Source: Pseudomonas sp. C2B4 (GTDB lineage Bacteria; Pseudomonadota; Gammaproteobacteria; Pseudomonadales; Pseudomonadaceae). Taken from it: a DNA stretch of 64,000 nt. The position numbers were made by a program, and so were the translations under genes. A model generated the notes under the pieces. That model worked only from the letters and a program-made list of their open reading frames with translations. It was not told the origin of the DNA and did not search any database. Shown here piece by piece: positions 1 to 64,000 of this stretch; position 1 is the stretch's first letter, and each line of letters starts with the position of its first letter. The DNA lies in assembly GCF_013359695.1 (NCBI RefSeq), contig NZ_JABFMU010000008.1, positions 72,860 through 136,859 of the forward strand, in the 5' to 3' direction.

Positions 1-1
1 T

Positions 2-199
2 ACCCAAAAACACCTCGACGCCATCGAGCGCGCCATCGCACGCGGTGAAAAAACCGTGCGCTACAGCGACCGCACGGTGGAGTACCGCACCGTCGACGAA
101 CTGCTCCGCGCTCGCGAAGAGATCCGCAGTTCGCTGATCAGCACGGCCAACCCCCGTTCGCGGGTTGTGCGGCTTAGTCATGGAGGCAAGGGAATCTGA
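2..199 (+). CDS. Head-tail joining protein gpW (5' truncated by window)
   Basis: The reading frame is open from the window edge and gives 65 residues ending in GGKGI. Its pattern, an N-terminal helix with AIERAIARGEK, then a two-stranded segment (VRYSDRTVEYRTVDEL) and a charged helix, fits the lambda gpW family (about 68 residues), which closes the head vertex after DNA packaging. The stop TGA overlaps the portal start as TGATG at 197-201, which implies translational coupling. Its place directly before the portal matches lambda order (A-W-B). Only the first few residues are missing. Confidence 0.8.
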   Translation, partial: TQKHLDAIERAIARGEKTVRYSDRTVEYRTVDELLRAREEIRSSLISTANPRSRVVRLSHGGKGI

Positions 200-1683
200 T
201 GGCTCGACACTTTCCAGCGCTGTCTCGTAGTGGATTCCTGTTGCCATCGAACATCAAGGCCAGCTACGAAGGCGCCGGGGAGGGCCGCCGCTCGGCCAGT
301 TGGGATGCCACCGACAATGGCATCAACAGCATCAATACCCCGGCGCTGCGTAACCTGCGTGCCCGTTCGCGGGCAGCAGTGCGCAATGACCCGTACGCGG
401 CCAACGCCATCAACAAGCGCGTCAGTAACCTGATCGGTACCGGCATCACACCGCGCCCGAAGATCAAGGACGAAGAGCTGCGCAACCTGTTTCAGGAGTT
501 CTGGGGAGACTGGGTCGATGAGTCGGACGCCGACGGCCTCTGCGACTTCTACGGCCAGCAGGCGCTGGTGGCGCGCACGGTCGAAACGGCCGGTGAATGT
601 TTTGTCCGGTTGCGTCCGCGTGGTCTGGATGAAGGTCTGGTGGTACCGCTGCAGCTGCAGACCCTGGCACCCGAGTTCGTCCCGCACGACAAGTTCGAGG
701 CCACCCGCGACGGCAACATCATCCGCGCCGGGATCGAGTTCAACCCGGCCGGCAAACGCGTGGCTTACTGGATGTACCGCTCGCACCCGCGAGATGCATC
801 GTCGCTCAACAACGGCTACAACCAACTGGTTCGAGTACCGGCCAGCCAGGTGCTGCACATCTTCGAGCCGCTGGAGCCGGGTCAGTTACGCGGCGTGCCA
901 CGCATGTCGCCCGTGCTCAAACGACTGCGCAGCCTGGACAACTACGACGACGCGGTGTTGTTCCGGCAGGAGGTCTCCAACCTGTTCGCCGGCTTCATCA
1001 AACGGCCGTCACAGGACATGGGACAGCTACCGCGTGACCCAGTCACCGGCCAGTTGATCACCACCGACCGTGACGGCTTCACCCCCATGGTCGCCCTGGA
1101 GCCGGGCACCATGCAGGAGCTGGGCGCTGGCGAAGAGGTCGAGTTCTCCAAACCACCGGATGCCGGCAATAACTACCCGGATTTCATGCGTCAGCAACTG
1201 ATGGCCGCAGCGGCGGGTACCGACACGCCGTACGAAATCCTCACCGGCGACATGAAAGGCATCAACGACCGGGCGCTTCGTGTAGTGCTCAACGAGTTCC
1301 GGCGCCGTCTGGAACAACTGCAATTCAATGTCTACGTCCACCAGCTGTGCCGGCCAGTTCGGGCGGCCTGGTTGGACATGGCGGTCTTGGCCGGGGTGAT
1401 TGAGCTACCGGACTACGCCAAGCGCCGCCGCGAGTTTCTGCGCACGCGCTGGGTGCCGCAAGGCTGGGCCTACATCCAGCCAGTGCAGGACGTGCAAGCC
1501 CGCATGCTTGAGGTCAACGCCGGGTTCGGCTCGCGCAGTGAGATGTGCTTGCGCACCGGCTATGACGCCGAAACAGTCGACGCAGAAAACGCCGCCGACG
1601 CCCAACGTGCCCGCGACTTGGGCCTCAATTACCGAACGCTCGTTGAGATGGACACCCATCCCGACGATCAGGAGAAACCATGA
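199..1683 (+). CDS. Phage portal protein (lambda gpB family)
   Basis: At 494 residues this is the usual size for lambda-type portals, which form the dodecameric DNA-entry ring of the capsid. The N-terminal ARNLRARSR/YAANAINKRVSN region and the central segment on dispersed contacts and FEPLEPGQLRGVPRMSPVLKRL are typical of the family. The C-terminal third carries the wing/clip sequence with LNEFRRRLEQLQFNVYVHQL. The start codon overlaps the gpW stop and the 3' end overlaps the protease start (ATGA at 1680-1683), so W, portal and protease form one coupled translation unit. The gene appears intact. Confidence 0.92.
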   Translation: MARHFPALSRSGFLLPSNIKASYEGAGEGRRSASWDATDNGINSINTPALRNLRARSRAAVRNDPYAANAINKRVSNLIGTGITPRPKIKDEELRNLFQEFWGDWVDESDADGLCDFYGQQALVARTVETAGECFVRLRPRGLDEGLVVPLQLQTLAPEFVPHDKFEATRDGNIIRAGIEFNPAGKRVAYWMYRSHPRDASSLNNGYNQLVRVPASQVLHIFEPLEPGQLRGVPRMSPVLKRLRSLDNYDDAVLFRQEVSNLFAGFIKRPSQDMGQLPRDPVTGQLITTDRDGFTPMVALEPGTMQELGAGEEVEFSKPPDAGNNYPDFMRQQLMAAAAGTDTPYEILTGDMKGINDRALRVVLNEFRRRLEQLQFNVYVHQLCRPVRAAWLDMAVLAGVIELPDYAKRRREFLRTRWVPQGWAYIQPVQDVQARMLEVNAGFGSRSEMCLRTGYDAETVDAENAADAQRARDLGLNYRTLVEMDTHPDDQEKP

Positions 1684-2822
1684 ACCTGTTTTCCCCGCTG
1701 AAGATTTTCAACAAGCTGGACGGTCAACCGCCGATCCAGGACAAACACTGGTACAGCCTTAAGGCCAGCGGCGAAGCCGAGCAGCGGACTATCGAAGTCT
1801 ACGTCTACGGCGAGATCGGCACCTGGGGCATCACCGCCAATCAATTCGTGCGCGATCTCGCGGTGCTGGACGACGGCACCTCTCCGATTGTCGTGGCCTT
1901 CAACAGCATCGGCGGCGACCTGTTCGACGGTCTGGCGATCCACAACGCCTTGTCGCGTTTGGGCGAACGCTGCACCGGCCGCGTCGATGCCTTGGCCGCC
2001 AGTGCGGCGAGTGTCGCCGTGTGCGGTGCACACCGCGTGGTGGTCGCCGAAAACGCCATGTTGATGATCCACAACCCCTGGACCTACGCCTCGGGGGATG
2101 CAGAGGATCTGCGCAAGGTCGCCACCGCGTTGGATCAGGCGCTGGAAGTGATCATCGCGGCGTACAAGGCCAAGGCGCCCGACATCGACGAGGTCGAGCT
2201 GCGGCGCCTGGTCAATGCCGAAACCTGGCTCACTGCCCGCGAAGCCGTTGCCCTCGGTCTGGCGGACGAGGTGGGCGACGGCGTGCAGATCAAAGCCTGT
2301 CTGGGGCAGGGGGCGGTGATGCAGAAATACCAGCACACTCCCAAGGCGCTGCTCGATCAGCTCACCGAAACCGTGGAACCCACCGAGCCGGTGGTGGAGC
2401 AGCCAGATCTTACGGCTCCGGTGGTCGACTCGGCCAAGTTGGCGCTGCTGATTACCCAGTCCTGCAACCAAGCCGGCATCAGCGACCTGATCGAGCCGCT
2501 GATTGCCGCGACCAAACTGGCCGATGAGGCCACCGTCCAGGCAGCACTGACTCAGGCCAAAGCGATCCGCGATCTATGCGTGGCAGCGCGTTTGCCGGAA
2601 TGTGCAGTGGAGTATGTGCGGGCGGGGCTAGATACCAGCGCTGCACGTGCACGGCTGTTCGACAAGTTGGTCGGCAGCGGCGGGGGCTTCGAGATCGATA
2701 ACAGCCTGCCACAAAACGAAGACCCGGCACTGGCCGTGAAAGCCAAGCAACCCGATCCGTCCTCGATCTGGGCGGCCCGTCAGGCCGCGCAATCTCAAAC
2801 CTCGAAAGGAGCAAGACCATGA
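1680..2822 (+). CDS. ClpP-like (S49-type) head maturation protease / scaffold
   Basis: The N-terminal half (about residues 35-205) is a ClpP/SppA-fold serine protease. FNSIGGDLFDG (residues 74-84) forms the oxyanion region, DALAASAAS contains the likely nucleophile Ser108, and MIHNPW supplies His131. The C-terminal half is charged and low in conserved sequence, as expected where the protease is fused to or overlaps a scaffold (lambda gpC/Nu3 style). The enzyme would process capsid components during prohead assembly. It overlaps the portal by four bases and the decoration gene by four bases. The separation of protease and scaffold functions is inferred from family architecture. Confidence 0.88.
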   Translation: MNLFSPLKIFNKLDGQPPIQDKHWYSLKASGEAEQRTIEVYVYGEIGTWGITANQFVRDLAVLDDGTSPIVVAFNSIGGDLFDGLAIHNALSRLGERCTGRVDALAASAASVAVCGAHRVVVAENAMLMIHNPWTYASGDAEDLRKVATALDQALEVIIAAYKAKAPDIDEVELRRLVNAETWLTAREAVALGLADEVGDGVQIKACLGQGAVMQKYQHTPKALLDQLTETVEPTEPVVEQPDLTAPVVDSAKLALLITQSCNQAGISDLIEPLIAATKLADEATVQAALTQAKAIRDLCVAARLPECAVEYVRAGLDTSAARARLFDKLVGSGGGFEIDNSLPQNEDPALAVKAKQPDPSSIWAARQAAQSQTSKGARP

Positions 2823-3163
2823 CCTTCAAACTGGAGCCGATGCATGCGGGTGAGTTCCTGCTGTCCGAGGGCGCCGGCAACATTTCACGGGAGGCGATCA
2901 ACGTCGCCGCCGGCCCCGCACTGGAGCCAGGACAGATTCTCGGTCTGGTCACCACCACCGGTGAATTTGCCCCGTACGCCCCAACCGCCGAAGACGGCAC
3001 GGAGAATGCCATCGCGATTCTGTACGGGCCGCTCGGTGAGTCGGACGTGGTGCGTCGCGGCCGCGCCGTGGTGCGGCTGGCCGAGGTCAGCGAAGCCCAC
3101 TTGACCGGTCTCGACCCGGCCGCCGAAAAGGCTCTGGCCACGCATTTCCTGATCGTCCGCTAA
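2819..3163 (+). CDS. Head decoration protein (lambda gpD family)
   Basis: A 114-residue protein that fits the trimeric decoration/stabilisation proteins bound to expanded capsids (lambda gpD about 110 residues). The HAGEFLLSEGAGNISREA start and the PGQILGLVTTTGEFAPYAP segment are typical of this family, as is the central GTENAIAILYG stretch. It begins on an ATGA overlap with the protease gene and is followed by a hairpin/T-tract before the capsid gene, so capsid output may be set separately. It looks intact. Confidence 0.87.
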   Translation: MTFKLEPMHAGEFLLSEGAGNISREAINVAAGPALEPGQILGLVTTTGEFAPYAPTAEDGTENAIAILYGPLGESDVVRRGRAVVRLAEVSEAHLTGLDPAAEKALATHFLIVR

Positions 3164-3184
3164 GTCGTTCATCCCCGTTTATGC

Positions 3185-3218
3185 ATCCCGCCGCGTGCGG
3201 GATTTTTCGTTTCTGGAG
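3185..3218 (+). terminator. Hairpin, T-tract and CTGGAG linker before capsid gene
   Basis: ATCCCGC (3185-3191) pairs with GCGGGAT (3197-3203) around a 5-nt loop. A T-run (3203-3207) and the Shine-Dalgarno core CTGGAG (3213-3218) follow, eight bases before the capsid ATG. It looks like a short attenuator joined to a ribosome binding site. The same layout recurs at 6273, 10369 and 16151. Confidence 0.6.
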
Positions 3219-3225
3219 AGTACCC

Positions 3226-4221
3226 ATGGCCGATATCGCCATTTTTGAAGACGACGCCTTCAGCGTCCCCACATTGACCGCCGCGATCAATGAACAGGAA
3301 TACCTGCCGGGGCGCATCAGTGGCCTTGGCCTGTTCCGCGAGGAGGGCATCACCACCCTGACCGTGCAGATCGAGAAGGATGGTGACACGCTCGCGTTGG
3401 TGCCCGCCGGTGAGCGCGGTACCTCGGGGCTGGTGGTCGGTGGTAGCAGACGTAACCTGATCCCTTTCAACACCGTGCACCTGCCGCAACGTTTCACCAT
3501 CAAGGCCGACGAGATTCAGGGCATTCGCGCCTTCGGTACGCGAACCGAACTGCAGTCGGTGCAGGATGTGGTCAACAAGCGCTTGGCCAAGGCGCGGCGC
3601 CAGTTGGACGCTACTCACGAATTTCAGCGTATGGGTGCGTTGAATGGCCAGGTTCTGGATGCCGACGGCTCGACCGTGCTGCTGGACATCTACAAATCCT
3701 TTGGTGTGAGCCGCCAGAAAATGTCCATGGGCCTGAACAATTCCGAAACCGAAGTGCGTGTGAGTGCCGGTGAAGCGTTGGACATGCAGGCGGACGCCTT
3801 GGGCAGTGTGACCAGTTCCGGCTCCCGCGCCTTCTGCGGCAAGAACTTCTGGAACAAGTTGGTCTCCCACAAGTCGGTCAAGGAGACCTACCTCAACAGC
3901 CAGCAGGCGGCTGCGCTGCGTGGTGATGCTCGTGAGAGTTTCGAGTTCGGCGGTATTGTCTGGGAGCGCTACCGTGGCAAGGTGGCGGGTGTGTTGTTCG
4001 TGCATGACGACAAGGCGCTGCTGATTCCCGAGGGTGTGCCGGAGCTGTACATCTCGACTTTCGCGCCGGCGGACTACATGGAAACGGTCAACACCGAGGG
4101 CCTGCCGTACTACAGCAAAATCGAACCAATGCCATTCAACAAGGGCGTGTTCGGTGAAGCCCAGTCCAACCCGCTGCACCTGTGCACGCGACCACGGGCG
4201 CAGATTCTGTTGGAGCTCTGA
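3226..4221 (+). CDS. Major capsid protein (lambda gpE family)
   Basis: The 331-residue product matches lambda-type HK97-fold major capsid proteins in length and pattern. It has an N-terminal SVPTLTAAINEQEYLPGRI segment, the central GTRTELQSVQDVVNKRLAKARR helix and a C-terminal PYYSKIEPMPFNKGVFGEAQS strand before the end. The ATG at 3226 is preferred over an in-frame ATG at 3181 because a CTGGAG ribosome site lies just upstream and 3181 sits inside the linker hairpin region. The next gene starts two bases after the stop. Confidence 0.92.
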   Translation: MADIAIFEDDAFSVPTLTAAINEQEYLPGRISGLGLFREEGITTLTVQIEKDGDTLALVPAGERGTSGLVVGGSRRNLIPFNTVHLPQRFTIKADEIQGIRAFGTRTELQSVQDVVNKRLAKARRQLDATHEFQRMGALNGQVLDADGSTVLLDIYKSFGVSRQKMSMGLNNSETEVRVSAGEALDMQADALGSVTSSGSRAFCGKNFWNKLVSHKSVKETYLNSQQAAALRGDARESFEFGGIVWERYRGKVAGVLFVHDDKALLIPEGVPELYISTFAPADYMETVNTEGLPYYSKIEPMPFNKGVFGEAQSNPLHLCTRPRAQILLEL

Positions 4222-4223
4222 TC

Positions 4224-4538
4224 ATGAGCTTCCGGGATCTGATCAGCGAAGTCGATGACACGGTGTTCGATGTCCTGGGCGACTCTGCCTTGATCGAAGG
4301 CCGCGAAGTATTGGGGATGTTCTCGGCACCTTGGCTGCAGCCCAAGCTTGGGCGTATCACCACCGCTTTGCGTGAGCCGCACCTGGTCATCCGGGTGGCG
4401 GATAACGCGGGGGTGGAGACTCGCCAAAAGATGGTCATCGACTTGCCGGAGGAAGACGGCGGCGGCAATTACACCATTGCGAGCATTGAGCCGGGCGGTG
4501 ATGGGTTGGTTGCCCTGGTACTGAGGAAAGCACCATGA
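4224..4538 (+). CDS. Head-tail joining protein (FII-like)
   Basis: A 104-residue product starting MSFRDLISEVDDTVFDVLGD. Size, position right after the capsid gene and the beta-rich C-terminal half with a GDGLVALVLRK ending fit the lambda gpFII-type or Mu-like head-tail connector proteins that finish the head before tail docking. The ATG at 4224 is chosen over an upstream in-frame ATG that lies within the capsid gene. Its stop overlaps the next gene (ATGA at 4535-4538). The family assignment rests mostly on synteny and size. Confidence 0.7.
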   Translation: MSFRDLISEVDDTVFDVLGDSALIEGREVLGMFSAPWLQPKLGRITTALREPHLVIRVADNAGVETRQKMVIDLPEEDGGGNYTIASIEPGGDGLVALVLRKAP

Positions 4539-5197
4539 GTGTCGGCAGTTATCACAAGCAGACATCCAACACGGGGCTGATCACGCTCCAGGCCAATCCA
4601 CAGCAAATTGCCCAGTTTGAAGAGTTTGCGGCGTTGACCCCCAAGGCCATTGCCGTTGCCCAGCGGCGTGCAATCAACAAGACGTTGCGCTGGCTTCGCA
4701 CTCACGTTGCCCGGTCGGTTGCCCAGCAGGAGCGTATTGCTGTCGCCGCGGTGCGGCAGCGTCTGTGGGCCTATCCGGTGGGAAGCAACGGGCAAGGCAG
4801 GCTGTGGTTCGGTCTTGACCCAATCTCGGCCAGCCGCGTAGGCCGACCGAGGCAGACTCGCGCTGGCGTCTCGGTAGCGGGTCGACGATATGTAGGCGCG
4901 TTCTTCAAGGCCGTCTATGGCAGCCAGCCCGACATCTGGATTCGGACGGCTAGCAAACATTTCAAGGAGAGCGATTACCCGGCCAGCGATGTGTCGGGAG
5001 GCGGCGGAGCCAGCTCGGGGTGGATCGCCGAAAACGGCAGTCGCTTCCCGCTGGCCAAGGCCATGATCTCGTTGGAGGACGTCAAACCGCACTTCGAGTC
5101 CTGGACCAATCGGGCCCACCAGCGCTTGCTGGAGGTCATGCGGCAAGAGCTCAAATTCGAGCTACAGAAACTATTGGGGAAAATTGGCAATGGATGA
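4535..5197 (+). CDS. Minor tail protein Z-like / tail completion protein
   Basis: A 220-residue protein. The segment ALTPKAIAVAQRRAINKT followed by a basic helix (LRWLRTHVARSVAQQE) is typical of the gpZ/minor-tail group, and so is the RRYVGAFFKAVYGSQPDIWIRT region. These proteins act at the head-tail interface or in terminating tail growth. The gene overlaps both neighbours, so it belongs to the connector operon. Intact and of normal length. Confidence 0.75.
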   Translation: MSVGSYHKQTSNTGLITLQANPQQIAQFEEFAALTPKAIAVAQRRAINKTLRWLRTHVARSVAQQERIAVAAVRQRLWAYPVGSNGQGRLWFGLDPISASRVGRPRQTRAGVSVAGRRYVGAFFKAVYGSQPDIWIRTASKHFKESDYPASDVSGGGGASSGWIAENGSRFPLAKAMISLEDVKPHFESWTNRAHQRLLEVMRQELKFELQKLLGKIGNG

Positions 5198-5702
5198 CGA
5201 ACCAATTCCTCTCGATCAGGTGTATGCCGCCATTGAGCAGTGTATCGCCCGGACCGTCCCGGCTCTTGCGTTCGTTGGCACCATGCCGGACAGGCTTGAC
5301 CATGTGGCCCTACCTGCCGTGGTGATCGAGTTGGTCGAATGGGAGCCCGGCCCAGATCCGGGCACAGGTGAGGTTGGCGTCGAGGCGCGTTTTGAGGCTC
5401 GGGTGATTGTTGCCGGGGAAGAAGAAAACAGCCTGCGCATCGCGGCGTTCACCGCAGCCCAGCTGACAGTGTTGCTGCGCATGCAGACGTGGGGGCTGGC
5501 CATCGAACAAGCCCAGTTTGTCCGCGCCGCTCAGGACTGGACTCGGCCTGAGCTGGATGGGTATGCGGTCTGGGTGGTGGAGTGGACGCAGGTTATCTAC
5601 CTCGGAGAGGAAGAGTGGCCATGGCCTGACCAGCCACCCGGCACCCTGGTACTTGCCGTGGGGCCGGATGGTGAACAGGTTCGCCCGGAGGAACTGGAAT
5701 GA
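5190..5702 (+). CDS. Gp37-like tail terminator/completion protein
   Basis: A 170-residue acidic product beginning MDDEPIPLDQVYAAIEQC. It lies between the Z-like protein and baseplate spike gpV, where Mu-like phages carry the gp37/DUF1834-type protein that caps the tail tube. ATG 5190 is selected because GGGGA at 5176-5180 is spaced correctly; a TTG lies two codons upstream. The first 8 bases overlap the previous gene and the stop overlaps the spike gene. Function is inferred from position and size; no catalytic motif is visible. Confidence 0.6.
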   Translation: MDDEPIPLDQVYAAIEQCIARTVPALAFVGTMPDRLDHVALPAVVIELVEWEPGPDPGTGEVGVEARFEARVIVAGEEENSLRIAAFTAAQLTVLLRMQTWGLAIEQAQFVRAAQDWTRPELDGYAVWVVEWTQVIYLGEEEWPWPDQPPGTLVLAVGPDGEQVRPEELE

Positions 5703-6259
5703 GCCAGGTCAGCGCGCAGCACGACCGCATGCTGGCCGGGTTGATCATTCCTTGTCGGGTGGTCGGCGTGGATCTGGCGACCGCCATGGTGCGGGTGTCC
5801 GACGGCGGCGATTGGACCAGCGCCTGGGTCCGTTGGCACAGCCAGGCAGCCGGTAAGGCTCGCCACTGGCGGGCGCCGAGTCTGGGTGAGCAGGGGGCCT
5901 TGATCAGCCCGAGCGGGGAGCCCGCACAGGGCACGTTTGTACCGGGGCTGTACGGCAATGCCGGTGCCCAACCGGATAACCGCGATCACGTTGAGGTCTG
6001 GCGTTTCGATGATGGCGGTTCGCTGGTCTACGACTGGGAAGCCAACACCTACACCATCACGCTGCCGACCGGACAAGTGCTGGTCAAGGTGGCCGGTTCG
6101 ACGTTCTCCGTTACGGATAACGCGATCTCAGGCGAGTCACCGGCCATTAACTTTAAAGGGCCGGTGAGCATCGACGGTCCGTTGCATGTCACGCAGAACA
6201 TCACGAGTGACGGCTCGATCATCGACGTCGGCGGCAACAGCAACCATCACACGCATTAA
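5699..6259 (+). CDS. Baseplate assembly protein V (tail spike)
   Basis: At 186 residues this matches P2 gpV-type central spikes. The N-terminal OB-like domain (IPCRVVGVDLATAMVRVSD) is followed by a gp5-like core (LGEQGALISPSGE, FVPGLYGN) and a repetitive beta-helix. The C-terminus GGNSNHHTH keeps the His-x-His metal motif that holds the iron at the spike tip. The trimer punctures the outer membrane. The gene opens the baseplate block V-W-J-I, with one small extra gene inserted between V and W. Intact. Confidence 0.93.
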   Translation: MSQVSAQHDRMLAGLIIPCRVVGVDLATAMVRVSDGGDWTSAWVRWHSQAAGKARHWRAPSLGEQGALISPSGEPAQGTFVPGLYGNAGAQPDNRDHVEVWRFDDGGSLVYDWEANTYTITLPTGQVLVKVAGSTFSVTDNAISGESPAINFKGPVSIDGPLHVTQNITSDGSIIDVGGNSNHHTH

Positions 6260-6272
6260 CTTCAACCCTGAC

Positions 6273-6306
6273 AGCCCGCCCAGTGCGGGCTTTTTCATGC
6301 CTGGAG
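6273..6306 (+). terminator. Hairpin, T-tract and CTGGAG linker
   Basis: AGCCCGC (6273-6279) pairs with GCGGGCT (6285-6291) across a 5-nt loop, followed by five T and, after CATGC, CTGGAG at 6301-6306, seven bases before an ATG. Second copy of the layout seen at 3185. Confidence 0.6.
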
Positions 6307-6312
6307 TACGCC

Positions 6313-6519
6313 ATGGCTAACCCCAAAAAATCCCTCGAGGCACCTGATCCAGCGGGGCAGGTGATCTACCGCGACAACCGATACACCTCCCGAGTGTTGA
6401 TCCTGCCGCAGGACCGCCAACTGCCGGTGGCCCGTGGTCGTGTCTCGGTGTCGGGCGATGACGCCGAAGCGCTGCAATACCTCGATGCTCATCCGGACCT
6501 TAAGCCCCTGCTGGAGTAG
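6313..6519 (+). CDS. Small protein between gpV and gpW
   Basis: A 68-residue protein starting MANPKKSLEAPDPAGQVIYR. It has a CTGGAG ribosome site six bases before the ATG and sits in the middle of the baseplate block, six bases before gpW. No known fold is recognised; the sequence RVSVSGDDAEALQYLDAHPDLKPL suggests a small alpha/beta domain. Its conserved-looking context suggests a baseplate or tail assembly accessory role, but that is an inference from position alone. Confidence 0.65.
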   Translation: MANPKKSLEAPDPAGQVIYRDNRYTSRVLILPQDRQLPVARGRVSVSGDDAEALQYLDAHPDLKPLLE

Positions 6520-6525
6520 CCCACC

Positions 6526-6852
6526 ATGATCGGACTGGATCGCCGCACTGGTCAGCCCTTGACCGGCCAATCGCACCTGCGCCAGTCCATCGAGGACATT
6601 CTGAGCACGCCGCTGGGCAGCCGGCGGATGCGCCCGGAGTACGGCAGTCAGTTGCGCCGCTTTGTCGACCTGCCGGTGAACGAGGGGTGGAAAAGCGCGG
6701 TACAGGCCGAGGTAGCCAGATCTCTGCAACGTTGGGAGCCGCGTCTGAAATTGGAGCGAGTGCGGGTGGTGGCCATCGTCGGTGGCCAGGTCACTTTGCA
6801 ACTGAGCGGCGAGTACCTGGGCGACAGCGCAACATTTGAGGTAACCGCATGA
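6526..6852 (+). CDS. Baseplate assembly protein W
   Basis: A 108-residue gp25/gpW-type wedge protein. The motif LRQSIEDILSTPLGSRRMRP followed by GSQLRRFVDLP is highly typical of this lysozyme-like baseplate family, whose glutamate-arginine core links wedges to the sheath. The reading frame overlaps the start of gpJ by four bases (ATGA at 6849-6852). Normal length, no disruption. Confidence 0.93.
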   Translation: MIGLDRRTGQPLTGQSHLRQSIEDILSTPLGSRRMRPEYGSQLRRFVDLPVNEGWKSAVQAEVARSLQRWEPRLKLERVRVVAIVGGQVTLQLSGEYLGDSATFEVTA

Positions 6853-7730
6853 GTACCATCGAGCTGTCGGCGCTGCCCGCGCCGCAAGTGCTGGAGGACC
6901 TCGATTTTGAGGAAACCTATCAGGGCGAGCTGGTGACCTTTCGCCAGTTTATGGGCGACAACTGGACCGCCTTTTTGGAAAGCGATCCGGTGATCAAGCT
7001 GCTGCAGGTTGGCGCCTATCGGCGTTTGCAGAATCGGGCACGGGTCAACGACGCTGCCAAGGCGCTGTTGTTGGCCTATGCCAAGGGCAGTGATCTCGAT
7101 CAGCTCGCCGGCAATGTCCGGCTCAAGCGCCTGGTGATTCAGGTCGAGGATCTAACGGCGGTACCGCCGGTGCCGGCTGTGTTGGAGGAAGACGACGCCC
7201 TGCGCGAGCGCATCCAGTTGGTTTATGAGGGATTGACCACGGCCGGCCCTCGCAACAGCTACATCCTGCATGCACGCAATGCCTCGGGCCTGGTCGCCGA
7301 TGCCACGGCCGAAAGCCCGGCGCCGGCGGAGGTGGAGGTGACGGTGCTCGGCCTGGACGGCGACGGTACCGTCACCCCGGAGTTGCTGGAAACGGTTCGG
7401 CTCAAACTCAGTGACGACGATGTGCGACCGGTGGGGGATCGCTTGACCGTGCAGGGTGCGGAGATTCTGCCGTTCCGGATCGATGCGATGGTGTACATGG
7501 CCGGTAACGGACCGGAAACCGAGGCCGTGTTGACGGAGTGTAAGCGTCGCTTGCAGGCCTGGGTGAACCCCCGGCGCCGCTTGGGCGTCGAGATAGCCCG
7601 CTCTGCGGTGGACGCCCAGTTGCATATCGGTGGCATCAGCCGCGTTGAACTCAATGACTGGGTCGACATTCGGCCGAGCAAGTCTCAGGCGGCCTGGTGC
7701 GAAAGCATCACCGTGACGCGGGGGAACTGA
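6849..7730 (+). CDS. Baseplate assembly protein J
   Basis: A 293-residue protein of the P2 gpJ family, which forms the inner baseplate wedge together with W and I. Recognisable parts are the N-terminal LPAPQVLEDLDFEETYQ, the GSDLDQLAGNVRLKRLV segment and the central ALRERIQLVYEGLTTAGPRNSY region. The gene overlaps W by four bases and is followed one base later by gpI. Intact. Confidence 0.93.
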   Translation: MSTIELSALPAPQVLEDLDFEETYQGELVTFRQFMGDNWTAFLESDPVIKLLQVGAYRRLQNRARVNDAAKALLLAYAKGSDLDQLAGNVRLKRLVIQVEDLTAVPPVPAVLEEDDALRERIQLVYEGLTTAGPRNSYILHARNASGLVADATAESPAPAEVEVTVLGLDGDGTVTPELLETVRLKLSDDDVRPVGDRLTVQGAEILPFRIDAMVYMAGNGPETEAVLTECKRRLQAWVNPRRRLGVEIARSAVDAQLHIGGISRVELNDWVDIRPSKSQAAWCESITVTRGN

Positions 7731-7731
7731 C

Positions 7732-8340
7732 ATGAACAGTCTGCTCCCGCTCAACAGCACCCAGCTCGAACGGGCTATTGAAGCGGCCGATGTCGAGATC
7801 CTCGATGTGCCGTTGCGCACCCTGTACAACCCCGACACCTGTCCGGCGCACCTTCTGTATCACCTGGCGTGGGCCTGGTCGGTGGATCGCTGGGATGACA
7901 CCTGGTCGGAGCCGGTCAAGCGCTCGGTGATTCGCTCGGCGTTCTTCGTGCATGCCCACAAGGGCACCATCGGAGCGTTGCGTCGGGTGGTCGAACCGCT
8001 GGGCTACCTGATTGATGTGCTGGAGTGGTGGCAGGCCATCCCGGCGGGTGTGCCAGGCACCTTCGCCCTGAAGGTCGGCGTACTGGATACCGGCATCACC
8101 GAGGAAATGTATCAGGAGCTGGAACGCCTGATCGACGACGCCAAACCTGTCAGCCGCCATTTGACCGGGCTGGCGATCAGCCTGGAAACCCAAGGCGCTT
8201 TGAACATCGCGGTATCCCTCTACGAAGGCGACGAAATCGACGTGTACCCGCCGGTGATGCGTGACATCGAAGTCACCGGGAGCTTCGGCGTGGTCGGCCG
8301 CGAACACTCCATAGACACCCTGGACGTTTATTATGATTGA
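7732..8340 (+). CDS. Tail protein I (baseplate)
   Basis: The 202-residue product fits the P2 gpI family. The sequence has the typical CPAHLLYHLAWAWSVDRWDD motif and a following RSAFFVHAHKGTIGALRRVVEPLG stretch. GpI joins gpJ at the outer baseplate and helps anchor fibres. The stop overlaps the fibre gene start by eight bases. Nothing unusual is seen. Confidence 0.93.
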   Translation: MNSLLPLNSTQLERAIEAADVEILDVPLRTLYNPDTCPAHLLYHLAWAWSVDRWDDTWSEPVKRSVIRSAFFVHAHKGTIGALRRVVEPLGYLIDVLEWWQAIPAGVPGTFALKVGVLDTGITEEMYQELERLIDDAKPVSRHLTGLAISLETQGALNIAVSLYEGDEIDVYPPVMRDIEVTGSFGVVGREHSIDTLDVYYD

Positions 8341-9871
8341 TGCGAATTCGCAGTTTTTCGCGATCCTCACCAACGTGGGGATGGCCAAACAGGCGAACGC
8401 CGACGCACTCGGCATTCCCTGGAAGATCACCGACATGGGCGTGGGTGATGCCAATAACACCGACCCCATTCCCAATGCGGCGCAAACCCAACTGATCAAC
8501 GAGTGGCGTCGCCGGCCGTTGAATCAGCTCAAAGTTGACCCGGCTAACCCGGCGGTGCTGATTGCCGAGCAGGTTATCCCGGCCGACGAAGGCGGCAAAT
8601 GGATTCGCGAAATCGGTCTGTATGACATCGATGGTGATCTGGTGGCGGTGGCCAACTGTGCGCCAAGCTTCAAGCCTGTCCTGTCGCAAGGCTCGGGGCG
8701 CACGCAGATTGTGCGGATGAATTTCATTGTCACCAGCACCGGCAACATTCAGCTCAAGATCGATCCGTCAGTGGTGCTGGCGACGCGTGAATTTGTCGAA
8801 ATACGCATTCAGGAAGAGCTGTACAAACTCGACAACAAACAGTCGGTGCGAGTCGCCACCACCGAGAACATTGTCCGCTCTGGTCTACTGACCATCGACG
8901 GCGTGCTGTTGGCCGCTGGCGATCGGGTGCTGGTGAAGAATCAGACGGCCAGCAAGGATAACGGCCTGTACATCGCGGCGGCGGGCGCGTGGCCCCGGGC
9001 CTTGGATGCTGACAGCAATGCCGAGGTGACCTCGGCGTTGCTGGTGTCGGTCGAGCAGGGCGCAAGCCTGTCTGATACGCGTTGGCAATTGGTGACGGAT
9101 GGCGCGATTGTCTTGGGCACCACGCCGCTGACGTTTCAGAGCGTGACCCAGGGGTTTGCACCGATCAATGCCCCGGTGTTGATCAGTCCCACGGCCAATA
9201 CCCCGCTTCAGTTCGACAGCAGCAAATTGTTGGCGAATACCGAGTTTGTGCAACGGGCACTGGGCAGTTATTCAGGGCAGGTCAACTACGTCGCCGATAC
9301 GATTTTAACGGCGGCAGATGTCGGCAAACTGGTGTTGTTCTCGGTCGGAACCCAGATCACGCTGCCTGACGCGTCGGCGGTCCCGGCTGGTGGGCTGATT
9401 TCGATCATTAATTGGGGTGGGGCTCCCGTGACCGTGAAGGTCAAGACTGGCGATTCTCTGAGCAATTTGGCAGGGGGCACGGGGTCTATCGTCCTGCCTG
9501 CGGGAACCCTTGGGGTTTTCCGTCGCGGTTTGGCGGTGGGTAGCTGGGGCTTGGATAGCGGGGATGCGGCGCTGAAATACTCGCCGATGTTTGGCGCATC
9601 GCTGTTACAAAACGGCTCCCATAAGTTTCCGAGCGGCCTGATCATGCAGTGGGGCAACGTAAACGTCACCGCAGTCAACACGAACTCAATCTTTACTTTT
9701 CCGATTGCATTTCCAAACCTTTTGCTTGGTGTAACGGTCACCGGCAACGTCGTTGGTGGCAGCGGGATCGGGGTGTCTGTTCAAGATGGGATTCCAAAAG
9801 CAGCGGCTACGAACACTACGTTCAGGTCGAACGCCACCGGGAACCACATGATCTTCGCCATCGGTTACTAA
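8333..9871 (+). CDS. Tail fibre protein (receptor binding)
   Basis: A 512-residue fibre. Residues 1-165 form the conserved N-terminal collar domain (DUF3751-like: FFAILTNVGMAKQANADALG, WIREIGLYDIDGDLVAVAN) that attaches to the baseplate. A middle part repeats short beta segments, including DNGLYIAAAGAWPRALDAD. The C-terminal domain starts near NGSHKFPSGLIMQWG and resembles gp53-like fibre tips. The tip should set host range and is expected to be the most variable part of the phage. A fibre chaperone gene follows 10 bases later. Confidence 0.9.
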   Translation: MIDANSQFFAILTNVGMAKQANADALGIPWKITDMGVGDANNTDPIPNAAQTQLINEWRRRPLNQLKVDPANPAVLIAEQVIPADEGGKWIREIGLYDIDGDLVAVANCAPSFKPVLSQGSGRTQIVRMNFIVTSTGNIQLKIDPSVVLATREFVEIRIQEELYKLDNKQSVRVATTENIVRSGLLTIDGVLLAAGDRVLVKNQTASKDNGLYIAAAGAWPRALDADSNAEVTSALLVSVEQGASLSDTRWQLVTDGAIVLGTTPLTFQSVTQGFAPINAPVLISPTANTPLQFDSSKLLANTEFVQRALGSYSGQVNYVADTILTAADVGKLVLFSVGTQITLPDASAVPAGGLISIINWGGAPVTVKVKTGDSLSNLAGGTGSIVLPAGTLGVFRRGLAVGSWGLDSGDAALKYSPMFGASLLQNGSHKFPSGLIMQWGNVNVTAVNTNSIFTFPIAFPNLLLGVTVTGNVVGGSGIGVSVQDGIPKAAATNTTFRSNATGNHMIFAIGY

Positions 9872-9881
9872 GGGGAAATAC

Positions 9882-10307
9882 ATGTTCGCGTCAAAAGCAA
9901 CTCGCGGCTTCTATGACGCCGCAATCCATGCCTCAATGCCGGCGGATGTGGTGGAAATCAGCGCCGAGGATCATGCCGCGCTGATGGATGGTCAAAGTAC
10001 GGGCAAGGTGATTGACTGGGGGAATGATGGCTATCCGGTCCTAGTCGATCCACCAGCGCCGCCTCCGGAGTATTTCGCGGAGATTGAGCGTGCTTGGCGT
10101 GATGGGCAGCTTGCGGCGACTGATGGCGTTGTTTCGCGCCATCGGGACGAGCTGGAAGCGGGCCAGGAAACCACATTGACGCTTGCGCAATACGCCGAGC
10201 TTCAGGCGTACCGCCGAACACTGCGCAATTGGCCAGAGTCCGGCGAGTTTCCGTTGACTGAACACCGCCCGTCAGCACCGCTTTGGTTGAGTGACCCGCT
10301 CCCATAA
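9882..10307 (+). CDS. Tail fibre assembly chaperone
   Basis: A 141-residue protein of the Caudo_TAP type. The N-terminal FYDAAIHASMPADVVEIS and HAALMDGQSTGKVI segments and the proline-rich hinge (VDPPAPPPE) are typical, followed by a helical C-terminal part ending SAPLWLSDPLP. These chaperones aid folding and trimerisation of the fibre encoded just upstream, usually as a matched pair exchanged together. A strong hairpin-T terminator follows the stop directly. Confidence 0.85.
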   Translation: MFASKATRGFYDAAIHASMPADVVEISAEDHAALMDGQSTGKVIDWGNDGYPVLVDPPAPPPEYFAEIERAWRDGQLAATDGVVSRHRDELEAGQETTLTLAQYAELQAYRRTLRNWPESGEFPLTEHRPSAPLWLSDPLP

Positions 10308-10308
10308 A

Positions 10309-10335
10309 CGCCCCGCACTGACGGGGCGTTTTCTT
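10309..10335 (+). terminator. Rho-independent terminator after fibre genes
   Basis: CGCCCCG (10309-10315) pairs with CGGGGCG (10322-10328) around a 6-nt loop, followed by TTTTCTTTT. It lies directly after the fibre chaperone stop and would end or attenuate the baseplate/fibre transcript. Confidence 0.85.
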
Positions 10336-10368
10336 TTCCGTTACGCGCAACACGAACCTCTCAATCAG

Positions 10369-10401
10369 CCTCGCACCCGCGGGGATTTTTCATGTCTGGA
10401 G
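10369..10401 (+). terminator. Hairpin, T-tract and CTGGAG linker before sheath
   Basis: CCTCGC (10369-10374) can pair with GCGGGG (10379-10384, one G-T pair) over a 4-nt loop. Five T (10386-10390) and CTGGAG (10396-10401) follow, ten bases before the sheath ATG. Weaker stem than the other copies of this layout. Confidence 0.5.
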
Positions 10402-10411
10402 ATCAAGCCTT

Positions 10412-11575
10412 ATGAGTTTCTTTCACGGCGTGACCGTCACCAACGTCGACACCGGTGCGCGACCCATTGCCCTGCCGGCGTCCTCGATCATCGGCCTGGT
10501 CGACACCTTCACCCCCGGCCCGGCGGCCAGTGCTCAGGTCAACGACCTGTTGCTGATCACCAACGAGCGTGAGGCGATTGCCGCGTGGGGGCCGGACGCA
10601 GCCATCACCAAGGCCTGTCAGGCTATCTACACCCGCGCCAAGGCGGTGATTGTCGCCTGTGGGGTGGCCAAGCTGGCGGATCCGGCGGAACAGACCTCGG
10701 CGATCATCGGCGGGGTGTTGGCGGACGGTAAGCGCACCGGCCTGCAGGCTCTGCGCGATGGCAAAAGCCGGTTCAACGCGCAGCCGCGTCTGTTGATCAT
10801 CCCCAAGCACAGTGCGACCCAGGCGGTGGGCACCGCCCTGGTAGCCCTGGCCGACAAGCTACGTGGTCTCGCCATCCTCGATGGCCCGAACACCACCGAC
10901 GAAGCCGTCATCGAATACGCCGAAAACTTCGGCGCCAAGCGGGCCTTTCTGGTCGACCCCGGCGTGCAGTACTGGGACACCACTGCCGATGCGACCATCG
11001 ACGCACCGGGCTCGGCCTGGACGGCGGGTCTGTTCGCCTGGACCGATAGCGAATACGGCTTCTGGGCCTCTCCGTCGAACAAGGAATTTGTTGGCATCAC
11101 CGGTACCGGCCGGCCGATTGAATACCTCGACGGTGACGAAACCTGTCGGGCCAATCTGCTCAACAACGCCAATGTTGCCACCATCATCCGTGACGACGGT
11201 TATCGCTTGTGGGGCAACCGCACCCTGGCAAGCGATCCGAAATGGTCCTTCGTTACCCGCGTGCGGACCATGGACATCGTCATGGACGCGATCCTTTACG
11301 GCCACAAGTGGGCGGTCGACCGCTCGATCACTGCGACGTACGTCAAGGACGTGACCGAAGGCTTGCAGGCGTTCATGCGCGACCTGAAGGCTCAGGGCGC
11401 AATCATCAACTTCGAAGTGTTCGCCGATCCGGACCTGAACACCGCCAGCCAGCTCGAGCAGGGCAAGGTGTTCTGGAACATCCGCTTTACCGATGTGCCG
11501 CCGGCCGAAAACCCCAACTTCCGCGTCGAAGTCACCAATCAGTGGTTGACCGAAGTCCTCGACACTGCCGCTTAA
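10412..11575 (+). CDS. Contractile tail sheath protein
   Basis: A 387-residue sheath protein of the P2 FI type. It starts with the typical MSFFHGVTVTNVDTGARPI and GLVDTFTPG segment, and has the central YAENFGAKRAFLVDP stretch. The conserved C-terminal half (SPSNKEFVGITGTGRPIEY, RLWGNRTLASDPKWSF, and the VEVTNQWLTEVLDTAA end) forms the contractile domain. The sheath polymerises around the tube and contracts on infection. Tube gene follows after 12 bases. Intact. Confidence 0.95.
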   Translation: MSFFHGVTVTNVDTGARPIALPASSIIGLVDTFTPGPAASAQVNDLLLITNEREAIAAWGPDAAITKACQAIYTRAKAVIVACGVAKLADPAEQTSAIIGGVLADGKRTGLQALRDGKSRFNAQPRLLIIPKHSATQAVGTALVALADKLRGLAILDGPNTTDEAVIEYAENFGAKRAFLVDPGVQYWDTTADATIDAPGSAWTAGLFAWTDSEYGFWASPSNKEFVGITGTGRPIEYLDGDETCRANLLNNANVATIIRDDGYRLWGNRTLASDPKWSFVTRVRTMDIVMDAILYGHKWAVDRSITATYVKDVTEGLQAFMRDLKAQGAIINFEVFADPDLNTASQLEQGKVFWNIRFTDVPPAENPNFRVEVTNQWLTEVLDTAA

Positions 11576-11587
11576 GGAGCCGCACCC

Positions 11588-12097
11588 ATGGCAATGATTC
11601 CCGAAACCCTGGCGAACATGAACCTGTTCGCCGATGGCGTCAGCTTTCAAGGCGACGTGCCCAGCCTGACTCTGCCGAAACTCACGCTAAAAACCGAAGA
11701 GCACCGCGGCGGCGGGATGGATGCGCCGGTCGAGCTGGACATGGGCATGGAGAAACAGGAAGCCGGTTTTACCACCACTGGCGTGCGCCGCGAATCGCTG
11801 AAGTTCTTCGGCCTGGCCGACTGTACTGCGTTCAATGGCACCTTCCGCGGCGCCTTCAAGGGCCTCAAAGGCAAGATCACGCCGGTGATCGTCACCTTGC
11901 GTGGCCTGCTCAAAGAGGTCGACATGGGCGACTGGAAGGCGGGGGACAAGGCCGAGATCAAACACAACGTGGCCGTCACCTACTACAAGCTGGAAGTCGA
12001 CGGTCGCCTGATTTACGAGATCGACCCGCTCGGCATGAAGCGCGTGATCAATGGCGTCGACCAGCTCGCCGCCCAACGTTCGGCCCTGGGCCTGTAA
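11588..12097 (+). CDS. Major tail tube protein
   Basis: A 169-residue P2 FII-type tube protein. It has NLFADGVSFQGDVPSLTLPKL at the start and the conserved GMDAPVELDMGMEKQEAGF segment. It ends with RLIYEIDPLGMKRVINGVD. Hexamers stack to form the DNA conduit inside the sheath. Ribosome site AAGGAG lies upstream of the ATG. Sheath, tube and the assembly protein E are closely spaced and probably co-translated. Confidence 0.95.
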   Translation: MAMIPETLANMNLFADGVSFQGDVPSLTLPKLTLKTEEHRGGGMDAPVELDMGMEKQEAGFTTTGVRRESLKFFGLADCTAFNGTFRGAFKGLKGKITPVIVTLRGLLKEVDMGDWKAGDKAEIKHNVAVTYYKLEVDGRLIYEIDPLGMKRVINGVDQLAAQRSALGL

Positions 12098-12109
12098 GGA
12101 GCTTTTCTG

Positions 12110-12412
12110 ATGAGCAAACTAACCAAACTCCCGGTCTGGATGAACCTGCGCGCCGATGCCGTGACCGTGACCCTGAGCAAGGTGATCGAGGCCAACAGCG
12201 TGCAGGTCGACAAGCTCACCCTGCGGGCACCGACCGTGCGTGACATTCGGGCGGCCACCCAGGCCAGCAACGGTGATGACGAGCAGCGCGAGCTGATCCT
12301 GTTCGCCTCGCTGACCGAGGTCAGCCCCAATGACCTAGAGACACTGGCGCTCAAGGACTACACCCGCCTGCAGGCCGGCTATTTTCGCCTGGTGCAGGAT
12401 GACGAGCTTTGA
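12110..12412 (+). CDS. Tail assembly chaperone gpE
   Basis: A 100-residue protein between tube and tape measure, where P2-like phages encode gpE. The KVIEANSVQVDKLTLRAPTVRDI segment and the PNDLETLALKDYTRLQAGYF end are typical of this tail assembly family, which coats the tape measure during tail growth. A second short frame (12399-12524) overlaps its end, as in E/E' pairs. Confidence 0.88.
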   Translation: MSKLTKLPVWMNLRADAVTVTLSKVIEANSVQVDKLTLRAPTVRDIRAATQASNGDDEQRELILFASLTEVSPNDLETLALKDYTRLQAGYFRLVQDDEL

Positions 12413-12524
12413 CCCGACGGTGCAGAAACGGCTGGCCAAGCGATTGGCCGCCGAACTGAATTTTTCCGCCGCGGAAATCGAGACCATGCGCTTTGATCGC
12501 GTGGTCTGGTGGTTGTCGGATTGA
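12399..12524 (+). CDS. gpE' tail assembly extension (overlapping frame)
   Basis: A 41-residue frame (MTSFDPTVQK... to VVWWLSD) overlaps the end of gpE and stops 16 bases before the tape measure gene. In P2, E' is made as a gpE-E' fusion by ribosomal frameshifting. Here the frame is also open upstream through the last part of gpE, so a shift of +1 (or -2) would fuse the two; the ATG at 12399 could also serve as an independent start. The position and small size fit E'. The shift site itself is not identified with certainty. Confidence 0.65.
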   Translation: MTSFDPTVQKRLAKRLAAELNFSAAEIETMRFDRVVWWLSD

Positions 12525-12540
12525 AGGCAGGAGGTAGCGC

Positions 12541-15093
12541 ATGGCAGGTAAATTAGCGCTCGCGCTGGAGATCGGCGGCGCCGTTAACTCGTCGCTGGGC
12601 GCCGCCTTCAGCTCGGTCGAAGGCCGAATCAAGAAACTGGAGGACAAGGGCAACCGGACCAAGGTGTTGAAGAACACCATTGGCGAAACCATGCGCCTGC
12701 GTGACGAGTGGAAAAAGGCGCATGACAGCGGGGTAGCCTCGGCGTCCAGTCTGCTGCGTAAGCTTGAAGGTAACCTCGACAGCTTGCGTAAACAGGGCGT
12801 GCAGGTCGGCAACCTGCGCAAGGAATACCAACAGCTGCAGCGGGTGGCCAAGGCCACCGATCTGCAGCTCAAGGGCCAGCAGCAGATCGAGCAGGGCAAG
12901 TCTGGGCTCAAGTCGAACCTCGGCCAGGCCGTGGTTGGAATCGGCGCCTTGGGCGTAGCGGGTAAGGTCAGCGCGGACTATCAGGCGATCATTCGCGACA
13001 TCGCGATCAAGTCCAACGTGGCCAATCAGCCGCAAGAGGCCGAGATGTCGCGCACGGTGATTCAGACCGCGCAGGACACCGGCATGGCCCGCAACGACGT
13101 GGCGGAGCTGGTCAATCAATTGGTCGGTGCGGGTATGGAGTTGGACAAGGCGCTGGCCTATGCCCCCGTCGCGGCCAAGTTCGCCATCGGGCAGGGTTCC
13201 AGCGGCGTCGATACCGCCAGCATGATTCAGGCCCTGCAACAGAACGCCAAGATCACCGACCCCAAGGAAATGCAAAAAGCCCTGGAGGCCATTGCCATGC
13301 AGGGGCAGGCCGGCAGCTTCGAAGCCGCCGACATGGCCAAGTGGTTTCCGCAACTGTTGGCGGGCATGGAGAAAAACGGCAGCACCGGCCTGGATGCGGT
13401 CACCTCGTTGGGAGCGATGCTGCAGGTGCAGATGAAGACCGCCGGCGGTTCAGATGAGGCGGCCAACAACCTGAAAAACTGGATGGAGAAAATCGGTTCC
13501 GGGGACGTGGTCAAGGCCTACAAGGATGCCGGCATTGACTATCAGTCTTCGCTCAACACCGGCATCCAGAACGGCATGTCGACCCTGGAGTCCAGCTTTG
13601 CCCTGGCCATGAAATACGTGCAGGCCACCGACCCGGCCAAGGCCGCGAAAATGGCCGAGGCCCAGGCGAAGATCAGCAAGGAAACCGATCCCGAGAAAGC
13701 CAAGGCGATGCTCGAGGCCCTGGAGAAATCCCTGCGCACCGGCGACCTCTTTGCCGACATGCAGGTCAAGGCCGCGTTGACAGCCTACTCGGCGAACCGT
13801 GGGCTGTATGAGGACCTGAAAACCCAGGCCAAGGACGCTGGCGGCATCCTCGACAAGAACCTGGCCGAACGTCGAGAGACATCGGCGCAGGCTTGGCGCG
13901 AGACCACCCAGGCGGTGGACGATGCCATGCGCAGCATCGGTGACGCGATTCGCCCGGCAACCGATCTGGTGGCCAAGGGCATCACCAACGTGGCGCAGAA
14001 GTTGACCAGCCTGTCGGACGGTTCGCAATCCGTAGTGTTTGGCATCACCGCCACAGTGGCGGGGTTCGTCGCGCTGAAAACGGCCCTGAATGGCCTCAAG
14101 GTGGTCCGGGGTCTGGCCAACCTCGGACGTGGTGCAGCGCTCAGTCGCGGCGGTAATGCTGGTACGAGCGAAATAAAGACCGGAAACAAGGCGGTCGATG
14201 CCGGCCTGGGTGTGCTGGGCAAGCTGATGGGGTCCAGCAATGACCCCACCGGTGGTTCAGGTAGCGAGCCGCAACGCGTGTTTGTGGTGAATGCCGGTGC
14301 CTTCGGCAGCCTCGGGGCGAGCACGTCAGCGGCGGGGCCGGGTCGTGGCTCGCGGCGCAGTCGACGGTCAAGGCGACGTCAGTCCGTTGCCGACCGGACC
14401 TCACCGCGCTTTGTGCCGTCGGCGCCGAGCATATCGGGCAAGACACTGGGATTAGCGGCGACTGAGGCCGGGAGCCTGGGCAAGGTGGTCGGCACCCTCG
14501 GTAAGGTCACTCAGTTCACCAAGCGTCTACCCGGTGGTGCTGTCTTTGATGCCGGCGCCATGGCGCTCGACACGGCGATGAACGCCACCACGCAGGATGA
14601 AAAGGCCGAAGGCTACGGCTCTGCTGCGGGCAATCTCGGCGGATCCTTGGCCGGTGCGGCAGCGGGCGCGGCGATTGGCTCGATGGTGCCGGTGATCGGT
14701 ACGGCGATTGGCGGTGCCATCGGCGCCATCCTCGGCGGCATGGGGGGCGAATCTCTCGGTGGCTTCCTCGGTAAGAAACTGTTTGGCGGTGACGACGCCG
14801 ACAAGGGCAGCAAGCCGGCGGGACTGGGCGATGTGACCCGCTCACTGGCTGAGGCCACACCGGCACCCGCCACCGCGCCTGTCCTGGCCAAGGTGGTGGA
14901 GGCGTCCAAGGCGGCACCACCCAAGGTCGACCAGCAATTCACCTTCTCGCCGACCATCGGCGTCACGGTGCAGGGCGACGTAAAAGACCCGGCACGCTTG
15001 GCGGCCGAACTCGCCCCGCACCTGCAGCGGCAATTTGACGATTTTGCGCGCCAGGCTGCAGCCCGACAGATGTCCGACGAGCCACACATTTAA
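12541..15093 (+). CDS. Tail tape measure protein
   Basis: An 850-residue protein that sets tail length. Residues 1-130 are coiled-coil rich (charged heptads around KLEDKGNRTK and RKLEGNLDSLRKQG). A typical TMP core follows (ADYQAIIRDIAIKSNVANQP, LVNQLVGAGMELDKALAYAPVAAKF). A run of small residues and glycine forms membrane-compatible segments in the C-terminal half (IGSMVPVIGTAIGGAIGAILGG). Around residues 600-617 there is a highly basic Arg/Ser patch. The ribosome site GGAGGTAGCGC precedes the ATG. Intact and of usual size for this tail length class. Confidence 0.95.
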   Translation: MAGKLALALEIGGAVNSSLGAAFSSVEGRIKKLEDKGNRTKVLKNTIGETMRLRDEWKKAHDSGVASASSLLRKLEGNLDSLRKQGVQVGNLRKEYQQLQRVAKATDLQLKGQQQIEQGKSGLKSNLGQAVVGIGALGVAGKVSADYQAIIRDIAIKSNVANQPQEAEMSRTVIQTAQDTGMARNDVAELVNQLVGAGMELDKALAYAPVAAKFAIGQGSSGVDTASMIQALQQNAKITDPKEMQKALEAIAMQGQAGSFEAADMAKWFPQLLAGMEKNGSTGLDAVTSLGAMLQVQMKTAGGSDEAANNLKNWMEKIGSGDVVKAYKDAGIDYQSSLNTGIQNGMSTLESSFALAMKYVQATDPAKAAKMAEAQAKISKETDPEKAKAMLEALEKSLRTGDLFADMQVKAALTAYSANRGLYEDLKTQAKDAGGILDKNLAERRETSAQAWRETTQAVDDAMRSIGDAIRPATDLVAKGITNVAQKLTSLSDGSQSVVFGITATVAGFVALKTALNGLKVVRGLANLGRGAALSRGGNAGTSEIKTGNKAVDAGLGVLGKLMGSSNDPTGGSGSEPQRVFVVNAGAFGSLGASTSAAGPGRGSRRSRRSRRRQSVADRTSPRFVPSAPSISGKTLGLAATEAGSLGKVVGTLGKVTQFTKRLPGGAVFDAGAMALDTAMNATTQDEKAEGYGSAAGNLGGSLAGAAAGAAIGSMVPVIGTAIGGAIGAILGGMGGESLGGFLGKKLFGGDDADKGSKPAGLGDVTRSLAEATPAPATAPVLAKVVEASKAAPPKVDQQFTFSPTIGVTVQGDVKDPARLAAELAPHLQRQFDDFARQAAARQMSDEPHI

Positions 15094-15102
15094 GGAGGGG
15101 CC

Positions 15103-15948
15103 ATGCCCTACATGGAGCAATTGCAATCCGGGCTCAAGTACCTGGTGGATGCTGGCGAGGCGGGGCGGACCAGCTTGGACGGTATGCTGGGACCGCTCAA
15201 CGGCGCGATCAGCGACATGACCGGCGCTGCAAGTGAGCTGGAGGGACTGCCGATTGTCGGTCCCGCCATCGGCGCCAAGGTGCAGCGGAGGATGAGCGTG
15301 ATCAATGCGGCGCAGTCCAAGGCGGGAGAGGTTGCGGCCAAGTACAGCCAGGCGGTGAGCGCTGCCGGGCAAGTGCAGGAACGCCTGGGTACGCTCAAGG
15401 AGCAAGCGGCCAAGGCCAGCGCCGCTGCCATTCGCATCGCCGGTCAGATCAGTCCGTCGCTGGGCAACATCCTGCCCACTGGGACCTTGGTGCAGCCAGC
15501 CATGCCTGGTGCGGAGGCGGTCAAGCCGTTCCCGCACCTGTTGATCCTGCAGCCACTGCAACCCAACGCCCAGCCGTACTACTTCAACCTGGATACCGCG
15601 GCCTTCGATGAATTGCGTCGACAGTCATCCTTTCGCTGGGCCGGTCAGGAACGCCTGACGCGCAGCATTGCCCAGCAAGCGGTCGGGCAGGGCGAGGACA
15701 AATTGAGCCTCAAGGGCGCGATATTTCCCGGCCACAAGGGCGGGCTCAAGCAACTGGATACCCTGCGCAGCATCGGCCGCACTCTACAGCCGCTGACCCT
15801 GACCACCGGTTACGGAGAAGTGCTGGGCACCTGGTGCCTGCTCAGTGTCGACGAAGAGCAGTCGCATCTGCTCGCCGGTGGCATTCCGCGTAAACAGAGT
15901 TTTAGCCTGGAGTTTGTCAGCTATGGCAATGACCTGCAGAACGTCTGA
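15103..15948 (+). CDS. Tail protein gpU (baseplate/tape-associated)
   Basis: A 281-residue protein. The C-terminal half from about residue 145 (FPHLLILQPLQPN, SSFRWAGQERLTR, GAIFPGHKGGLKQLDTLRSIG) is the P2 gpU domain. The N-terminal half is alanine-rich and helical. Canonical gpU is about 160 residues, so this is an extended version. A strong AAGGAGGGG ribosome site lies before the ATG, and the 3' end overlaps gpX. GpU probably sits in the baseplate hub with X and D. Confidence 0.85.
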   Translation: MPYMEQLQSGLKYLVDAGEAGRTSLDGMLGPLNGAISDMTGAASELEGLPIVGPAIGAKVQRRMSVINAAQSKAGEVAAKYSQAVSAAGQVQERLGTLKEQAAKASAAAIRIAGQISPSLGNILPTGTLVQPAMPGAEAVKPFPHLLILQPLQPNAQPYYFNLDTAAFDELRRQSSFRWAGQERLTRSIAQQAVGQGEDKLSLKGAIFPGHKGGLKQLDTLRSIGRTLQPLTLTTGYGEVLGTWCLLSVDEEQSHLLAGGIPRKQSFSLEFVSYGNDLQNV

Positions 15949-16129
15949 CGGGGATCTGCTCGATGTCCTCTGTCAGCACTATTACGGCCACCTCAATGGC
16001 AGCGTCGAGGCGGTGCTGGGCGCCAATCAGGGGCTGGCCGATGAGCCGCAACCCTACCGTGCCGGGCTGCTGATCGTATTGCCGGATCTGCCGACGTCGA
16101 CTGAGGCACTGATTCGGCTGTGGGATTGA
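15923..16129 (+). CDS. Tail protein X (LysM-like)
   Basis: A 68-residue gpX-type protein. DGDLLDVLCQHYYGHLNGSVEAVLGANQGLA is a LysM-like module, as in P2 gpX, which binds near the tail tip. The ATG at 15923 overlaps the end of gpU by 26 bases, giving the usual family length; an in-frame ATG also lies two codons later. A further upstream in-frame start would give an unusually long N-terminus and is not preferred. Confidence 0.88.
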   Translation: MAMTCRTSDGDLLDVLCQHYYGHLNGSVEAVLGANQGLADEPQPYRAGLLIVLPDLPTSTEALIRLWD

Positions 16130-16150
16130 TCCCGAGTAAACGCAACCACG

Positions 16151-16185
16151 AACCCCGCCCTGTGCGGGGTTTGTTATTTCTGGAG
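16151..16185 (+). terminator. Hairpin, T-rich tract and CTGGAG linker before gpD
   Basis: AACCCCGC (16151-16158) pairs with GCGGGGTT (16164-16171) over a 5-nt loop, followed by TGTTATTT and CTGGAG (16180-16185), eight bases before the gpD ATG. Fourth copy of the linker layout. Confidence 0.65.
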
Positions 16186-16193
16186 CCTGGACC

Positions 16194-17243
16194 ATGCAAC
16201 CCACTTTTCGCCTTGTGGCGGACGGCAAGGACATCACCGCTCTGATCAACGACCGGCTGTTGATGCTGCGCACCTCGGATAAACCCGGCATGGAGTCGGA
16301 CGAGTTCGAGTTGCGCATCGATGACCGTGATCAGGCCGTCGCCTTGCCCAGCCGCGGGGCGCACATCGAGCTTTACCTGGGCTATGTCGGCCAACCCCTG
16401 ACCCGGCAGGGGCGTTATGCGGTCGACGAGGTCGAGTTGTCGGGACCGCCGGACACTCTGGTGATTCGCGGCAAGGCCAGTGACATGCGCGGCAGTGGCA
16501 AGACCACGCGCAGTGGCAGTTGGGAGAACGTGTCCCTGCAACAGGTCGTCAGCGATGTGGCGGCGCGCAATGGCTGGGAGCCGGCGTGTTCGGTGACCAC
16601 CAAGGTGCCGCGCATCGACCAGTTCAACGAATCGGACTTCCACTTCATCACCCGGCTGGCCAGGCAGTACGACTGCACGGCCAAGGTCGGCGAAGGCAAG
16701 TTACTGGTGCTGCCGCGCCAGGCCGGGCAGAGCGCGAGCGGCAAAGCCCTGCCGGCGGTCACGATCGGGCGACAGGATGTCAGCCGCTACCAGTTCCGCC
16801 TCGGCGATAAGTCCACGCACAAGGCGGTGCGCACCAAGTCTCAGGACAAGAAAACCGGCGCGCTGCAGGTCGTCGAGTTGGATAACGACGACGCCCCGAA
16901 TGGTCTGCCACCGGTGCACACCGACCGGCACATCTATCCGAACAAATCCGCCGCCGAACAGGCGGCCAAGGCCCGCTTGGCCGCATTCAACCGCAGCACC
17001 GCCGGCGTGCGCCTCGAAATGCGTGGCCGAATCGACCTGTTCGCCGAAATCACCATCACCGCCCAAGGCTTCAAGGTCGGCCTGGATGGCGAGTACCTGG
17101 TGGATTCGGTCGAGCAGTCGTTTACTCCGTCCGGCTGGACCACCGCGGTCGAGTGCAACGGCGGCAAGAAAGGCAAGGCCACCGCCAAAGGCAAAAAGAA
17201 AAAAGCCCAGCAACAGCTCAAGGTCGTGAATCTCAAACCCTGA
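16194..17243 (+). CDS. Late control / tail hub protein gpD
   Basis: A 349-residue protein of the P2 gpD and phage late-control D family, the baseplate hub that joins spike to tube. It has the PTFRLVADGKDITALINDRL start and the SDEFELRIDDRDQAVALP motif. The central ESDFHFITRLARQYDCTAKVGEGKLLVLP segment is typical. It ends in a lysine-rich tail (KKGKATAKGKKKKAQQQL). It closes the tail genes and is followed by a C-tract and the endolysin gene. Confidence 0.93.
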   Translation: MQPTFRLVADGKDITALINDRLLMLRTSDKPGMESDEFELRIDDRDQAVALPSRGAHIELYLGYVGQPLTRQGRYAVDEVELSGPPDTLVIRGKASDMRGSGKTTRSGSWENVSLQQVVSDVAARNGWEPACSVTTKVPRIDQFNESDFHFITRLARQYDCTAKVGEGKLLVLPRQAGQSASGKALPAVTIGRQDVSRYQFRLGDKSTHKAVRTKSQDKKTGALQVVELDNDDAPNGLPPVHTDRHIYPNKSAAEQAAKARLAAFNRSTAGVRLEMRGRIDLFAEITITAQGFKVGLDGEYLVDSVEQSFTPSGWTTAVECNGGKKGKATAKGKKKKAQQQLKVVNLKP

Positions 17244-17244
17244 C

Positions 17245-17272
17245 GGCCGAAGTGGCCCCCCCCCCCCTGGAG
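17245..17272 (+). repeat. 12-C homopolymer in gpD-endolysin linker
   Basis: GGCC (17245-17248), GAAGT, GGCC (17254-17257) can form a short hairpin. Twelve consecutive C (17256-17267) follow and then TGGAG, giving CTGGAG at 17267-17272 before the endolysin ATG at 17281. The tract lies in the place where the other linkers carry T-runs. Homopolymers this long slip readily; here a length change would alter spacing upstream of the ribosome site rather than break a frame. Confidence 0.75.
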
Positions 17273-17280
17273 AATCCTCT

Positions 17281-17814
17281 ATGTCGATCACTGTGCAGCA
17301 ACTGCTGCTGATCCTCCCGAACGCCGGCACCAAAGCCGGCGTTTTTGTTCCTGTGCTTAACACTGCCCTGCAGCGCTACCAGATCGTCAGCAGAATGCGC
17401 GTAGCTGCGTTCATTGCGCAGGTCGGCCATGAGTCTGGCCAGCTGCGCTACGTGCGCGAGATCTGGGGACCGACCCCGACCCAAGCCAAGTACGAAGGCC
17501 GGGCGGATCTTGGCAATACTGCGCCCGGCGACGCCTTCAAGTACCGCGGACGTGGCCTGATTCAGATTACCGGCTGGGCCAACTACGCCGCGTGCGGCGA
17601 AGCGCTAGGCATTGACCTGGTGAGCCAGCCGGAGTTGCTCGAGCAGCCGCAATACGCTTGCTTGTCGGCAGCGTGGTTTTGGGCGAGCAGGGGGCTGAAC
17701 ACCCTGGCCGACGCCGGTGACTTCGACAAGATCACCCGTCGAATTAACGGCGGGCAGAATGGCGCGGCTGAGCGCAAGGCGTTGTATGCACAGGCGTTGA
17801 AGGTGCTGGTGTGA
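17281..17814 (+). CDS. Endolysin, glycoside hydrolase family 19
   Basis: A 177-residue GH19 lysozyme/chitinase-fold endolysin that cuts the glycan strands of peptidoglycan. RVAAFIAQVGHESGQ contains catalytic Glu51, and the second acid is probably Glu60 in RYVREIWGP. The YRGRGLIQITGWANY and CLSAAWFWASRGLNTLAD segments are typical. No signal peptide is present, so a holin is needed; none is next to it, and in this phage type the holin is likely encoded elsewhere, left of the window. The stop overlaps the Rz gene by four bases. A hairpin-T element lies inside the coding sequence near its 5' end. Confidence 0.93.
   Translation: MSITVQQLLLILPNAGTKAGVFVPVLNTALQRYQIVSRMRVAAFIAQVGHESGQLRYVREIWGPTPTQAKYEGRADLGNTAPGDAFKYRGRGLIQITGWANYAACGEALGIDLVSQPELLEQPQYACLSAAWFWASRGLNTLADAGDFDKITRRINGGQNGAAERKALYAQALKVLV
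17320..17347 (+). terminator. Terminator-like hairpin inside endolysin ORF
   Basis: AACGCCGGC (17320-17328) pairs perfectly with GCCGGCGTT (17335-17343) over a 6-nt loop, ending in a T-run (TTTTT, 17342-17346). It encodes part of residues 14-23. By structure it is as good a terminator as those between genes. Confidence 0.6.
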
Positions 17815-18323
17815 TTCGCCCGGCGTGGAAACTGGCGGGCTTACTGGTGTTGGTGCTGGTGTCCGCCGGCAGCGCCTGGCGGGTACAGGATTGGCGCTAT
17901 GGCCAGCAACTGGCCGAACAGGCCGGCTTGTACCAGGCCGATCTGAACGTCATCAGCAACGCGGCCGCCGCTCAGGTGCGCAGCGATCAGGCAGCCCGCC
18001 TGGCCTTGGAGCAGCGCCTGTCGATCAGCGACCAAACCCACTACAAGGAGCTGAGCGATGCTCAAACCAATCAAGCGCGCCTGCGTGATCGTCTTGCCAC
18101 TGCTGATCTGCGGTTGTCAGTCCTCTTCGTCGAAGGTTCAGCCGGTAACTGTTCAATGTCAGCCGATCCCGGCGCCGGCGGCGTGGTTCATGGAGGAACG
18201 CGTGCCCAACTTGATCCAGCGCATGCTCAACGAATTATCGGTATCACCGCTGCCGGTGACAAAGGACTGATCGCCCTGGCAGCCTGTCAGACCTACATAA
18301 AAGAAATTTCAATATCGAAGTAA
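17811..18323 (+). CDS. Inner-membrane spanin Rz-like
   Basis: A 170-residue protein with one N-terminal membrane segment (LAGLLVLVLVSAGSAW) followed by a long periplasmic coiled coil rich in Gln, Ala and Arg, the i-spanin layout. It would join the outer-membrane lipoprotein Rz1 to fuse inner and outer membranes in the last step of lysis. The gene overlaps the endolysin stop and contains the whole Rz1 gene in another frame. Spanin sequences vary widely, so the call uses topology and context. Confidence 0.85.
   Translation: MIRPAWKLAGLLVLVLVSAGSAWRVQDWRYGQQLAEQAGLYQADLNVISNAAAAQVRSDQAARLALEQRLSISDQTHYKELSDAQTNQARLRDRLATADLRLSVLFVEGSAGNCSMSADPGAGGVVHGGTRAQLDPAHAQRIIGITAAGDKGLIALAACQTYIKEISISK
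18058..18270 (+). CDS. Outer-membrane spanin lipoprotein Rz1-like (nested)
   Basis: A 70-residue protein fully nested in the Rz gene in a different frame. The signal sequence ends in LLICGC with the lipobox cysteine at position 20. The mature part is short, Ser- and Pro-rich (QPVTVQCQPIPAPAAWF), as in Rz1 proteins. The ATG at 18058 starts with MLKPIKRACVIVLPLL. Nesting is the classic lambda arrangement and supports the Rz call. Confidence 0.85.
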   Translation: MLKPIKRACVIVLPLLICGCQSSSSKVQPVTVQCQPIPAPAAWFMEERVPNLIQRMLNELSVSPLPVTKD

Positions 18324-18654
18324 AAAGAGCGATCAGAGAGGTTGCATCAACATCCACCTCGGGTGCTGTCTCTGCAGATCGTCCCTGCAAATCCAGCCAA
18401 GACTTTTGATTAGTGCATAATATCGCGATGTTAGGTGGTACGTTAGCTTTCGTTCAGCATAGTCATGGAAAAAATACAAACAACGTCTAGCATTAACTGT
18501 GGCGTAATAGTCACTCCACGCTTTGTGAGCAAAAGTTTATAAGTTCAGTAGTTTCTAGCTTTGTTTGTGTGGATTAAGCGTGGTGTGGGAGGCAAAAAGT
18601 CTGCCAGAAGCCAGGTTTTTAACGAGTTTGTCGGGCGAGGTGTTCGGAGGTGAT
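18324..18654. other. Non-coding junction between lysis genes and cargo
   Basis: About 330 bases that become clearly richer in A and T than the phage genes. No gene, tRNA or strong terminator is seen. It is likely the boundary where cargo was added. GGAGG at 18646-18650 is the ribosome site of the next gene. Confidence 0.5.
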
Positions 18655-18954
18655 ATGAAGTTTAAGTATAACAATGTTTTATATTTTATGATTTTTTATG
18701 GGATTATTCTTTTGGCCGGGTTTAACTATACGCAAGAGTATCAAATGAGGGAGGTATATATTTTTATAGCTTATATGGCGTCTTGTATGTTTGTAATGAT
18801 GGTTGTTATTGTAAGGTCGTTAAAAAGGGGCGTAAATCAGCTGGTGGTTTTTTTCGTGGCGGAGCGTTGGAAAGTATTGGTGCGCCAATTGGGAGCTTCC
18901 ATCATGTGTTTTTATCTGGTGAAAATGTACTTGAGATGTTTCAAGTGGTTTTGA
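18655..18954 (+). CDS. Small membrane protein, possible 5' part of a frameshifted gene
   Basis: A 99-residue frame with a good GGAGG ribosome site. Residues 1-57 hold two probable transmembrane helices (VLYFMIFYGIILLAGF; VYIFIAYMASCMFVMMVVIV). After RSLKRG the sequence looks less structured and the frame ends at 18954. The overlapping frame -1 from this point encodes a long soluble domain that has no good start of its own. The A5G4 run TTAAAAAGGGG near 18821 is a likely place for a -1 shift or a one-base indel. Base use is AT-rich compared with the phage genes, so the gene was probably acquired. No family is recognised. Confidence 0.55.
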   Translation: MKFKYNNVLYFMIFYGIILLAGFNYTQEYQMREVYIFIAYMASCMFVMMVVIVRSLKRGVNQLVVFFVAERWKVLVRQLGASIMCFYLVKMYLRCFKWF

Positions 18955-19505
18955 ACGATTCTTTGTCAGAAAAGCTTGGCTGTTCTAGGCTCAGGGATAT
19001 TGTATTTCAAGATATTGATGATGAATTAAAGCTACCTGAATGTAGAGGTTTTTTGATTTCAGCAGCACCAGAGTCAGCTCGGCGGACGAAATTTTCTTTA
19101 GTGTGTAGTTTGACCAGAAATGGCGATATACAAGCAGTGCGGTGGTGGGTTTTGATTCGGGGTCCTATAGATCCGAACAAAGTTTTTTGGCGCTGCGCCT
19201 TCTCGCCATTTACCATTTCTGTGCGCTTTTTTCCATACTTAAGGCGTCTATGGAACCCATCTAATGGATTGACTTCAATAGATAACAGTTTTTTTAATGA
19301 GATTGATATACTCAATCGTACACGAGAAATTAATTTTTTGGCCTTTGAAGCGCTCGTGGAGGTCCTTGAATCGTTTGGAATCGATACATCCGACCTAAAG
19401 CAACAAAAAGGAAATGTGCTCAATATCAATGTGAGTGGCGGAAAAACATCCTTCGGGTCTCTAGTTCAGGGTTCGAAAAATACTATTTCGGGGACGGCGA
19501 ATTAA
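18783..19505 (+). CDS. Unknown soluble domain with C-terminal amyloid-motif-like tail
   Basis: An open frame of 240 codons whose only early start is TTG at 18783; an internal ATG at 18936 lacks a clear ribosome site. From about GGFFRGGALESIG it reads as a compact alpha/beta domain with no family I recognise. The last 26 residues (INVSGGKTSFGSLVQGSKN and on) closely resemble the first residues of the next protein. The best reading is that this is the cytosolic half of a two-helix membrane protein beginning at 18655, joined by a frameshift or split by a mutation. The start given is the frame limit, not a chosen start. Confidence 0.5.
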   Translation: MYVCNDGCYCKVVKKGRKSAGGFFRGGALESIGAPIGSFHHVFLSGENVLEMFQVVLNDSLSEKLGCSRLRDIVFQDIDDELKLPECRGFLISAAPESARRTKFSLVCSLTRNGDIQAVRWWVLIRGPIDPNKVFWRCAFSPFTISVRFFPYLRRLWNPSNGLTSIDNSFFNEIDILNRTREINFLAFEALVEVLESFGIDTSDLKQQKGNVLNINVSGGKTSFGSLVQGSKNTISGTAN

Positions 19506-19526
19506 TCAAAGTTGAGGTGAGATGTC

Positions 19527-19898
19527 ATGAGTAAATCAATCACGATCAATGTGTCATCTGGCACATCTGCTATTGGTACGATAAGTCAAGGGGACTCCGT
19601 ACAAACTTCTGGGAATGCTTCGATATCCAAGGAGTCTCTTGTTGAAAGTGAATACTCTCGCGTATGCCAGGAGCTTCTGGTAATTGCAAATAATCAAAAG
19701 TGTAACGCCGATGATTTGGCGATGGTTCAAGCGTGTCTTCAGCAGTTAATGAAAGAAGCCCTTGTGAAACCGGAAGATACTCATAAATGGGGTGAAAATC
19801 TCAAAGTTATTCGAGAGAATTTTCCGTGGGCTTATCCAGTTATAAAAGATTTTTTAACAGTTGCATGGCCGGCGTTGCTCGCGGCGATTGTAACATAG
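19527..19898 (+). CDS. Unknown protein with matching N-terminal motif
   Basis: A 123-residue protein starting 21 bases after the previous gene. Its first 30 residues (INVSSGTSAIGTISQGDSV core) share the pattern I-N-V-S-x-G-x4-G-x3-Q-G-x5-S-G with the tail of the upstream product. The rest is helical, with two Cys and a hydrophobic end (DFLTVAWPALLAAIVT) that could insert in a membrane. GAGGTGAG precedes the ATG. No domain is recognised. The two genes look like a functional pair carried as phage cargo, AT-rich relative to their surroundings. Confidence 0.7.
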   Translation: MSKSITINVSSGTSAIGTISQGDSVQTSGNASISKESLVESEYSRVCQELLVIANNQKCNADDLAMVQACLQQLMKEALVKPEDTHKWGENLKVIRENFPWAYPVIKDFLTVAWPALLAAIVT

Positions 19899-20101
19899 CA
19901 TTGGGGCTCGAAAGGGGGCCATGAAAGGGGCCGTTTTTCCAATATTTGGTTTTTAGAGGGTAGATAAAATCGTCCTCATTTCGGGCTTGTTGAGCAAAGT
20001 AATCGTCTGAGTTAATTGTTTGGTTGATAATTATCTTTGATAAATTGGTGTGGCGGTACGTCCGGCAATTTGTTGCTTTCTACTGCATGGCTGGTGAAAG
20101 G

Positions 20102-21838
20102 TTATTGAACGTTTTGTAGAAGCTCAGAGTCAATAATTTCATTAAGCTTAGATTTCATCAGGGCGGTCGATTGTGGTAAAAATGGAAGTCCGCCAATTTC
20201 TACTTGAGGAATGCTTTTATAAAACTTGTGCGATTGATAGGCCGCTTCATCTGGTAGTGGAAACAGCACGACAGCGCCTTGTACGATGCCTGTTATGTAG
20301 TCGTTGGGGCGCACCGGATGCGGGATGGCAATGGCATCCCGATATCGGTGCATGGTGTTAATGTCTTCTACAGTAGGGCCTGGACCGCCGTACTGGTTGA
20401 CGTATTCTCTGTCGAATTGAATGCGGTATTTTGCGTCAAATATATAAAAGCGTTTATCGCTCGCGATTTGAATTACATTGTCGGGTTTTTGCGCGATCGT
20501 CGGCAGTCTGCCAAACATTCGATTGTAGATAACATGAATTTTTTGATTTGTCGGGCGATGTAAGAATCGCATTGCAGCGGTGACGCCCTTGGCCAGCGTG
20601 ATTGTAGTTCTGAAACGATTTACTTTGACGACAGTTTGTTCCTCTAAATCAAATCGCTCACACAGCAGTTCGACAATTTTCAAAAAGCACCAGTACTCGT
20701 AAAGCAGTGCCGTGTCTTTTACTCCGATTGGAACTATATTGCCGGTAAATGAAAGCCCGCTATTTAATAGTCTGGCTATTTTGTCAATGCGCGAATACAC
20801 CGGGTGTTTGTGGAAGACCATTGAGCTGGGTTGTAACAGCGTCGCCTCGCCGACGGCCGCAAGGAATGGTGCCTTCAATGCGGCCTCCAAACGGCGCTCC
20901 ATCGTTTTTAGTTCGACGCGAATAGAATCAAAGAAGCGCATCTCCGAATCTTTTTCGGCATCCTCGTCCCCAGTTTGACGAACGCGAGACAGGGCGCGCA
21001 CATTTCGATAAGTCGCTTTCAACAGCCCTTTATAGTAGCGATTTTCCGGCGTATCGAAGGTGGTGGCCGTCACCTCTTCATCAATCTTCCGCGGAAGTGC
21101 GACATTCAGACGTGGAATTTCGGCCCCCCCGTTCTCCCGGCGCAATGCCCGTGAGATCGCCTGACGGGAGAGCTTGCGCGCTTGTTCCGTTTTTTTCTTG
21201 ACTGATTTGCGGGTCAGGCCGCTATGCGGCTTTCTAGCCACCGCATTAGTCAACTTGATGAACTCTTCAAAGTGACCCTTAAGCAAGGCAAACCACTCCA
21301 CAAGCGTAGGTCGGTGGCTTCGATCTGGGGCCGCGAGGCTGTAGCTCTTGGCGTTGGCCGTCATTGCTAAATTGCGAAGAGTCTTGGAGACGTCCTCACG
21401 CATCAAGAGGTAGTCGGTTCGGTAGTCAATCTTCCGAGAAAACACTTCTAGGCGCAGGGTGACAGCACCGTCTGGCGCCTCTATGCGGATGTCGGCAAAA
21501 CCGACGTTGTTTCGGAAATTGATGACGTGATGTTCAGCGTTCGGTCGAACTCGACGAGCCTCTGCGCCTGGAGGTAGCGCAACACTTACATCCGATGACT
21601 TTTCAAGATGGATGTCGTAGGCGATTTGCTCGAAGAACAGCGGCTCAATTAATTGACCTGAGGCTGTGGACACCAGTTGCTGGGACGCGCGCTCCAGCGT
21701 AAGCAAACGACAGAGCGCACCAGTTACTGCAACGGAAAATTGCGGCATCACCGCGATGAAGGGCGGAAGGTCTGGAAGCTTGCCAACTATTTCCAGTTTC
21801 CAGCCCAAGCCTTCTGCTTCTAGAAGTAGCGGCATCAA
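20102..21838 (-). CDS. McrC-like / DUF2357 PD-(D/E)xK restriction nuclease
   Basis: A 578-residue protein, last gene of a four-gene leftward operon. The C-terminal part contains YIFDAKYR (residues 465-472), the core of a PD-(D/E)xK nuclease as in McrC and DUF2357 proteins. The central region has HKHPVYSRIDKIARLLNSGL and a long Lys/Arg-rich helix. It overlaps the upstream McrB-like ATPase gene by four bases, so the two should work as a complex, with the ATPase moving on DNA and this subunit cutting. The pairing with a 5mC methylase and Vsr resembles BsuMI/LlaJI-type multi-gene restriction. Family recognition is by motif and context. Confidence 0.78.
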   Translation of the reverse strand: MMPLLLEAEGLGWKLEIVGKLPDLPPFIAVMPQFSVAVTGALCRLLTLERASQQLVSTASGQLIEPLFFEQIAYDIHLEKSSDVSVALPPGAEARRVRPNAEHHVINFRNNVGFADIRIEAPDGAVTLRLEVFSRKIDYRTDYLLMREDVSKTLRNLAMTANAKSYSLAAPDRSHRPTLVEWFALLKGHFEEFIKLTNAVARKPHSGLTRKSVKKKTEQARKLSRQAISRALRRENGGAEIPRLNVALPRKIDEEVTATTFDTPENRYYKGLLKATYRNVRALSRVRQTGDEDAEKDSEMRFFDSIRVELKTMERRLEAALKAPFLAAVGEATLLQPSSMVFHKHPVYSRIDKIARLLNSGLSFTGNIVPIGVKDTALLYEYWCFLKIVELLCERFDLEEQTVVKVNRFRTTITLAKGVTAAMRFLHRPTNQKIHVIYNRMFGRLPTIAQKPDNVIQIASDKRFYIFDAKYRIQFDREYVNQYGGPGPTVEDINTMHRYRDAIAIPHPVRPNDYITGIVQGAVVLFPLPDEAAYQSHKFYKSIPQVEIGGLPFLPQSTALMKSKLNEIIDSELLQNVQ

Positions 21839-23277
21839 GTTCCCCAGTAATGAGTCGCACCGTCAACATCAAGGAGGCTGGCCATGCGCTCGACTTTTTC
21901 TTGGCTCCGAGTGAATGGCCCAAGGAAAGTGCAAGGCTCGCCGTCGCCATCCTCCGTCCGCTCGAGCTTGAGCCATTCTGTAAGCGTCGACAGCGCATTT
22001 GCCAGCTGGTCGCCACTGCCAGAAATTTTTGGCAGGACTTTCTGAAGCAGGCAGAAGTCCAGCGCGGCATTGGCGCTCACAATGTCCTCCAAGCCGAGCT
22101 GCTTCCAAAAATGCAAGTACAGCAGCACGGCGTCGCGAGTGCGATAGCCGAATCTAATCCCGGTCGGAGAGAGAATGTTCTGAATTTCCTGGAGTAGACC
22201 GGCCACCTCGTCAAACAGTGCTTGACTGTCCTGATAGGCTTCCTGAATGGAGATGGGGTTTTTGGCGTCAACGATCAGATCCGCAAGCTTCGAAAAATCC
22301 TCTTCGGCAGTCGCAGTGAAGTTTGCGAAGGAAGTTAAGTCAGGATCGTCGAATTCAATGGTGAACGCGCGGTCAAGCACCTTGGGGCTGAATGAGTGGG
22401 TCGTCTCATCCATGTTGGCGGTCCCAATAACGCGTAAGTTATGGGGTAAGCCGAGATTTTCCAGGTGGCTGTATTTGTTTAACGGCTCTGTCGGGATCTT
22501 TGGCAGTTCTATCGGTAATGGGTCTGTGACGATTGACCCGCCGTCCCGACGTCGAGTCTCCGCAATGCTGAGGAAGTCGCTGAAGTAATGCTCAACCGGC
22601 GCAAGGTTCATCTCGTCAAGCAGCGTAATGGTAAGGGTTGAGGGATTTTCTTTGGCTTTTACCAAGCTGGCGATGAGGGCTCCCTCAATGAACTCGGAGG
22701 GAGAAAGCGTTGGCACATAACCGAATAAATCGCTGTTGTCGGACCATTGCGGCTGAACCGGGACTAGTTTGAACTCGGATCCCGCGTGTTTGGCGAATTT
22801 TCGTGGCAGCAGGCTTTTGCCTGTGCCGGAGATGCCGGACAGGATCACCAATGGACTCACCATCATCGCCAGGTAAAAGTTGGCGAAATCCGCAACCGAA
22901 AATGTAAAGCCTTCCGACTCGATCTTCGATTGGAGACGAATCAGCAAATCGCTGGCCCGAGTCGAATTGGCCAGCGGAAGCGGCGTGGCTGGGGTCGTAC
23001 GGCTTACAAGGCTGGGACCGAAGCGATACTCCGCTGTCGAGCTCCCGTTTCGCGCTTCAGACAGGGCTTTAGCCATAGCGCCGGTTTTTTCCAGCAGCCC
23101 CTCCTTCATCAGTCGCTTCGGCTGATGTGGGCGAGCAGTGCTTGGGATTTGAATGCCTGGTGGCGTATTTTGCCAAATCACATCAGCGGGAAACTTGAAG
23201 TCGGGACCTTGTTCGGCGAACATTTTTTTTACGGCTTCGCGCGCCAGCTCTGTAACTTGGTCATTGGTAAGAGGCAT
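21835..23277 (-). CDS. McrB-like AAA+ ATPase/GTPase of restriction complex
   Basis: A 480-residue protein. Residues 1-110 form an N-terminal domain that may bind DNA. The AAA+ module has Walker A GISGTGKS (148-155), Walker B TITLLDEMNLAPVEHYFSDF and the sensor segment VIGTANMDETTHSFSPK with VLDRAF. This is the McrB/MoxR-like class that partners with McrC-type nucleases. The gene starts 17 bases after the methyltransferase stop and overlaps the nuclease gene, so expression is coupled. Whether it uses ATP or GTP cannot be read from the sequence. Confidence 0.83.
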   Translation of the reverse strand: MPLTNDQVTELAREAVKKMFAEQGPDFKFPADVIWQNTPPGIQIPSTARPHQPKRLMKEGLLEKTGAMAKALSEARNGSSTAEYRFGPSLVSRTTPATPLPLANSTRASDLLIRLQSKIESEGFTFSVADFANFYLAMMVSPLVILSGISGTGKSLLPRKFAKHAGSEFKLVPVQPQWSDNSDLFGYVPTLSPSEFIEGALIASLVKAKENPSTLTITLLDEMNLAPVEHYFSDFLSIAETRRRDGGSIVTDPLPIELPKIPTEPLNKYSHLENLGLPHNLRVIGTANMDETTHSFSPKVLDRAFTIEFDDPDLTSFANFTATAEEDFSKLADLIVDAKNPISIQEAYQDSQALFDEVAGLLQEIQNILSPTGIRFGYRTRDAVLLYLHFWKQLGLEDIVSANAALDFCLLQKVLPKISGSGDQLANALSTLTEWLKLERTEDGDGEPCTFLGPFTRSQEKVERMASLLDVDGATHYWGT

Positions 23278-23294
23278 TGAGGACCCTTTTGTTT

Positions 23295-24674
23295 TTAGGC
23301 GTTGACGACTTTTTCTTGTGCTTGCTGTCGAAGTCCCGCTCGGTGCGCGTCGAGTTGAGTTGCCAGGTGTTTTGCGATGGCTTGCGCTAGCCCGGGCGGG
23401 ACAGCCTCGCCGATCATGTCCATCCCAACTCCCATGCGAGCGCTGTCTAGGTGCTCGTTGTCGGAAGTGATGAAGCGGAAGTCGTCATCGAAGGATTGAA
23501 GTCTGGCAGCTTCGCGCATGGTTATGCCGCGAAGCGCTTCCGGATGAGAAAAGCGGCCGGAGCCAAGGAAGTTTGCGTTGGCCGTAATGGTCAGAGCCGG
23601 AGCATCCCACGCTAAGCGAGTGTAGGCGCTCCAGTAGTAATCCTTGTAGAAGACGGGGTTAAGCTGGCCGGACTTTTCTAGCAGGTCACGAGCAACGTCG
23701 CTGGAAATCCCATGTTCACTCGCGAGTTTCGCAATGGCGACTTCATAGTCGGCGCGCATGCGTTTGCTCTCGGCGTCCCAAGTCTGGCCAGGGCGCATTT
23801 CCCTGATGATATCCAGTATCGCCTGCTTGTAGGAGCGGGTGACGTGGTTGTAGGGAAAGGAAGACGAAGTACGCATGGCCGCGGCATATGCGCTCGGAGG
23901 GCCAGTGTACAGATCCAGCCCCATGCCACCGATCTCATCTGTTTTGTCAGAGGGAGAAGGCAGATCGCGGATAGCATCGCCCACAGTTACCCATGGCAAT
24001 CGGCCGTGTGCCAGTAAATGCGGTTTGGAAGGGTCGGCGTGTGTCGCGGGGGGGAGAGATGCGGCGCCAATTGAGCTGGCGATAAAAATGGCGCGCTCGC
24101 GCAACTGGGGAACGCCATAGTCGGCAGCATTCAGTACGGCGACTTCCACCTTGTAGCCAAGGTCTTTTTCCAGCATTTCAATGACAATTTCGGAGAGCTT
24201 ACCAAGTCTGCCTTCAAAGCCGTGGTTCAGCATTTGCGGAACGTTTTCAATGACCAGAAACTTTGGGCGCAGCGCTTCGGCAACTTCCAGGTAACGCAAG
24301 ACGAGGTCATTGCGCGGGTCATGGGCTAGTTTGCTGTACCCGCTGAATTTAACGATTTTTCCTTTTTCTCGATGCTCGACTCGCCGCATTTGGGAGAAGC
24401 CTTGGCAAGGCGGGCCGCCAATCATGCAGTCCAAATCACCTGGCTGAACTCCGCGCTCCTTCATGGCGTCATGGATCTGCGAAATCTCCAGCGTGCGAAT
24501 GTCTTCGCGAATGGTGACGGGAGGAACATCGTCATTTCGGTGATTGTAGGCGAAGGTTCTGAGCGCCTCGGCCTTCACGTCGTTGCCCAGCACAACATTG
24601 AATCGACCCGAGCGGGTAAAGCCGCGAGAGGTGCCCCCGCAACCACAAAAGAACTCGGCAAGCGTGTATTTCAT
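23295..24674 (-). CDS. DNA (cytosine-5) methyltransferase
   Basis: A 459-residue C5-cytosine methyltransferase. Motif I is EFFCGCGGTSRGF (residues 7-19), motif IV GGPPCQGFSQ has catalytic Cys90, and motif VI is LVIENVPQM. The C-terminal motifs IX-X are present (WDAPALTITANANFLGSGRF, TMREAARLQSFDDDF). The target-recognition region between them is of normal size. It should protect the host at the site cut by the restriction genes downstream. A Vsr gene lies 37 bases upstream, the usual partner that repairs T-G mismatches made by deamination of 5mC. Confidence 0.93.
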   Translation of the reverse strand: MKYTLAEFFCGCGGTSRGFTRSGRFNVVLGNDVKAEALRTFAYNHRNDDVPPVTIREDIRTLEISQIHDAMKERGVQPGDLDCMIGGPPCQGFSQMRRVEHREKGKIVKFSGYSKLAHDPRNDLVLRYLEVAEALRPKFLVIENVPQMLNHGFEGRLGKLSEIVIEMLEKDLGYKVEVAVLNAADYGVPQLRERAIFIASSIGAASLPPATHADPSKPHLLAHGRLPWVTVGDAIRDLPSPSDKTDEIGGMGLDLYTGPPSAYAAAMRTSSSFPYNHVTRSYKQAILDIIREMRPGQTWDAESKRMRADYEVAIAKLASEHGISSDVARDLLEKSGQLNPVFYKDYYWSAYTRLAWDAPALTITANANFLGSGRFSHPEALRGITMREAARLQSFDDDFRFITSDNEHLDSARMGVGMDMIGEAVPPGLAQAIAKHLATQLDAHRAGLRQQAQEKVVNA

Positions 24675-24711
24675 TTAATGCAGTCTCATCCCAAGAAGGC
24701 TTCGGGCCTTT

Positions 24712-25254
24712 TCAATCATTCAGAAACGCCCTTAGCCTAGCGGCAAGAGCGTCCATATTTTTCAGCTCGCACTCCCACACGACGAGGGCTTGCCAACCCA
24801 TCGTATGAAGCTTCTCCAAGTTCTCCTGGTCGCGCTCCAGGGTCCTAGCAAACTTCGGCAACCAGTATTCGGTTCTGCTCGATGGCGTCGTCGCTTTGCT
24901 GCAGCCGGCGTGTCGATGCCAAAAGCAGCCATGGACGAAAATCGCTTTTTTCTGCGAACGGAACACCAAGTCAGGTTTGCCGGGAAGGTCCTTAGCATGA
25001 AGCCGATAACGAAACTTCATGGAAAACAACAGTTTCCGTACGAATAGCTCTGGTTTGGTGTCCTTGGAGCGGACGAGCGACATTTGTCTGCTCCGCTCTT
25101 CTATGGAAATGCGGTCCATGCGGCATTCTATCAGGCGATCAAATTCGGTGCTGGTGCAAAGGGCGGACGGCTGCATGGTTCTGGGGTTGCGTTCAGCCGC
25201 CATTGAAAAATCAAGCGCAGCTTGCAATTGCGAGCTATGCATGACCTGTTTCAC
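24712..25254 (-). CDS. vsr: Very short patch repair endonuclease (Vsr)
   Basis: The frame gives 180 residues; a start at 25119 (MDRISIEERSRQM) would give 135, closer to the family length of about 140-155, so the first 45 residues may not be translated. The Vsr signature is clear: RSRQMSLVRSKDTKPEL, FRYRLHAKDLPGKPDLVF, then FVHGCFWHRHAGC with the zinc-site residues. Vsr nicks 5' of a T-G mismatch at methylated cytosine sites. It is the first gene of the vsr-methylase-McrB-McrC operon. Confidence 0.92.
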   Translation of the reverse strand: MKQVMHSSQLQAALDFSMAAERNPRTMQPSALCTSTEFDRLIECRMDRISIEERSRQMSLVRSKDTKPELFVRKLLFSMKFRYRLHAKDLPGKPDLVFRSQKKAIFVHGCFWHRHAGCSKATTPSSRTEYWLPKFARTLERDQENLEKLHTMGWQALVVWECELKNMDALAARLRAFLND

Positions 25255-25480
25255 AAGCTCTGGTCCGCTTGATGCCTGTCTTGATGGGCAGCAACCGACT
25301 TAGGCTGTGTGAAAGCGTTCTGGAGCAGGTTGGACAGTCAAAGCCGCAACGGAAGTCGCGCTCCTCCGCAGTGTGCAGGTCTGGCTGACCAATTAATTAA
25401 TGGCTGTCAGATTTTACAGGCCAGCGCAGGCTGAAAAACGGTGTATGCGTTTTCACGCAGCCTGGACCCATTGCGGAAAG

Positions 25481-26197
25481 TTAGATGAAGAGCTGCTTCT
25501 TGGCTTCCCCAATCGAAAGCCATTGTTTTTTCATTGCGATTGCACGATGAAGCAAGCGATGACAGCTTGCACACAGTAATGCCATGTCCTTTACCTTGGT
25601 TTTTGTTTCGCCGATCATGCTGAGCGGAAGAACGTGGTGGCACTCAAACATAGAATTCCTGAGGTTTGGCTCAACATTGTGTCCAGCTTCACCACAAAGG
25701 TCGCATTCCAGGCTACCTAACCTGAGACGCTTAGCAATTACTTCCTTTCGTACCTTGGAGCTTCGTTCTCGCTCAACATGAACCCTAGTCGCTGACTTGC
25801 CTTCGGCGAATTCTTCTTCAACGTCATCCGACACTAGATCAACGACAGCTTCCGTGCTGTAGCGAATAATTTTGGCCAATTCATGAGTGCGTATTGGATC
25901 GGTGCCAAGCTCTTTCCATATTTCACGGTCAATCTTTGCAGTATTCGAAAGACCTCTACCGGTTGAAACGCTTCGGAGATTTTGCAGTTTGAAAGCCACG
26001 CCAGCTGGATTTCTAAAAGACTCTTCGCGGGCCGCATCGCTGTGATGGGGGAATGCTCTTAGTGTTCTAGAAAGCTCACAAATTCTCTCGTCAGTAGACC
26101 CTGGAATTTTTCCGTCGAAGGCATGGTAAAGATCAAGTGCAAGTATCACCTCCTCACGCGTCCAATCTGGATTTCCTTGCCCTTTAGTAACTGCCAT
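25481..26197 (-). CDS. HNH endonuclease, McrA-like
   Basis: A 238-residue protein with a C-terminal HNH nuclease: a zinc knuckle ECDLCGEAGH, the catalytic FECHHVLPLS and the LLCASCHRLLHR end. The N-terminal 100 residues (DWTREEVILALDLYHAF, FRNPAGVAFKLQNLRSV) are a domain found before HNH modules in putative modification-dependent nucleases. Together this suggests cleavage of modified DNA. It reads in the same direction as the restriction operon but is separated from vsr by about 225 non-coding bases, so it may have its own promoter. Confidence 0.85.
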   Translation of the reverse strand: MAVTKGQGNPDWTREEVILALDLYHAFDGKIPGSTDERICELSRTLRAFPHHSDAAREESFRNPAGVAFKLQNLRSVSTGRGLSNTAKIDREIWKELGTDPIRTHELAKIIRYSTEAVVDLVSDDVEEEFAEGKSATRVHVERERSSKVRKEVIAKRLRLGSLECDLCGEAGHNVEPNLRNSMFECHHVLPLSMIGETKTKVKDMALLCASCHRLLHRAIAMKKQWLSIGEAKKQLFI

Positions 26198-26510
26198 TCA
26201 TTGCGCCCCCAGCATTCGATTATTTGCTATTGAAGCTTATTTTTCAGTGATTTCGTAGCAAGGTTCTGAAAGTTAACCGTTGGCCGTTCTCTGTTGGCCA
26301 TGATCACAAAGCCTGCTGCTCAAGCCCGACGCAGGCGAATGGTCAGTGCTCGTGACAGGCCTGTGTGAACGCTTGCTTAAAAATTGCTACATCGACAATG
26401 AGATAAAGCAGCGCGGGTCAAGCCGGCCGGGCCTGCGGTGGATAACTATTTCCAATCCATCATTGGACAGTAGTAGAAATTACAAAATCAGCATCAATTT
26501 ACCGTTACTC
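26198..26510. other. Non-coding stretch between nuclease genes
   Basis: About 310 bases with no convincing gene. The sequence is of mixed base composition. The promoter of the leftward HNH gene is expected here but no clear -35/-10 pair stands out. Confidence 0.4.
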
Positions 26511-27512
26511 CTATACCTCAGACGGAAGCATGACCTGACGATACTCAAGTGGAATATTGAATTTTTCCGTGAGGTATTTGAGATATCGCTCATCTTCAGC
26601 GCTCAGCGCAGTCCGTCCCACGGCTACTAGCCTAACGGCTTTTTCCGATGGATCATCCCAGTAGTACGCATACTCGAGCAGCTGACCAATCGCCAATCTC
26701 AAGACTCTACGGGTAGAAAAGTCTGACTTTATCTCGAAGAGTATTTTCTCTAGATCAGTTGTTACGGTGACATCTACAAAATTCTCTTCGAAGACGATCT
26801 TCGCGCCCGGAAATTCAATCTTTAGCTCCTCATGCAGGGCTGCTTGTATCATCCCATGCTCTGGCGAACACTCCTGTCCTGATCCACCACTCCTGAAGTA
26901 GCTGTCTTGAATTGGCGGAAGGTCGTGCCCTTTTCTGCCAGGGCGGGCGTTGATCGTTTTGGGCAACCATTCCTTGTCGGTAAGGTCAATGAGCTGGTAG
27001 CGGTTGTAGTGCTGCACGGGGTCCGCTGCCGTCGCGTAGGTGGCTGGTGGGTACCATTCAACATCTTCCGGACGAAAGCGTACGTTCAGTACGTAAGGGG
27101 CCCATTCGCCGTTCCCCAGGCCACTTCTATCCCCGTCAACGTTGTCTATTTCCTCGAGCATGCGGTCATACCAACCAAGCCGCTTGTAGTGATCCAGAGC
27201 AGCAGTGCCCTGAGCAGCATCCAAGAACTCAACATGACGGATACGGGCCACGAAGCGCCGACCTTCAGGCGCAATGGTGTAAAGCACGACATCCCCAACC
27301 CGTTCCCCGCGTGCAATTCGTGATTCCCAGCCTCTGTTCACGCCCTGAAGAAAACCATACTGCCATCCGCCTATTTGCCATTCGAATCGAAACAACCACT
27401 CTTCATGGCCATAGCTGTGTTGGGAGTAAAAGGTATCGGGGGACTCGGTTGCACTCCCTGTTGGGTACTGCCAATTGGAGTTGTTATGGCAGATGCGAGT
27501 GATGTAGGTCAT
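26511..27512 (-). CDS. Putative modification-dependent PD-(D/E)xK nuclease
   Basis: A 333-residue protein. The N-terminal half (SYGHEEWLFRFEWQIGG, then RVGDVVLYTIAPEGRRFVARI) looks like a PUA/EVE-type domain of the kind that reads modified bases. The C-terminal half has ENFVDVTVTTDLEKILFEIKS, which fits a PD-(D/E)xK core with Asp, then Glu-x-Lys. It is the cargo gene closest to attR, facing inward. The sequence supports a nuclease fold; the idea that it restricts modified phage DNA is inference from architecture and neighbours. Confidence 0.65.
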   Translation of the reverse strand: MTYITRICHNNSNWQYPTGSATESPDTFYSQHSYGHEEWLFRFEWQIGGWQYGFLQGVNRGWESRIARGERVGDVVLYTIAPEGRRFVARIRHVEFLDAAQGTAALDHYKRLGWYDRMLEEIDNVDGDRSGLGNGEWAPYVLNVRFRPEDVEWYPPATYATAADPVQHYNRYQLIDLTDKEWLPKTINARPGRKGHDLPPIQDSYFRSGGSGQECSPEHGMIQAALHEELKIEFPGAKIVFEENFVDVTVTTDLEKILFEIKSDFSTRRVLRLAIGQLLEYAYYWDDPSEKAVRLVAVGRTALSAEDERYLKYLTEKFNIPLEYRQVMLPSEV

Positions 27513-27760
27513 TGCAGTCCTTGTCGTAGGGGTTGCGGCTAAAGGCCATCACGTAGAATGGCAAAAACTAATCATCATTCCAAGCGCTGTCTAAAGCACC
27601 TGAATTTCTTGGCGGGAGGATCGAGAGAGCTCTTGGTGGTGCCTAAAAAGCGTTCCGCATCCAAAAAAAAGGCTCTTGAAAATCGCGGGTTTTAGGCCTT
27701 TCAAAATCAGAGGCTTGCGGAACGTGACCTGTGCTAACGTGCTGATCTACTTAATTTTGT

Positions 27761-27811
27761 TAGCGGATTGCAAATCCGCCTACGCCGGTTCGATTCCGAC
27801 CTCGGCCTCCA
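27761..27811 (+). other. attR of prophage 1: 3' fragment of tRNA-Cys(GCA)
   Basis: The last 51 nt of a tRNA-Cys are present: anticodon arm GCGGATTGCAAATCCGC, T arm with GGTTCGATTCC, 3' acceptor strand CTCGGCC and TCCA. The 5' half (a GGCCGAG acceptor strand and D arm) is absent upstream, so this is not a functional tRNA gene. Such fragments mark the distal end of elements integrated at tRNA 3' ends. The intact tRNA-Cys and the integrase are predicted on the left side of the prophage. Confidence 0.85.
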
Positions 27812-27822
27812 CTAATAAACAA

Positions 27823-27852
27823 CCCCGTAGATTAACGTCTACGGGGTTTTTT
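27823..27852 (+). terminator. Terminator downstream of tRNA-Cys fragment
   Basis: CCCCGTAGA (27823-27831) pairs with TCTACGGGG (27838-27846) around a 6-nt loop, followed by TTTTTT. It is the expected native terminator of the tRNA-Cys transcript and now sits just outside attR. Confidence 0.9.
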
Positions 27853-27993
27853 ATTGCTTGCGGAAAAGTGATCGGTCGCCCTGGAAACAGGAGCAAGGCT
27901 TTCCAGGGACAAACTGATTTTGTCCATACCCGTTCACGTCTCGCTCTGATTGCCGATAACCCGGCATCTGATCAAAAGCAAGGAGTGCCCTGA

Positions 27994-28473
27994 ATGTCCA
28001 CCATAGACACACTCACCTCAGGTAACGGTGGGTTGGCTTCGACGTTGAAACCCACCAAAGCGGCAGGGGGCGAGGCCAATGCCACGCCGTCCGGGTTGAT
28101 ACTCCCTGCGGCGCCAGAAGGTATCAAAGTGTCTCTGTCAGGCGCTGGCATCCAGAAAGCGACCGGTTCCAGCGGTAAAGATCGTGATATCGAAGAAAGT
28201 GGTTTGCCGAAGGACATCCAGCAGATTCTGAAAATGATCCGCAAACTGCAGCAGCAGATCGCTGAGAAGATGGCCAAAATGCAGGCGGTCATGGCCGATC
28301 ACCGCTTGCGCCCCGAGGAGGTGAAAGCCAAAGTGGCTTCGCTGCAAGCAGCGATATCGGGACTCAATGCGGGATTGATCACTGCAAACGCTGCACTCGG
28401 TAAAGCCATAAAACAGGCCGGGTTGAGCCCCGACCAGGTGCTTAAGGCGATGTCGTTGGCAATGAAATTGTAA
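27994..28473 (+). CDS. Hypothetical protein with central coiled coil
   Basis: A 159-residue protein. Residues 1-60 are Gly/Ala/Ser-rich and look disordered. Residues 68-105 are a strong heptad coiled coil (IQQILKMIRKLQQQIAEKMAKM). A second helical region follows (AKVASLQAAISGLNAGLITANAALGKAIKQAG). No signal peptide or membrane segment is seen. It resembles small FlxA-like proteins in layout but I do not assign it. It is the first gene outside prophage 1. Confidence 0.75.
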   Translation: MSTIDTLTSGNGGLASTLKPTKAAGGEANATPSGLILPAAPEGIKVSLSGAGIQKATGSSGKDRDIEESGLPKDIQQILKMIRKLQQQIAEKMAKMQAVMADHRLRPEEVKAKVASLQAAISGLNAGLITANAALGKAIKQAGLSPDQVLKAMSLAMKL

Positions 28474-28524
28474 TCAGCCCGCAGCGGTCACCTAAAGATT
28501 CAAGTCGTGGTGGGATAGCGGATT

Positions 28525-30018
28525 TCAGCCATGCCACCCGCGACGGGTCAGGATTTTATCGAGAGTTCGGCTGATCGCCGTACAGCTGCGCACCATCTCC
28601 ATCCGCTCCCAAGTCGCCTGTTCTCCCTCATGCACCAGTTGTCGCATCTGCGGCAGCGGCAACGGTGACAGCAGTTTGAGCGGGCTATGCCAGCGCTTAC
28701 TGACGAAGATGTTGATATCGGCGGTATAGTCCTGCACCAGCATGTTGTAACCAAGATGCTGCCAGCGAGCCAGGGTGGGGTTGCGAATGCGCAGATGATT
28801 CCTGCTCAGGCGCAACAGGCGGGTGGCGATACCTTTGCCCAGGCGAATCTGTTGCTCCACCGCGGTTTTCAGCAGGCCGGGATGAGCATTGGGATTGGGT
28901 GTGAACAGCAATGCCGCCGGGTTGGCCATGCTGGAGATGAAGTGGTTGACGCCGTACAAGCGCCCCAGGCGCTTGGCGGGAAGGTCATCGATGAAGGATC
29001 CGTCGATCCAGCGTTGTTCTGGCAAGTAGGGCACTTGTTCACCGACTGCGTTTTTTGCTTGCAGGGTGACCGGCGGGAAGATCCCCATCACGGCGCCCGA
29101 GGCCTGGATGGCGGAGCGGATCAGGACATTGGGCGCGGTAATGGCATTCAACAGGCGCGGAGCCTGCTGTGGCTCCAGCCCGGTCACCGTAATGTTCAGG
29201 TGACGACCGCTGACGGTGTAGGCCTCGGCAAAGGTCAGGTCCGGAATCAGGCGTTCAACGTAGCTGGCGATTTCCTCGGCTTGCAAAACCGAAGGCAGGC
29301 GCGAGCGTCGCTTTACTGCGGCGTTGTCGAGCGTCATGGTCAGCCGTTCGGGCTGCAGGTGATCGAGCAATTCATCGGGGCTGTGAGTGCAGACGATGGC
29401 CGCCACCAGCGACCCCGCACTGGAGCCGGAAATGATCCTCGGCAGCAGGTCCTGTTCAAGGAGGGCCTTGAGCACCCCCACATGGAAGTAGCCGAGCATT
29501 GCGCCGCCGCTGAGCATCAGCGCCGAACGACCGAAGCAATGGCTGGCGCGAACGAAAAAATCCTGACGCTCCTCCAGCGAAATCACCTCATCGTCCAGGG
29601 CATCGATGGCTTCCAGCGATAGGCAGACTTCTTCGATGTACTCGTGGATCAGGTGTTTGGTACCCATGTGAGCGCGGCTGTACAGCGTTGCCTTGCCCAT
29701 TCCGGCCAGATTGCCATGGATGCCCTCGTTAAGGGTGAACATCAGATTGGCCCAGGAGCCAGCGGTGCGCATGCCGCGCAGGCGTTCCATCCGTTGGCGC
29801 ACCGTGCGGTAGTCGTAGTCATTGCAGACTTCATTTCTGCGCCAGTCATCCATGCCGTTCTGCTGATCCAGTGCGCCGGCGTGTTTGGCCCATTCCTCGT
29901 AGCTGTGTGCGTGTTCCATTTTTTCCAACAATTGAGTGGTGGGCGTCTTGGGCCTGAGCATATTGATTCTCTCCATTGCGCCTGGACGAGTGGGCGAGCC
30001 GTGCGTGGCGCTGGTCAT
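28525..30018 (-). CDS. Patatin-like phospholipase (DUF3336 type)
   Basis: A 497-residue serine lipase. The N-terminal region (SYEEWAKHAGALDQQNGMDDWRR) is the DUF3336 domain found before bacterial patatins. The catalytic core has a glycine-rich oxyanion stretch (LSGGAMLGYFHVGVLKALLE), nucleophile motif ISGSSAGSLVAAI (GxSxG) and the Asp in WIDGSFIDDLP. The ATG at 30018 is preferred because it overlaps the stop of the acyltransferase gene (ATGA) and gives a normal N-terminus. The pair probably makes and hydrolyses neutral storage or membrane lipids. Confidence 0.88.
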   Translation of the reverse strand: MTSATHGSPTRPGAMERINMLRPKTPTTQLLEKMEHAHSYEEWAKHAGALDQQNGMDDWRRNEVCNDYDYRTVRQRMERLRGMRTAGSWANLMFTLNEGIHGNLAGMGKATLYSRAHMGTKHLIHEYIEEVCLSLEAIDALDDEVISLEERQDFFVRASHCFGRSALMLSGGAMLGYFHVGVLKALLEQDLLPRIISGSSAGSLVAAIVCTHSPDELLDHLQPERLTMTLDNAAVKRRSRLPSVLQAEEIASYVERLIPDLTFAEAYTVSGRHLNITVTGLEPQQAPRLLNAITAPNVLIRSAIQASGAVMGIFPPVTLQAKNAVGEQVPYLPEQRWIDGSFIDDLPAKRLGRLYGVNHFISSMANPAALLFTPNPNAHPGLLKTAVEQQIRLGKGIATRLLRLSRNHLRIRNPTLARWQHLGYNMLVQDYTADINIFVSKRWHSPLKLLSPLPLPQMRQLVHEGEQATWERMEMVRSCTAISRTLDKILTRRGWHG

Positions 30019-31523
30019 GCGGAAGGTTCCTCGGGGTTGGATGTCGCGGCGGTCGCCCGTTTGCGGAGTGGCAGCGGACGAGCTTTGGGGGCAGGCGATT
30101 GGTCTGGCTGACGTCCCAGGGCCAGGTATTGCTCGGTGGATTGCTGGAGGCAGTCGATGTAGATGTCCATGTCGGGCAATACGTGGCGATCGCTGACCAC
30201 GCCGAGAATGAGCTCGCCATAGAGGCTGGTAATGCCATGGCACAGCGCCATGCCATCGAACACCGGGGGGATCGGGTAAAGCGCCAACAGTTCAGCGCCG
30301 GCAACGTATTTGCGTTCCGTCCCGCCAGTGGGACCGGGAACGTTAGTAATCAGCGTGTTTGCCAGGTGGTACTTGCCGACGTAGCGCAGTTGAGTGCCCA
30401 TCCAGCCGCCGAGCATGCGCATCGGCGCGGGCACCAGGTCACCCACGGAAACGATCAGTTCATGCACCACCTCCCGGGCCAGCCCGGTGCCTGATCGCGT
30501 GCGTTCGAGAATCGCCTGCAGTCGCTCGACCGGGTCCTCGATATCAGTGCCGACACCGATCAGCATGCCGGAGAGCAGGTTGCCGGTCTGGCGCTGGGCC
30601 TGATCGGGTGGGATTGCCACCGGGCACAGCGCAACCAGTGATTCGGTGTCCGGTAAGGCCTCGCGACGCTGCAGGTAGTGACGCAGTCCGCCACCGATGA
30701 TGGCTATGATGACGTCATTCAGCGTGGCGCCCTCGACGCAACGGCGTACCTGTTTGAGTTCGCTGATCTTCCACGACAGCCCGCCAAACGTTCGGTGCGG
30801 GGACACCTGAGTATTGAACAGCGTCGTGGGTATGCGTTTCTGCGTGGGTCTATCTTCACCGCGCATCCTGTTGAGCAACTGCAGGCTCGCTTTACTCATG
30901 CCGACACTGGCACGCAGGCTGCGCAAGGGTTGGGTGACCAGGCGCGGAACGGTCCTGGCCCACATTTGCGCGCGACTGGGCAGGCGTTCGCCGAAGGGTT
31001 GACGGTAGGTGTTTTCGTCGAATTCCGGCTGGTCGCTCATCAACAGGTTATTGATCTCGATACCGGCCTTGCCATCAATGTAGGAGTGATGAAAGCGCAG
31101 GAGCAGGGCGAAGCTGCCTGGCGGCACGCCTTCAATATTGTTCAGCCCCTCGATAATGGTCAGCTCCCAGGGGGCGCGTTCCATGTCCAGGGTGCGCGAC
31201 ATTGCACGCGCGGTGAAGATGCACAGCTGACGCCAATCGCCCGGTTGCGGCAGGCCGACGTGGCGAATGTGGTACTCCAGGTCGAAACTCTTGTCTTCCA
31301 CCCAGTAAGGATCATCCAGTCGGAAGGGGGCGTGCTGCAGACGTCGGCGGAACAGAGAAGTGCTGCTCAGCCGGCTACTGAAGTAGCGAATGATGTCCTT
31401 GTGCCGAACCAGTCCATTGGGTGCGCTGCGCTGGTCGCAAATCCACAGGCTGCCGATGACCATGGGTTGATGGGGGGCGTCGGAATAGAAAAACTGGGCA
31501 TCCAGCGGGGTCAATTGTTTCAT
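30015..31523 (-). CDS. Wax ester synthase/diacylglycerol acyltransferase (WS/DGAT)
   Basis: A 502-residue acyltransferase making wax esters and/or triacylglycerol from acyl-CoA. The catalytic motif RFHHSYIDG (HHxxxDG, His145-Gly151) is intact. The N-terminal MKQLTPLDAQFFYSDAPHQPM is the typical start, as are NVPGPTGG and the PIPPVFDGMALCHGITSLYG segment near the C-terminus. The ATG at 31523 is chosen for this conserved start; the frame extends upstream without family similarity. The 3' end overlaps the patatin gene by four bases, so the two are translationally coupled. Confidence 0.92.
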   Translation of the reverse strand: MKQLTPLDAQFFYSDAPHQPMVIGSLWICDQRSAPNGLVRHKDIIRYFSSRLSSTSLFRRRLQHAPFRLDDPYWVEDKSFDLEYHIRHVGLPQPGDWRQLCIFTARAMSRTLDMERAPWELTIIEGLNNIEGVPPGSFALLLRFHHSYIDGKAGIEINNLLMSDQPEFDENTYRQPFGERLPSRAQMWARTVPRLVTQPLRSLRASVGMSKASLQLLNRMRGEDRPTQKRIPTTLFNTQVSPHRTFGGLSWKISELKQVRRCVEGATLNDVIIAIIGGGLRHYLQRREALPDTESLVALCPVAIPPDQAQRQTGNLLSGMLIGVGTDIEDPVERLQAILERTRSGTGLAREVVHELIVSVGDLVPAPMRMLGGWMGTQLRYVGKYHLANTLITNVPGPTGGTERKYVAGAELLALYPIPPVFDGMALCHGITSLYGELILGVVSDRHVLPDMDIYIDCLQQSTEQYLALGRQPDQSPAPKARPLPLRKRATAATSNPEEPSA

Positions 31524-32023
31524 GACGTGCTTGCTCCAATGGCATGAGTGCCAGCGCAGTGGCTGGCAGAACGTCCCTGTACATCGACTGGCGTCCTCGG
31601 GACCCTTCGGTTGAGCGATAGGCTCGAGTTGATTCTGCTGGTGCACGGGTACAAGCAATCCCCCTCGACTTGAGGGGGTATCCAGGTGAATGCAGGTCCA
31701 TCGGCGATCAATTGCGCGGAGACCTTTCACTTGCAGGTGGAATGCACGGCCCCTGTCAGGTGGCCCACACCTTGGGTAGGCACAATAAGAACTCCCCACA
31801 GGTCACTGATCTATTGGGGTTTTTTATTGTGTTTGGGGGGAATGGAAGATTGCTGAAATCACCCAATCCTGGCGGGAAATATGAAAAAAGCTTCGTAGGT
31901 CCATGATTTACGAAGTTTTTTATTTTGGCTTTGTGCAAGATTTAGTCTTGAAAATCGCACCTGTGACCTTGCTTCACCGGGACGGGATGTATATATTTCC
32001 CCCCTCTGATTCACCGCGCTACC
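31524..32023. other. Intergenic region between WS/DGAT and tRNA-Leu
   Basis: 500 bases with no supported gene. It must hold the leftward promoter of the WS/DGAT operon. A hairpin CTTCGTA (31891-31897) / TACGAAG (31909-31915) with A-run upstream and TTTTTT downstream lies in its right half, and a weaker CCCCA/TGGGG hairpin with TTTTTT lies near 31795-31825. Confidence 0.55.
31884..31921 (+). terminator. Bidirectional terminator-like hairpin
   Basis: A six-A run (31884-31889), then CTTCGTA (31891-31897), an 11-nt loop and TACGAAG (31909-31915), then TTTTTT. The symmetrical A and T runs would allow termination from either side. Confidence 0.75.
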
Positions 32024-32110
32024 GCCCGAATGGCGAAACTGGTAGACGCATGGGACTTAAAATCCCCCGCTCGTAAGGGCGTGCCGGTTCGATTCCGGCT
32101 TCGGGCACCA
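32024..32110 (+). tRNA. tRNA-Leu (anticodon TAA)
   Basis: An 87-nt type II tRNA. The acceptor stem GCCCGAA pairs with TTCGGGC, and CCA is encoded at the 3' end. The D arm contains GGCGAAACTGGTAGACGC, the anticodon loop CTTAAAA carries TAA, a long variable arm (CGCTCGTAAGGGCG) is present and the T arm has GGTTCGATTCC. An integrase gene lies just downstream reading toward it, so its 3' end is the likely attachment site of element 2. Confidence 0.97.
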
Positions 32111-32203
32111 TGAATATCAAGGGCTTGCATGACATACCTCATGCAAGCCCTTTGTTCTTTTTTCCGCAATCAAAAAATCTTTTCCGCAATTCTGGACCGT
32201 CAG

Positions 32204-33235
32204 TCACTTCGTAGGGGTTACCTTCAAGCCCTTTCGCATTCGGATGTACTGCTCTGTCATCCCAACGGTTGTATGTCCCAACTGGTCCCGAGCTTCGCGG
32301 ATGCTTCCTGTTGACTCCTCTTTGTCCGTTGCCGCTTTTGCTCGTAAGTCCCGCATCTGAAATTCTGCTTTCGGGATACCGGCTGCCTCTCTGGCGTCAT
32401 CAAATCTTTTCCTGAGCATGCTCGTCGTCATCGGCTGTCCAGAATCGATTACCACCAGGCGTGTTGATCTGATTTTGTGTCCAGCCTTTCGAGCCATGAT
32501 TCGGTCTATAACGATTTTGAGCTCTCCAATAATCTCGATCCTTCGTTTGGCACCAGTCTTTCCTTGTTGTACGGAAAGCTTCCCGTCTTTTATGTCTCGC
32601 TCATCCATCTTCAATGTGTCGGCCACCCTTTGACCTGTCAGATAGAACAGGTCCAGGGCATCTCTCAATGGTTGATCGGCATGCTGATATGCTTTGGCAA
32701 GTACGTCGTCTTCGACGTATACGTCGCGACCAGTTTCCTTATTGCCCTTTACCCCGGCGCAAGGATTTGCCAGAGATGTGTAACCATTCTCACGAGCAAA
32801 GTTCCAAATTGAGCTGAGCAACGCTTTTTCTCGATTCGCACGAACTGGTGCTGTTTTTCCCCGATGACGAAGGTACTGACTGACATGCTTTGGTTCGATT
32901 GCTTCAAGCGGGGCGGGCGGATCGTTGAAGAACAACAGAAGGTTTTTCAGTTCGCGCGCATTGTCCTTTTGGGTGGCATGGGCTTTGGTAGGGACTACCT
33001 CCTTCATATAGAGCTCGGCAACGTACGCAAAGGTTAATACTTCTTGCGTGAGAGCTTGAGACACACGGCTTTTTTCTAATTTCGCGTACTCCAAGATGGC
33101 AAGACCATAGTCAGTGCCTAAGGGTATTTCCTTGCGTGGTTTCCCTCCGGTGTCGTACAAGTAGTAGGTTGTTTTTCCGCGCCTTCTCTCGCGCAAGCGG
33201 GGAATGCTCCCCGGCTTCGTTGGTCTTCGTCCCAT
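32204..33235 (-). CDS. Tyrosine-recombinase integrase
   Basis: A 343-residue phage integrase. The N-terminal arm-binding part is basic (GRRPTKPGSIPRLRERRRGKT). The core-binding domain follows, and the catalytic domain has Arg in YLTGQRVADTLKM, the RDLRAKAATD region in place of the usual HxxR box, and LGHTTVGMTEQYIR with the tyrosine nucleophile. Its 3' end is 94 bases from the tRNA-Leu, the normal layout for an element integrated in that tRNA. The first His of the HxxR box appears replaced (MRDLR), which occurs in some active family members. Confidence 0.93.
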   Translation of the reverse strand: MGRRPTKPGSIPRLRERRRGKTTYYLYDTGGKPRKEIPLGTDYGLAILEYAKLEKSRVSQALTQEVLTFAYVAELYMKEVVPTKAHATQKDNARELKNLLLFFNDPPAPLEAIEPKHVSQYLRHRGKTAPVRANREKALLSSIWNFARENGYTSLANPCAGVKGNKETGRDVYVEDDVLAKAYQHADQPLRDALDLFYLTGQRVADTLKMDERDIKDGKLSVQQGKTGAKRRIEIIGELKIVIDRIMARKAGHKIRSTRLVVIDSGQPMTTSMLRKRFDDAREAAGIPKAEFQMRDLRAKAATDKEESTGSIREARDQLGHTTVGMTEQYIRMRKGLKVTPTK

Positions 33236-33442
33236 CTAACCCACCAAACGTGGCTGCCACTTCGGTGCTTCCGATGCGGTGGCAGGTAGTCCTGTTAACG
33301 CTGAAGTAACGACGCAGGGCCATCCGTTCCTTTTTATGGTATGGCGGATGCCATTTCGCTTTAAAACAGTGATCTGACCTGCTTTGGTTTTGGCGCCGGT
33401 TAATTCGCATACCTGCTCATGGCTTAGAAACTGGATGGTCAT
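33236..33442 (-). CDS. DUF4224 protein, likely integrase partner
   Basis: A 68-residue protein ending directly next to the integrase start. FLSHEQVCELTGAKTKAGQITVLKRNGIRHTIKRNGWP is the DUF4224 pattern, a small winged-helix-like domain common beside phage integrases in Pseudomonas. It may act as an excisionase or directionality factor; that function is inferred from size and position. Confidence 0.8.
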   Translation of the reverse strand: MTIQFLSHEQVCELTGAKTKAGQITVLKRNGIRHTIKRNGWPCVVTSALTGLPATASEAPKWQPRLVG

Positions 33443-33816
33443 GCTGCCTCCTTGCGAAGGGACCGGGCATCACGTTCAAGTTTCTCGCCGGTACGGAAGG
33501 CGCTGACAGTTTCGGCGGCGACCCGCAACAGCTCGCCGGTGGCGACCAGCGTCTGGTGCTCGGCCGGGCCGAAGTGCGGACCTTTTTCAAGTCGATTGTT
33601 GGTTTGTGCCAGGCGCGAGTAATCGGCCTGGATGGACCGTAGGGTGACCTGCAGTTCGAGGATGGTTTTGGCGTACGCGGCTCGCTGGAGGTCTTCACGT
33701 TCGCGTAGGCCGGTCTCCAGACCATCGCAGCGGCCCATGATGTAACCGCCCCAAAGCAGCAGCGCGGCCAGAAATATCAGGATGATGAGTGCACCGATTT
33801 GTATTGGGGTCATCAT
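33439..33816 (-). CDS. Small membrane-anchored coiled-coil protein
   Basis: A 125-residue protein with one N-terminal membrane helix (IQIGALIILIFLAALLLWGG) followed by a helical cytoplasmic or periplasmic domain rich in Glu, Arg and Leu. The ATG at 33816 has a clear AGGAG upstream (reverse strand), and MMTPIQIG is the better start than a farther in-frame ATG. Found among early phage genes; no family is assigned. The four-base overlap with the PrtN-like gene suggests co-translation. Confidence 0.72.
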   Translation of the reverse strand: MMTPIQIGALIILIFLAALLLWGGYIMGRCDGLETGLREREDLQRAAYAKTILELQVTLRSIQADYSRLAQTNNRLEKGPHFGPAEHQTLVATGELLRVAAETVSAFRTGEKLERDARSLRKEAA

Positions 33817-34193
33817 GTTGTGTGCTCCTGGGATTGTCGTTGACTGGTGGTGACAGCCGACAGAGGTGTCGAGGCTACGTGGCATTCGCCGTCCCGCTGT
33901 CGCTGCATGTCTTCATCGGCCTTGTAGGCGCGGATGTCGATCAGCGACGCAATGTGACGGATGTGTGCGTACTTCAGTGCCTTGCGGCTGGTGTCCAGCG
34001 TGGTGATCGGAAGCTGGATCCGGCCGCTGTTGATCTCGGTCACGAACGACTGCTCGTTGAGGTTGCGAAAGTACTGCGCGCGCACCTTTTCAAGTGGGAT
34101 CAGCACGTCACCGAAGATGCGATAGAGCAGTTCGATGGTGGCCGATTCGGGTGCCGGATGCAGGCGAAGCGGATTTTGTGCTGTGTTATTCAT
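33813..34193 (-). CDS. PrtN-like pyocin/phage activator
   Basis: A 126-residue protein. The central core LIPLEKVRAQYFRNLNEQSF followed by INSGRIQLPITTLDTSRKALKYAH and HIASLIDIRAYKAD matches the PrtN family pattern (small activator with a winged-helix fold). In P. aeruginosa PrtN switches on pyocin genes after DNA damage. Here it sits in the early leftward operon of a temperate element, where it may act on late gene expression. The ATG at 34193 is preferred over an upstream ATG because the conserved region then starts near residue 20. Confidence 0.8.
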   Translation of the reverse strand: MNNTAQNPLRLHPAPESATIELLYRIFGDVLIPLEKVRAQYFRNLNEQSFVTEINSGRIQLPITTLDTSRKALKYAHIRHIASLIDIRAYKADEDMQRQRDGECHVASTPLSAVTTSQRQSQEHTT

Positions 34194-34365
34194 GGTCTTG
34201 TTGAGCCCCCTTGTGTTGTTTTCGTGCTGGGTGGTTCCAGGCATTCAGACATTGGCGTTTGGTCAGCTCGCGCAGATGTTCGGGCACTTCGAGGAGCGCG
34301 GCGTTGCGCTCCTCGCGTGTGCGCATGGCGATGATCTGGCGGGCATACTCCCTAGGCCACGTCAC
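34186..34365 (-). CDS. Small hypothetical phage protein
   Basis: A 59-residue frame starting at a GTG (34365) and overlapping both neighbours, VTWPREYARQIIAMRTREER to QQDHE. It contains ERNAALLEVPEHLRELTKRQC, a short charged helix pair. The tight overlaps with the HTH gene (14 bases) and with the PrtN-like gene (8 bases) are typical of real small phage genes. No function is assigned. Confidence 0.55.
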   Translation of the reverse strand: MTWPREYARQIIAMRTREERNAALLEVPEHLRELTKRQCLNAWNHPARKQHKGAQQDHE

Positions 34366-34632
34366 GGTGGACTGCCGGGATGGCAGGAAGATCTATGTCC
34401 AACTGGTCGGCCAACCAGCGGATTCCGGCTTGCTTGACCCGGGTCGACTGGCTGTATTGCAGGCCGTACTTCTCGTCAAACCAGGGACTGTCCTTAACCC
34501 GGAGGTACTCTTTGTCGCGCTTGAGATCCGCCGGCAAATTTCCCTTGAGCAAACCTTTCTCTCGCATGAGAGCGATCGTTTGGGTCGGGTCAGACCGAGT
34601 TGAGCGGCAGTTTGGGCGAGGGTGCGTTCCAT
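34352..34632 (-). pseudogene. Frameshifted HTH phage protein
   Basis: Two adjoining frames read as one protein: residues MERTLAQTAAQLGLT in one frame and then PTQTIALMREKGLLKGNLPA in another, ending in IDLPAIPAVHRDVA. Together they give about 93 residues with an N-terminal helix-turn-helix. The join falls at a CTGACCCGACCC tract, where one C appears to be missing. A good GAGGAG ribosome site precedes the ATG at 34632. Either the gene is inactive or the base is a sequence error. Confidence 0.7.
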
Positions 34633-34642
34633 GAGGTGCTCC

Positions 34643-35233
34643 TCATGCCGCGTGCGCAGCAGGGGTTGCCACTGCAGCAAGGTGGTTGATGGACTCGCAG
34701 ACCTTGCCGTAGATCTCGGCATTGGAGCCGCACACGGTGAAGCATCGCGTGTGCGGACTTTTGTTGCCGATGCTCAAAATGGCGGTGACACCCGAGCGCG
34801 TGTGGGTACGATGCAGCGCCACGTGCAAGGGAAGCTCGAACCCCATGTCGAGGCTCAGCACGCCGCCGGTGTATACCAGCTCGAACACGCGCTGCTTGTC
34901 CTGCACCTCAAAGCAGCCGTATTGACGATCTGCATGCGGGCGATGCATAAGATCACTTGAGTTGCTCGCGTCGAACGGGCCGTTGGCAACCTCTTCGATG
35001 AAGTCGGCCAGTTTGAGATGCATTTTCTTGTCGTTCTGCAGGGTCAGGGTGTGGCGTTCGCTGCCCAGCTCGATGACAAAAGTGCTCTGCGTCGTGCCGC
35101 GTTCAGCCTTGAGACGGAATGCCAGGCACTCTCGCTTGGGCGCTGTTCGCAAGACGTGGTTGAAGGTCTCGGTCAGGTTGACCTGGGCGTGGAGCAACTG
35201 CAGTGTGCGGTTATCGATCTTGTACTTTTTCAT
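34643..35233 (-). CDS. Hypothetical early phage protein
   Basis: A 196-residue protein with no recognised domain. It has a mixed alpha/beta pattern with FVIELGSERHTLTLQNDK and RVFELVYTGGVLSLDMGFELPLHVAL segments. There is no signal or membrane segment. The four-base overlap with the next upstream gene (35230-35233) marks it as part of the leftward early operon running from the promoter at 35446-35474. Confidence 0.75.
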   Translation of the reverse strand: MKKYKIDNRTLQLLHAQVNLTETFNHVLRTAPKRECLAFRLKAERGTTQSTFVIELGSERHTLTLQNDKKMHLKLADFIEEVANGPFDASNSSDLMHRPHADRQYGCFEVQDKQRVFELVYTGGVLSLDMGFELPLHVALHRTHTRSGVTAILSIGNKSPHTRCFTVCGSNAEIYGKVCESINHLAAVATPAAHAA

Positions 35234-35409
35234 GCCGCGTGCCCTCCACCGTTGGGATCGATGGGAGAGGGCTGGCAGGACTTGGCAACAAGCTTGGGCT
35301 TGCTGTTATGGATCACAACCAAGCAGCCTGTGGCGAGCTGCAGCTGTTCGATCAATTTGCGATTGCTGACGCATGCCGGATGGACATGCAGGGATGCGGT
35401 GGTGCGCAT
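35230..35409 (-). CDS. Small hypothetical phage protein
   Basis: A 59-residue protein starting MRTTASLHVHPACVSNRKLI. The ATG at 35409 follows a GAGG ribosome site; a longer in-frame start is not needed. It is the first gene of the leftward early operon, just downstream of a near-consensus promoter. No function is assigned. Confidence 0.6.
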   Translation of the reverse strand: MRTTASLHVHPACVSNRKLIEQLQLATGCLVVIHNSKPKLVAKSCQPSPIDPNGGGHAA

Positions 35410-35445
35410 AGGTATTGCCTCGCTCTGTGGTAAAGAGTGAGGCAA

Positions 35446-35485
35446 ATATCACGTAGTGTGCTTGTTTGTGTCAACACATAATGTG
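35446..35485 (-). promoter_or_regulatory. Leftward early promoter with operator dyads
   Basis: On the minus strand, TTGACA (35474-35469) and TGATAT (35451-35446) are separated by exactly 17 bases. The dyad CACATAATGTG (35475-35485) abuts the -35 box and TGTG-TCAA-CACA (35467-35478) covers it. The layout fits a promoter shut by the CI-like repressor encoded next door. Confidence 0.75.
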
Positions 35486-35486
35486 A

Positions 35487-36236
35487 TTAAAATAGTGCGG
35501 AGCTGTGAAGAAAGCGTGATGACTTCAGTATTCCGCCCACGAGATGGATTTCTTCCACCTCTTGTTCTGCTATATGAAGAGTTTCATGGTCGGTATTGAC
35601 GCTATCCAACCGGTACATTCCGTCGCGAAGATAAATAAACTCTTTGATCATGGCTTTGCCGGAAGACGTTCGAACTATGACCTCGTCACCGCTACTGAAG
35701 CGTTTGTTCGGCTCTATAAGCACAAACTCGCCATTCTTGATGCGGGGCATCAAACTATCGCCCATGACTCTTATGCCATAGGCATCTGGATCATCGCTAT
35801 GTATGTTTAGGTAGCCTTCACCTTGGCCAAGTGGTGGCTCTAACGTGTCAAAAAAGCCCTCATCCCCGAGCTGCGCGTTTGATAGTACAGGCACCTTTCC
35901 ATCCTTAGCCCAGCCAACAAGGCTGGTAACAGGTTGGTCTTTGTCTTTCGATCTTCCGTAATCCCTTACAAGACGGTCTTCAGACCGAATCCGACCTTCA
36001 ATGGCGTCTGAGTACGATTCGACGTCGGAACGATTTTTTCCTGCTACCAGATCTGGAAAAGACACTCCTAGTGCTGTCGCTATCTTTTGTAAGTCATGGA
36101 GGTTGGGCTGGCGAGCCCCTTTCTCGTAATTGCCTATCCGAGACTGGGATTCCCAACCGCAAGCGTAAGCAAGGGCTTGTTGGCTCATACCCTTGGCTTT
36201 GCGGTATTGCTTGATACGTGCGCCGAGTGTGTTCAT
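35487..36236 (-). CDS. CI-like repressor with S24 autoprotease domain
   Basis: A 249-residue lysogeny repressor. Residues 1-60 are an HTH_3/XRE domain (IKQYRKAKGMSQQALAYACG). The C-terminal S24/LexA-like domain has nucleophile Ser161 in VMGDSLMPRI and Lys198 in AMIKEF, 37 residues apart as in LexA, so RecA-stimulated self-cleavage is expected after DNA damage. The gene lies between two promoter regions, divergent from a Cro-like gene. It seems intact, so the element may still carry working immunity. Confidence 0.93.
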   Translation of the reverse strand: MNTLGARIKQYRKAKGMSQQALAYACGWESQSRIGNYEKGARQPNLHDLQKIATALGVSFPDLVAGKNRSDVESYSDAIEGRIRSEDRLVRDYGRSKDKDQPVTSLVGWAKDGKVPVLSNAQLGDEGFFDTLEPPLGQGEGYLNIHSDDPDAYGIRVMGDSLMPRIKNGEFVLIEPNKRFSSGDEVIVRTSSGKAMIKEFIYLRDGMYRLDSVNTDHETLHIAEQEVEEIHLVGGILKSSRFLHSSALF

Positions 36237-36283
36237 GTGCTTTTTTTACCACGCTCTGAAATTATTTATCATCACTTTGCGTG

Positions 36284-36312
36284 TTGAAATGTCTGCGTTT
36301 CGTGATTAAGAT
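36284..36312 (+). promoter_or_regulatory. Rightward early promoter for cro-like gene
   Basis: TTGAAA (36284-36289) and TAAGAT (36307-36312) are separated by exactly 17 bases, 25 bases before the cro-like ATG. It lies in the 100-bp divergent region with CI. Operators are expected here, though no single strong dyad stands out. Confidence 0.7.
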
Positions 36313-36336
36313 GGCTGCGGCTTATTGGAGGGCATC

Positions 36337-36561
36337 ATGAATCTGATCGCTGAACATCGAGAGAAAGCTGGGATCAAGCAAAAGGAACTCGTTGTAGCTC
36401 TTGGGTGGACTCAGGCACGTATAAGCAATTACGAAGCAGGACGTCGAATCGCAGGACTTGCGGAATGCAGAGCCATAATCAGAGCGCTCAACAAGTTAGG
36501 AGCGCTATGCAGTCTTGATGACGTTTTTCCTCCTGAAATGGAAGAGTCCCAAGCTGCATAG
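36337..36561 (+). CDS. Cro-like HTH regulator
   Basis: A 74-residue XRE-type protein. LIAEHREKAGIKQKELVVALGWTQARISNYEAGRR is the full helix-turn-helix. The ATG at 36337 has a GGAGG site eight bases upstream; an upstream TTG in frame is less likely. Divergent from CI with a promoter between them, which is the standard lambda-like genetic switch. A GC hairpin without a strong T-run follows the stop (about 36569-36585). Confidence 0.88.
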   Translation: MNLIAEHREKAGIKQKELVVALGWTQARISNYEAGRRIAGLAECRAIIRALNKLGALCSLDDVFPPEMEESQAA

Positions 36562-36880
36562 AAAAAAGGCGACCCAAGGGTCGCCCAGTTTCTCCCGATA
36601 GCATCACCACAATGCTCTCGGATCGCGATGTCAGAAGGCGAGCACACCACATGCCGCCGACTTTCATCACGTATCCAAGGCTCGGAAGCCTTGGTGTTGC
36701 TGCCGTTCTTACCACAGAGCTGGCAGCTGTTGCGCCAGGGGTGAACAACGGATTGTTCGCCCCGGCACGGTGCCGGTTATCCCCTGCAAGGGTTCCCGGC
36801 GTTTGGGCCATACCAAGCCACGCGACAAATGTATCACCACTCCCTGTCGCGCGGCACTGGCAACTTTTAGGATTAATGCC
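36562..36880. other. Leader region between cro-like and CII-like genes
   Basis: About 320 bases without a supported gene. It begins with the hairpin GGCGACCC-AAG-GGTCGCC and contains several short palindromes. Such a region between cro and cII could hold a terminator and antitermination site (tR1/nut-like), but no specific site is recognised. Confidence 0.45.
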
Positions 36881-37399
36881 ATGAGCCGAATCGCTCTCAG
36901 TTCTCTGGAACGGGCGCAGCGGGAAATCCTGCCGCTCGATTTAGCGCTGTATCACGCCGCCCGGGACTACCCGGGCGGTGCCGCGGCTATCGCTGCCACC
37001 ACTGGGCGCAACCCGACCACGCTGCAGCACAAGTTGTCGCCGACCCATCCGAGTCATGCCATCAACATTCAGGAGTTCGGCGAGATCCTCGAACTGACCA
37101 AGGATCGCCGCATTTTGGATGCAGTGCATGCGCTGGTCGGCGATACGATCTGGCAAGAGCTGGCTGAGGCGTATACCCACGATATGCCTGAGACCCTGAC
37201 TACCGGCATCGCCGAGTACTTCCGGCAGGTCGCGGATCTCGCCGAGACCTGGGCTAAGAGCATCGGCGACGGGGTAGTGACCGATCAGGAACTGGCGGCG
37301 ATTCACCTGCAGGTATTCCGGGGTATTCAAGGATTGCTGGGGTTGTTCAATCGGGCCACCTTCGTCAACCGGGCGACGCGGGGTGCCGACCGTGGCTGA
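36881..37399 (+). CDS. CII-family phage regulatory protein
   Basis: A 172-residue protein of the phage CII-type regulators seen in Pseudomonas and enterobacterial prophages. DLALYHAARDYPGGAAAIAATTGRN is the family's N-terminal region, followed by LQHKLSPTHPSHAINIQEFGEILELT, which is the DNA-binding part. The ATG at 36881 gives the conserved start MSRIALSSLERAQREIL. It overlaps the TraR gene by eight bases. Role: lysis-lysogeny decision, by family analogy. Confidence 0.8.
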   Translation: MSRIALSSLERAQREILPLDLALYHAARDYPGGAAAIAATTGRNPTTLQHKLSPTHPSHAINIQEFGEILELTKDRRILDAVHALVGDTIWQELAEAYTHDMPETLTTGIAEYFRQVADLAETWAKSIGDGVVTDQELAAIHLQVFRGIQGLLGLFNRATFVNRATRGADRG

Positions 37400-37619
37400 C
37401 ATCGCCGATTTCGCCAACGATCTGGTGCAGGAACGCATCGACCGAGCCATGGCCATGCGCAACGCTGCCAAATCCGGAACGTCTGCCCATTCCTTGCTGT
37501 TTTGCGAAGCCTGCGACGATCCGATTCCGGAAGCACGTCGCCTGGCCTCGCCGGGCTGCTCACAGTGCATCAGCTGCCAATCCCTCTCAGAAACGCGGGG
37601 GATTCGTCATGCTCGATGA
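37392..37619 (+). CDS. TraR/DksA-type zinc finger protein
   Basis: A 75-residue protein starting at GTG 37392 (MADIADFANDLVQERIDRAM). It carries the C4 zinc-finger FCEACDDPIPEARR...CSQCISCQ. Small TraR proteins bind the RNA polymerase secondary channel and copy ppGpp/DksA effects. The frame overlaps the CII-like gene and the primase gene, both by a few bases. The alternative GTG at 37383 is three codons earlier. Confidence 0.88.
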   Translation: MADIADFANDLVQERIDRAMAMRNAAKSGTSAHSLLFCEACDDPIPEARRLASPGCSQCISCQSLSETRGIRHAR

Positions 37620-39828
37620 GGTATTGGGGCAATTCGCCGATTATGGTCTGGAACCGGCGCAACCATTGGTGTTCGGCAAGCTGACTCGCTGCAGGACGAC
37701 GCAGGACAAGGGCAAGGAGAAAAACGGCTGGTATGTCGTTCACGAGCAGCGCACCGAGAAAGGCGACACCCTGATCTTCGGCGCCTTCGGTGACTGGCGC
37801 TCGGGTGAGACGCAGAAGATCAAAGTGAAGGCCGGCCGCATGTCGCCGGAAGAGCGCGAAGTGATGCGCGCCCGCCAGGAAGAAGCCAAGCGCCGCGCCG
37901 CCGAAATCGCGAATAACGCTGCGCGGCGGGCCGCGAAAAGGGCGCAGGGTTTGTTCGAGCGCATGCCCACCACTGGGCGAAGCGACTACCTGGACCGCAA
38001 GCAGATCGTCGGCATCAAGGTCCGTTACGCGCCGCGCACCGGTGCGGTACTGGTGCCGATGAACAATGCCCGCGACCAGGTCATGGGCCTGCAAGTGATC
38101 TTCCCGAACAAACAGGAGGACACCGGCCGCGACAAGTCCTACTGGCCTTACGGGATGGCGAAGGAGGGCACCTTTCACCTGCTCGGTCCACACCCGGTCC
38201 CGGGCGAGCCGGTACTGGTCTGTGAGGGTTACGCCACCGGCGCCAGCCTGCACATGGCGACCTCGCTCGCCGTGGCGGTGGCCTTCGACGCGGGCAACTT
38301 GTTGGCCGTGTGCAAGATCATGCGCGAGCGCTTTGCCGGCTGCCCATTGATCATTTGCCGCGACGATGACTGGAAGACCACCAAGCCCAACGGTGAGGCT
38401 TGGAACCCCGGCGAGGAGAAGGCGAGCAACGCCGCGCTGATCGCCGGTGCCCAGGTCGTGGCGCCGATCTTCTCGCTCGAGCGCCATGACAAGTGGACCG
38501 ACTTCAACGACCTGCACGTTGCCGAAGGCTTGGAAGCGGTGCGCCGTCAGGTAATGGCTGTGGTCCGTCCACCGGCGGCCGGTGGCTGGAAGGATCAGCT
38601 TGCTCGCAGTGAGAGCGGCGCGCTGATCGCGCACATGCAGAACGTCGAACTGATCCTGGCCCATGATGAGCGCTGGGCCGGGGTGATCAGCTACAGCGCC
38701 TTCAGCTCGAAGATCGTCAAGCTGCGTGCAGCACCCTATGGCGGTGGCACCGGCGAGTGGGCGGACATTGATGACGTGCGGGTGATGAAGTGGCTCGCGC
38801 AGCAGTACAACTTGCGGGTGAAGTCCTCCCACGTGATCGAGGCGGTGAGTGTCGTCGCGCATGACCACGCGTTTCATCCGGTGCGCGAGTACCTGAAAAA
38901 ACTGGAGTGGGATCGCGTGCCACGCCTCGAAGCCTGGCTCACCGACGTGATGGGTGTACCGGCCTGCGACTACACCGCCAAGGTCGGCAAACGCTGGATG
39001 ATCTCGGCCGTGGCGCGCGTGATGAAACCTGGCTGCAAGGCCGACTCGGTGATGATTCTTGAAGGCGCACAGGGGGCCGGTAAGTCGACCGCGATGAGCG
39101 TGCTCGGTGGTGAATGGTTCATGGATACGCCGTTTGCCTTGGGTGACAAGGACGGCTTCCAGGCGATCCGTGGCAAGTGGATCGTCGAGCTCGGCGAGCT
39201 GGACAGTTTCAACAAGGCCGAAAGTACCAAGGCCAAGCAGTTCTTCTCCGCCTCCACCGACACCTACCGCGAGAGCTACGGCCGAAGAACCATGGACGTG
39301 CCACGCCAGTGTGTATTCGTCGGCACCACCAACCAGGACGAGTATCTCAAGGACGCCACTGGCAACCGGCGCTATTGGCCGGTGGCCTGTACCAAGGTCG
39401 ACGCGGACTTGCTGCGTGAGATCCGCGACCAGCTCTGGGCCGAGGCGGTGTTCAGTTACGAGGCGGGTGACCTGTGGTGGGTGACCCCGGACGAAGCGCC
39501 GCTGTTCGCCGAAGCCCAGGACCAGCGCTTTGTTGTGGACGAGTGGGAAGGCCCGATCCTGACCTGGCTGGAGGAATCACAGATCGGTGAGACCGCCACC
39601 GGCAGTGAGGTGATGAGTCAGGCACTCAAACTTGATCCCGGGCACTGGGGCAAACCGGAGCAGATGCGCGTCGGCGCGATCATGCATCGACTGGGTTGGC
39701 GACGTTTCCGCTTGGGTGCCTTGAGCAAGAGCGGGCAGCGGCCTTGGGCGTACAAGAAACCCGAGCATTGGGGCAGGGCACCTGTGCTGCAAGAGGACGA
39801 GTTCGAGGAGCCATGTTTCGATGATTAA
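37609..39828 (+). CDS. Primase-helicase of VapE type (Toprim + VirE)
   Basis: A 739-residue replication protein. The N-terminal part holds a Toprim primase domain (VLVCEGYATGASLHMAT near residues 205-220). The C-terminal part is a VirE/D5-like helicase with Walker A EGAQGAGKST (485-494), a DTPFALGDKDGFQAIRGKWIVELGEL segment and CVFVGTTNQDEYLKDATGNRRYWPV. It would start replication of the element. Such fusions replace separate O/P-type genes in many Pseudomonas temperate phages. Intact. Confidence 0.92.
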   Translation: MLDEVLGQFADYGLEPAQPLVFGKLTRCRTTQDKGKEKNGWYVVHEQRTEKGDTLIFGAFGDWRSGETQKIKVKAGRMSPEEREVMRARQEEAKRRAAEIANNAARRAAKRAQGLFERMPTTGRSDYLDRKQIVGIKVRYAPRTGAVLVPMNNARDQVMGLQVIFPNKQEDTGRDKSYWPYGMAKEGTFHLLGPHPVPGEPVLVCEGYATGASLHMATSLAVAVAFDAGNLLAVCKIMRERFAGCPLIICRDDDWKTTKPNGEAWNPGEEKASNAALIAGAQVVAPIFSLERHDKWTDFNDLHVAEGLEAVRRQVMAVVRPPAAGGWKDQLARSESGALIAHMQNVELILAHDERWAGVISYSAFSSKIVKLRAAPYGGGTGEWADIDDVRVMKWLAQQYNLRVKSSHVIEAVSVVAHDHAFHPVREYLKKLEWDRVPRLEAWLTDVMGVPACDYTAKVGKRWMISAVARVMKPGCKADSVMILEGAQGAGKSTAMSVLGGEWFMDTPFALGDKDGFQAIRGKWIVELGELDSFNKAESTKAKQFFSASTDTYRESYGRRTMDVPRQCVFVGTTNQDEYLKDATGNRRYWPVACTKVDADLLREIRDQLWAEAVFSYEAGDLWWVTPDEAPLFAEAQDQRFVVDEWEGPILTWLEESQIGETATGSEVMSQALKLDPGHWGKPEQMRVGAIMHRLGWRRFRLGALSKSGQRPWAYKKPEHWGRAPVLQEDEFEEPCFDD

Positions 39829-40180
39829 GGCAATCGATATGGCCCTCAAACAATGGGCGCAGGAGCTGCACGGTGACGTCGCCGCCGCCGGTTACTCGGG
39901 CGGCAATATGGTCGCGATGATGATGGAGAGCGGTGGTCAACTCGTGCGCGGTAGGCGCGGGAGCCGAGTGCCGCTGGAGGCCTCGCTGGACATCGAGCGC
40001 ATCGTCAAGAAACACCTCGATCCCGAGCTGATGGCGGTGGTGCAGGTGCATTACTGTCAGCCTGATGCGCCACTGGCTACGCGTCTGGCGCAGAGCGGCT
40101 GCACCCGCAATATCTACTACCAGCGCCTGCATGACGCCCACATCGTGGTCGAGCACTTCCTCCTGGGGGAAGCGGCTTGA
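39821..40180 (+). CDS. Q-like antiterminator / small HTH protein
   Basis: A 119-residue protein overlapping the end of the primase gene. Its C-terminal half (DIERIVKKHLDPELMAVVQVHYC, RLAQSGCTRNIYYQRLHDAH) has the look of a sigma-region-4-like helix-turn-helix as in phage Q and ArpU-type late regulators. Position before the holin and terminase genes supports a late-gene activator. Assignment is from pattern and context and remains tentative. Confidence 0.55.
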   Translation: MIKAIDMALKQWAQELHGDVAAAGYSGGNMVAMMMESGGQLVRGRRGSRVPLEASLDIERIVKKHLDPELMAVVQVHYCQPDAPLATRLAQSGCTRNIYYQRLHDAHIVVEHFLLGEAA

Positions 40181-40206
40181 TCGTGGGCATTCCTCTGGCT
40201 CACGCC

Positions 40207-40474
40207 GTCCCACCGGCCTGCCTCCGTCCCACCGCTTTTTGCGGTGGTGGGACGGGCGCAGGCCGCGAAGTTGGTGGGTTGTCCCACCGTCCCACCTTTT
40301 TCCTGCCTCCCGCCCGTGTGTGCGTAGCGGGTACAGGTATGCGCGTTTACGCGCACGCGTGCTTTTTAAATTTCTCTCTTTACACGAGAAAGGAGAGATA
40401 AAAGTAGGACGGTGGGACAGAGCCCCAATCTGCGGGGCTTTCAGGCGTCCCACCTTGTTTTAAAGAGGTGGGAC
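40207..40474. repeat. Cluster of GTCCCACC octamers
   Basis: Eight copies of GTCCCACC or its complement lie at 40207, 40226, 40246(-), 40281, 40289, 40411(-), 40447 and 40467(-); the copies at 40281 and 40289 are in tandem. The pair 40226/40246 forms a perfect hairpin stem. The stretch has no supported gene. Candidate roles are a replication origin, a protein-binding array or an antitermination site. Confidence 0.7.
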
Positions 40475-40664
40475 GCATGGGACACCACCAAAGCAAAAGA
40501 AGCGAAAAGACAGCCGGGATAGATATTCACCGACGTTCGCTAGGCGTAACCCACACATTCACCGGATGGCATCAAAACGGTCTTGCTGCCACCAGAATCG
40601 ATCTGTAAAAAGGGGCCATCTTCGATGGGTGCGACCGCAACGCGCGGCAGTCCACCCACTACCT

Positions 40665-40691
40665 GACCCGGCCAATGCGCCGGGTCTTTTT
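40665..40691 (+). terminator. Hairpin-T terminator before holin
   Basis: GACCCGGC (40665-40672) pairs with GCCGGGTC (40679-40686) around a 6-nt loop, followed by five T. It lies 18 bases before the holin start, a plausible site for Q-type antitermination control. Confidence 0.8.
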
Positions 40692-40708
40692 GTTTAAGGG
40701 GCAGGGCC

Positions 40709-41041
40709 ATGACAAACGAGCAACAGGCACTGGCAGAGATGCCGATCTGGTTGGTGATTGCCCTGTCCCTGGTCGGTGGCGTATCTGGCGAGATGTGGCG
40801 CGCTGACAAGGACGGGGCACGAGGCTGGGCACTACTGCGTCGGCTCACACTTCGCACCGGCGCCTGCGTTGTCTGCGGCGTGTCGACGATGATGTTGCTG
40901 TTTGGTGCGGGCCTGTCGATCTGGACCGCCGGCGCCCTGGGTTGCGTGACGGCAATGGCCGGCGCGGATGTCGCCATTGGCTTGTACGAGCGCTGGGTAG
41001 CCAAGCGGCTGGATCTGAGCGAGGCCGAATCGAAGGCATGA
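40709..41041 (+). CDS. Phage holin
   Basis: A 110-residue protein with three likely membrane helices: IWLVIALSLVGGVSGEMW, TGACVVCGVSTMMLLFGAGLSIW and ALGCVTAMAGADVAIGLY, plus a charged C-terminal tail. This is a class I holin layout, resembling LydA-type holins of Pseudomonas temperate phages. It makes inner-membrane holes for endolysin. No endolysin lies in this element. A ribosome site AAGGGG lies 15 bases upstream. Confidence 0.82.
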   Translation: MTNEQQALAEMPIWLVIALSLVGGVSGEMWRADKDGARGWALLRRLTLRTGACVVCGVSTMMLLFGAGLSIWTAGALGCVTAMAGADVAIGLYERWVAKRLDLSEAESKA

Positions 41042-41179
41042 GCCTGTCAGGCCGGGCGGGGCGCCAGTTTTTCCGGGTCCTCCCCGAGGGCCGCCCCCTA
41101 CACGGGCCATCGAACTCGCAGATTCTCTCTAGCTGAAACCTTTGCAGGGATGTCCGTCTTTCCAAGTGGAAGACGGGCC

Positions 41180-41380
41180 TCAGCACTGATAACGATCACG
41201 TATGTGCTGGTTGTAGTAGGCGCCTTTGGACACCGCTGCCATCAAGCCATTGTGTATGGCTGATGGGACACAGCAGAAATCGTAAGAGTGACCCTGTTCA
41301 AAGCGGATCCTCATCCGTCTCGTTGCTGGATCGTAGCCAATGGCAGTCATCGCACTGGAACGCACGGCAATCATTTCCAT
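41180..41380 (-). CDS. KTSC domain protein
   Basis: A 66-residue protein on the opposite strand, start MEMIAVRSSAMTAIGYD. The sequence matches the small KTSC domain: SSAMTAIGYDPATRRMRIRF, then HSYDFCCVPSAIHNGLM and AVSKGAYYNQHIRDRY. KTSC domains bind nucleic acids in some cases and are common in phages. GGGAGAGAAG precedes the ATG at 41380. It is antisense to the late genes, so may be a moron expressed in the lysogen. Confidence 0.82.
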   Translation of the reverse strand: MEMIAVRSSAMTAIGYDPATRRMRIRFEQGHSYDFCCVPSAIHNGLMAAVSKGAYYNQHIRDRYQC

Positions 41381-41537
41381 GACTTCTCTCCCTCTGACGA
41401 ATCGTCCCCAGAGACTAGTCGAACGAGGCGGATCTGCAGCCCGGGCCACCGAAAAGGCGCCGGGGACCCTGAGGACTTTCAACGGACACGGGGTCGGAAA
41501 CCCGCGGGATCGTGTTAGTGGGAGGCCCGTGAGCTTA

Positions 41538-41591
41538 TTGAAATTTCAATCCACTGAAATCTTGAAAGGATTCATTGAAAAGCCGCTGAAA
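41538..41591 (+). repeat. TGAAA repeats before terminase (cosB-like)
   Basis: The palindrome TTGAAATTTCAA (41538-41549) is followed by further TGAAA copies at 41555, 41563, 41576 and 41587 (first copy at 41539). The array lies just upstream of the terminase small subunit gene, where lambda-like phages carry the small-subunit binding sites next to cos. Confidence 0.55.
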
Positions 41592-41601
41592 AGGAGAACT
41601 T

Positions 41602-42204
41602 ATGAGCGCAACCATGTATCTGTCCAAAAGTGCCTTCGCCGCGCATATCGGCCGGTCACCGAGCTACATCACTTGGCTTAAGGAAAACGGCCGACTGGTC
41701 CTGTCTCCCAATGGTAAGCAGGTCGATGTGCTAGCCACCGAAGCGTTGATCCGCGATACCGCAGACCCGAGCAAGGCCGCGGTCGCAGCTCGCCACCAAC
41801 AGCAACGGCTTCAACGTGATGTATACAGCCACGTCTCAGCGCAATCCGAGTCGACTATCACGGCTGCGCCACCGCCCGTGGATGAGGAACAGGGACAACT
41901 TCCCGATTTTCAGAAGGCCCGTGCGCATCGGGAACATTACCTGGCGCGGATGGCGGAGATGGAGTTTCGCAAAGCGCAGGGCGAACTGGTGGAAATCAGC
42001 TTCGTGCAGAAGGCGGCTTATGAAACGTCACGCTCGCTCAATCAATCGTTGATGAGCCTGTCGCCGCAATTGGCGCCGCAGTTAGCTGCCCTATCGGATT
42101 CATGGGAAGTGGAGAGGCAACTGACTGCCGCACTGCGCCAACGGCTTAACGAGGCGGCTCAAGTGTCCACCCACGATTTCGGTTTTGCACTGGATGAATC
42201 CTAA
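41602..42204 (+). CDS. Terminase small subunit (Nu1-like)
   Basis: A 200-residue DNA packaging protein. The N-terminus is a winged helix-turn-helix (MYLSKSAFAAHIGRSPSYITWLKENGR). The C-terminal part is helical and typical of the family (ARAHREHYLARMAEMEFRKAQGELVEI). It recognises cos and recruits the large terminase. AAAAGGAGAAC before the ATG is a strong ribosome site. The large subunit gene that should follow is absent: a hairpin (ATGGGCT/AGCCCAT, 42209-42228) and non-phage sequence follow instead. Confidence 0.85.
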   Translation: MSATMYLSKSAFAAHIGRSPSYITWLKENGRLVLSPNGKQVDVLATEALIRDTADPSKAAVAARHQQQRLQRDVYSHVSAQSESTITAAPPPVDEEQGQLPDFQKARAHREHYLARMAEMEFRKAQGELVEISFVQKAAYETSRSLNQSLMSLSPQLAPQLAALSDSWEVERQLTAALRQRLNEAAQVSTHDFGFALDES

Positions 42205-42585
42205 CGGTATGGGCTGATTAGAGCCCATTCGGCCGGCAGCGTGATTCGGCGTTGTCTGCTTTCGACCCAAAGCCGCCCTTCGTGAAGGGCGGAAATCGGC
42301 CAATAGCTGTCCTTCGCGGAGTTCGGTTTGGGTCGGAAACTTCCGGTTGAGAGAGCGACCGACTTGCTCGCCAAATGGAATCTTGGTACCTCGCGCTTGC
42401 TCCACCTACTCATGGAGAGCAGCTGCTTCTTTGTATGCGGAAGCAGGTCCACCATCCCATACAGTCAGGTTGTCACAACGCGACGGAGTTGCGCAGGCGT
42501 CGTCATCCAGACTCAGGGCTCGCCGGCCACCAGGTAGCGACTGGTGCACTATCCTTACAACCTCACGGACTTAGAGAGGTAAGGC
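42205..42585. other. Junction region after truncated element 2
   Basis: 380 bases without a supported gene. Two perfect hairpins occur: ATGGGCT/AGCCCAT (42209-42228) and CCGCCCTTC/GAAGGGCGG (42273-42292). No tRNA-Leu 3' fragment, insertion sequence or terminase remnant is recognised. The deletion or recombination joint of the element is probably here. Confidence 0.5.
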
Positions 42586-45201
42586 ATGGCTATATACGAG
42601 GAAGTACTGGCTTGGTCGGAAAGGCTGTCGCCGTGGCGCAGCGACGCCTTGCGCCGTTTGTGTGTCCAGGGTGACTGGACTGATCAGGATCTTGCCGAAA
42701 TACTCGATCTCGCTAAGCAACACCATGGGGTGAGAAGCGCCTTTCTGCCGGTTCTTCAGCCTGTCCCATTCGCCGAGGACCATTTCCCCGCCGAGGCGAA
42801 TCGGGATCATACCGTCGTATTGCAGTCCCTGCATTCACTTACTAACGTGGGGAAGATCCCGAACAGTCAGGCTCTGAACTTCCAGCCGCATGGTCTCACC
42901 ATCGTGTACGGCGGAAACGGCACGGGAAAGTCCGGTTACGCACGGGTGTTGAAGCAGGCGTGCCGTGCTCGGAGCCCAGGTGCTGTCTACGCCAATGCTT
43001 ACGCTGCGGATTACCAGCAACTCATACCAAGCGCTGCTATTGACTTCGCGCTGGACGGCGCCGCCGAACAGACGACCTGGAGCAGTCATCGCGATAACGT
43101 ACCGCAGCCAGAACTCCGGGGCGTTTCCGTTTTCGATGGCGACTGCGCTCGGCATTATCTCCAGTCACGTGAAGCTGCCAACTTTCAGCCATCTGCTCTG
43201 ACTTATCTTCAGCAGTTGGCGAATGGACTCAATCAGGCTCTGCGTCCTGCGCTACAGGCTGAGATTACGGGCCTTGCAACAGACACGACACCGTTCAGTG
43301 TCATTCCGTCCGACACCGATGCCGGACGGGCGGTGCATCCGATTGGCCCTACCACTGATCTGACGCGAGCGCGTGAATTGGCTACGCTCGCCGATGATGA
43401 GCAGGCAGAGCGTGTACGACTTCCGCAGGAAATCAGCGAAGCGGACCCAACTGCCCGGGCCTCGCTACTTGAACATGCTGCAACGCGGGTCGATGAATTG
43501 GCCAGCCTCATCGCTGTGGTGGCCGGCGTAGTGTCTGATGAGGCTATCGATGCCAAGCACCAGGCACATCGAGCCGTCGTTGAGGCTGAGACAGCTGAAC
43601 GTGCAGCGTCCGCCATGTTGCAGGCAGGAGATGCTACACAGCTACTTCCGGGAACGGGGCAAGGTCCTTGGGCGTTACTATTCAACGCTGCTCGTGAGTA
43701 CTCGTCCAGCACTGCATATCCAGGACAGGCCTTCCCGGTCACCTATGACGATGCAGTCTGTGTACTTTGCCAGCAAGAGCTCAGTCCTGAAGCGCAGGAC
43801 CGCTTGCAACGATTCGATCACTACATTCGAGACCGGGCGGCGGAGACTGCTCAGGCTGCACGCAACGCTTGGCAGCAGATCGTTCGAGAAGTCGGTCAAG
43901 CAAGTGTCGACTTCATAGTTGCCCCTAACATGCTGGAGAGCCTGAGGGCACGTGTGGCAGCGCTTCCGGACGATATTCAGACCTTTCAGGATGACTTGGT
44001 CGCCCGACTTCAGTGGCTCAAAAGAGCGGCGGTTACTGGGGTATGGCAGGATTGTCCTGGGTATCGTGGAGCGAATCCAGTGGCGTCGATCACTCAGGTT
44101 GCGGAAGTTCTTCGCGTAGAGGCGGGCCGCCTGCGCGCAAACATGGATGCAGAGGCCTTAGCGGCCAAAAAGCTACGGTTGAAAGAGCTGGAAGCGCGGC
44201 AGCTACTTTCCGAGCATATCGAAGGCATAGCACGGGTGATTGATAACCTGGCCCACAGAGCTCGACTCCAGAATTGCCTAAATGACATTGCAGCCACACG
44301 GCCTATTAGCGTGCTGGCTGGCCAACTGGCTCGGACTTACATCAGTGAGGCTCTGGCTGGACGCATGAACGAGGAGCTCACTAGGCTGGAGCTTAGGCAC
44401 GTTGAAGCTGGAGTCAGCTCAGCAGGTGAGGCCGGGGCAGTGCGCCTAGGAATTCAGCTATTGGACTGCCAGCTTGCCCCGCACCAAGTGTTAAGCGAGG
44501 CAGAGCAGCGTATGTGTGCTCTAGCCTACTTCTTCGCTGAGCTTCACCAGTCGGGATCGACTTCCGGAATCGTTTTCGACGACCCGGTCTCAAGCCTCGA
44601 CCACAGCCATCGAACCGCCGTCGCGCAACGAATTGTCGAAGAGTCCTCCCACCGGCAAGTCATTGTATTCACCCACGACGCTGTATTCTTCGGTGAACTG
44701 TTAACACTCTGCCAAGATGCGGGTCTGGCACCTGAAGTGAGGTCGATCAGCTACCGGGCGGAAGGCCCTGGCTACGTCGATGCCGGTTTGCCGTATGACA
44801 TGCGCCGGCACCGCGAGCGCATCGCGCAACATCGTCGTGACCAGCAGCAAATTGCAGCATCCTTCAATACCCCTCCCGGAGACACTGAGCGGTATGCGAT
44901 CCGTAATGCATACAGTGATCTTCGCGTGACGATCGAAATCGGTATCGAGGACACGATACTTAACGAAACCGTTGTCCGGTTCCGCGATGGAATTTCAGTA
45001 GGCCGACTTAACGGCGTGATGGCTGTGCAGGAGCAGGAATTCCGTGAAGTACAACGCCTGCACGACCGATGCTGCCGCAATGTGAGCGCGCATTCACATG
45101 CGGCCGGCCAGCAGCGTCCCGTAACACATCCTGATGAGTTGCTTGGGGATATTGAGGCCGTGAACACGTTGTTTACGCGTATCCGAAGCCGAAGGGGCTG
45201 A
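42586..45201 (+). CDS. RloC-like AAA ATPase with zinc hook and HEPN nuclease motif
   Basis: An 871-residue ATPase of the SMC/Rad50-like group. Walker A is YGGNGTGKSGYAR (residues 108-120), and the FDDPVSSLDHSHR segment in the C-terminal third is the Walker B/signature region. Between them lie long helices with CVLC (Cys392, Cys395) at the tip, like the zinc hook of RloC. The C-terminal end has HDRCCRNVSAHSH with an RX4H motif (Arg831-His836), the active-site pattern of HEPN ribonucleases such as PrrC/RloC anticodon nucleases. It may cut tRNA when DNA is damaged or infected. It stands alone next to the end of element 2. Confidence 0.72.
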   Translation: MAIYEEVLAWSERLSPWRSDALRRLCVQGDWTDQDLAEILDLAKQHHGVRSAFLPVLQPVPFAEDHFPAEANRDHTVVLQSLHSLTNVGKIPNSQALNFQPHGLTIVYGGNGTGKSGYARVLKQACRARSPGAVYANAYAADYQQLIPSAAIDFALDGAAEQTTWSSHRDNVPQPELRGVSVFDGDCARHYLQSREAANFQPSALTYLQQLANGLNQALRPALQAEITGLATDTTPFSVIPSDTDAGRAVHPIGPTTDLTRARELATLADDEQAERVRLPQEISEADPTARASLLEHAATRVDELASLIAVVAGVVSDEAIDAKHQAHRAVVEAETAERAASAMLQAGDATQLLPGTGQGPWALLFNAAREYSSSTAYPGQAFPVTYDDAVCVLCQQELSPEAQDRLQRFDHYIRDRAAETAQAARNAWQQIVREVGQASVDFIVAPNMLESLRARVAALPDDIQTFQDDLVARLQWLKRAAVTGVWQDCPGYRGANPVASITQVAEVLRVEAGRLRANMDAEALAAKKLRLKELEARQLLSEHIEGIARVIDNLAHRARLQNCLNDIAATRPISVLAGQLARTYISEALAGRMNEELTRLELRHVEAGVSSAGEAGAVRLGIQLLDCQLAPHQVLSEAEQRMCALAYFFAELHQSGSTSGIVFDDPVSSLDHSHRTAVAQRIVEESSHRQVIVFTHDAVFFGELLTLCQDAGLAPEVRSISYRAEGPGYVDAGLPYDMRRHRERIAQHRRDQQQIAASFNTPPGDTERYAIRNAYSDLRVTIEIGIEDTILNETVVRFRDGISVGRLNGVMAVQEQEFREVQRLHDRCCRNVSAHSHAAGQQRPVTHPDELLGDIEAVNTLFTRIRSRRG

Positions 45202-45409
45202 GTCGGCAGTTACGTGAGCATCTTTGCAGTGCCTGGCAACCTCCGGCGCGAGGGTGCTTACGACCCAATATAGTTGCCGGTGGTGACAGGTAGAAAACGG
45301 CCAGAAGCGGGCACTCAAAGCATCTACAAAACTGAGGTCGATTCCCGACATACCCGTGCCCTTGTCATTAAGGCTACTGGGGACTGAAGAAATGGAAGAC
45401 AGTTCTGAC

Positions 45410-46312
45410 TCATTGCAGGTCTTGAAAGAGCAGACGCTCTGAAAGGAAAGCTATGAACACCCGGATTCTGGCTGGAACATAATCGCCAGCTGCCCTGACC
45501 GCATATATTCCAGAAGTGGTCGGCCCTGAAAAAGCTTGCAGCAGCGGTATCAGCCGACCGGCTTGCACATCCTCACTCACCATGTACCTGGGCAAGCGAG
45601 CAATGCCTGTACCGGCCAGGCATAACGTGCGAATGGCGTCGAGACTATTGCAGGTAAAAGCGCCCTCGATGGGAATCGCCTTACTGGTGGATGAACGAAA
45701 CTCCCAGTCGTTGAACCGGCTTTCAAAATTGAGTTTCAGGCAGGAGTGACCAGCGAGTTCGCCCGGTTCGGCGGGAACACCGTGTGCTTCAAGATATGCC
45801 GGGGAGGCGCACACCAGACGCTCGTTGGCACTCAGTTTATGAGCAACCAGACTCGGATCGGATAACACCCCGCTTCTGATTGCCACATCAATGCGCTCGT
45901 GCCTGATATCGAGAACGGCGTCGGTCAGGGTCAAATCAATTTTTATCGCCGGATAGAGCCGCATGAAGTCGATCAGCGCCGGCACCACATGGTGCTGGCC
46001 GAGCGCATTCGGCGCCGACACTTTCAACGTCCCTCGCGGCGCCTCTGACTCATGCATAACGGCAGCTTCCAGTGCCTGGATATCCTCCAGGATCGGTCGA
46101 GCCAATTGCACATACCGTTCGCCGGTTTGCGTCAGAGACAGGGTTCGCGTTGTGCGCGACAGTAACTGTGTGCCGAGCCGATCCTCCAGACGCTGAACCC
46201 GTTTACTGATAGCCGAATGGGTCATCTTCAGCTTGCGCGCAGCAGGCGAAAAGCCGCGTGCATCCACCACGGCAAGCAGGATCGCCATATCGCTGTACTT
46301 GTCCATTTGCAC
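45410..46312 (-). CDS. LysR-family transcription regulator
   Basis: A 300-residue LysR protein. Residues 1-65 are the winged HTH (MAILLAVVDARGFSPAARKL then ISKRVQRLEDRLGTQLL). The substrate-binding domain follows (GTLKVSAPNALGQHHVVPAL, DVAIRSGVLSDPSLVAHKL). It is divergent from an EamA transporter gene with 162 bp between them, so the transporter is its likely target. The start at 46312 and a second ATG at 46306 are equally possible. Confidence 0.92.
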   Translation of the reverse strand: MQMDKYSDMAILLAVVDARGFSPAARKLKMTHSAISKRVQRLEDRLGTQLLSRTTRTLSLTQTGERYVQLARPILEDIQALEAAVMHESEAPRGTLKVSAPNALGQHHVVPALIDFMRLYPAIKIDLTLTDAVLDIRHERIDVAIRSGVLSDPSLVAHKLSANERLVCASPAYLEAHGVPAEPGELAGHSCLKLNFESRFNDWEFRSSTSKAIPIEGAFTCNSLDAIRTLCLAGTGIARLPRYMVSEDVQAGRLIPLLQAFSGPTTSGIYAVRAAGDYVPARIRVFIAFLSERLLFQDLQ

Positions 46313-46474
46313 CTCTTTTTTTGTTCCGTTATGGAACAGGTGCTGGTCAAAAGCAACGAATTCCTTTTTGTTTTTCCATCCTTGAGAATCTTTCCGCAGG
46401 GACTGATCGCGTCTTGTTCCTTTCTGTTCCAGCGGGGCGCGAACCCGGTGATTAATTCCTCCTGGAGGTCGGTG

Positions 46475-47473
46475 ATGAAAGACTCAACGTTATCCATCAC
46501 AGGTATCAGTGCAGCGGTTGCGGCCTCCCTGACATGGTCGATGAATTTTGTCGCCCCTCTGGTCATTGGCAAGTATTCGATATTTGACTTGGCCGCATGC
46601 CGATTCATCATCGCCGGGCTGATCGGGGGGCTGATCCTGATTGCCAATATCAAAGCCTGGCGTCACCTGACCCTCAACGATTGGCGGGTCGCCGCCGGGC
46701 TTGGCTTCATTGGCTACGTGGGCTATTTCATCGCCGTCGTCATCGCGTCGACCTATGCCGGACCTGTTATCGCACCTGCCTTTCTAGGCCTTGTGCCTGT
46801 CGTGCTGGCCATCAGTGCAAATGTTCACGGCGGGATCTCCTGGCGTTCACTTAAAACGCCCTTTGCACTGGCCGCGCTCGGCTTGTTGCTGGTCAACAGC
46901 CATAGCATCGTCCGGTTCGAGGGCGAGTCATTCACCACCCTGGCCTTCGGAATCGGCGCCTGCGTCGCGGCGGTTGCACTGTGGGCCTGGTTCGGATTGG
47001 CCAATCAAAAAGCATTGATGAAAAGGCCCGGCATAAATCCCTGGGTCTGGACCGCCATGATGATGATTGGCGGCAGCCTGCAAACGCTCATATTCCTCCC
47101 GGCGGGTGATGCCCTGGGTTTATTCCAGGCCCCCACGCTCGGTTTCGGGCAAGACGCTATCGGCCACCTTTACGTGCCGGCATTTGTCCTGGCGGCCGTT
47201 GCGTCGATTGGTGGCGCATGGGCCTGGACCATCGCCACCCAACGTTTACCCATGGCACTGGCCAGCCAGTTGTTGTCACTGGAAATTGTCTTTGCTACTT
47301 GCCTGGGACTTCTATTTTGCTACAGATGGCCCACGGCGCTTGAGGCGATGGGCATCACATTGATTGTCGTGGGGGTAGTTAAAACGATCAGCGTATTTCA
47401 TGGCAGCGCCGTGGATAAATTGTCGGTGAAGCTCATCATTCGGCAGTGCCAGAGGCGGAATGAGAATTTATAG
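46475..47473 (+). CDS. EamA/DMT-family transporter
   Basis: A 332-residue inner-membrane protein with about ten hydrophobic helices arranged as two EamA repeats (first repeat from AAVAASLTWSMNFVAPLVIG, second from AVALWAWFGLANQKALM). DMT transporters of this type export amino acids or other metabolites. The ATG at 46475 has GGAGG eleven bases upstream and leads directly into the first helix; a long upstream in-frame extension is rejected. Probably controlled by the divergent LysR gene. Confidence 0.88.
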   Translation: MKDSTLSITGISAAVAASLTWSMNFVAPLVIGKYSIFDLAACRFIIAGLIGGLILIANIKAWRHLTLNDWRVAAGLGFIGYVGYFIAVVIASTYAGPVIAPAFLGLVPVVLAISANVHGGISWRSLKTPFALAALGLLLVNSHSIVRFEGESFTTLAFGIGACVAAVALWAWFGLANQKALMKRPGINPWVWTAMMMIGGSLQTLIFLPAGDALGLFQAPTLGFGQDAIGHLYVPAFVLAAVASIGGAWAWTIATQRLPMALASQLLSLEIVFATCLGLLFCYRWPTALEAMGITLIVVGVVKTISVFHGSAVDKLSVKLIIRQCQRRNENL

Positions 47474-47700
47474 CCGATAACTGCCTGTTGATTGCGGCAG
47501 TCATTATCCGACTTCGTCCGAACAAGTTTTCCATAACTTTCGCATCTTAAAAATTCGCGTCCGAGTTTGAATTACATACTAGCATCGGGCGTTGCTGATG
47601 ATTTTAAACGTTTAATGGATTAACCCTAAAAGCCGGGGGTAGTGCTGTGCGCATCATAAAGTTTTAACTCTATTGCTGAAAATAACTTAAGGAAATAGCC

Positions 47701-49040
47701 ATGTCGTTTAATATTGGGCTTAGTGGTCTTCGTGCAGCCAATAAGCGGTTAGAGGTCACCGGTAATAACATTGCCAACGCCGGAACTGCGGGGTTCAAAG
47801 CGTCTCGTGCGGATTTCGCTGACGTGTACTCAGGAGCCCGGTACGGATCGGGCAGTAACGCCGTTGGCAGTGGTGTACGCTTGGCGGCTGTTTCTCAGAA
47901 TTTCCGCCAGGGCAGCATGAGTGGCGCATCCGGCAACGTTCTGGACATGGGGATTCAAGGTCAGGGTTTCTTCGTACTGAATGACAAGGGTGCGTTGAGT
48001 TACACCCGCGCTGGAGCCTTTACTACCGACGACAAAGGGTATGTCACCACTGCTGACAGAACCTCACGGTTACAGGGCTATGGACTGGACGCAAACGGTC
48101 GAATTCAGACTGGTGTTTTGACGGACTTGCGAATTGATGCCTCTAACATGGCACCAAAAGCGACCACAAGCACCTCTTCAACGATCAATTTGAAATCCAC
48201 AGATTCCCCAATTGATCAGATCGAACATCCTTTCGATCCAACAAAATCGGATAGTTATTCTCACGTGTTCACCAGCACGATTCATGACACTCAGGGCAAC
48301 CAGCATGCAGTCGATCAGTACATGGTGAAAACGGGCGCCAATACCTGGAAAACCTACACCTTGATAGATGGACGCAACCCCGATGGTTCAGTATTTAGCG
48401 AAGCCACGCAAGCACCGCTGACATTGACTTTCGCGAACGACGGGCGTTTAACCAATATCACCCCTCCCGCTCCACCCGCTACAGCCCTCTGGATATCAAC
48501 GGTACGACCATTACCTTGCGAGGTACCGGAGCAGGCGCCTGGGTGCCCGGTACAGTTAAAGACGGTGTATGGGCACCGAACGGCGCAGCAGCTAATGGAG
48601 CAGGAGTGACCTTTGAGATGGCCAAAACCACTCAGTTCGGGACTGATTATTCACAAATCGCAAAAGTACAATACGGTTATAAACCGGGGCAAATCACCGG
48701 CATTACCATTGATGAAACGGGGACTATGTTCGCGCAATTCAGCAATGAGAGGAGCAAGCCGATTGGTCAGATAGCGTTGGCTAGCTTTACGAATGACCAG
48801 GGATTGACACCCATCGGCAGCACAAGTTGGAAAGAAAGCCGGGCATCTGGTGCGCCAAATTACGATGCGCCCACCGCTGGTGTTTTGGGATCGGTCGAGT
48901 CAGGCGTACTCGAAGAGCTTAATGTCGAAATTGGGGATGAACTGGTAGAGCTGGTGAAGGCCCAAGCTTTCTACCAGGCAAATGCGAAAACCATTTCTAC
49001 GGAAACCACGGTGACGCAAACTCTAATCCAGATGACTTGA
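47701..49040 (+). pseudogene. flgE: Orphan FlgE-like hook protein gene, frameshifted
   Basis: Two overlapping frames form one hook-type protein of about 445 residues. The first part (47701 to about 48478) has the flagellar rod/hook N-terminus (MSFNIGLSGLRAANKRLEVTG, NNIANAGTAGFKASRADF) and the FlgE core QGQGFFVLNDKGALSYTRAG. The second, from about 48480, has YSPLDINGTTITLRGTGAG and the typical C-terminal ELVELVKAQAFYQANAKTI end. The join is at CCACCCGCTAC, where a single missing G would restore PGY. No other flagellar genes are near. A terminator follows. The gene is either inactive or the base is a sequence error. Confidence 0.8.
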
Positions 49041-49063
49041 GTCTATCGTTGCTGGTAAAAATC

Positions 49064-49095
49064 AAAAGCCCGGCTGTCAGGGTCGGGCTTTTTTA
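49064..49095 (+). terminator. Terminator after flgE-like gene
   Basis: AAAAGCCCG (49064-49072) pairs with CGGGCTTTT (from 49084) over an 11-nt loop, followed by a T-run. The A-run on the left side also makes it usable from the opposite direction. Confidence 0.88.
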
Positions 49096-49336
49096 ACTTT
49101 CAATCATCTTCACTTTCGTACTCACAACTGAATGACAGTTCCTCGCCGATTATTGTCTGTATCGAAAAGCAGCAAGCGCCTCCTAGCACACCTTTGCTGC
49201 AAAGCGGCTTCCGACTGAGTAAAGGCACTCCGTAGCACTTAATAAATCCGAAACTATAAACACCACAGCCGTTAGCAATGGCGACCCAAGGTCATGGTTT
49301 TACCGTGTGAACATCGTTCGCTTGGGGGGCGTCCGA

Positions 49337-49777
49337 TTATTTCTTCTCGGGGACTATAAAACTAACGGTCGTGCTGGTGAGGATGTGGTGAGTCGGGTCG
49401 GCCACTTCCAGGAGAACTTTGTGAGTACCGGGTGTCAGTCCAACCAAGATGATCGGGTCTTCGCTGGAATGTGCCCATGTACCTTTCCAGTCATCGACGG
49501 TCACGTGGAGGTGGCCCAGACGCGGAGAGACGTCACCAGCGGCTTTGCCGAATACAGGCATGATCCTGGCGTGTTCTGTCCGATACTGAATAATGACAAC
49601 ACCGCGGGCGAGCGGCTCGGCAAGCGGCGCAAAGGCAATGAGTTTTGGCGGCAACTCAGATTCCAATGGAAGTATTGCCGGAGGGTGATTGGTATCTGCT
49701 ACTTCTTGGCCGAGTGCTGCCAGGCAAAAAATGCCTACCCATGCAAAGGCCAATAGATTGTTCAAGGCGAGGGGCAT
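49337..49777 (-). CDS. Secreted DUF6130-like protein
   Basis: A 146-residue protein with an N-terminal signal peptide (LLAFAWVGIFCLAALG then QEVAD). The mature part is beta-rich with RLGHLHVTVDDWKGTWAHSSEDPIILVG followed by LTPGTHKVLLEVADPTHHI, a pattern I associate with DUF6130 periplasmic proteins. The conserved HLHVTVDD and GLTPGTH residues suggest a small beta-sandwich. Function is unknown. No operon partner is evident. Confidence 0.7.
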   Translation of the reverse strand: MPLALNNLLAFAWVGIFCLAALGQEVADTNHPPAILPLESELPPKLIAFAPLAEPLARGVVIIQYRTEHARIMPVFGKAAGDVSPRLGHLHVTVDDWKGTWAHSSEDPIILVGLTPGTHKVLLEVADPTHHILTSTTVSFIVPEKK

Positions 49778-49975
49778 GGCGATTTTCTCGCGTGTGATCT
49801 TACAAAAGACTAGATCAAATCGACCCGCTGTCTATGGTGTAGAAAAGGTGCCACAGTGGTCCGCTGCTGGACGATTTGTGCCTCTTGCGAAAGGCCGCTT
49901 TTGGCCGATTTCTGCCTGTTGCGAGGAGCAGAAATCTACCAAAAACGTACGTCTAAGTGAGTGGGTGTTGAACTA

Positions 49976-50500
49976 CTAATGCGCGGGCACAGCGTAGGTA
50001 ACGTCAGCATGTTCGTGTGGACGAAATTCAGCGTGATACCGAATGACCTCTTCTGCCAACCCGAGATTGCTTACCGGACTAGACGAAAATAGGCTGGCGA
50101 CCTCTCTTGCTTTAGCCAGGACGACATCGACTGGCTCTTTGATATTTAGCTCATCCTCATCTGACCAAAAATCGAATTGCATTCGTTTGATATAGATGTT
50201 TGCTGCAAGTGCAAGCTGAATTCGTCCCAGCACCTGGTGCAGACAAACACCTTCCACTACATAGCCTTCGAGCTTCTCCAAGGTAGCCTTAAGCTTTTGG
50301 TAGTCAATATGCTGAACATACCCGCCCATATCCTTCTCAAGGAAGGAGTCCAAGCTTATGCAAGGTAGCCCAAGGGCTCCCGAAATCTCGCGAGCCAGCG
50401 TAGACTTACCCGCTCCATCGATTCCATCAACGCCGATACGCGTCGCACCCATTGCGCGGATCGCGTCTATCGCTTCCTGTGAACTTATGCAGTACGTCAT
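49976..50500 (-). CDS. P-loop nucleoside/phosphoribulokinase-like protein
   Basis: A 174-residue small kinase-like protein. The P-loop is VDGIDGAGKSTLAREIS, followed by a possible Walker B-type strand GYVVEGVCLHQVLGRI. The ATG at 50500 has GAGG upstream and places the P-loop near residue 24, which suits the family; the frame is open further upstream. The lid region typical of uridine kinases is short. The substrate is not known. No partner gene is adjacent. Confidence 0.65.
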   Translation of the reverse strand: MTYCISSQEAIDAIRAMGATRIGVDGIDGAGKSTLAREISGALGLPCISLDSFLEKDMGGYVQHIDYQKLKATLEKLEGYVVEGVCLHQVLGRIQLALAANIYIKRMQFDFWSDEDELNIKEPVDVVLAKAREVASLFSSSPVSNLGLAEEVIRYHAEFRPHEHADVTYAVPAH

Positions 50501-50777
50501 ATTGAGCCTCGCTAACATGAAGTGTTGCTGCCAATTGACTAGTCTGGAAGTAAAGGGAGCAGTTAAACAATAAGTAAAATGTGTCACTTCTGCAGAAATC
50601 TTATTAGGGCGGGTTTCAAATTTACCTACGGCCAGAGTCGAGAGAGTGAGCACCCATTGATCCAATAACCGGTAACGACTGCCCTCTTTTGGTGGTTTCT
50701 GGCCCGGGACTAGCCTGGACAGATACCCAGCGAGATGGACGATGTGGTCTCGGTGGGTTCTTACAGCCTGTCTAGAC

Positions 50778-51206
50778 TCAGAATGCAGTTGGAGAAAGAT
50801 CCATGCTCATGCTTGTGTCGATAGATATCCGATACTTTTTTGTGTCGCCTGCACTCATCACCAAAGATCGCTCTTTCAGCCCGCCACCACAGATGGTTGT
50901 GGAGTTCACGCCAATGATCCTTTCACCAACAGGTAGGTAAAATTTAGCGGTTTCGCCTGAGCCTATCTCTGCCGATTTTTTTCCGTCGATGTACACGATG
51001 GTGTAGCACGCTGAGCCTGTGAAGCCACTATCACGAGTAACTATCAGTGTCCCGTATTGGCCGGCGGGCTTACTCTGAAATGCTGTGAGCCTACTTGCTG
51101 GAACGGGGGCTGCTTGGTCTGAGGGAATGGGAGAGGTTGAACAACCCGCCAAAATTATTGAAGAGATCGCAAGTAACCCGATTAAACGCATAGTCTGGTT
51201 GTCCAT
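50778..51206 (-). CDS. Putative lipoprotein (DUF2846-like)
   Basis: A 142-residue lipoprotein with signal sequence LIGLLAISSIILAGC, lipobox LAGC with Cys22. The mature domain has GTLIVTRDSGFTGSACYTIVYIDG, then KFYLPVGERIIGV and a C-terminal strand with KKYRISIDT, a beta-sandwich pattern like DUF2846. It probably sits on the inner side of the outer membrane. Function is unknown. Confidence 0.75.
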   Translation of the reverse strand: MDNQTMRLIGLLAISSIILAGCSTSPIPSDQAAPVPASRLTAFQSKPAGQYGTLIVTRDSGFTGSACYTIVYIDGKKSAEIGSGETAKFYLPVGERIIGVNSTTICGGGLKERSLVMSAGDTKKYRISIDTSMSMDLSPTAF

Positions 51207-51548
51207 TCACGACTCTAGAGAGCACGGAAATTACCACGCTCCTGCGTGAATTTTAAGTCCTTGATGAGCCTATGGTGGGTGATTGCACGGACTTGCCCAC
51301 CTGTTTTCATTCGACCTGACCAGCCTTTTGCATAGGGTTCGACCAACTCGTTTCGTGGCCATGACAGGCAGAGAACGACCGAGAGCCGCTCTTCACGGAA
51401 TGCAATTCGCAATCTCCGGCGGCACATCGAAATTCGGTCAGGTTTCAGCTCTCCTGACTTCCTGGCTAACCTCCAAACGTCCTCCCAGAAAACCCATCGG
51501 TCGCAATTTTCCCTCCCGAGATTGACCGCAAGCACGCTTCGACGTTAA
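51207..51548. other. Intergenic region upstream of umuD
   Basis: About 340 bases. Frames on both strands are open (for example minus 51215-51535) but have no family similarity and no good ribosome site, so no gene is called. The right end leads into the LexA box of umuD. Confidence 0.4.
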
Positions 51549-51564
51549 CTGTATGCATATACAG
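51549..51564 (+). promoter_or_regulatory. LexA (SOS) box upstream of umuD
   Basis: CTGTATGCATATACAG matches the LexA consensus CTGT-N8-ACAG and is nearly palindromic. It lies 20 bases before the umuD ATG, so transcription of the locus should be induced by DNA damage. Confidence 0.92.
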
Positions 51565-51584
51565 TTTTGGTTAAGGCATTCAAC

Positions 51585-52019
51585 ATGAGCGTCACCATCC
51601 TCGGCCCCCTGGCAGAAGGGGGAGTTCAGCTTCCTTTCTACTCCTTCAAAGTCCCAGCGGGATTTCCATCACCGGCGGCTGATCACCTGGAACAACACAT
51701 CTCCATCGACGAACTTCTGGATATCCGAGCACCGCATATTTACCTGGTGCGTATCGAAGGCCACAGCATGGAAGGTGTAGGAATCTTCGATGGTGATATG
51801 GCTGTGGTTGATCGTTCGATAACAGCCGAACACGGGCACATCGTGATTGCTGCAGTGAATTGCGAACCTGTCTGCAAGCGCTTGTGCAAGCGTGGCCCCA
51901 ATATCATCTTGATGTCCGAAAACCTTGGTTATCCGCCACGCTATATCCTCGAGGGCGATGAGCTGATCATCTGGGGTGTGGTGACGTTCAGTGTGCGCGC
52001 TCATGATCCAAAAGCCTGA
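51585..52019 (+). CDS. umuD: UmuD-like SOS mutagenesis protease (RulA)
   Basis: A 144-residue UmuD/RulA protein. Nucleophile Ser61 lies in EGHSMEGVG and Lys98 in PVCKRL, 37 residues apart as in LexA and UmuD. The cleavage site is probably Ala25-Gly26 in KVPAGF. RecA-stimulated cleavage yields UmuD', which with UmuC forms translesion polymerase V. Start ATG 51585 is preferred over an in-frame TTG/GTG upstream that overlaps the SOS box. The umuC gene overlaps its end but is broken. Confidence 0.93.
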
Positions 52020-52146
52020 TCCTGTCTTCGCGCTGATCGACTGCAATAGCTTCTACGCGAGCTGTGAGCGCGTGTTCCGTCCAGACCTGGCCAAGACACC
52101 CATCGTGATGCTATCGAACAATGATCTGAGGGATTGCTTCCGTTAG
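52003..52146 (+). pseudogene. umuC: umuC (rulB) 5' fragment, interrupted
   Basis: The gene starts at ATG 52003 overlapping umuD, and reads as the UmuC N-terminus: [20 protein letters not shown] then [10 protein letters not shown] with the polymerase Y-family active-site strand. After codon 40 the sequence leaves the family and ends at TAG 52144-52146. The break is at the left end of the inserted GInt island (core ACAATG at 52118-52123). The rest of umuC is not joined to it, so polymerase V is not made from this locus. Confidence 0.92.
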
Positions 52147-52243
52147 TAAATGAATTACAGTCCGCACCACCTTGATAGAAGCCTGAGAAATTACATTCCA
52201 GCCTCTGAAGGGGAGTCATCTGGATGGTGTTTAAGGCTGTGAA

Positions 52244-53401
52244 ATGAGGCTGGTGTTCGCAACAAAAGACCTTGCTGTAGCGGGTCGATCATTCGAAGGT
52301 TTCCCTCTGTTGGTTGGCGCCGACGGTTGGCCAGTGGAGCCGGCGCAATCTTTCCTTTGGCACACGCTAGTCGAGTCAGGTGAGGCACTCAGTGCTCTGA
52401 CGTGGGAGGCCTATGGACGCCGTCTGTTCGACTACTTCGCCTTCCTCGAGGCCAATGGTCTGGCCTGGAATGAGGAGAGTCAGGCAGATGGCCTGAGCGT
52501 CCTGTCGCGGTATAGAGACTGGTCGAGCGGTGAGTTGGAACTAGATCCCAGCACTCTGAACAAGCGACTGAACCTAATTGTGAGGTTCTACCAATGGGCC
52601 AAGCAGCGTGATCTGATCGCAGCGCTGCCCTTTGGCGAGCGAAGGGTCAGAGCGACTCCGCATTCCGGCTTCCTCAGTCACGTAGCTCGTCCTAACGCCG
52701 AGAGTACGAAGCCCTCAGTGATGGTGCGAGAGCGTAAGCGATTGACCAAATTCCTGACCAAAGATCAGGCTAAGGTTTGCCTCGCCCTCGATGCCGATCC
52801 AAGTCACCGGATCTTGTTCCATCTGATGGTTCGCACTGGTCTTCGCTCCTGCGAGGCGCGCACTTTCCCTTTCAAGTACGTCTTTAATCCTCGGCTGAAG
52901 AAGGGCCTCCGCCCTGGGCAAATGATCAGCGTGGCTCTCGAGCCATCGGACATGCATCTCAAGTACGGCCGCCCTCGAACAATTGACGTGCCTTGGTCGC
53001 TGATGGAGGAAATGTGGTCGTACACGCTTCATGAGCGCGAAGTACGGAAAGCGGCCGGCAACGGGCGCGCCACGGCCTTGGTGCTGACAAGGGAGGGGCG
53101 GCAGTACACGAAAGACTCCATCGTCGACGTGATGAAGGCGTATGAGCGCAAGTGCGGATTTTATGTTAGGGCCCACATGCTTCGTCATACCTATGGGACT
53201 TATACCCTTCTTGCCCTGAGGAAAAGCCGAGACTTTAAAGGAGAGCCATTGCTCTATGTCCGAGACAGGATGGGACACTCCGACGTTCAAACAACGATGG
53301 TGTACCTGCATCTCATTAATCAGCTAGAGGCTCAGTCTGTCCTTGCTCATGAAGACGAGATAGACATGATGTTTATGGCCGTCTCTACTCCAAGCATCTG
53401 A
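52244..53401 (+). CDS. Tyrosine recombinase GinA-like
   Basis: A 385-residue recombinase, first of three in series. The N-terminal part is a SAM-like core-binding domain (LTWEAYGRRLFDYFAFLEANG). The catalytic domain has Arg in MVRTGLRSCEARTF, HxLRHTYGTYT (His-Met-Leu-Arg-His-Thr) and the nucleophile in MGHSDVQTTMVYLHL. All catalytic residues look present. The gene starts 115 bases from the left edge, in the direction of the island. Confidence 0.9.
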   Translation: MRLVFATKDLAVAGRSFEGFPLLVGADGWPVEPAQSFLWHTLVESGEALSALTWEAYGRRLFDYFAFLEANGLAWNEESQADGLSVLSRYRDWSSGELELDPSTLNKRLNLIVRFYQWAKQRDLIAALPFGERRVRATPHSGFLSHVARPNAESTKPSVMVRERKRLTKFLTKDQAKVCLALDADPSHRILFHLMVRTGLRSCEARTFPFKYVFNPRLKKGLRPGQMISVALEPSDMHLKYGRPRTIDVPWSLMEEMWSYTLHEREVRKAAGNGRATALVLTREGRQYTKDSIVDVMKAYERKCGFYVRAHMLRHTYGTYTLLALRKSRDFKGEPLLYVRDRMGHSDVQTTMVYLHLINQLEAQSVLAHEDEIDMMFMAVSTPSI

Positions 53402-53411
53402 GGTACTACTG

Positions 53412-55028
53412 TTGGCCCGAAAGAAAAACTATAAAGCTGAAATGCAATCGGTCACTAAAGGATTCGAGACCGTAGAGAATGAGCTTAGAATCGATCTTCC
53501 GAAAAATCCCCGGAATGTAACTAAGATTGATCACTCTCAGTACATTGGGTTTGGCTTTGACGCATGGGCTATTCAGAGTATTCATGTAATCAGAGCACTG
53601 GTCAATGGAGGGAATTTCTCCCTGGCCACTCTTGTAGGGTACTCCAGCAATGGCCTTCGATATTTCATGGCCTTCCTGAAAAGCGGAACGATTGATTCTC
53701 CGCCGTCAACCCCGAACAGCCTGACCAAGCGGCATCTTGAGCGATATGTTTCGTGGCTTAAGCTCAAGTATCCAAACGGGTCAACTGCGAAGAACTATTA
53801 CACGTCGCTGAAGTCATTGATCATCAGCCTAATTGAATACGGATTCGTTGAGGCGGATAAAGATGATCTACTTCCAGCCGTTCCTTTCCCCCATACCGCG
53901 AAATCGACCAATGACGCGAAGCCGCTCAGTCTCTCGGAAATGCAGGGGCTCATCACTGCGCTAAAGTCAGATTTAGTAGCCATTCATAAGGGCTTATTCT
54001 CTGGAAATGACGCCGAAGCAATGACGGTCTTATTGCTGATTACTGCGGCCAGATCTGGAATTAACACTACGCCGCTTCTGGAAATGTCTAGAGATGCACT
54101 CCAGCCGCATCCATTCATCCCCAATCTTCGGCTCTTGAACACCGTAAAAAGACGCGGCAAGGGTGCTCAGAGCAAAACCATTCGACAAACTGAACTGCAT
54201 GACGGATATAACCCAATTCCTTTAGATGGGGTGGCTGTTGTAAATAAGGCTTTGGCAATTTCTGAGCCACTGGTTGGGTTTGCGCCTGAAAAGCTTAAGT
54301 CGCATGTTTGGCTTTACCGCGCCGGACAGAATGGGCATGGTCATAGGGTAGTCGCGCTGGCTTCCAGTACGCTATTTCAATCAACAAAGAGTATCTGTGC
54401 GCGGCATGCTTTGAAGGACGATCAGGGCCAACCGCTGATCGTTAATCTCAGTCGTCTTCGAAAGACTATGGAAAGTAGGCTTTGGAAGCTCAGCGGCGGC
54501 GACCTACTGGAGGTGTCCGCTGTGATGGGCCATTCCCCTAGCGTTGCTGATAACCACTATTTGAAGATAAATGACGAGATCAAGGTTGAGGGTGCCACCT
54601 TCGTAGGGGAAGCATTCACCGATCAGCTGCGTGGCATCAACGTCACACCGACACCCCCAGGAGGTTGCAAAGATAGCCTCTATGGAAGCCTGGCACCCAA
54701 AGATGGCGTTACCCATTGTTCCGAGTTCATTCATTGCTTGACATGTCCTAGTTACGCAATTGTAGGGACTCTCGGAGACTTGTATCGACTGTTCAGCTAT
54801 CAGCAGTTTTTGCACGCTGAGATGGAGTATTTTTTAACGGATGAGTGGGCGGCATGGCGGAAACGCCAGGGCGATTTCATCAGGCTTATTGACGAGTTTA
54901 CGTCTCGAAAATTCAAGATTGAACTGATCGAAGCGGCTAAAGCCAAAGCGAAAGCGTCCCCTCATCCGTTCTGGGGATGCAAGATTGAGTTTATGAGGAA
55001 AGTTCGAGGTGACGCTCTTGTCGGCTAA
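53412..55028 (+). CDS. Tyrosine recombinase GinB-like
   Basis: A 538-residue protein starting at TTG 53412. It has a recombinase catalytic domain with Arg in ITAARSGINTTPLLEMS and the nucleophile region VMGHSPSVADNHYLKIN. The HxxR box is changed to NLSRLRKTMESR, so its His is not seen. It has an extra C-terminal region with SEFIHCLTCPSYAIVG (Cys pair) and a helical end, typical of the second partner in triads. The stop overlaps the next gene by 20 bases. Confidence 0.85.
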   Translation: MARKKNYKAEMQSVTKGFETVENELRIDLPKNPRNVTKIDHSQYIGFGFDAWAIQSIHVIRALVNGGNFSLATLVGYSSNGLRYFMAFLKSGTIDSPPSTPNSLTKRHLERYVSWLKLKYPNGSTAKNYYTSLKSLIISLIEYGFVEADKDDLLPAVPFPHTAKSTNDAKPLSLSEMQGLITALKSDLVAIHKGLFSGNDAEAMTVLLLITAARSGINTTPLLEMSRDALQPHPFIPNLRLLNTVKRRGKGAQSKTIRQTELHDGYNPIPLDGVAVVNKALAISEPLVGFAPEKLKSHVWLYRAGQNGHGHRVVALASSTLFQSTKSICARHALKDDQGQPLIVNLSRLRKTMESRLWKLSGGDLLEVSAVMGHSPSVADNHYLKINDEIKVEGATFVGEAFTDQLRGINVTPTPPGGCKDSLYGSLAPKDGVTHCSEFIHCLTCPSYAIVGTLGDLYRLFSYQQFLHAEMEYFLTDEWAAWRKRQGDFIRLIDEFTSRKFKIELIEAAKAKAKASPHPFWGCKIEFMRKVRGDALVG

Positions 55029-56862
55029 TCGGAACTCTAGGGCCGCCCTTAAGGCCTATGATGTGCTATTCGCGCAACCTGTAACTGCCTCGGGCCTCAG
55101 CAAGGCTGAGCGTGATGCGATAGTTATTAGTGCCATTGTTAATGATCGTGGCGAAACTCTTGTATTAAGCCGCTTTGGCGATGCTCGCTGGGATCTTCGA
55201 CCTTTCTTTGATCAATCTAACGTAAACGAGGGGCACAAGTACGTCAGTTGGGATTTTAATCTCCCACCTGAGATGATTGATGACTGCAAAGCAGTTGCGT
55301 ATGCATGGTTCAAGAGAGGGCTTCCAGGGTCAAAGCCACCTGTCGCACGGGGTATTACAACTCTCGTCAGTGCCAGTGTCATTCCATTTATTCGTTGGCT
55401 TAGCGATTTAGAGCTTGAACGATTTTCCGATGTTCGGCCCATACACATTAGTAATTATATTCACCATTGCAAGTCAGAGTCGTTAAGACCAATGCCTCTT
55501 TATTCCAGGCTGCGGATAATTGACTTTTTATGGATATTCTCTGCCGAAACCCTTTCCCCTCTTCAGTGTTTTCCGTGGGGGGACTCGTCCCTGTGGCGAG
55601 TCAGCGGAATTGGAGAAGCAAGGGGTACTTCGGCTGCCAATAAGAATACGGGTAGAACGGATATAATTCCGCCAGATGATCAGGCGAAGATCTTCAACTA
55701 TTGCGAGCAGATCGTTCATAAGACGAAAGAAGATCTGAAAGCCACCGGAATTGACACTTTCACTCGCCGCAGCCCCAAAATGATTCGTTGCCGCGATGCT
55801 GTTTTGTACATTGCATCCATTACCAGTGGCATGCGTAACGAAGAGGTCATCGGGATTGAAGTCGGTGCGTGGCGAAAAGAGGTAGTGGATGGCGTTACTT
55901 ACTGCTGGGTAACCACGACCGAGCATAAAACGGGAAAGGGACGAGTCGACTATCTTGTCCCTGAGCTTACGCTGGATGCGTTGAATCTCTTCGCCATGTG
56001 CTCAACCCCCATGAGAAGGGAGCTCGAGGCGGAGTTGAGTGACCTTGAACTGTCATGCAATTCAGTTGACTCCGCTGATCTTTTGCTTCGATTGGAGAAA
56101 GCCAGAAAGGACTCGAAGAGACTGTTCCTCTGCTTGAATGGGTACGGCAACAAAGCCGAACGTGTTGGACACATCGAAGTGCTCAGCGCCGCAGGTTCCA
56201 ATGAAGCCTTCAAGCGCGTCGCAAAAGCGGCTGGAAGTGATTGGCCATTGCGGACTCACCAGTGCCGTCGCACCTATGCCCGGTGCTTCGTTGAGTCTCG
56301 CATGGGGCGTACCTCGCTCGTCTTCCTCAAGTGGCAGTTCAAACACAGCAGTATGAGCATGACTCAGCTCTATGCCTCCAACCCCCTACAGGATCTCACC
56401 CTGTTCGATGAAATCCTCCAACAGATGACGGAATTCAAGATCGATCTCATCGAGTCGTGGTTGGATGATCAGCCACTTGCTGGAGGGGCGGGTGAGAGGA
56501 TCATGGAGCTACGTGCCATTCCGATCAAAGATCGGAGTGCCTTGCTGGCCCAGACAGCCCCCCATGCAAACATTCGAGCGACTGGTCATGGCTGGTGCAT
56601 CGCGACAGAACGGGGCTGTGGTGGGGCTGGTTTGTATGAGGCAACCCGTTGTCCTGGCTGCAAACACTCTGTGATTGACGAGACCTTTGCCACCACGTGG
56701 CAGGGGATCTACTCGCATCAGCTGGAGCTGATGGAAATCGACGATGCCGGGCCGGCTGTAAGGCAACGGGCAAAACGTGATATGCAGGTCGCATTCGACG
56801 TAATCAGCAGCCTTGGCCTGTCTCCTTTGGACGCTCGCGACAGTGACCCAACGCGAACTTGA
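55009..56862 (+). CDS. Tyrosine recombinase GinC-like
   Basis: A 617-residue protein from GTG 55009, overlapping the previous gene. The catalytic domain has ITSGMRNEEVIGIEV with Arg, RTHQCRRTYARCF with His and Arg, and WQFKHSSMSMTQLYASN with the nucleophile. The C-terminal part has four Cys in a possible zinc site (CIATERGCGG, CPGCKHSVI). Overlapping order A-B-C suggests that all three are made in fixed ratio and act as one complex. Confidence 0.87.
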   Translation: MTLLSANRNSRAALKAYDVLFAQPVTASGLSKAERDAIVISAIVNDRGETLVLSRFGDARWDLRPFFDQSNVNEGHKYVSWDFNLPPEMIDDCKAVAYAWFKRGLPGSKPPVARGITTLVSASVIPFIRWLSDLELERFSDVRPIHISNYIHHCKSESLRPMPLYSRLRIIDFLWIFSAETLSPLQCFPWGDSSLWRVSGIGEARGTSAANKNTGRTDIIPPDDQAKIFNYCEQIVHKTKEDLKATGIDTFTRRSPKMIRCRDAVLYIASITSGMRNEEVIGIEVGAWRKEVVDGVTYCWVTTTEHKTGKGRVDYLVPELTLDALNLFAMCSTPMRRELEAELSDLELSCNSVDSADLLLRLEKARKDSKRLFLCLNGYGNKAERVGHIEVLSAAGSNEAFKRVAKAAGSDWPLRTHQCRRTYARCFVESRMGRTSLVFLKWQFKHSSMSMTQLYASNPLQDLTLFDEILQQMTEFKIDLIESWLDDQPLAGGAGERIMELRAIPIKDRSALLAQTAPHANIRATGHGWCIATERGCGGAGLYEATRCPGCKHSVIDETFATTWQGIYSHQLELMEIDDAGPAVRQRAKRDMQVAFDVISSLGLSPLDARDSDPTRT

Positions 56863-57287
56863 AGGTGCCGACTTTGACCAATAAGCCAACTGCGCAACGA
56901 TCCTCCGGACGCTCCAGACAGAAGACCTCGGAGATGCTCGATAAGGTCATCGACGGCATCCTTTCAACAAACGGAAAGCTGTCCATTTCTGGCGTAGCGA
57001 AAGCGGCAGGGGTCACTCCAGGTCTCATCCACAACACCTACCCAGCCGTGGCTGAACGCATTCGTGGTCTGATGGGGAAATCAGTCCGAGCACAGCGCGA
57101 TTCGAAGCACCAAGCATTGTTGAAGGAGAGGGAGCTGAACAGAGCATTGCGCGCGGAGAACGCACAGCTAAGCCAGGATCTGGCTCGACTGGCCTCAGTG
57201 AATCAGACCCTGATTCTCGAACTAGCTCAACTGAAGGGCGTAGCCACTGGTAAGGTGGTTCTTCTGAGCAGTAAGCCGGCTTCCTAG
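56859..57287 (+). CDS. GinD-like small HTH/coiled-coil protein
   Basis: A 142-residue protein in the position of the fourth gin gene. The N-terminal region has KLSISGVAKAAGVTPGLIHN, a TetR-like helix-turn-helix. A coiled coil follows with ALLKERELNRALRAENAQL and AQLKGVATGK, similar in layout to Tn554 TnpC. The start is uncertain: TTG at 56859 overlaps the ginC stop, and GTG at 56865 is possible. It probably binds DNA at the island ends or steers the recombinases. Confidence 0.75.
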   Translation: MKVPTLTNKPTAQRSSGRSRQKTSEMLDKVIDGILSTNGKLSISGVAKAAGVTPGLIHNTYPAVAERIRGLMGKSVRAQRDSKHQALLKERELNRALRAENAQLSQDLARLASVNQTLILELAQLKGVATGKVVLLSSKPAS

Positions 57288-57850
57288 CAGCGCTGGGGTG
57301 TGCCTCACCTCACTGTCCAGAGCTGATCTAACCGTGTGGTATAGCTTGGGCCGAGCATTTCCCGACACATCCCCAGTCAGGAGTCACCGGCACCCCGCCC
57401 AGGCGGAGCGTGCCTCGACCCCACTTGGAATTGATCCGATCCATCACCTGCATGACCTTCTCAGAGGCGACGGGCTGTACGGCGGCGATCACGATGTCAC
57501 GAGAGCGACCGAGCAGATTGTCTCCATGCGCGACAAGGCTGACGCAATCCTAGTGGCGGAAACCGTCAAGAAGATTGAACAACTGGGCGCCACGGCGGCA
57601 GGCCGTGGCGAAGCGAAGCGCAGCCCGGCTGTCCGCCTGCAAGGTAGATATGTGCTACTCGACCAGATGCAACGTGGGCCCGCCCCACTGATGCACAAGG
57701 GCAAATAGCAGTACCAACCTAGGGCCTTTGCAAGTGCTCCTTTGCCCAGTCAGCGGCGCTCAATGAGCGCCGCTCTTTCCACCTTCAGACCGACAAACAG
57801 AGAGCCCTGACAAACGGGAAATCGTGGGCTAACGCGCGAAGTGCGGGCGG
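57288..57850. other. Intergenic region between ginD and merR
   Basis: About 560 bases without a convincing gene. A frame at 57298-57708 has no family match or ribosome site. A strong hairpin AGCGGCGCTC/GAGCGCCGCT lies at 57752-57774, followed by CTTTCC; it may end the gin transcript. Confidence 0.5.
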
Positions 57851-58261
57851 TCACTTGCTCGCTTGCAGCGAAACGATCAGCGGACAGCTCACTGTCCCTT
57901 GGCTCGCGCAACAGTCATCAACCAGCTGCGCCAAGACCGACTCGATCCGCTGAAGATCCGCGAGTTTCTCACGCACATCCTCAAGCTTCTGCTCGGCGAG
58001 CACACGCGCTTCGTCGCAGTGCGCGCCGTCGTCCAGTCGCAACAGTCCGGCCACTTCATCAAGGCTAAAGCCCAGCCGTTGCGCGGACTTCACGAATCTC
58101 ACCCGTGCGACATCCGCCTCGCCATAGCGGCGAATGCTGCCGTAGGGCTTGTCCGGTTCGGGTAACAGCCCCTTGCGTTGATAGAACCGAATGGTTTCCA
58201 CGTTAACCCCGGCTGCCTTGGCAAAGGCGCCGATGGTCAGGCTTTCCACCGCGTTGTGCAT
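57851..58261 (-). CDS. merR: Mercuric regulator MerR
   Basis: A 136-residue MerR, divergent from the structural mer genes. The [24 protein letters not shown] is typical. The three mercury-binding cysteines are at positions 82, 117 and 126, the same positions as in the Tn501 protein. It represses merTPCA without mercury and untwists the 19-bp-spaced promoter when Hg(II) binds. The ATG at 58261 is six bases from the -35 box of the promoter it controls. Confidence 0.95.
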
Positions 58262-58266
58262 GCCGC

Positions 58267-58297
58267 TTGACCCCGTACCTAACTACGGAAATAACCT
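58267..58297 (+). promoter_or_regulatory. mer operator-promoter
   Basis: TTGACC (58267-58272) and TAACCT (58292-58297) are 19 bases apart, the long spacer typical of MerR-controlled promoters. The dyad CCGTAC-CTAA-CTACGG (58273-58288) lies in the spacer; one half-site differs from the canonical GTACGG by one base. Confidence 0.9.
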
Positions 58298-58332
58298 TAA
58301 CCCATCGATCAACCACTCGGAAGGATGAACGT

Positions 58333-58683
58333 ATGTCTGAATCGCGAAATGGGCGCGGTGCACTCCTCACTGGAGGTCTGGCGGCAATCCTCGCGTCCAC
58401 GTGCTGCCTGGGGCCGCTGGTGCTGATCGCCTTGGGCTTCAGCGGTGCCTGGATCGGCAGCCTCACCGTTCTGGAACCTTACCGCCCGTTCTTCATTGGC
58501 GCGGCACTGGTTGCGCTGTTCTTCGCTTACCGGCGCATTTTCCGCCCGGCTCAAGTCTGCATACCCGGTGAGGTCTGCGCTGATCCCCAGGTAAGCACCA
58601 TCTACAAGCTCGTTTTTTGGGTCGTGACGGCCTTGGTGCTGGTCGCGCTCGCTTTCCCCTACATCCTCCCCTTGTTCTACTAA
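58333..58683 (+). CDS. merT: Mercuric ion transporter MerT
   Basis: A 116-residue inner-membrane protein with three helices. The Cys24-Cys25 pair in ASTCCLGPLV takes up Hg(II) in the first helix, and Cys76/Cys82 on the cytoplasmic loop (VCIPGEVC) pass it on to MerA. These match known MerT positions. ATG 58333 has GGAAGG upstream. It is the first gene of the operon and works with MerP in uptake. Confidence 0.95.
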   Translation: MSESRNGRGALLTGGLAAILASTCCLGPLVLIALGFSGAWIGSLTVLEPYRPFFIGAALVALFFAYRRIFRPAQVCIPGEVCADPQVSTIYKLVFWVVTALVLVALAFPYILPLFY

Positions 58684-58696
58684 TCAGGAGTTGGTC

Positions 58697-58972
58697 ATGA
58701 AAAAGCTGCTTGCCGCTCTCGCCCTCATTGCCGTGGTTTCCCCAGTGTGGGCCGCCTCCCAAATCATCACCCTGTCGGTGCCGGGCATGACCTGCGCCGC
58801 TTGCCCAATCACGGTGAAGAAAGCGCTGACCAAGGTCGAGGGCGTGACCAAGGCCGAGGTGAGTTATGAGAAGCGCGAAGCCATCGTCACCTTCGACGAT
58901 GCCAAGACCAGTGCGCAGGCGCTGACCAAGGCGACAGAGGACGCCGGCTACCCGTCCAGCGTCAAGCAATAG
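58697..58972 (+). CDS. merP: Periplasmic mercury-binding protein MerP
   Basis: A 91-residue periplasmic protein. Residues 1-19 form a signal peptide (KKLLAALALIAVVSPVWA). The HMA domain follows with GMTCAACPITVKKAL, Cys33 and Cys36 binding Hg(II). It passes mercury to MerT or MerC. AGGAG lies upstream of the ATG, 13 bases after merT. Confidence 0.95.
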   Translation: MKKLLAALALIAVVSPVWAASQIITLSVPGMTCAACPITVKKALTKVEGVTKAEVSYEKREAIVTFDDAKTSAQALTKATEDAGYPSSVKQ

Positions 58973-58984
58973 GCGGGCATTCCG

Positions 58985-61134
<2,150 letters not shown>

Positions 61135-61137
61135 AGA

Positions 61138-61569
61138 ATGCGAGGTGCAAACATGAACATTAAGACTAATGAACTCGGCAGGGGTGACAGCCTGCGCCAG
61201 ACATGGCAGGTGATCAGCTTCTGGGGGCTGCCTGCCGTTGTCGCGACGCTAACCATTCTTCTGGCAGATCGACACCCCACGCTATTCCTGGCCGCAAGCG
61301 CCGCGCTGGCGGTGATGGGTGGCGCCTGCCTGGTCAATGCCGCACGCTGCCGCCGACTTCACTGCTACCTCACGGCGCCGTACTTCCTGTTGCTCGCGCT
61401 CGGCGGGCTGCTGGCTTATGGCTTCGACCCGCATGGCGAGCAGTTCTCCAGACTGTGGCTATTGCTGGCACTGGGGGCGGCACCCTTGCTCATCTGGCTG
61501 CCCGAGCGCCTGGCCGGCCGAAAGTACCTTGGCGCTCCAGGGTGCGGAGAAGGCCGGGAGTGTCGGTGA
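61138..61569 (+). CDS. mer-associated membrane protein
   Basis: A 143-residue protein with four probable membrane helices, starting four bases after merA. An alternative ATG is at 61153. It contains NAARCRRLHCYLTAPYFLLLALGG, a Cys-Arg-Arg-x-His-Cys pattern seen in membrane proteins next to some mer operons. The Cys/His residues suggest metal contact. It is not MerE, MerF or MerT by length or motif. The role is unknown, but co-transcription with mer seems certain. Confidence 0.7.
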   Translation: MRGANMNIKTNELGRGDSLRQTWQVISFWGLPAVVATLTILLADRHPTLFLAASAALAVMGGACLVNAARCRRLHCYLTAPYFLLLALGGLLAYGFDPHGEQFSRLWLLLALGAAPLLIWLPERLAGRKYLGAPGCGEGRECR

Positions 61570-61920
61570 TGTAGGCCCTCTCAGCAGCCCTGATTGGCCG
61601 GGAACGCTTCGGTCTCCGTAATAGTGCTGCGAGCCAAGGACGTTATGCGAGGACTCCGTGTGCTTTTCGGTTTCGCCTGCTCTTCCGAACAACCGAACGA
61701 CTCCAGCCGACAACAGATGTGCACGCTCATGAAGTTCATTCAAAGTTTTTTGGGGCCTCGCGGCCCCAGGGACACGACATTCGAGGCGGGCAGCTAGTTG
61801 GCCGCATGGGGGTGGGTCGGACTGAAAAGCCCTGATTTAGGCTGCGAAGGACGAAAAATTGTTAGCGTAACAATATCGTTAAATATCAATATGTTATGCA
61901 CTACTAACTGTTAGCGTCAT
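61570..61920. other. Right end of GInt, non-coding
   Basis: About 350 bases. It contains a GGGGCC-TCGC-GGCCCC hairpin (61752-61767). An AT-rich segment (61855-61920) with two GTTAGCGT copies leads to the edge TCAGAT. The left end also has a GTTAG near its ATCTGA end. No gene is supported here. Confidence 0.5.
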
Positions 61921-61926
61921 TCAGAT

Positions 61927-62043
61927 ACAACGACGGTTGCGTGATTGCCCGTAGTGCGGACAGCAAGCCGTTCGTGAAAATGGGCGAGCCGTACTTCCAG
62001 ATCGAGCACAAGCTCAAGCAGCACGGCATCGTCGCGTTCTCGT
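61927..62043 (+). pseudogene. umuC: umuC (rulB) internal fragment
   Basis: About 39 codons resume the UmuC sequence interrupted at 52123: NDGCVIARSADSKPFVKMG, YFQIEHKLKQHGIVAFSS. The first base pairs are shared with the crossover core at 61927-61932. After FSS the family sequence (NYALYGDMS) is replaced within a few bases by the start of tadA on the opposite strand. The C-terminal three-quarters of umuC is missing. Confidence 0.88.
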
Positions 62044-62101
62044 CGATAGTATTACCGGTGGTTGTGCGCTGAGTGGTGTCGAACAGTTTTTCATTGCTCA
62101 T
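62044..62101 (-). pseudogene. tadA: tadA (cpaF) 5' fragment
   Basis: On the minus strand the sequence starts at ATG 62101, overlapping tadZ by four bases, and reads MSNEKLFDTTQRTTTGNTID, which looks like a TadA pilus ATPase N-terminus. After about 20 codons it runs into the umuC fragment. The remaining ~400 codons and all downstream tad genes are absent here. Assignment is from its position after tadZ and from the start sequence. Confidence 0.7.
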
Positions 62102-63285
62102 TGCACACCTCTCAAGCGACTGAACCAGGACTTGGGTTTGGCCAGGCTTTCGGAGCGCTTGGTCAGACGTTCGCCGAGGGTGCGCAGGCTTTGGGTGAGG
62201 ACTTCCCTTGGCGCAAGTTCGAACAGGGTCACGCCCTGGTTCTTGGCGTTCATGCGCACCTCGGGGCTGTAGGCGAGGGTGGCGAAAATTTCCATGTCGA
62301 AGCTTTTGCCCAGCGCGTCAGAGTCCGGCGCGACGCTGCGCAGGTAGCGATCGACCAACAGCTTGGCGTGATCGAGCTTGATGCCTTTTTCACGCCACAG
62401 GTTGAGCACTGCGAGGTTGCGGCGGCAGTCGAGGACGTTTTGGTCGGTGTACCACAACAGCTTGTCGCAGTGGCTGACGAAGGTGCGCAGCGCTTCGCTG
62501 TCCGGTTGGCCGGTGAGGTTCACCACGATGTGCTGGAAATGTTGGCGCAGGGCGCTGAGCAGCATGTAAAGCTCGGCGGCGCTGGTATGTTCCAGCGGTT
62601 CATCGCTGCTGGCGTAGGCGAGGATGCGCAACCCGACTTCGCAGCGGGTGAACGCGCTGTCGATCAACGTCGCGTCCAGGCGGCGCACGTGGCGCAAGGC
62701 ATCCCCGAAATGAAACGAGCTTTCGAGGCCCAGCAGGGCCAAGCTGTCACCACGCGGCAGCCCGAGGTCAAGCAGTAGGGTTTGCTGTCCGCTCTTCTGC
62801 ACCACCTGCGCCATGTGGTTGGCGAGCAGTGCGCCATCGGCGTTGATCTGCACGCCGTACAGCATTGTCAGGCCGCCGAGCTGAGTGTTCGGGGTCACGG
62901 GCGGCAAGCGTTTGCTCAGCCGTCGCACCAGGCCGGCGACTTCGCTGGAACGTGAGCCATAAGCGACGAAGTCCCGTGCTCCGGCTCGCATGGCATTGAG
63001 CACAAGTTGGTTGTCCATGCCGTCGCCCAACGCGACGATGGCCAGCATCGGTTTGGCTTCCAGCGCGCTTTCGATTAGCGCGCACTGGGCCACCACGTGT
63101 TCACGATCGAGGCCGACGAACACCAGGCTGGCGCAGGTCACGTCCACCAGTGCCAATAGTTCGTCGAGGCCACCGCCACCGGCGCTGACCACTTGGCCCA
63201 ACGGGGCGAGGGCGCCTTGCAGCCATTCCAGGTCGGTATTGTTGCGCGTGATCGCAAGGAAGGTCTGACTCAGGTTCAGGCTCAT
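62098..63285 (-). CDS. tadZ: Tad pilus assembly protein TadZ (CpaE)
   Basis: A 395-residue TadZ. Residues 1-130 are a receiver-like domain (LVFVGLDREHVVAQCALIE, MRAGARDFVAYGSRSSEV). The C-terminal part is a ParA/MinD-like ATPase fold with QTLLLDLGLPRGDSLALLGL and VVNLTGQPDSEALRT but a degenerate P-loop. TadZ places the pilus machine at the cell pole. It overlaps the small upstream gene by three bases and tadA by four. Confidence 0.9.
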   Translation of the reverse strand: MSLNLSQTFLAITRNNTDLEWLQGALAPLGQVVSAGGGGLDELLALVDVTCASLVFVGLDREHVVAQCALIESALEAKPMLAIVALGDGMDNQLVLNAMRAGARDFVAYGSRSSEVAGLVRRLSKRLPPVTPNTQLGGLTMLYGVQINADGALLANHMAQVVQKSGQQTLLLDLGLPRGDSLALLGLESSFHFGDALRHVRRLDATLIDSAFTRCEVGLRILAYASSDEPLEHTSAAELYMLLSALRQHFQHIVVNLTGQPDSEALRTFVSHCDKLLWYTDQNVLDCRRNLAVLNLWREKGIKLDHAKLLVDRYLRSVAPDSDALGKSFDMEIFATLAYSPEVRMNAKNQGVTLFELAPREVLTQSLRTLGERLTKRSESLAKPKSWFSRLRGVQ

Positions 63286-63437
63286 TGCGATAACCCGCTG
63301 TGTTTATCGAAGTCGCCGTTTTCGAAGAAGTACAGGCAATACCAGTTCGGGAAGTAATTGCACAGTTTTTCACCGGACTGCGATGGCAGTTGTGCATTGA
63401 CGGCCAACGGTTGCACCAGGAGCGGCATCATGATCAT
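63282..63437 (-). CDS. Small secreted protein between rcpA and tadZ
   Basis: A 51-residue frame, MIMMPLLVQPLAVNA followed by QLPSQSGEKLCNYFPNWYCLYFF. The start overlaps the rcpA stop (TGATG) and the stop overlaps the tadZ start (ATGA), so it is translationally coupled on both sides. The N-terminus could be a signal peptide, and two Cys (CNYFPNWYC) could form a disulphide. It is below the usual length cut-off and easily missed. Likely a small Tad accessory. Confidence 0.7.
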   Translation of the reverse strand: MIMMPLLVQPLAVNAQLPSQSGEKLCNYFPNWYCLYFFENGDFDKHSGLSQ

Positions 63438-64000
63438 CAGCAATTCCCATTCTTCGCGATTGATCGAGGACTGAGAAAGAATGCGCCGAGGATCGGGATA
63501 TCCCCCAGCCCTGGAAACTTGTTCACTTGTGAGGTGTTTGGCGTGCTGATCAAACCGCTGATGACAAGACTTTCGCCATCGGCCAGGAAAATGCTGTTGT
63601 CGGTCGGTGAATGCCCGCCGGCATTGATCAGTTCATCCAAGGCAACGGTGAGTGCGCGCTGATCGGGACGGATCATCCGAGCCAGTTTACTGCCGGCTTC
63701 GAAGCTTTCGTCACTGAGCCAGCTACCGGTGGAGAGGGCGCGCCAAGGTGTGCGGTCAATGGCTTGATCGAGACGGGGCAGGCTGCCGGCAGGGACGGTA
63801 AGGAGTTTTTCCAGGGCCGCGTCGGTGGTGGTGATTTGCACAAACGGCGTGATGTCACGCAGCAGCACGACGACCGGTTGGCGCGTGGTGTTTTCTTTCT
63901 TTGGCACAGATGCCTGTGCGGTAGACGTCGGCGTGATGATCCCGGTCTGCGCAACGGATGCGGCGGCAGGTTGACGGGGCAGCGTGAAGCCCCAATAACC
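63437..64000 (-). CDS. rcpA: Secretin RcpA/CpaC-like, C-terminal part (window-truncated)
   Basis: The frame is open from the window edge to 63437 and gives 187 residues. The last part (DGESLVISGLISTPNTSQVNK then FPGLGDIPILGAFF) is the conserved secretin C-terminus that forms the outer-membrane pore. Upstream in the window is a variable region (QPVVVLLRDITPFVQITTTD) that I do not match well. The order secretin, small ORF, tadZ, tadA fits the Tad locus. Confidence 0.78.
   Translation of the reverse strand, partial: GYWGFTLPRQPAAASVAQTGIITPTSTAQASVPKKENTTRQPVVVLLRDITPFVQITTTDAALEKLLTVPAGSLPRLDQAIDRTPWRALSTGSWLSDESFEAGSKLARMIRPDQRALTVALDELINAGGHSPTDNSIFLADGESLVISGLISTPNTSQVNKFPGLGDIPILGAFFLSPRSIAKNGNC

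What the first reader, a model, noticed from the sequence alone, without database searches (positions are those of the whole stretch)
18655..19898. Two-gene phage cargo sharing an amyloid-signalling-like motif
The C-terminus of the upstream product (INVSGGKTSFGSLVQGSKN) and the N-terminus of the downstream one (INVSSGTSAIGTISQGDSV) follow one pattern, I-N-V-S-x-G-x4-G-x3-Q-G-x5-S-G, with 10 of 23 positions identical. Matching short Gly/Asn/Gln-rich motifs on a sensor and on an effector are the hallmark of bacterial amyloid signalling pairs that trigger cell death. Here one partner appears membrane-anchored by two helices and the other ends in a hydrophobic segment. I recognise no known family. 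This is the best candidate here for an undescribed system, perhaps phage-encoded abortive defence or superinfection exclusion.
Basis: partly seen in the sequence, partly recalled or inferred. Interest (0 to 1): 0.72.

Follow-up and report, generated by a model that had tools for sequence, protein, structure and literature searches.

The report
Prophage gene pair sharing one motif
Two neighbouring genes carried by a bacterial prophage, one for a membrane protein and one for a small helical protein, end and begin with the same short sticky-looking motif, and a distant bacterium carries the same pair with the same two motifs, so they probably work together by docking or co-aggregating through it.

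Summary
The shared motif is real and above chance (BLASTP E=2e-4; 1 of 20,000 shuffles). One correction: the upstream product is not a single open frame. The two-helix start (ATG 18655) stops at 18954; the soluble part and motif lie in another frame (ORF ending 19505), so the gene is frame-broken as assembled. Of 321 genomes of the class, one besides the window's own has a relative (G953, another family; E=2e-40). There the upstream gene is one frame (286 aa: long hydrophobic start, same soluble domain, C-terminal motif) and overlaps by 4 bp a 114-aa gene whose N-terminus carries the motif. A profile made only from the two upstream proteins found the downstream motif in the whole G953 genome (E=5.3e-4). 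The downstream protein is a low-confidence N-terminal tail plus a predicted four-helix bundle. No NLR or other known domain was found. The layout matches NLR-linked bacterial amyloid-signalling pairs, minus the NLR. I think NLR-free motif-templated assembly at the membrane most likely (0.45); plain docking is the chief rival. Amyloid, toxicity and defence are untested.

The parts
18646..18654 (+). Shine-Dalgarno-like ggaggtgat directly before the ATG of the upstream gene
   Evidence: sequence
18655..18954 (+). Start of the upstream gene: two membrane-like segments (residues 8-26, 33-56); this frame stops at 18954, and its coding signal fades between about 18810 and 18870
18783..19505 (+). P0001: rest of the upstream gene in another frame (soluble domain plus C-terminal motif); aligned from its third residue to P0003 of G953 (31% over 236 aa)
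19419..19502 (+). C-terminal shared motif LNINVSGGKTSFGSLVQGSKNTISGTAN
19514..19521 (+). Shine-Dalgarno-like gaggtgag before the downstream gene
19527..19898 (+). P0002: downstream gene, 123 aa, N-terminal motif plus four-helix domain
19539..19622 (+). N-terminal shared motif ITINVSSGTSAIGTISQGDSVQTSGNAS
19629..19892 (+). Predicted four-helix domain (helices at residues 35-57, 61-80, 88-98, 103-122), last helix hydrophobic
18421..27764 (.). Variable cargo slot of the prophage: similarity to the 40 sister regions compared ends at 18420 or before; the closest sister (L099) matches again at 27765-27870

Best explanation
A rare two-gene module of Gammaproteobacteria in which a membrane protein (hydrophobic N-terminus long enough for two helices, a soluble domain of about 200 residues, and a C-terminal motif) and a small protein (N-terminal motif, then a four-helix domain) are made together and recognise each other by like-with-like assembly of the shared Gly/Asn/Ser/Gln motif, in the manner of amyloid-signalling pairs but without an NLR. 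Shown: both genes, both motifs, their order, and their recurrence as a pair in a second family. Predicted: the membrane helices and the four-helix domain. Inferred: that the motifs form a beta-arch or amyloid contact; that one partner is triggered and templates the other at the inner membrane; that the outcome is membrane damage, arrest or death, perhaps against phages. By the polarity described for known pairs (C-terminal motif on the effector, N-terminal on the receptor) I give a slight preference (about 55:45) to the membrane protein as effector and the small protein as trigger or adaptor. In this genome the membrane gene is frame-broken, so the module here is probably inactive unless the ribosome shifts frame or the assembly is wrong.
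For: Motif match within the window pair E=2e-4 and within the G953 pair 13 of 25 identical, E=2e-6, 0 of 20,000 shuffles. Upstream proteins are homologous (31% over 236 aa, E=7e-48), downstream proteins weakly so (24% over 106 aa, E=2e-6, partly through the motif). A profile built from the two upstream proteins alone, searched against five genomes, gave in G953 the gene itself and then the adjacent gene's motif (E=5.3e-4). With the four-motif profile, searched in G000, G953 and G737, the only strong places are these four (E 3e-12 to 1e-15; they are the profile's own members), and no NLR-like partner with the motif turned up (the three next hits, E 0.003 to 0.3, are a 5'-nucleotidase-like protein, a Rieske-like protein and an 80-codon frame, names recalled). 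Four-bp overlap of the genes in G953. In the model of P0002 residues 1-32 are below pLDDT 50 while the helices reach about 85. Overlapping or adjacent genes with matching motifs at a C- and an N-terminus is the published layout of bacterial amyloid pairs (PMC7889193, passages).
Against: Only two instances were found, one of them in a genome 79% complete in about 250 contigs. No amyloid predictor or BASS model was available. The four motifs lack the RHIM core (hydrophobic-Q-hydrophobic-G): all four have Q-G instead. No NLR or known effector domain. The cognate motifs are not clearly closer to each other than to others: identities of 29 are W1-W2 11 and G1-G2 13 (cognate), W1-G2 12 and W2-G1 9 (non-cognate), W1-G1 16 and W2-G2 10 (homologous), so no pair-specific co-evolution is demonstrated. 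A 12-residue piece very like the motif (ITINVSGGKVSF) occurs inside an unrelated 5'-nucleotidase-like protein of G953 (E=0.003), so such letters can also sit elsewhere. The upstream gene is broken in this genome. BLASTP of P0003 with P0002 did not recover the motif.
Confidence: 0.45

Rival explanations
1. The shared motif is an ordinary docking element: the small protein binds the membrane protein (or both bind a third partner) by beta-strand pairing, as in a toxin-antitoxin or subunit pair, with no amyloid and no templating.
For: Same genetic evidence as above; the 4-bp overlap fits fixed-ratio co-translation; invariant G, Q and S in the four motifs suit tight turns as well as amyloid.
Against: Docking partners more often carry complementary than like sequences (general knowledge); the motif is at chain ends and low-confidence in the one usable model, as for signalling amyloids.
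Confidence: 0.3
2. The motif is a repeated tag or a segment copied from one gene to the other (localisation, chaperone or assembly signal) and the pair has no signalling role.
For: Upstream motifs resemble each other more than their neighbours' motifs (16 of 29 against 11 and 13); a similar short piece occurs in an unrelated protein.
Against: Kept at the same termini of both genes in two families whose downstream proteins otherwise retain little identity.
Confidence: 0.15
3. The frame break is a programmed -1 ribosomal frameshift that makes a short two-helix product and a long motif-bearing one.
For: Both frames are open across the overlap 18783-18951 and the codon signal switches within it.
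Against: Downstream RNA is not unusually structured (z -1.27 and -1.19); the G953 homologue is a single frame, so a shift is not conserved. An inactivating mutation or an assembly error is simpler.
Confidence: 0.05
4. The similarity is chance and the two genes are unrelated neighbours.
For: In the window alone the score barely leads the best of 49,506 pairings of mostly spurious ORFs (55 against 54).
Against: Independent recurrence in G953.
Confidence: 0.03

Closest known systems
NLR-associated bacterial amyloid signalling pairs (BASS 1-10; Dyrka et al. 2020, not held here; reviewed in PMC7889193, passages read)
   Same: Two adjacent or overlapping genes; matching short motif at the C-terminus of one product and the N-terminus of the other; a helical domain and a membrane segment in the module
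   Different: No NLR; the helical domain follows an N-terminal motif instead of preceding a C-terminal one; Gammaproteobacteria instead of mainly filamentous actinobacteria and cyanobacteria; membership in a BASS motif family not tested
RHIM / BASS3 / fungal PP motif
   Same: Short Gly-Asn-Gln motif; hydrophobic residue before Q, and G-x-x-N-x-hydrophobic after it, in three of four motifs
   Different: The residue between Q and G of the core is missing in all four
HET-S/NWD2-type fungal signalosomes with HeLo four-helix executioners
   Same: A four-helix domain coupled to an amyloid-like motif
   Different: No significant sequence or fold match found; order of motif and bundle is reversed; no NLR
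Prophage superinfection-exclusion and abortive-infection modules
   Same: Placed in the variable cargo slot after the lysis genes, beside restriction genes
   Different: No match in PADLOC-DB; function untested; in the second instance I saw no phage gene in the 12 kb read by eye

Membership tests
BASS-type amyloid signalling pair | Adjacent or overlapping genes with a matching motif at the C-terminus of one and the N-terminus of the other | tested here: met
BASS-type amyloid signalling pair | Receptor with NLR architecture (nucleotide-binding domain plus repeats) | tested here: not met
   downstream products of 123 and 114 aa and both upstream products hit no such family; no other convincing motif carrier in G000 or G953 (G953 is 79% complete)
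BASS-type amyloid signalling pair | Effector with Bell, TIR or CHAT domain | tested here: inconclusive
   no Pfam or NCBIfam match above a cut-off; whether those libraries hold a Bell model was not checked; P0001 gave no usable fold
BASS-type amyloid signalling pair | Motif belongs to one of the BASS 1-10 families | not tested
   no BASS alignments or models were held
BASS-type amyloid signalling pair | Motif forms cross-beta fibrils | not testable with these tools
   needs peptides
RHIM-like motif | Core hydrophobic-Q-hydrophobic-G (pattern recalled; the published BASS3 peptide with GVQVGDGN was read) | tested here: not met
   0 of 4 motifs; all four read Q-G
HeLo/Bell/4HB membrane-attacking bundle | Fold match to a known member | tested here: inconclusive
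   no PDB or viral match with E<=0.001 for the P0002 model; the second look gave bundles of many kinds, best Z 9.6, designed proteins first
Type II toxin-antitoxin or known anti-phage system | Match to a described family | tested here: inconclusive
   0 families in PADLOC-DB at E<=1 for P0001-P0004; a library holds only described systems

The most novel reading that the evidence does not exclude
An amyloid-signalling pair that needs no NLR, found in Gammaproteobacteria and carried by a prophage: a membrane-anchored partner and a four-helix partner that template each other through a motif outside RHIM, giving a minimal two-protein death or exclusion switch.
Probability: 0.33. Interest if true: 0.85.

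Novelty: new variant of a known kind. Interest (0 to 1): 0.6.

Why it matters
A 2021 review of the field asks in so many words whether signalling amyloids exist in fungi and bacteria in pathways not dependent on NLRs, and notes that existing searches were biased towards NLR architectures (PMC7889193, passages read). This pair, with an unbroken second copy in G953, makes that question directly testable with two short peptides and two small genes. If it fails the test, it is still a recurrent two-gene module without a match in the family libraries searched here.

Tried and rejected
No relatives by: tblastn of P0001 and P0002 in phages and plasmids, of the two motif peptides in phages, of P0003 in both, of P0004 in plasmids; P0004 gave one E=0.4 hit in the phage collection, taken as chance and not opened. 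Viral contigs with P0001, P0002, A2, P0003, P0004, A3: no confirmed relative. Genome contigs with P0001 and P0002: none (a single protein finds close relatives only). E. coli genomes with the G953 pair's DNA: none.

Searches of whole genomes (sets overlap): P0002 in 298 of the family, only its own genome. P0001 in 398 of the genus: 120 with E<=0.1, own included, none but its own at E<=0.001; of the many hits at residues 97-146 I read two, L044 and L047, a hydrophobic transporter-like protein sharing a short VFWRC stretch, and two others, L041 and L042, unrelated (family name EamA recalled). Motif profile A1 in 298 of the genus: 7 other genomes at E 0.019-0.094, judged chance on reading: short frames and one long flagellar-hook-like protein (one search read five minus-strand loci on the wrong strand, corrected). 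P0002 in 321 genomes of the class: one E=0.006 hit besides its own, a sugar-phosphate-isomerase-like protein (name recalled), and it missed the G953 partner. P0001 in a class draw of 321: the G953 hit. A2 in 55 of the phylum: only its own. P0003 in the 5 genomes held of G953's order: only its own.

Sister prophages: of 249 genus genomes, 197 matched the tail-lysis DNA; I took 40 regions from 39 of them, the best matches that reach the lysis end. Motif profile hits there were all E about 1 or worse; P0001 had three hits at E 0.003-0.005 (L102, L103, L109), taken to be the same transporter but not opened. The DNA pattern scan of viral contigs gave 37 stretches; reading the one matching frame of each, I took all as chance, but did not search their neighbouring genes for a second motif. 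The PDB sequence hit of P0001 to a GTP-binding protein (E=0.017) covers 58 residues including part of the motif and was judged chance; profile A3 gave four PDB hits at E 0.1-0.9, judged chance. Rfam and tRNA scans of the G953 locus found nothing.

Papers: 'amyloid signaling' with prophage and abortive infection, 0 papers; 'amyloid signaling motif' with bacteria, prophage and effector, 0; five wider searches were seen as lists of 6 to 20 rows, none of which by title or start of abstract describes this pair. PMC8086366, PMC12261475, PMC7889193 and PMC12881547 were opened, as passages only.

Full report
What is there. The window lies in a 144.5-kb contig of a 6.84-Mb genome. From the left edge to about 18.3 kb it is a tailed prophage: portal, tail fibre, sheath, tape measure, endolysin and Rz spanin, with an integrase, an S24-peptidase (repressor-like) gene, a VapE-like replication protein and a gpA terminase on the contig to the left. 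In a comparison with 40 sister prophage regions of the genus, similarity to the window ends at 18420 or before; only the closest one matches again, at 27765-27870. The finding therefore sits at the start of a variable cargo slot, followed on the other strand by a DUF2357/PD-(D/E)XK nuclease and an AAA ATPase (PADLOC candidate system PDC-M26: B model E=9.6e-9, A model E=3.7e-51), a cytosine methylase, Vsr and an HNH protein.

The pair. The downstream gene (19527-19898) is a clean 123-codon frame with a Shine-Dalgarno-like site. The upstream gene starts at ATG 18655 behind ggaggtgat and begins with two membrane-like segments, but that frame stops at 18954. The rest, with the motif, lies in another frame ending at 19505. 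A rough codon score favours the first frame up to about 18810 and the second from about 18870.

Motif statistics. The two products align only over the motif: 11 of 28 identical, E=2e-4. One of 20,000 shuffles of the ends reached the score, and it is first of 49,506 ORF-end pairings, narrowly. In this window alone that would be suggestive rather than conclusive.

A second pair. Of 321 genomes of the class searched with P0001, one besides the window's own has a relative: G953, E=2e-40, 32% identity over residues 20-238. There the upstream gene is a single 286-codon frame with the same layout: a hydrophobic stretch at residues 13-57, long enough for two helices, first, and the motif last. A 114-codon gene overlaps it by 4 bp and opens with the motif. 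The upstream proteins are 31% identical over 236 residues without a gap. The downstream proteins are 24% identical over 106 residues, E=2e-6. The motifs of the G953 pair match at 13 of 25 positions, E=2e-6, and none of 20,000 shuffles of the ends reached their score. Searching five genomes with a profile of the two upstream proteins gave, in G953, the gene itself and then its neighbour's motif at E=5.3e-4. This last test contains no downstream sequence in the query and is the best evidence that the shared motif is a property of the pair. S, G, G, Q, G and S are invariant in the four motifs. Across pairs, P0001 and P0004 also align over the motif (E=1e-6), whereas P0003 and P0002 do not.

Structure. 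AlphaFold2 without an alignment gives P0002 a mean pLDDT of 69: residues 1-32 are below 50, and four helices (35-57, 61-80, 88-98, 103-122) reach about 85 in places. No library match passes E=0.001. The second look gives only bundles of many kinds, which for helical models is common. P0001 gave no usable model, mean pLDDT 34.5. The last helix of P0002 is hydrophobic (residues 104-123), but no segment of its G953 homologue passes the same threshold, so a pore made by the small protein is weakly supported.

How it may work. Bacterial amyloid-signalling pairs are described as adjacent or overlapping genes with like motifs at the N-terminus of an NLR and the C-terminus of an effector, usually a small helical bundle called Bell (PMC7889193, passages; dataset definitions in PMC12261475, passages). 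The present pair keeps the genetic layout and the termini but has no NLR. I therefore propose motif-templated assembly between a membrane-anchored protein and a small four-helix protein, with membrane damage or arrest as the likely result and phage or plasmid entry as a plausible trigger. Only the anatomy is shown. The amyloid step, the direction, the trigger and the outcome are inference. Ordinary beta-strand docking explains the same facts and is the main rival.

Limits. Two instances are few, and G953 is a draft of 79% completeness. Scans of the large collections start from short peptide patterns and would miss relatives at about 30% identity: the genome-contig scans found none, and the class search with P0002 missed the G953 partner. 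The module may thus be commoner than it looks. No BASS model or amyloid predictor was at hand. Cognate motifs are not demonstrably closer than others (11 and 13 of 29 against 12 and 9 for non-cognate pairs and 16 and 10 for homologues). A similar 12-residue string inside a 5'-nucleotidase-like protein (family name recalled) warns against reading function from these letters alone.

State of the copy here. As assembled, the upstream gene cannot make the motif-bearing membrane protein in one frame. The neighbouring RNA is not unusually folded and the G953 gene is one frame, so an inactivating change or an assembly error is likelier than programmed frameshifting. The downstream gene remains open.

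Noticed in passing
window 20102-25254 (-): Restriction-like cargo next to the pair: DUF2357/PD-(D/E)XK nuclease (PADLOC PDC-M26B, E=9.6e-9) with an AAA ATPase (PDC-M26A, E=3.7e-51), C5 cytosine methylase and Vsr; an HNH protein follows at 25481-26197.
   Followed up: partly
window 32024-33235: A second integrase gene (32204-33235, -) lies directly beside a tRNA-Leu (32024-32110), with an HTH/S24 repressor at 35487-36236: probably a second integrated element.
   Followed up: no
window 27765-27870: 106 bp, 92% identical to a stretch about 4 kb after the lysis genes of the sister prophage in L099: a candidate right end of the prophage.
   Followed up: no
L141:1472-1700 and L141:6065-6290: Imperfect direct repeats of about 229 bp (76%) bracket 4.6 kb in G953 that holds a calcineurin-like phosphoesterase, the gene pair and a glyoxalase-like gene (the last by eye); one further weak partial copy elsewhere in that genome. 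Possibly a mobile cassette.
   Followed up: partly
L151 (G953:C216): A 5'-nucleotidase-like protein (name recalled) carries ITINVSGGKVSF in its interior, nearly the first half of the motif (E=0.003).
   Followed up: partly
L099-L138: The slot after the lysis genes is highly variable among 40 sister prophage regions; neighbouring ORFs of about 141 and 425 codons recur there and may be a UmuDC-like pair (recalled, not tested).
   Followed up: no
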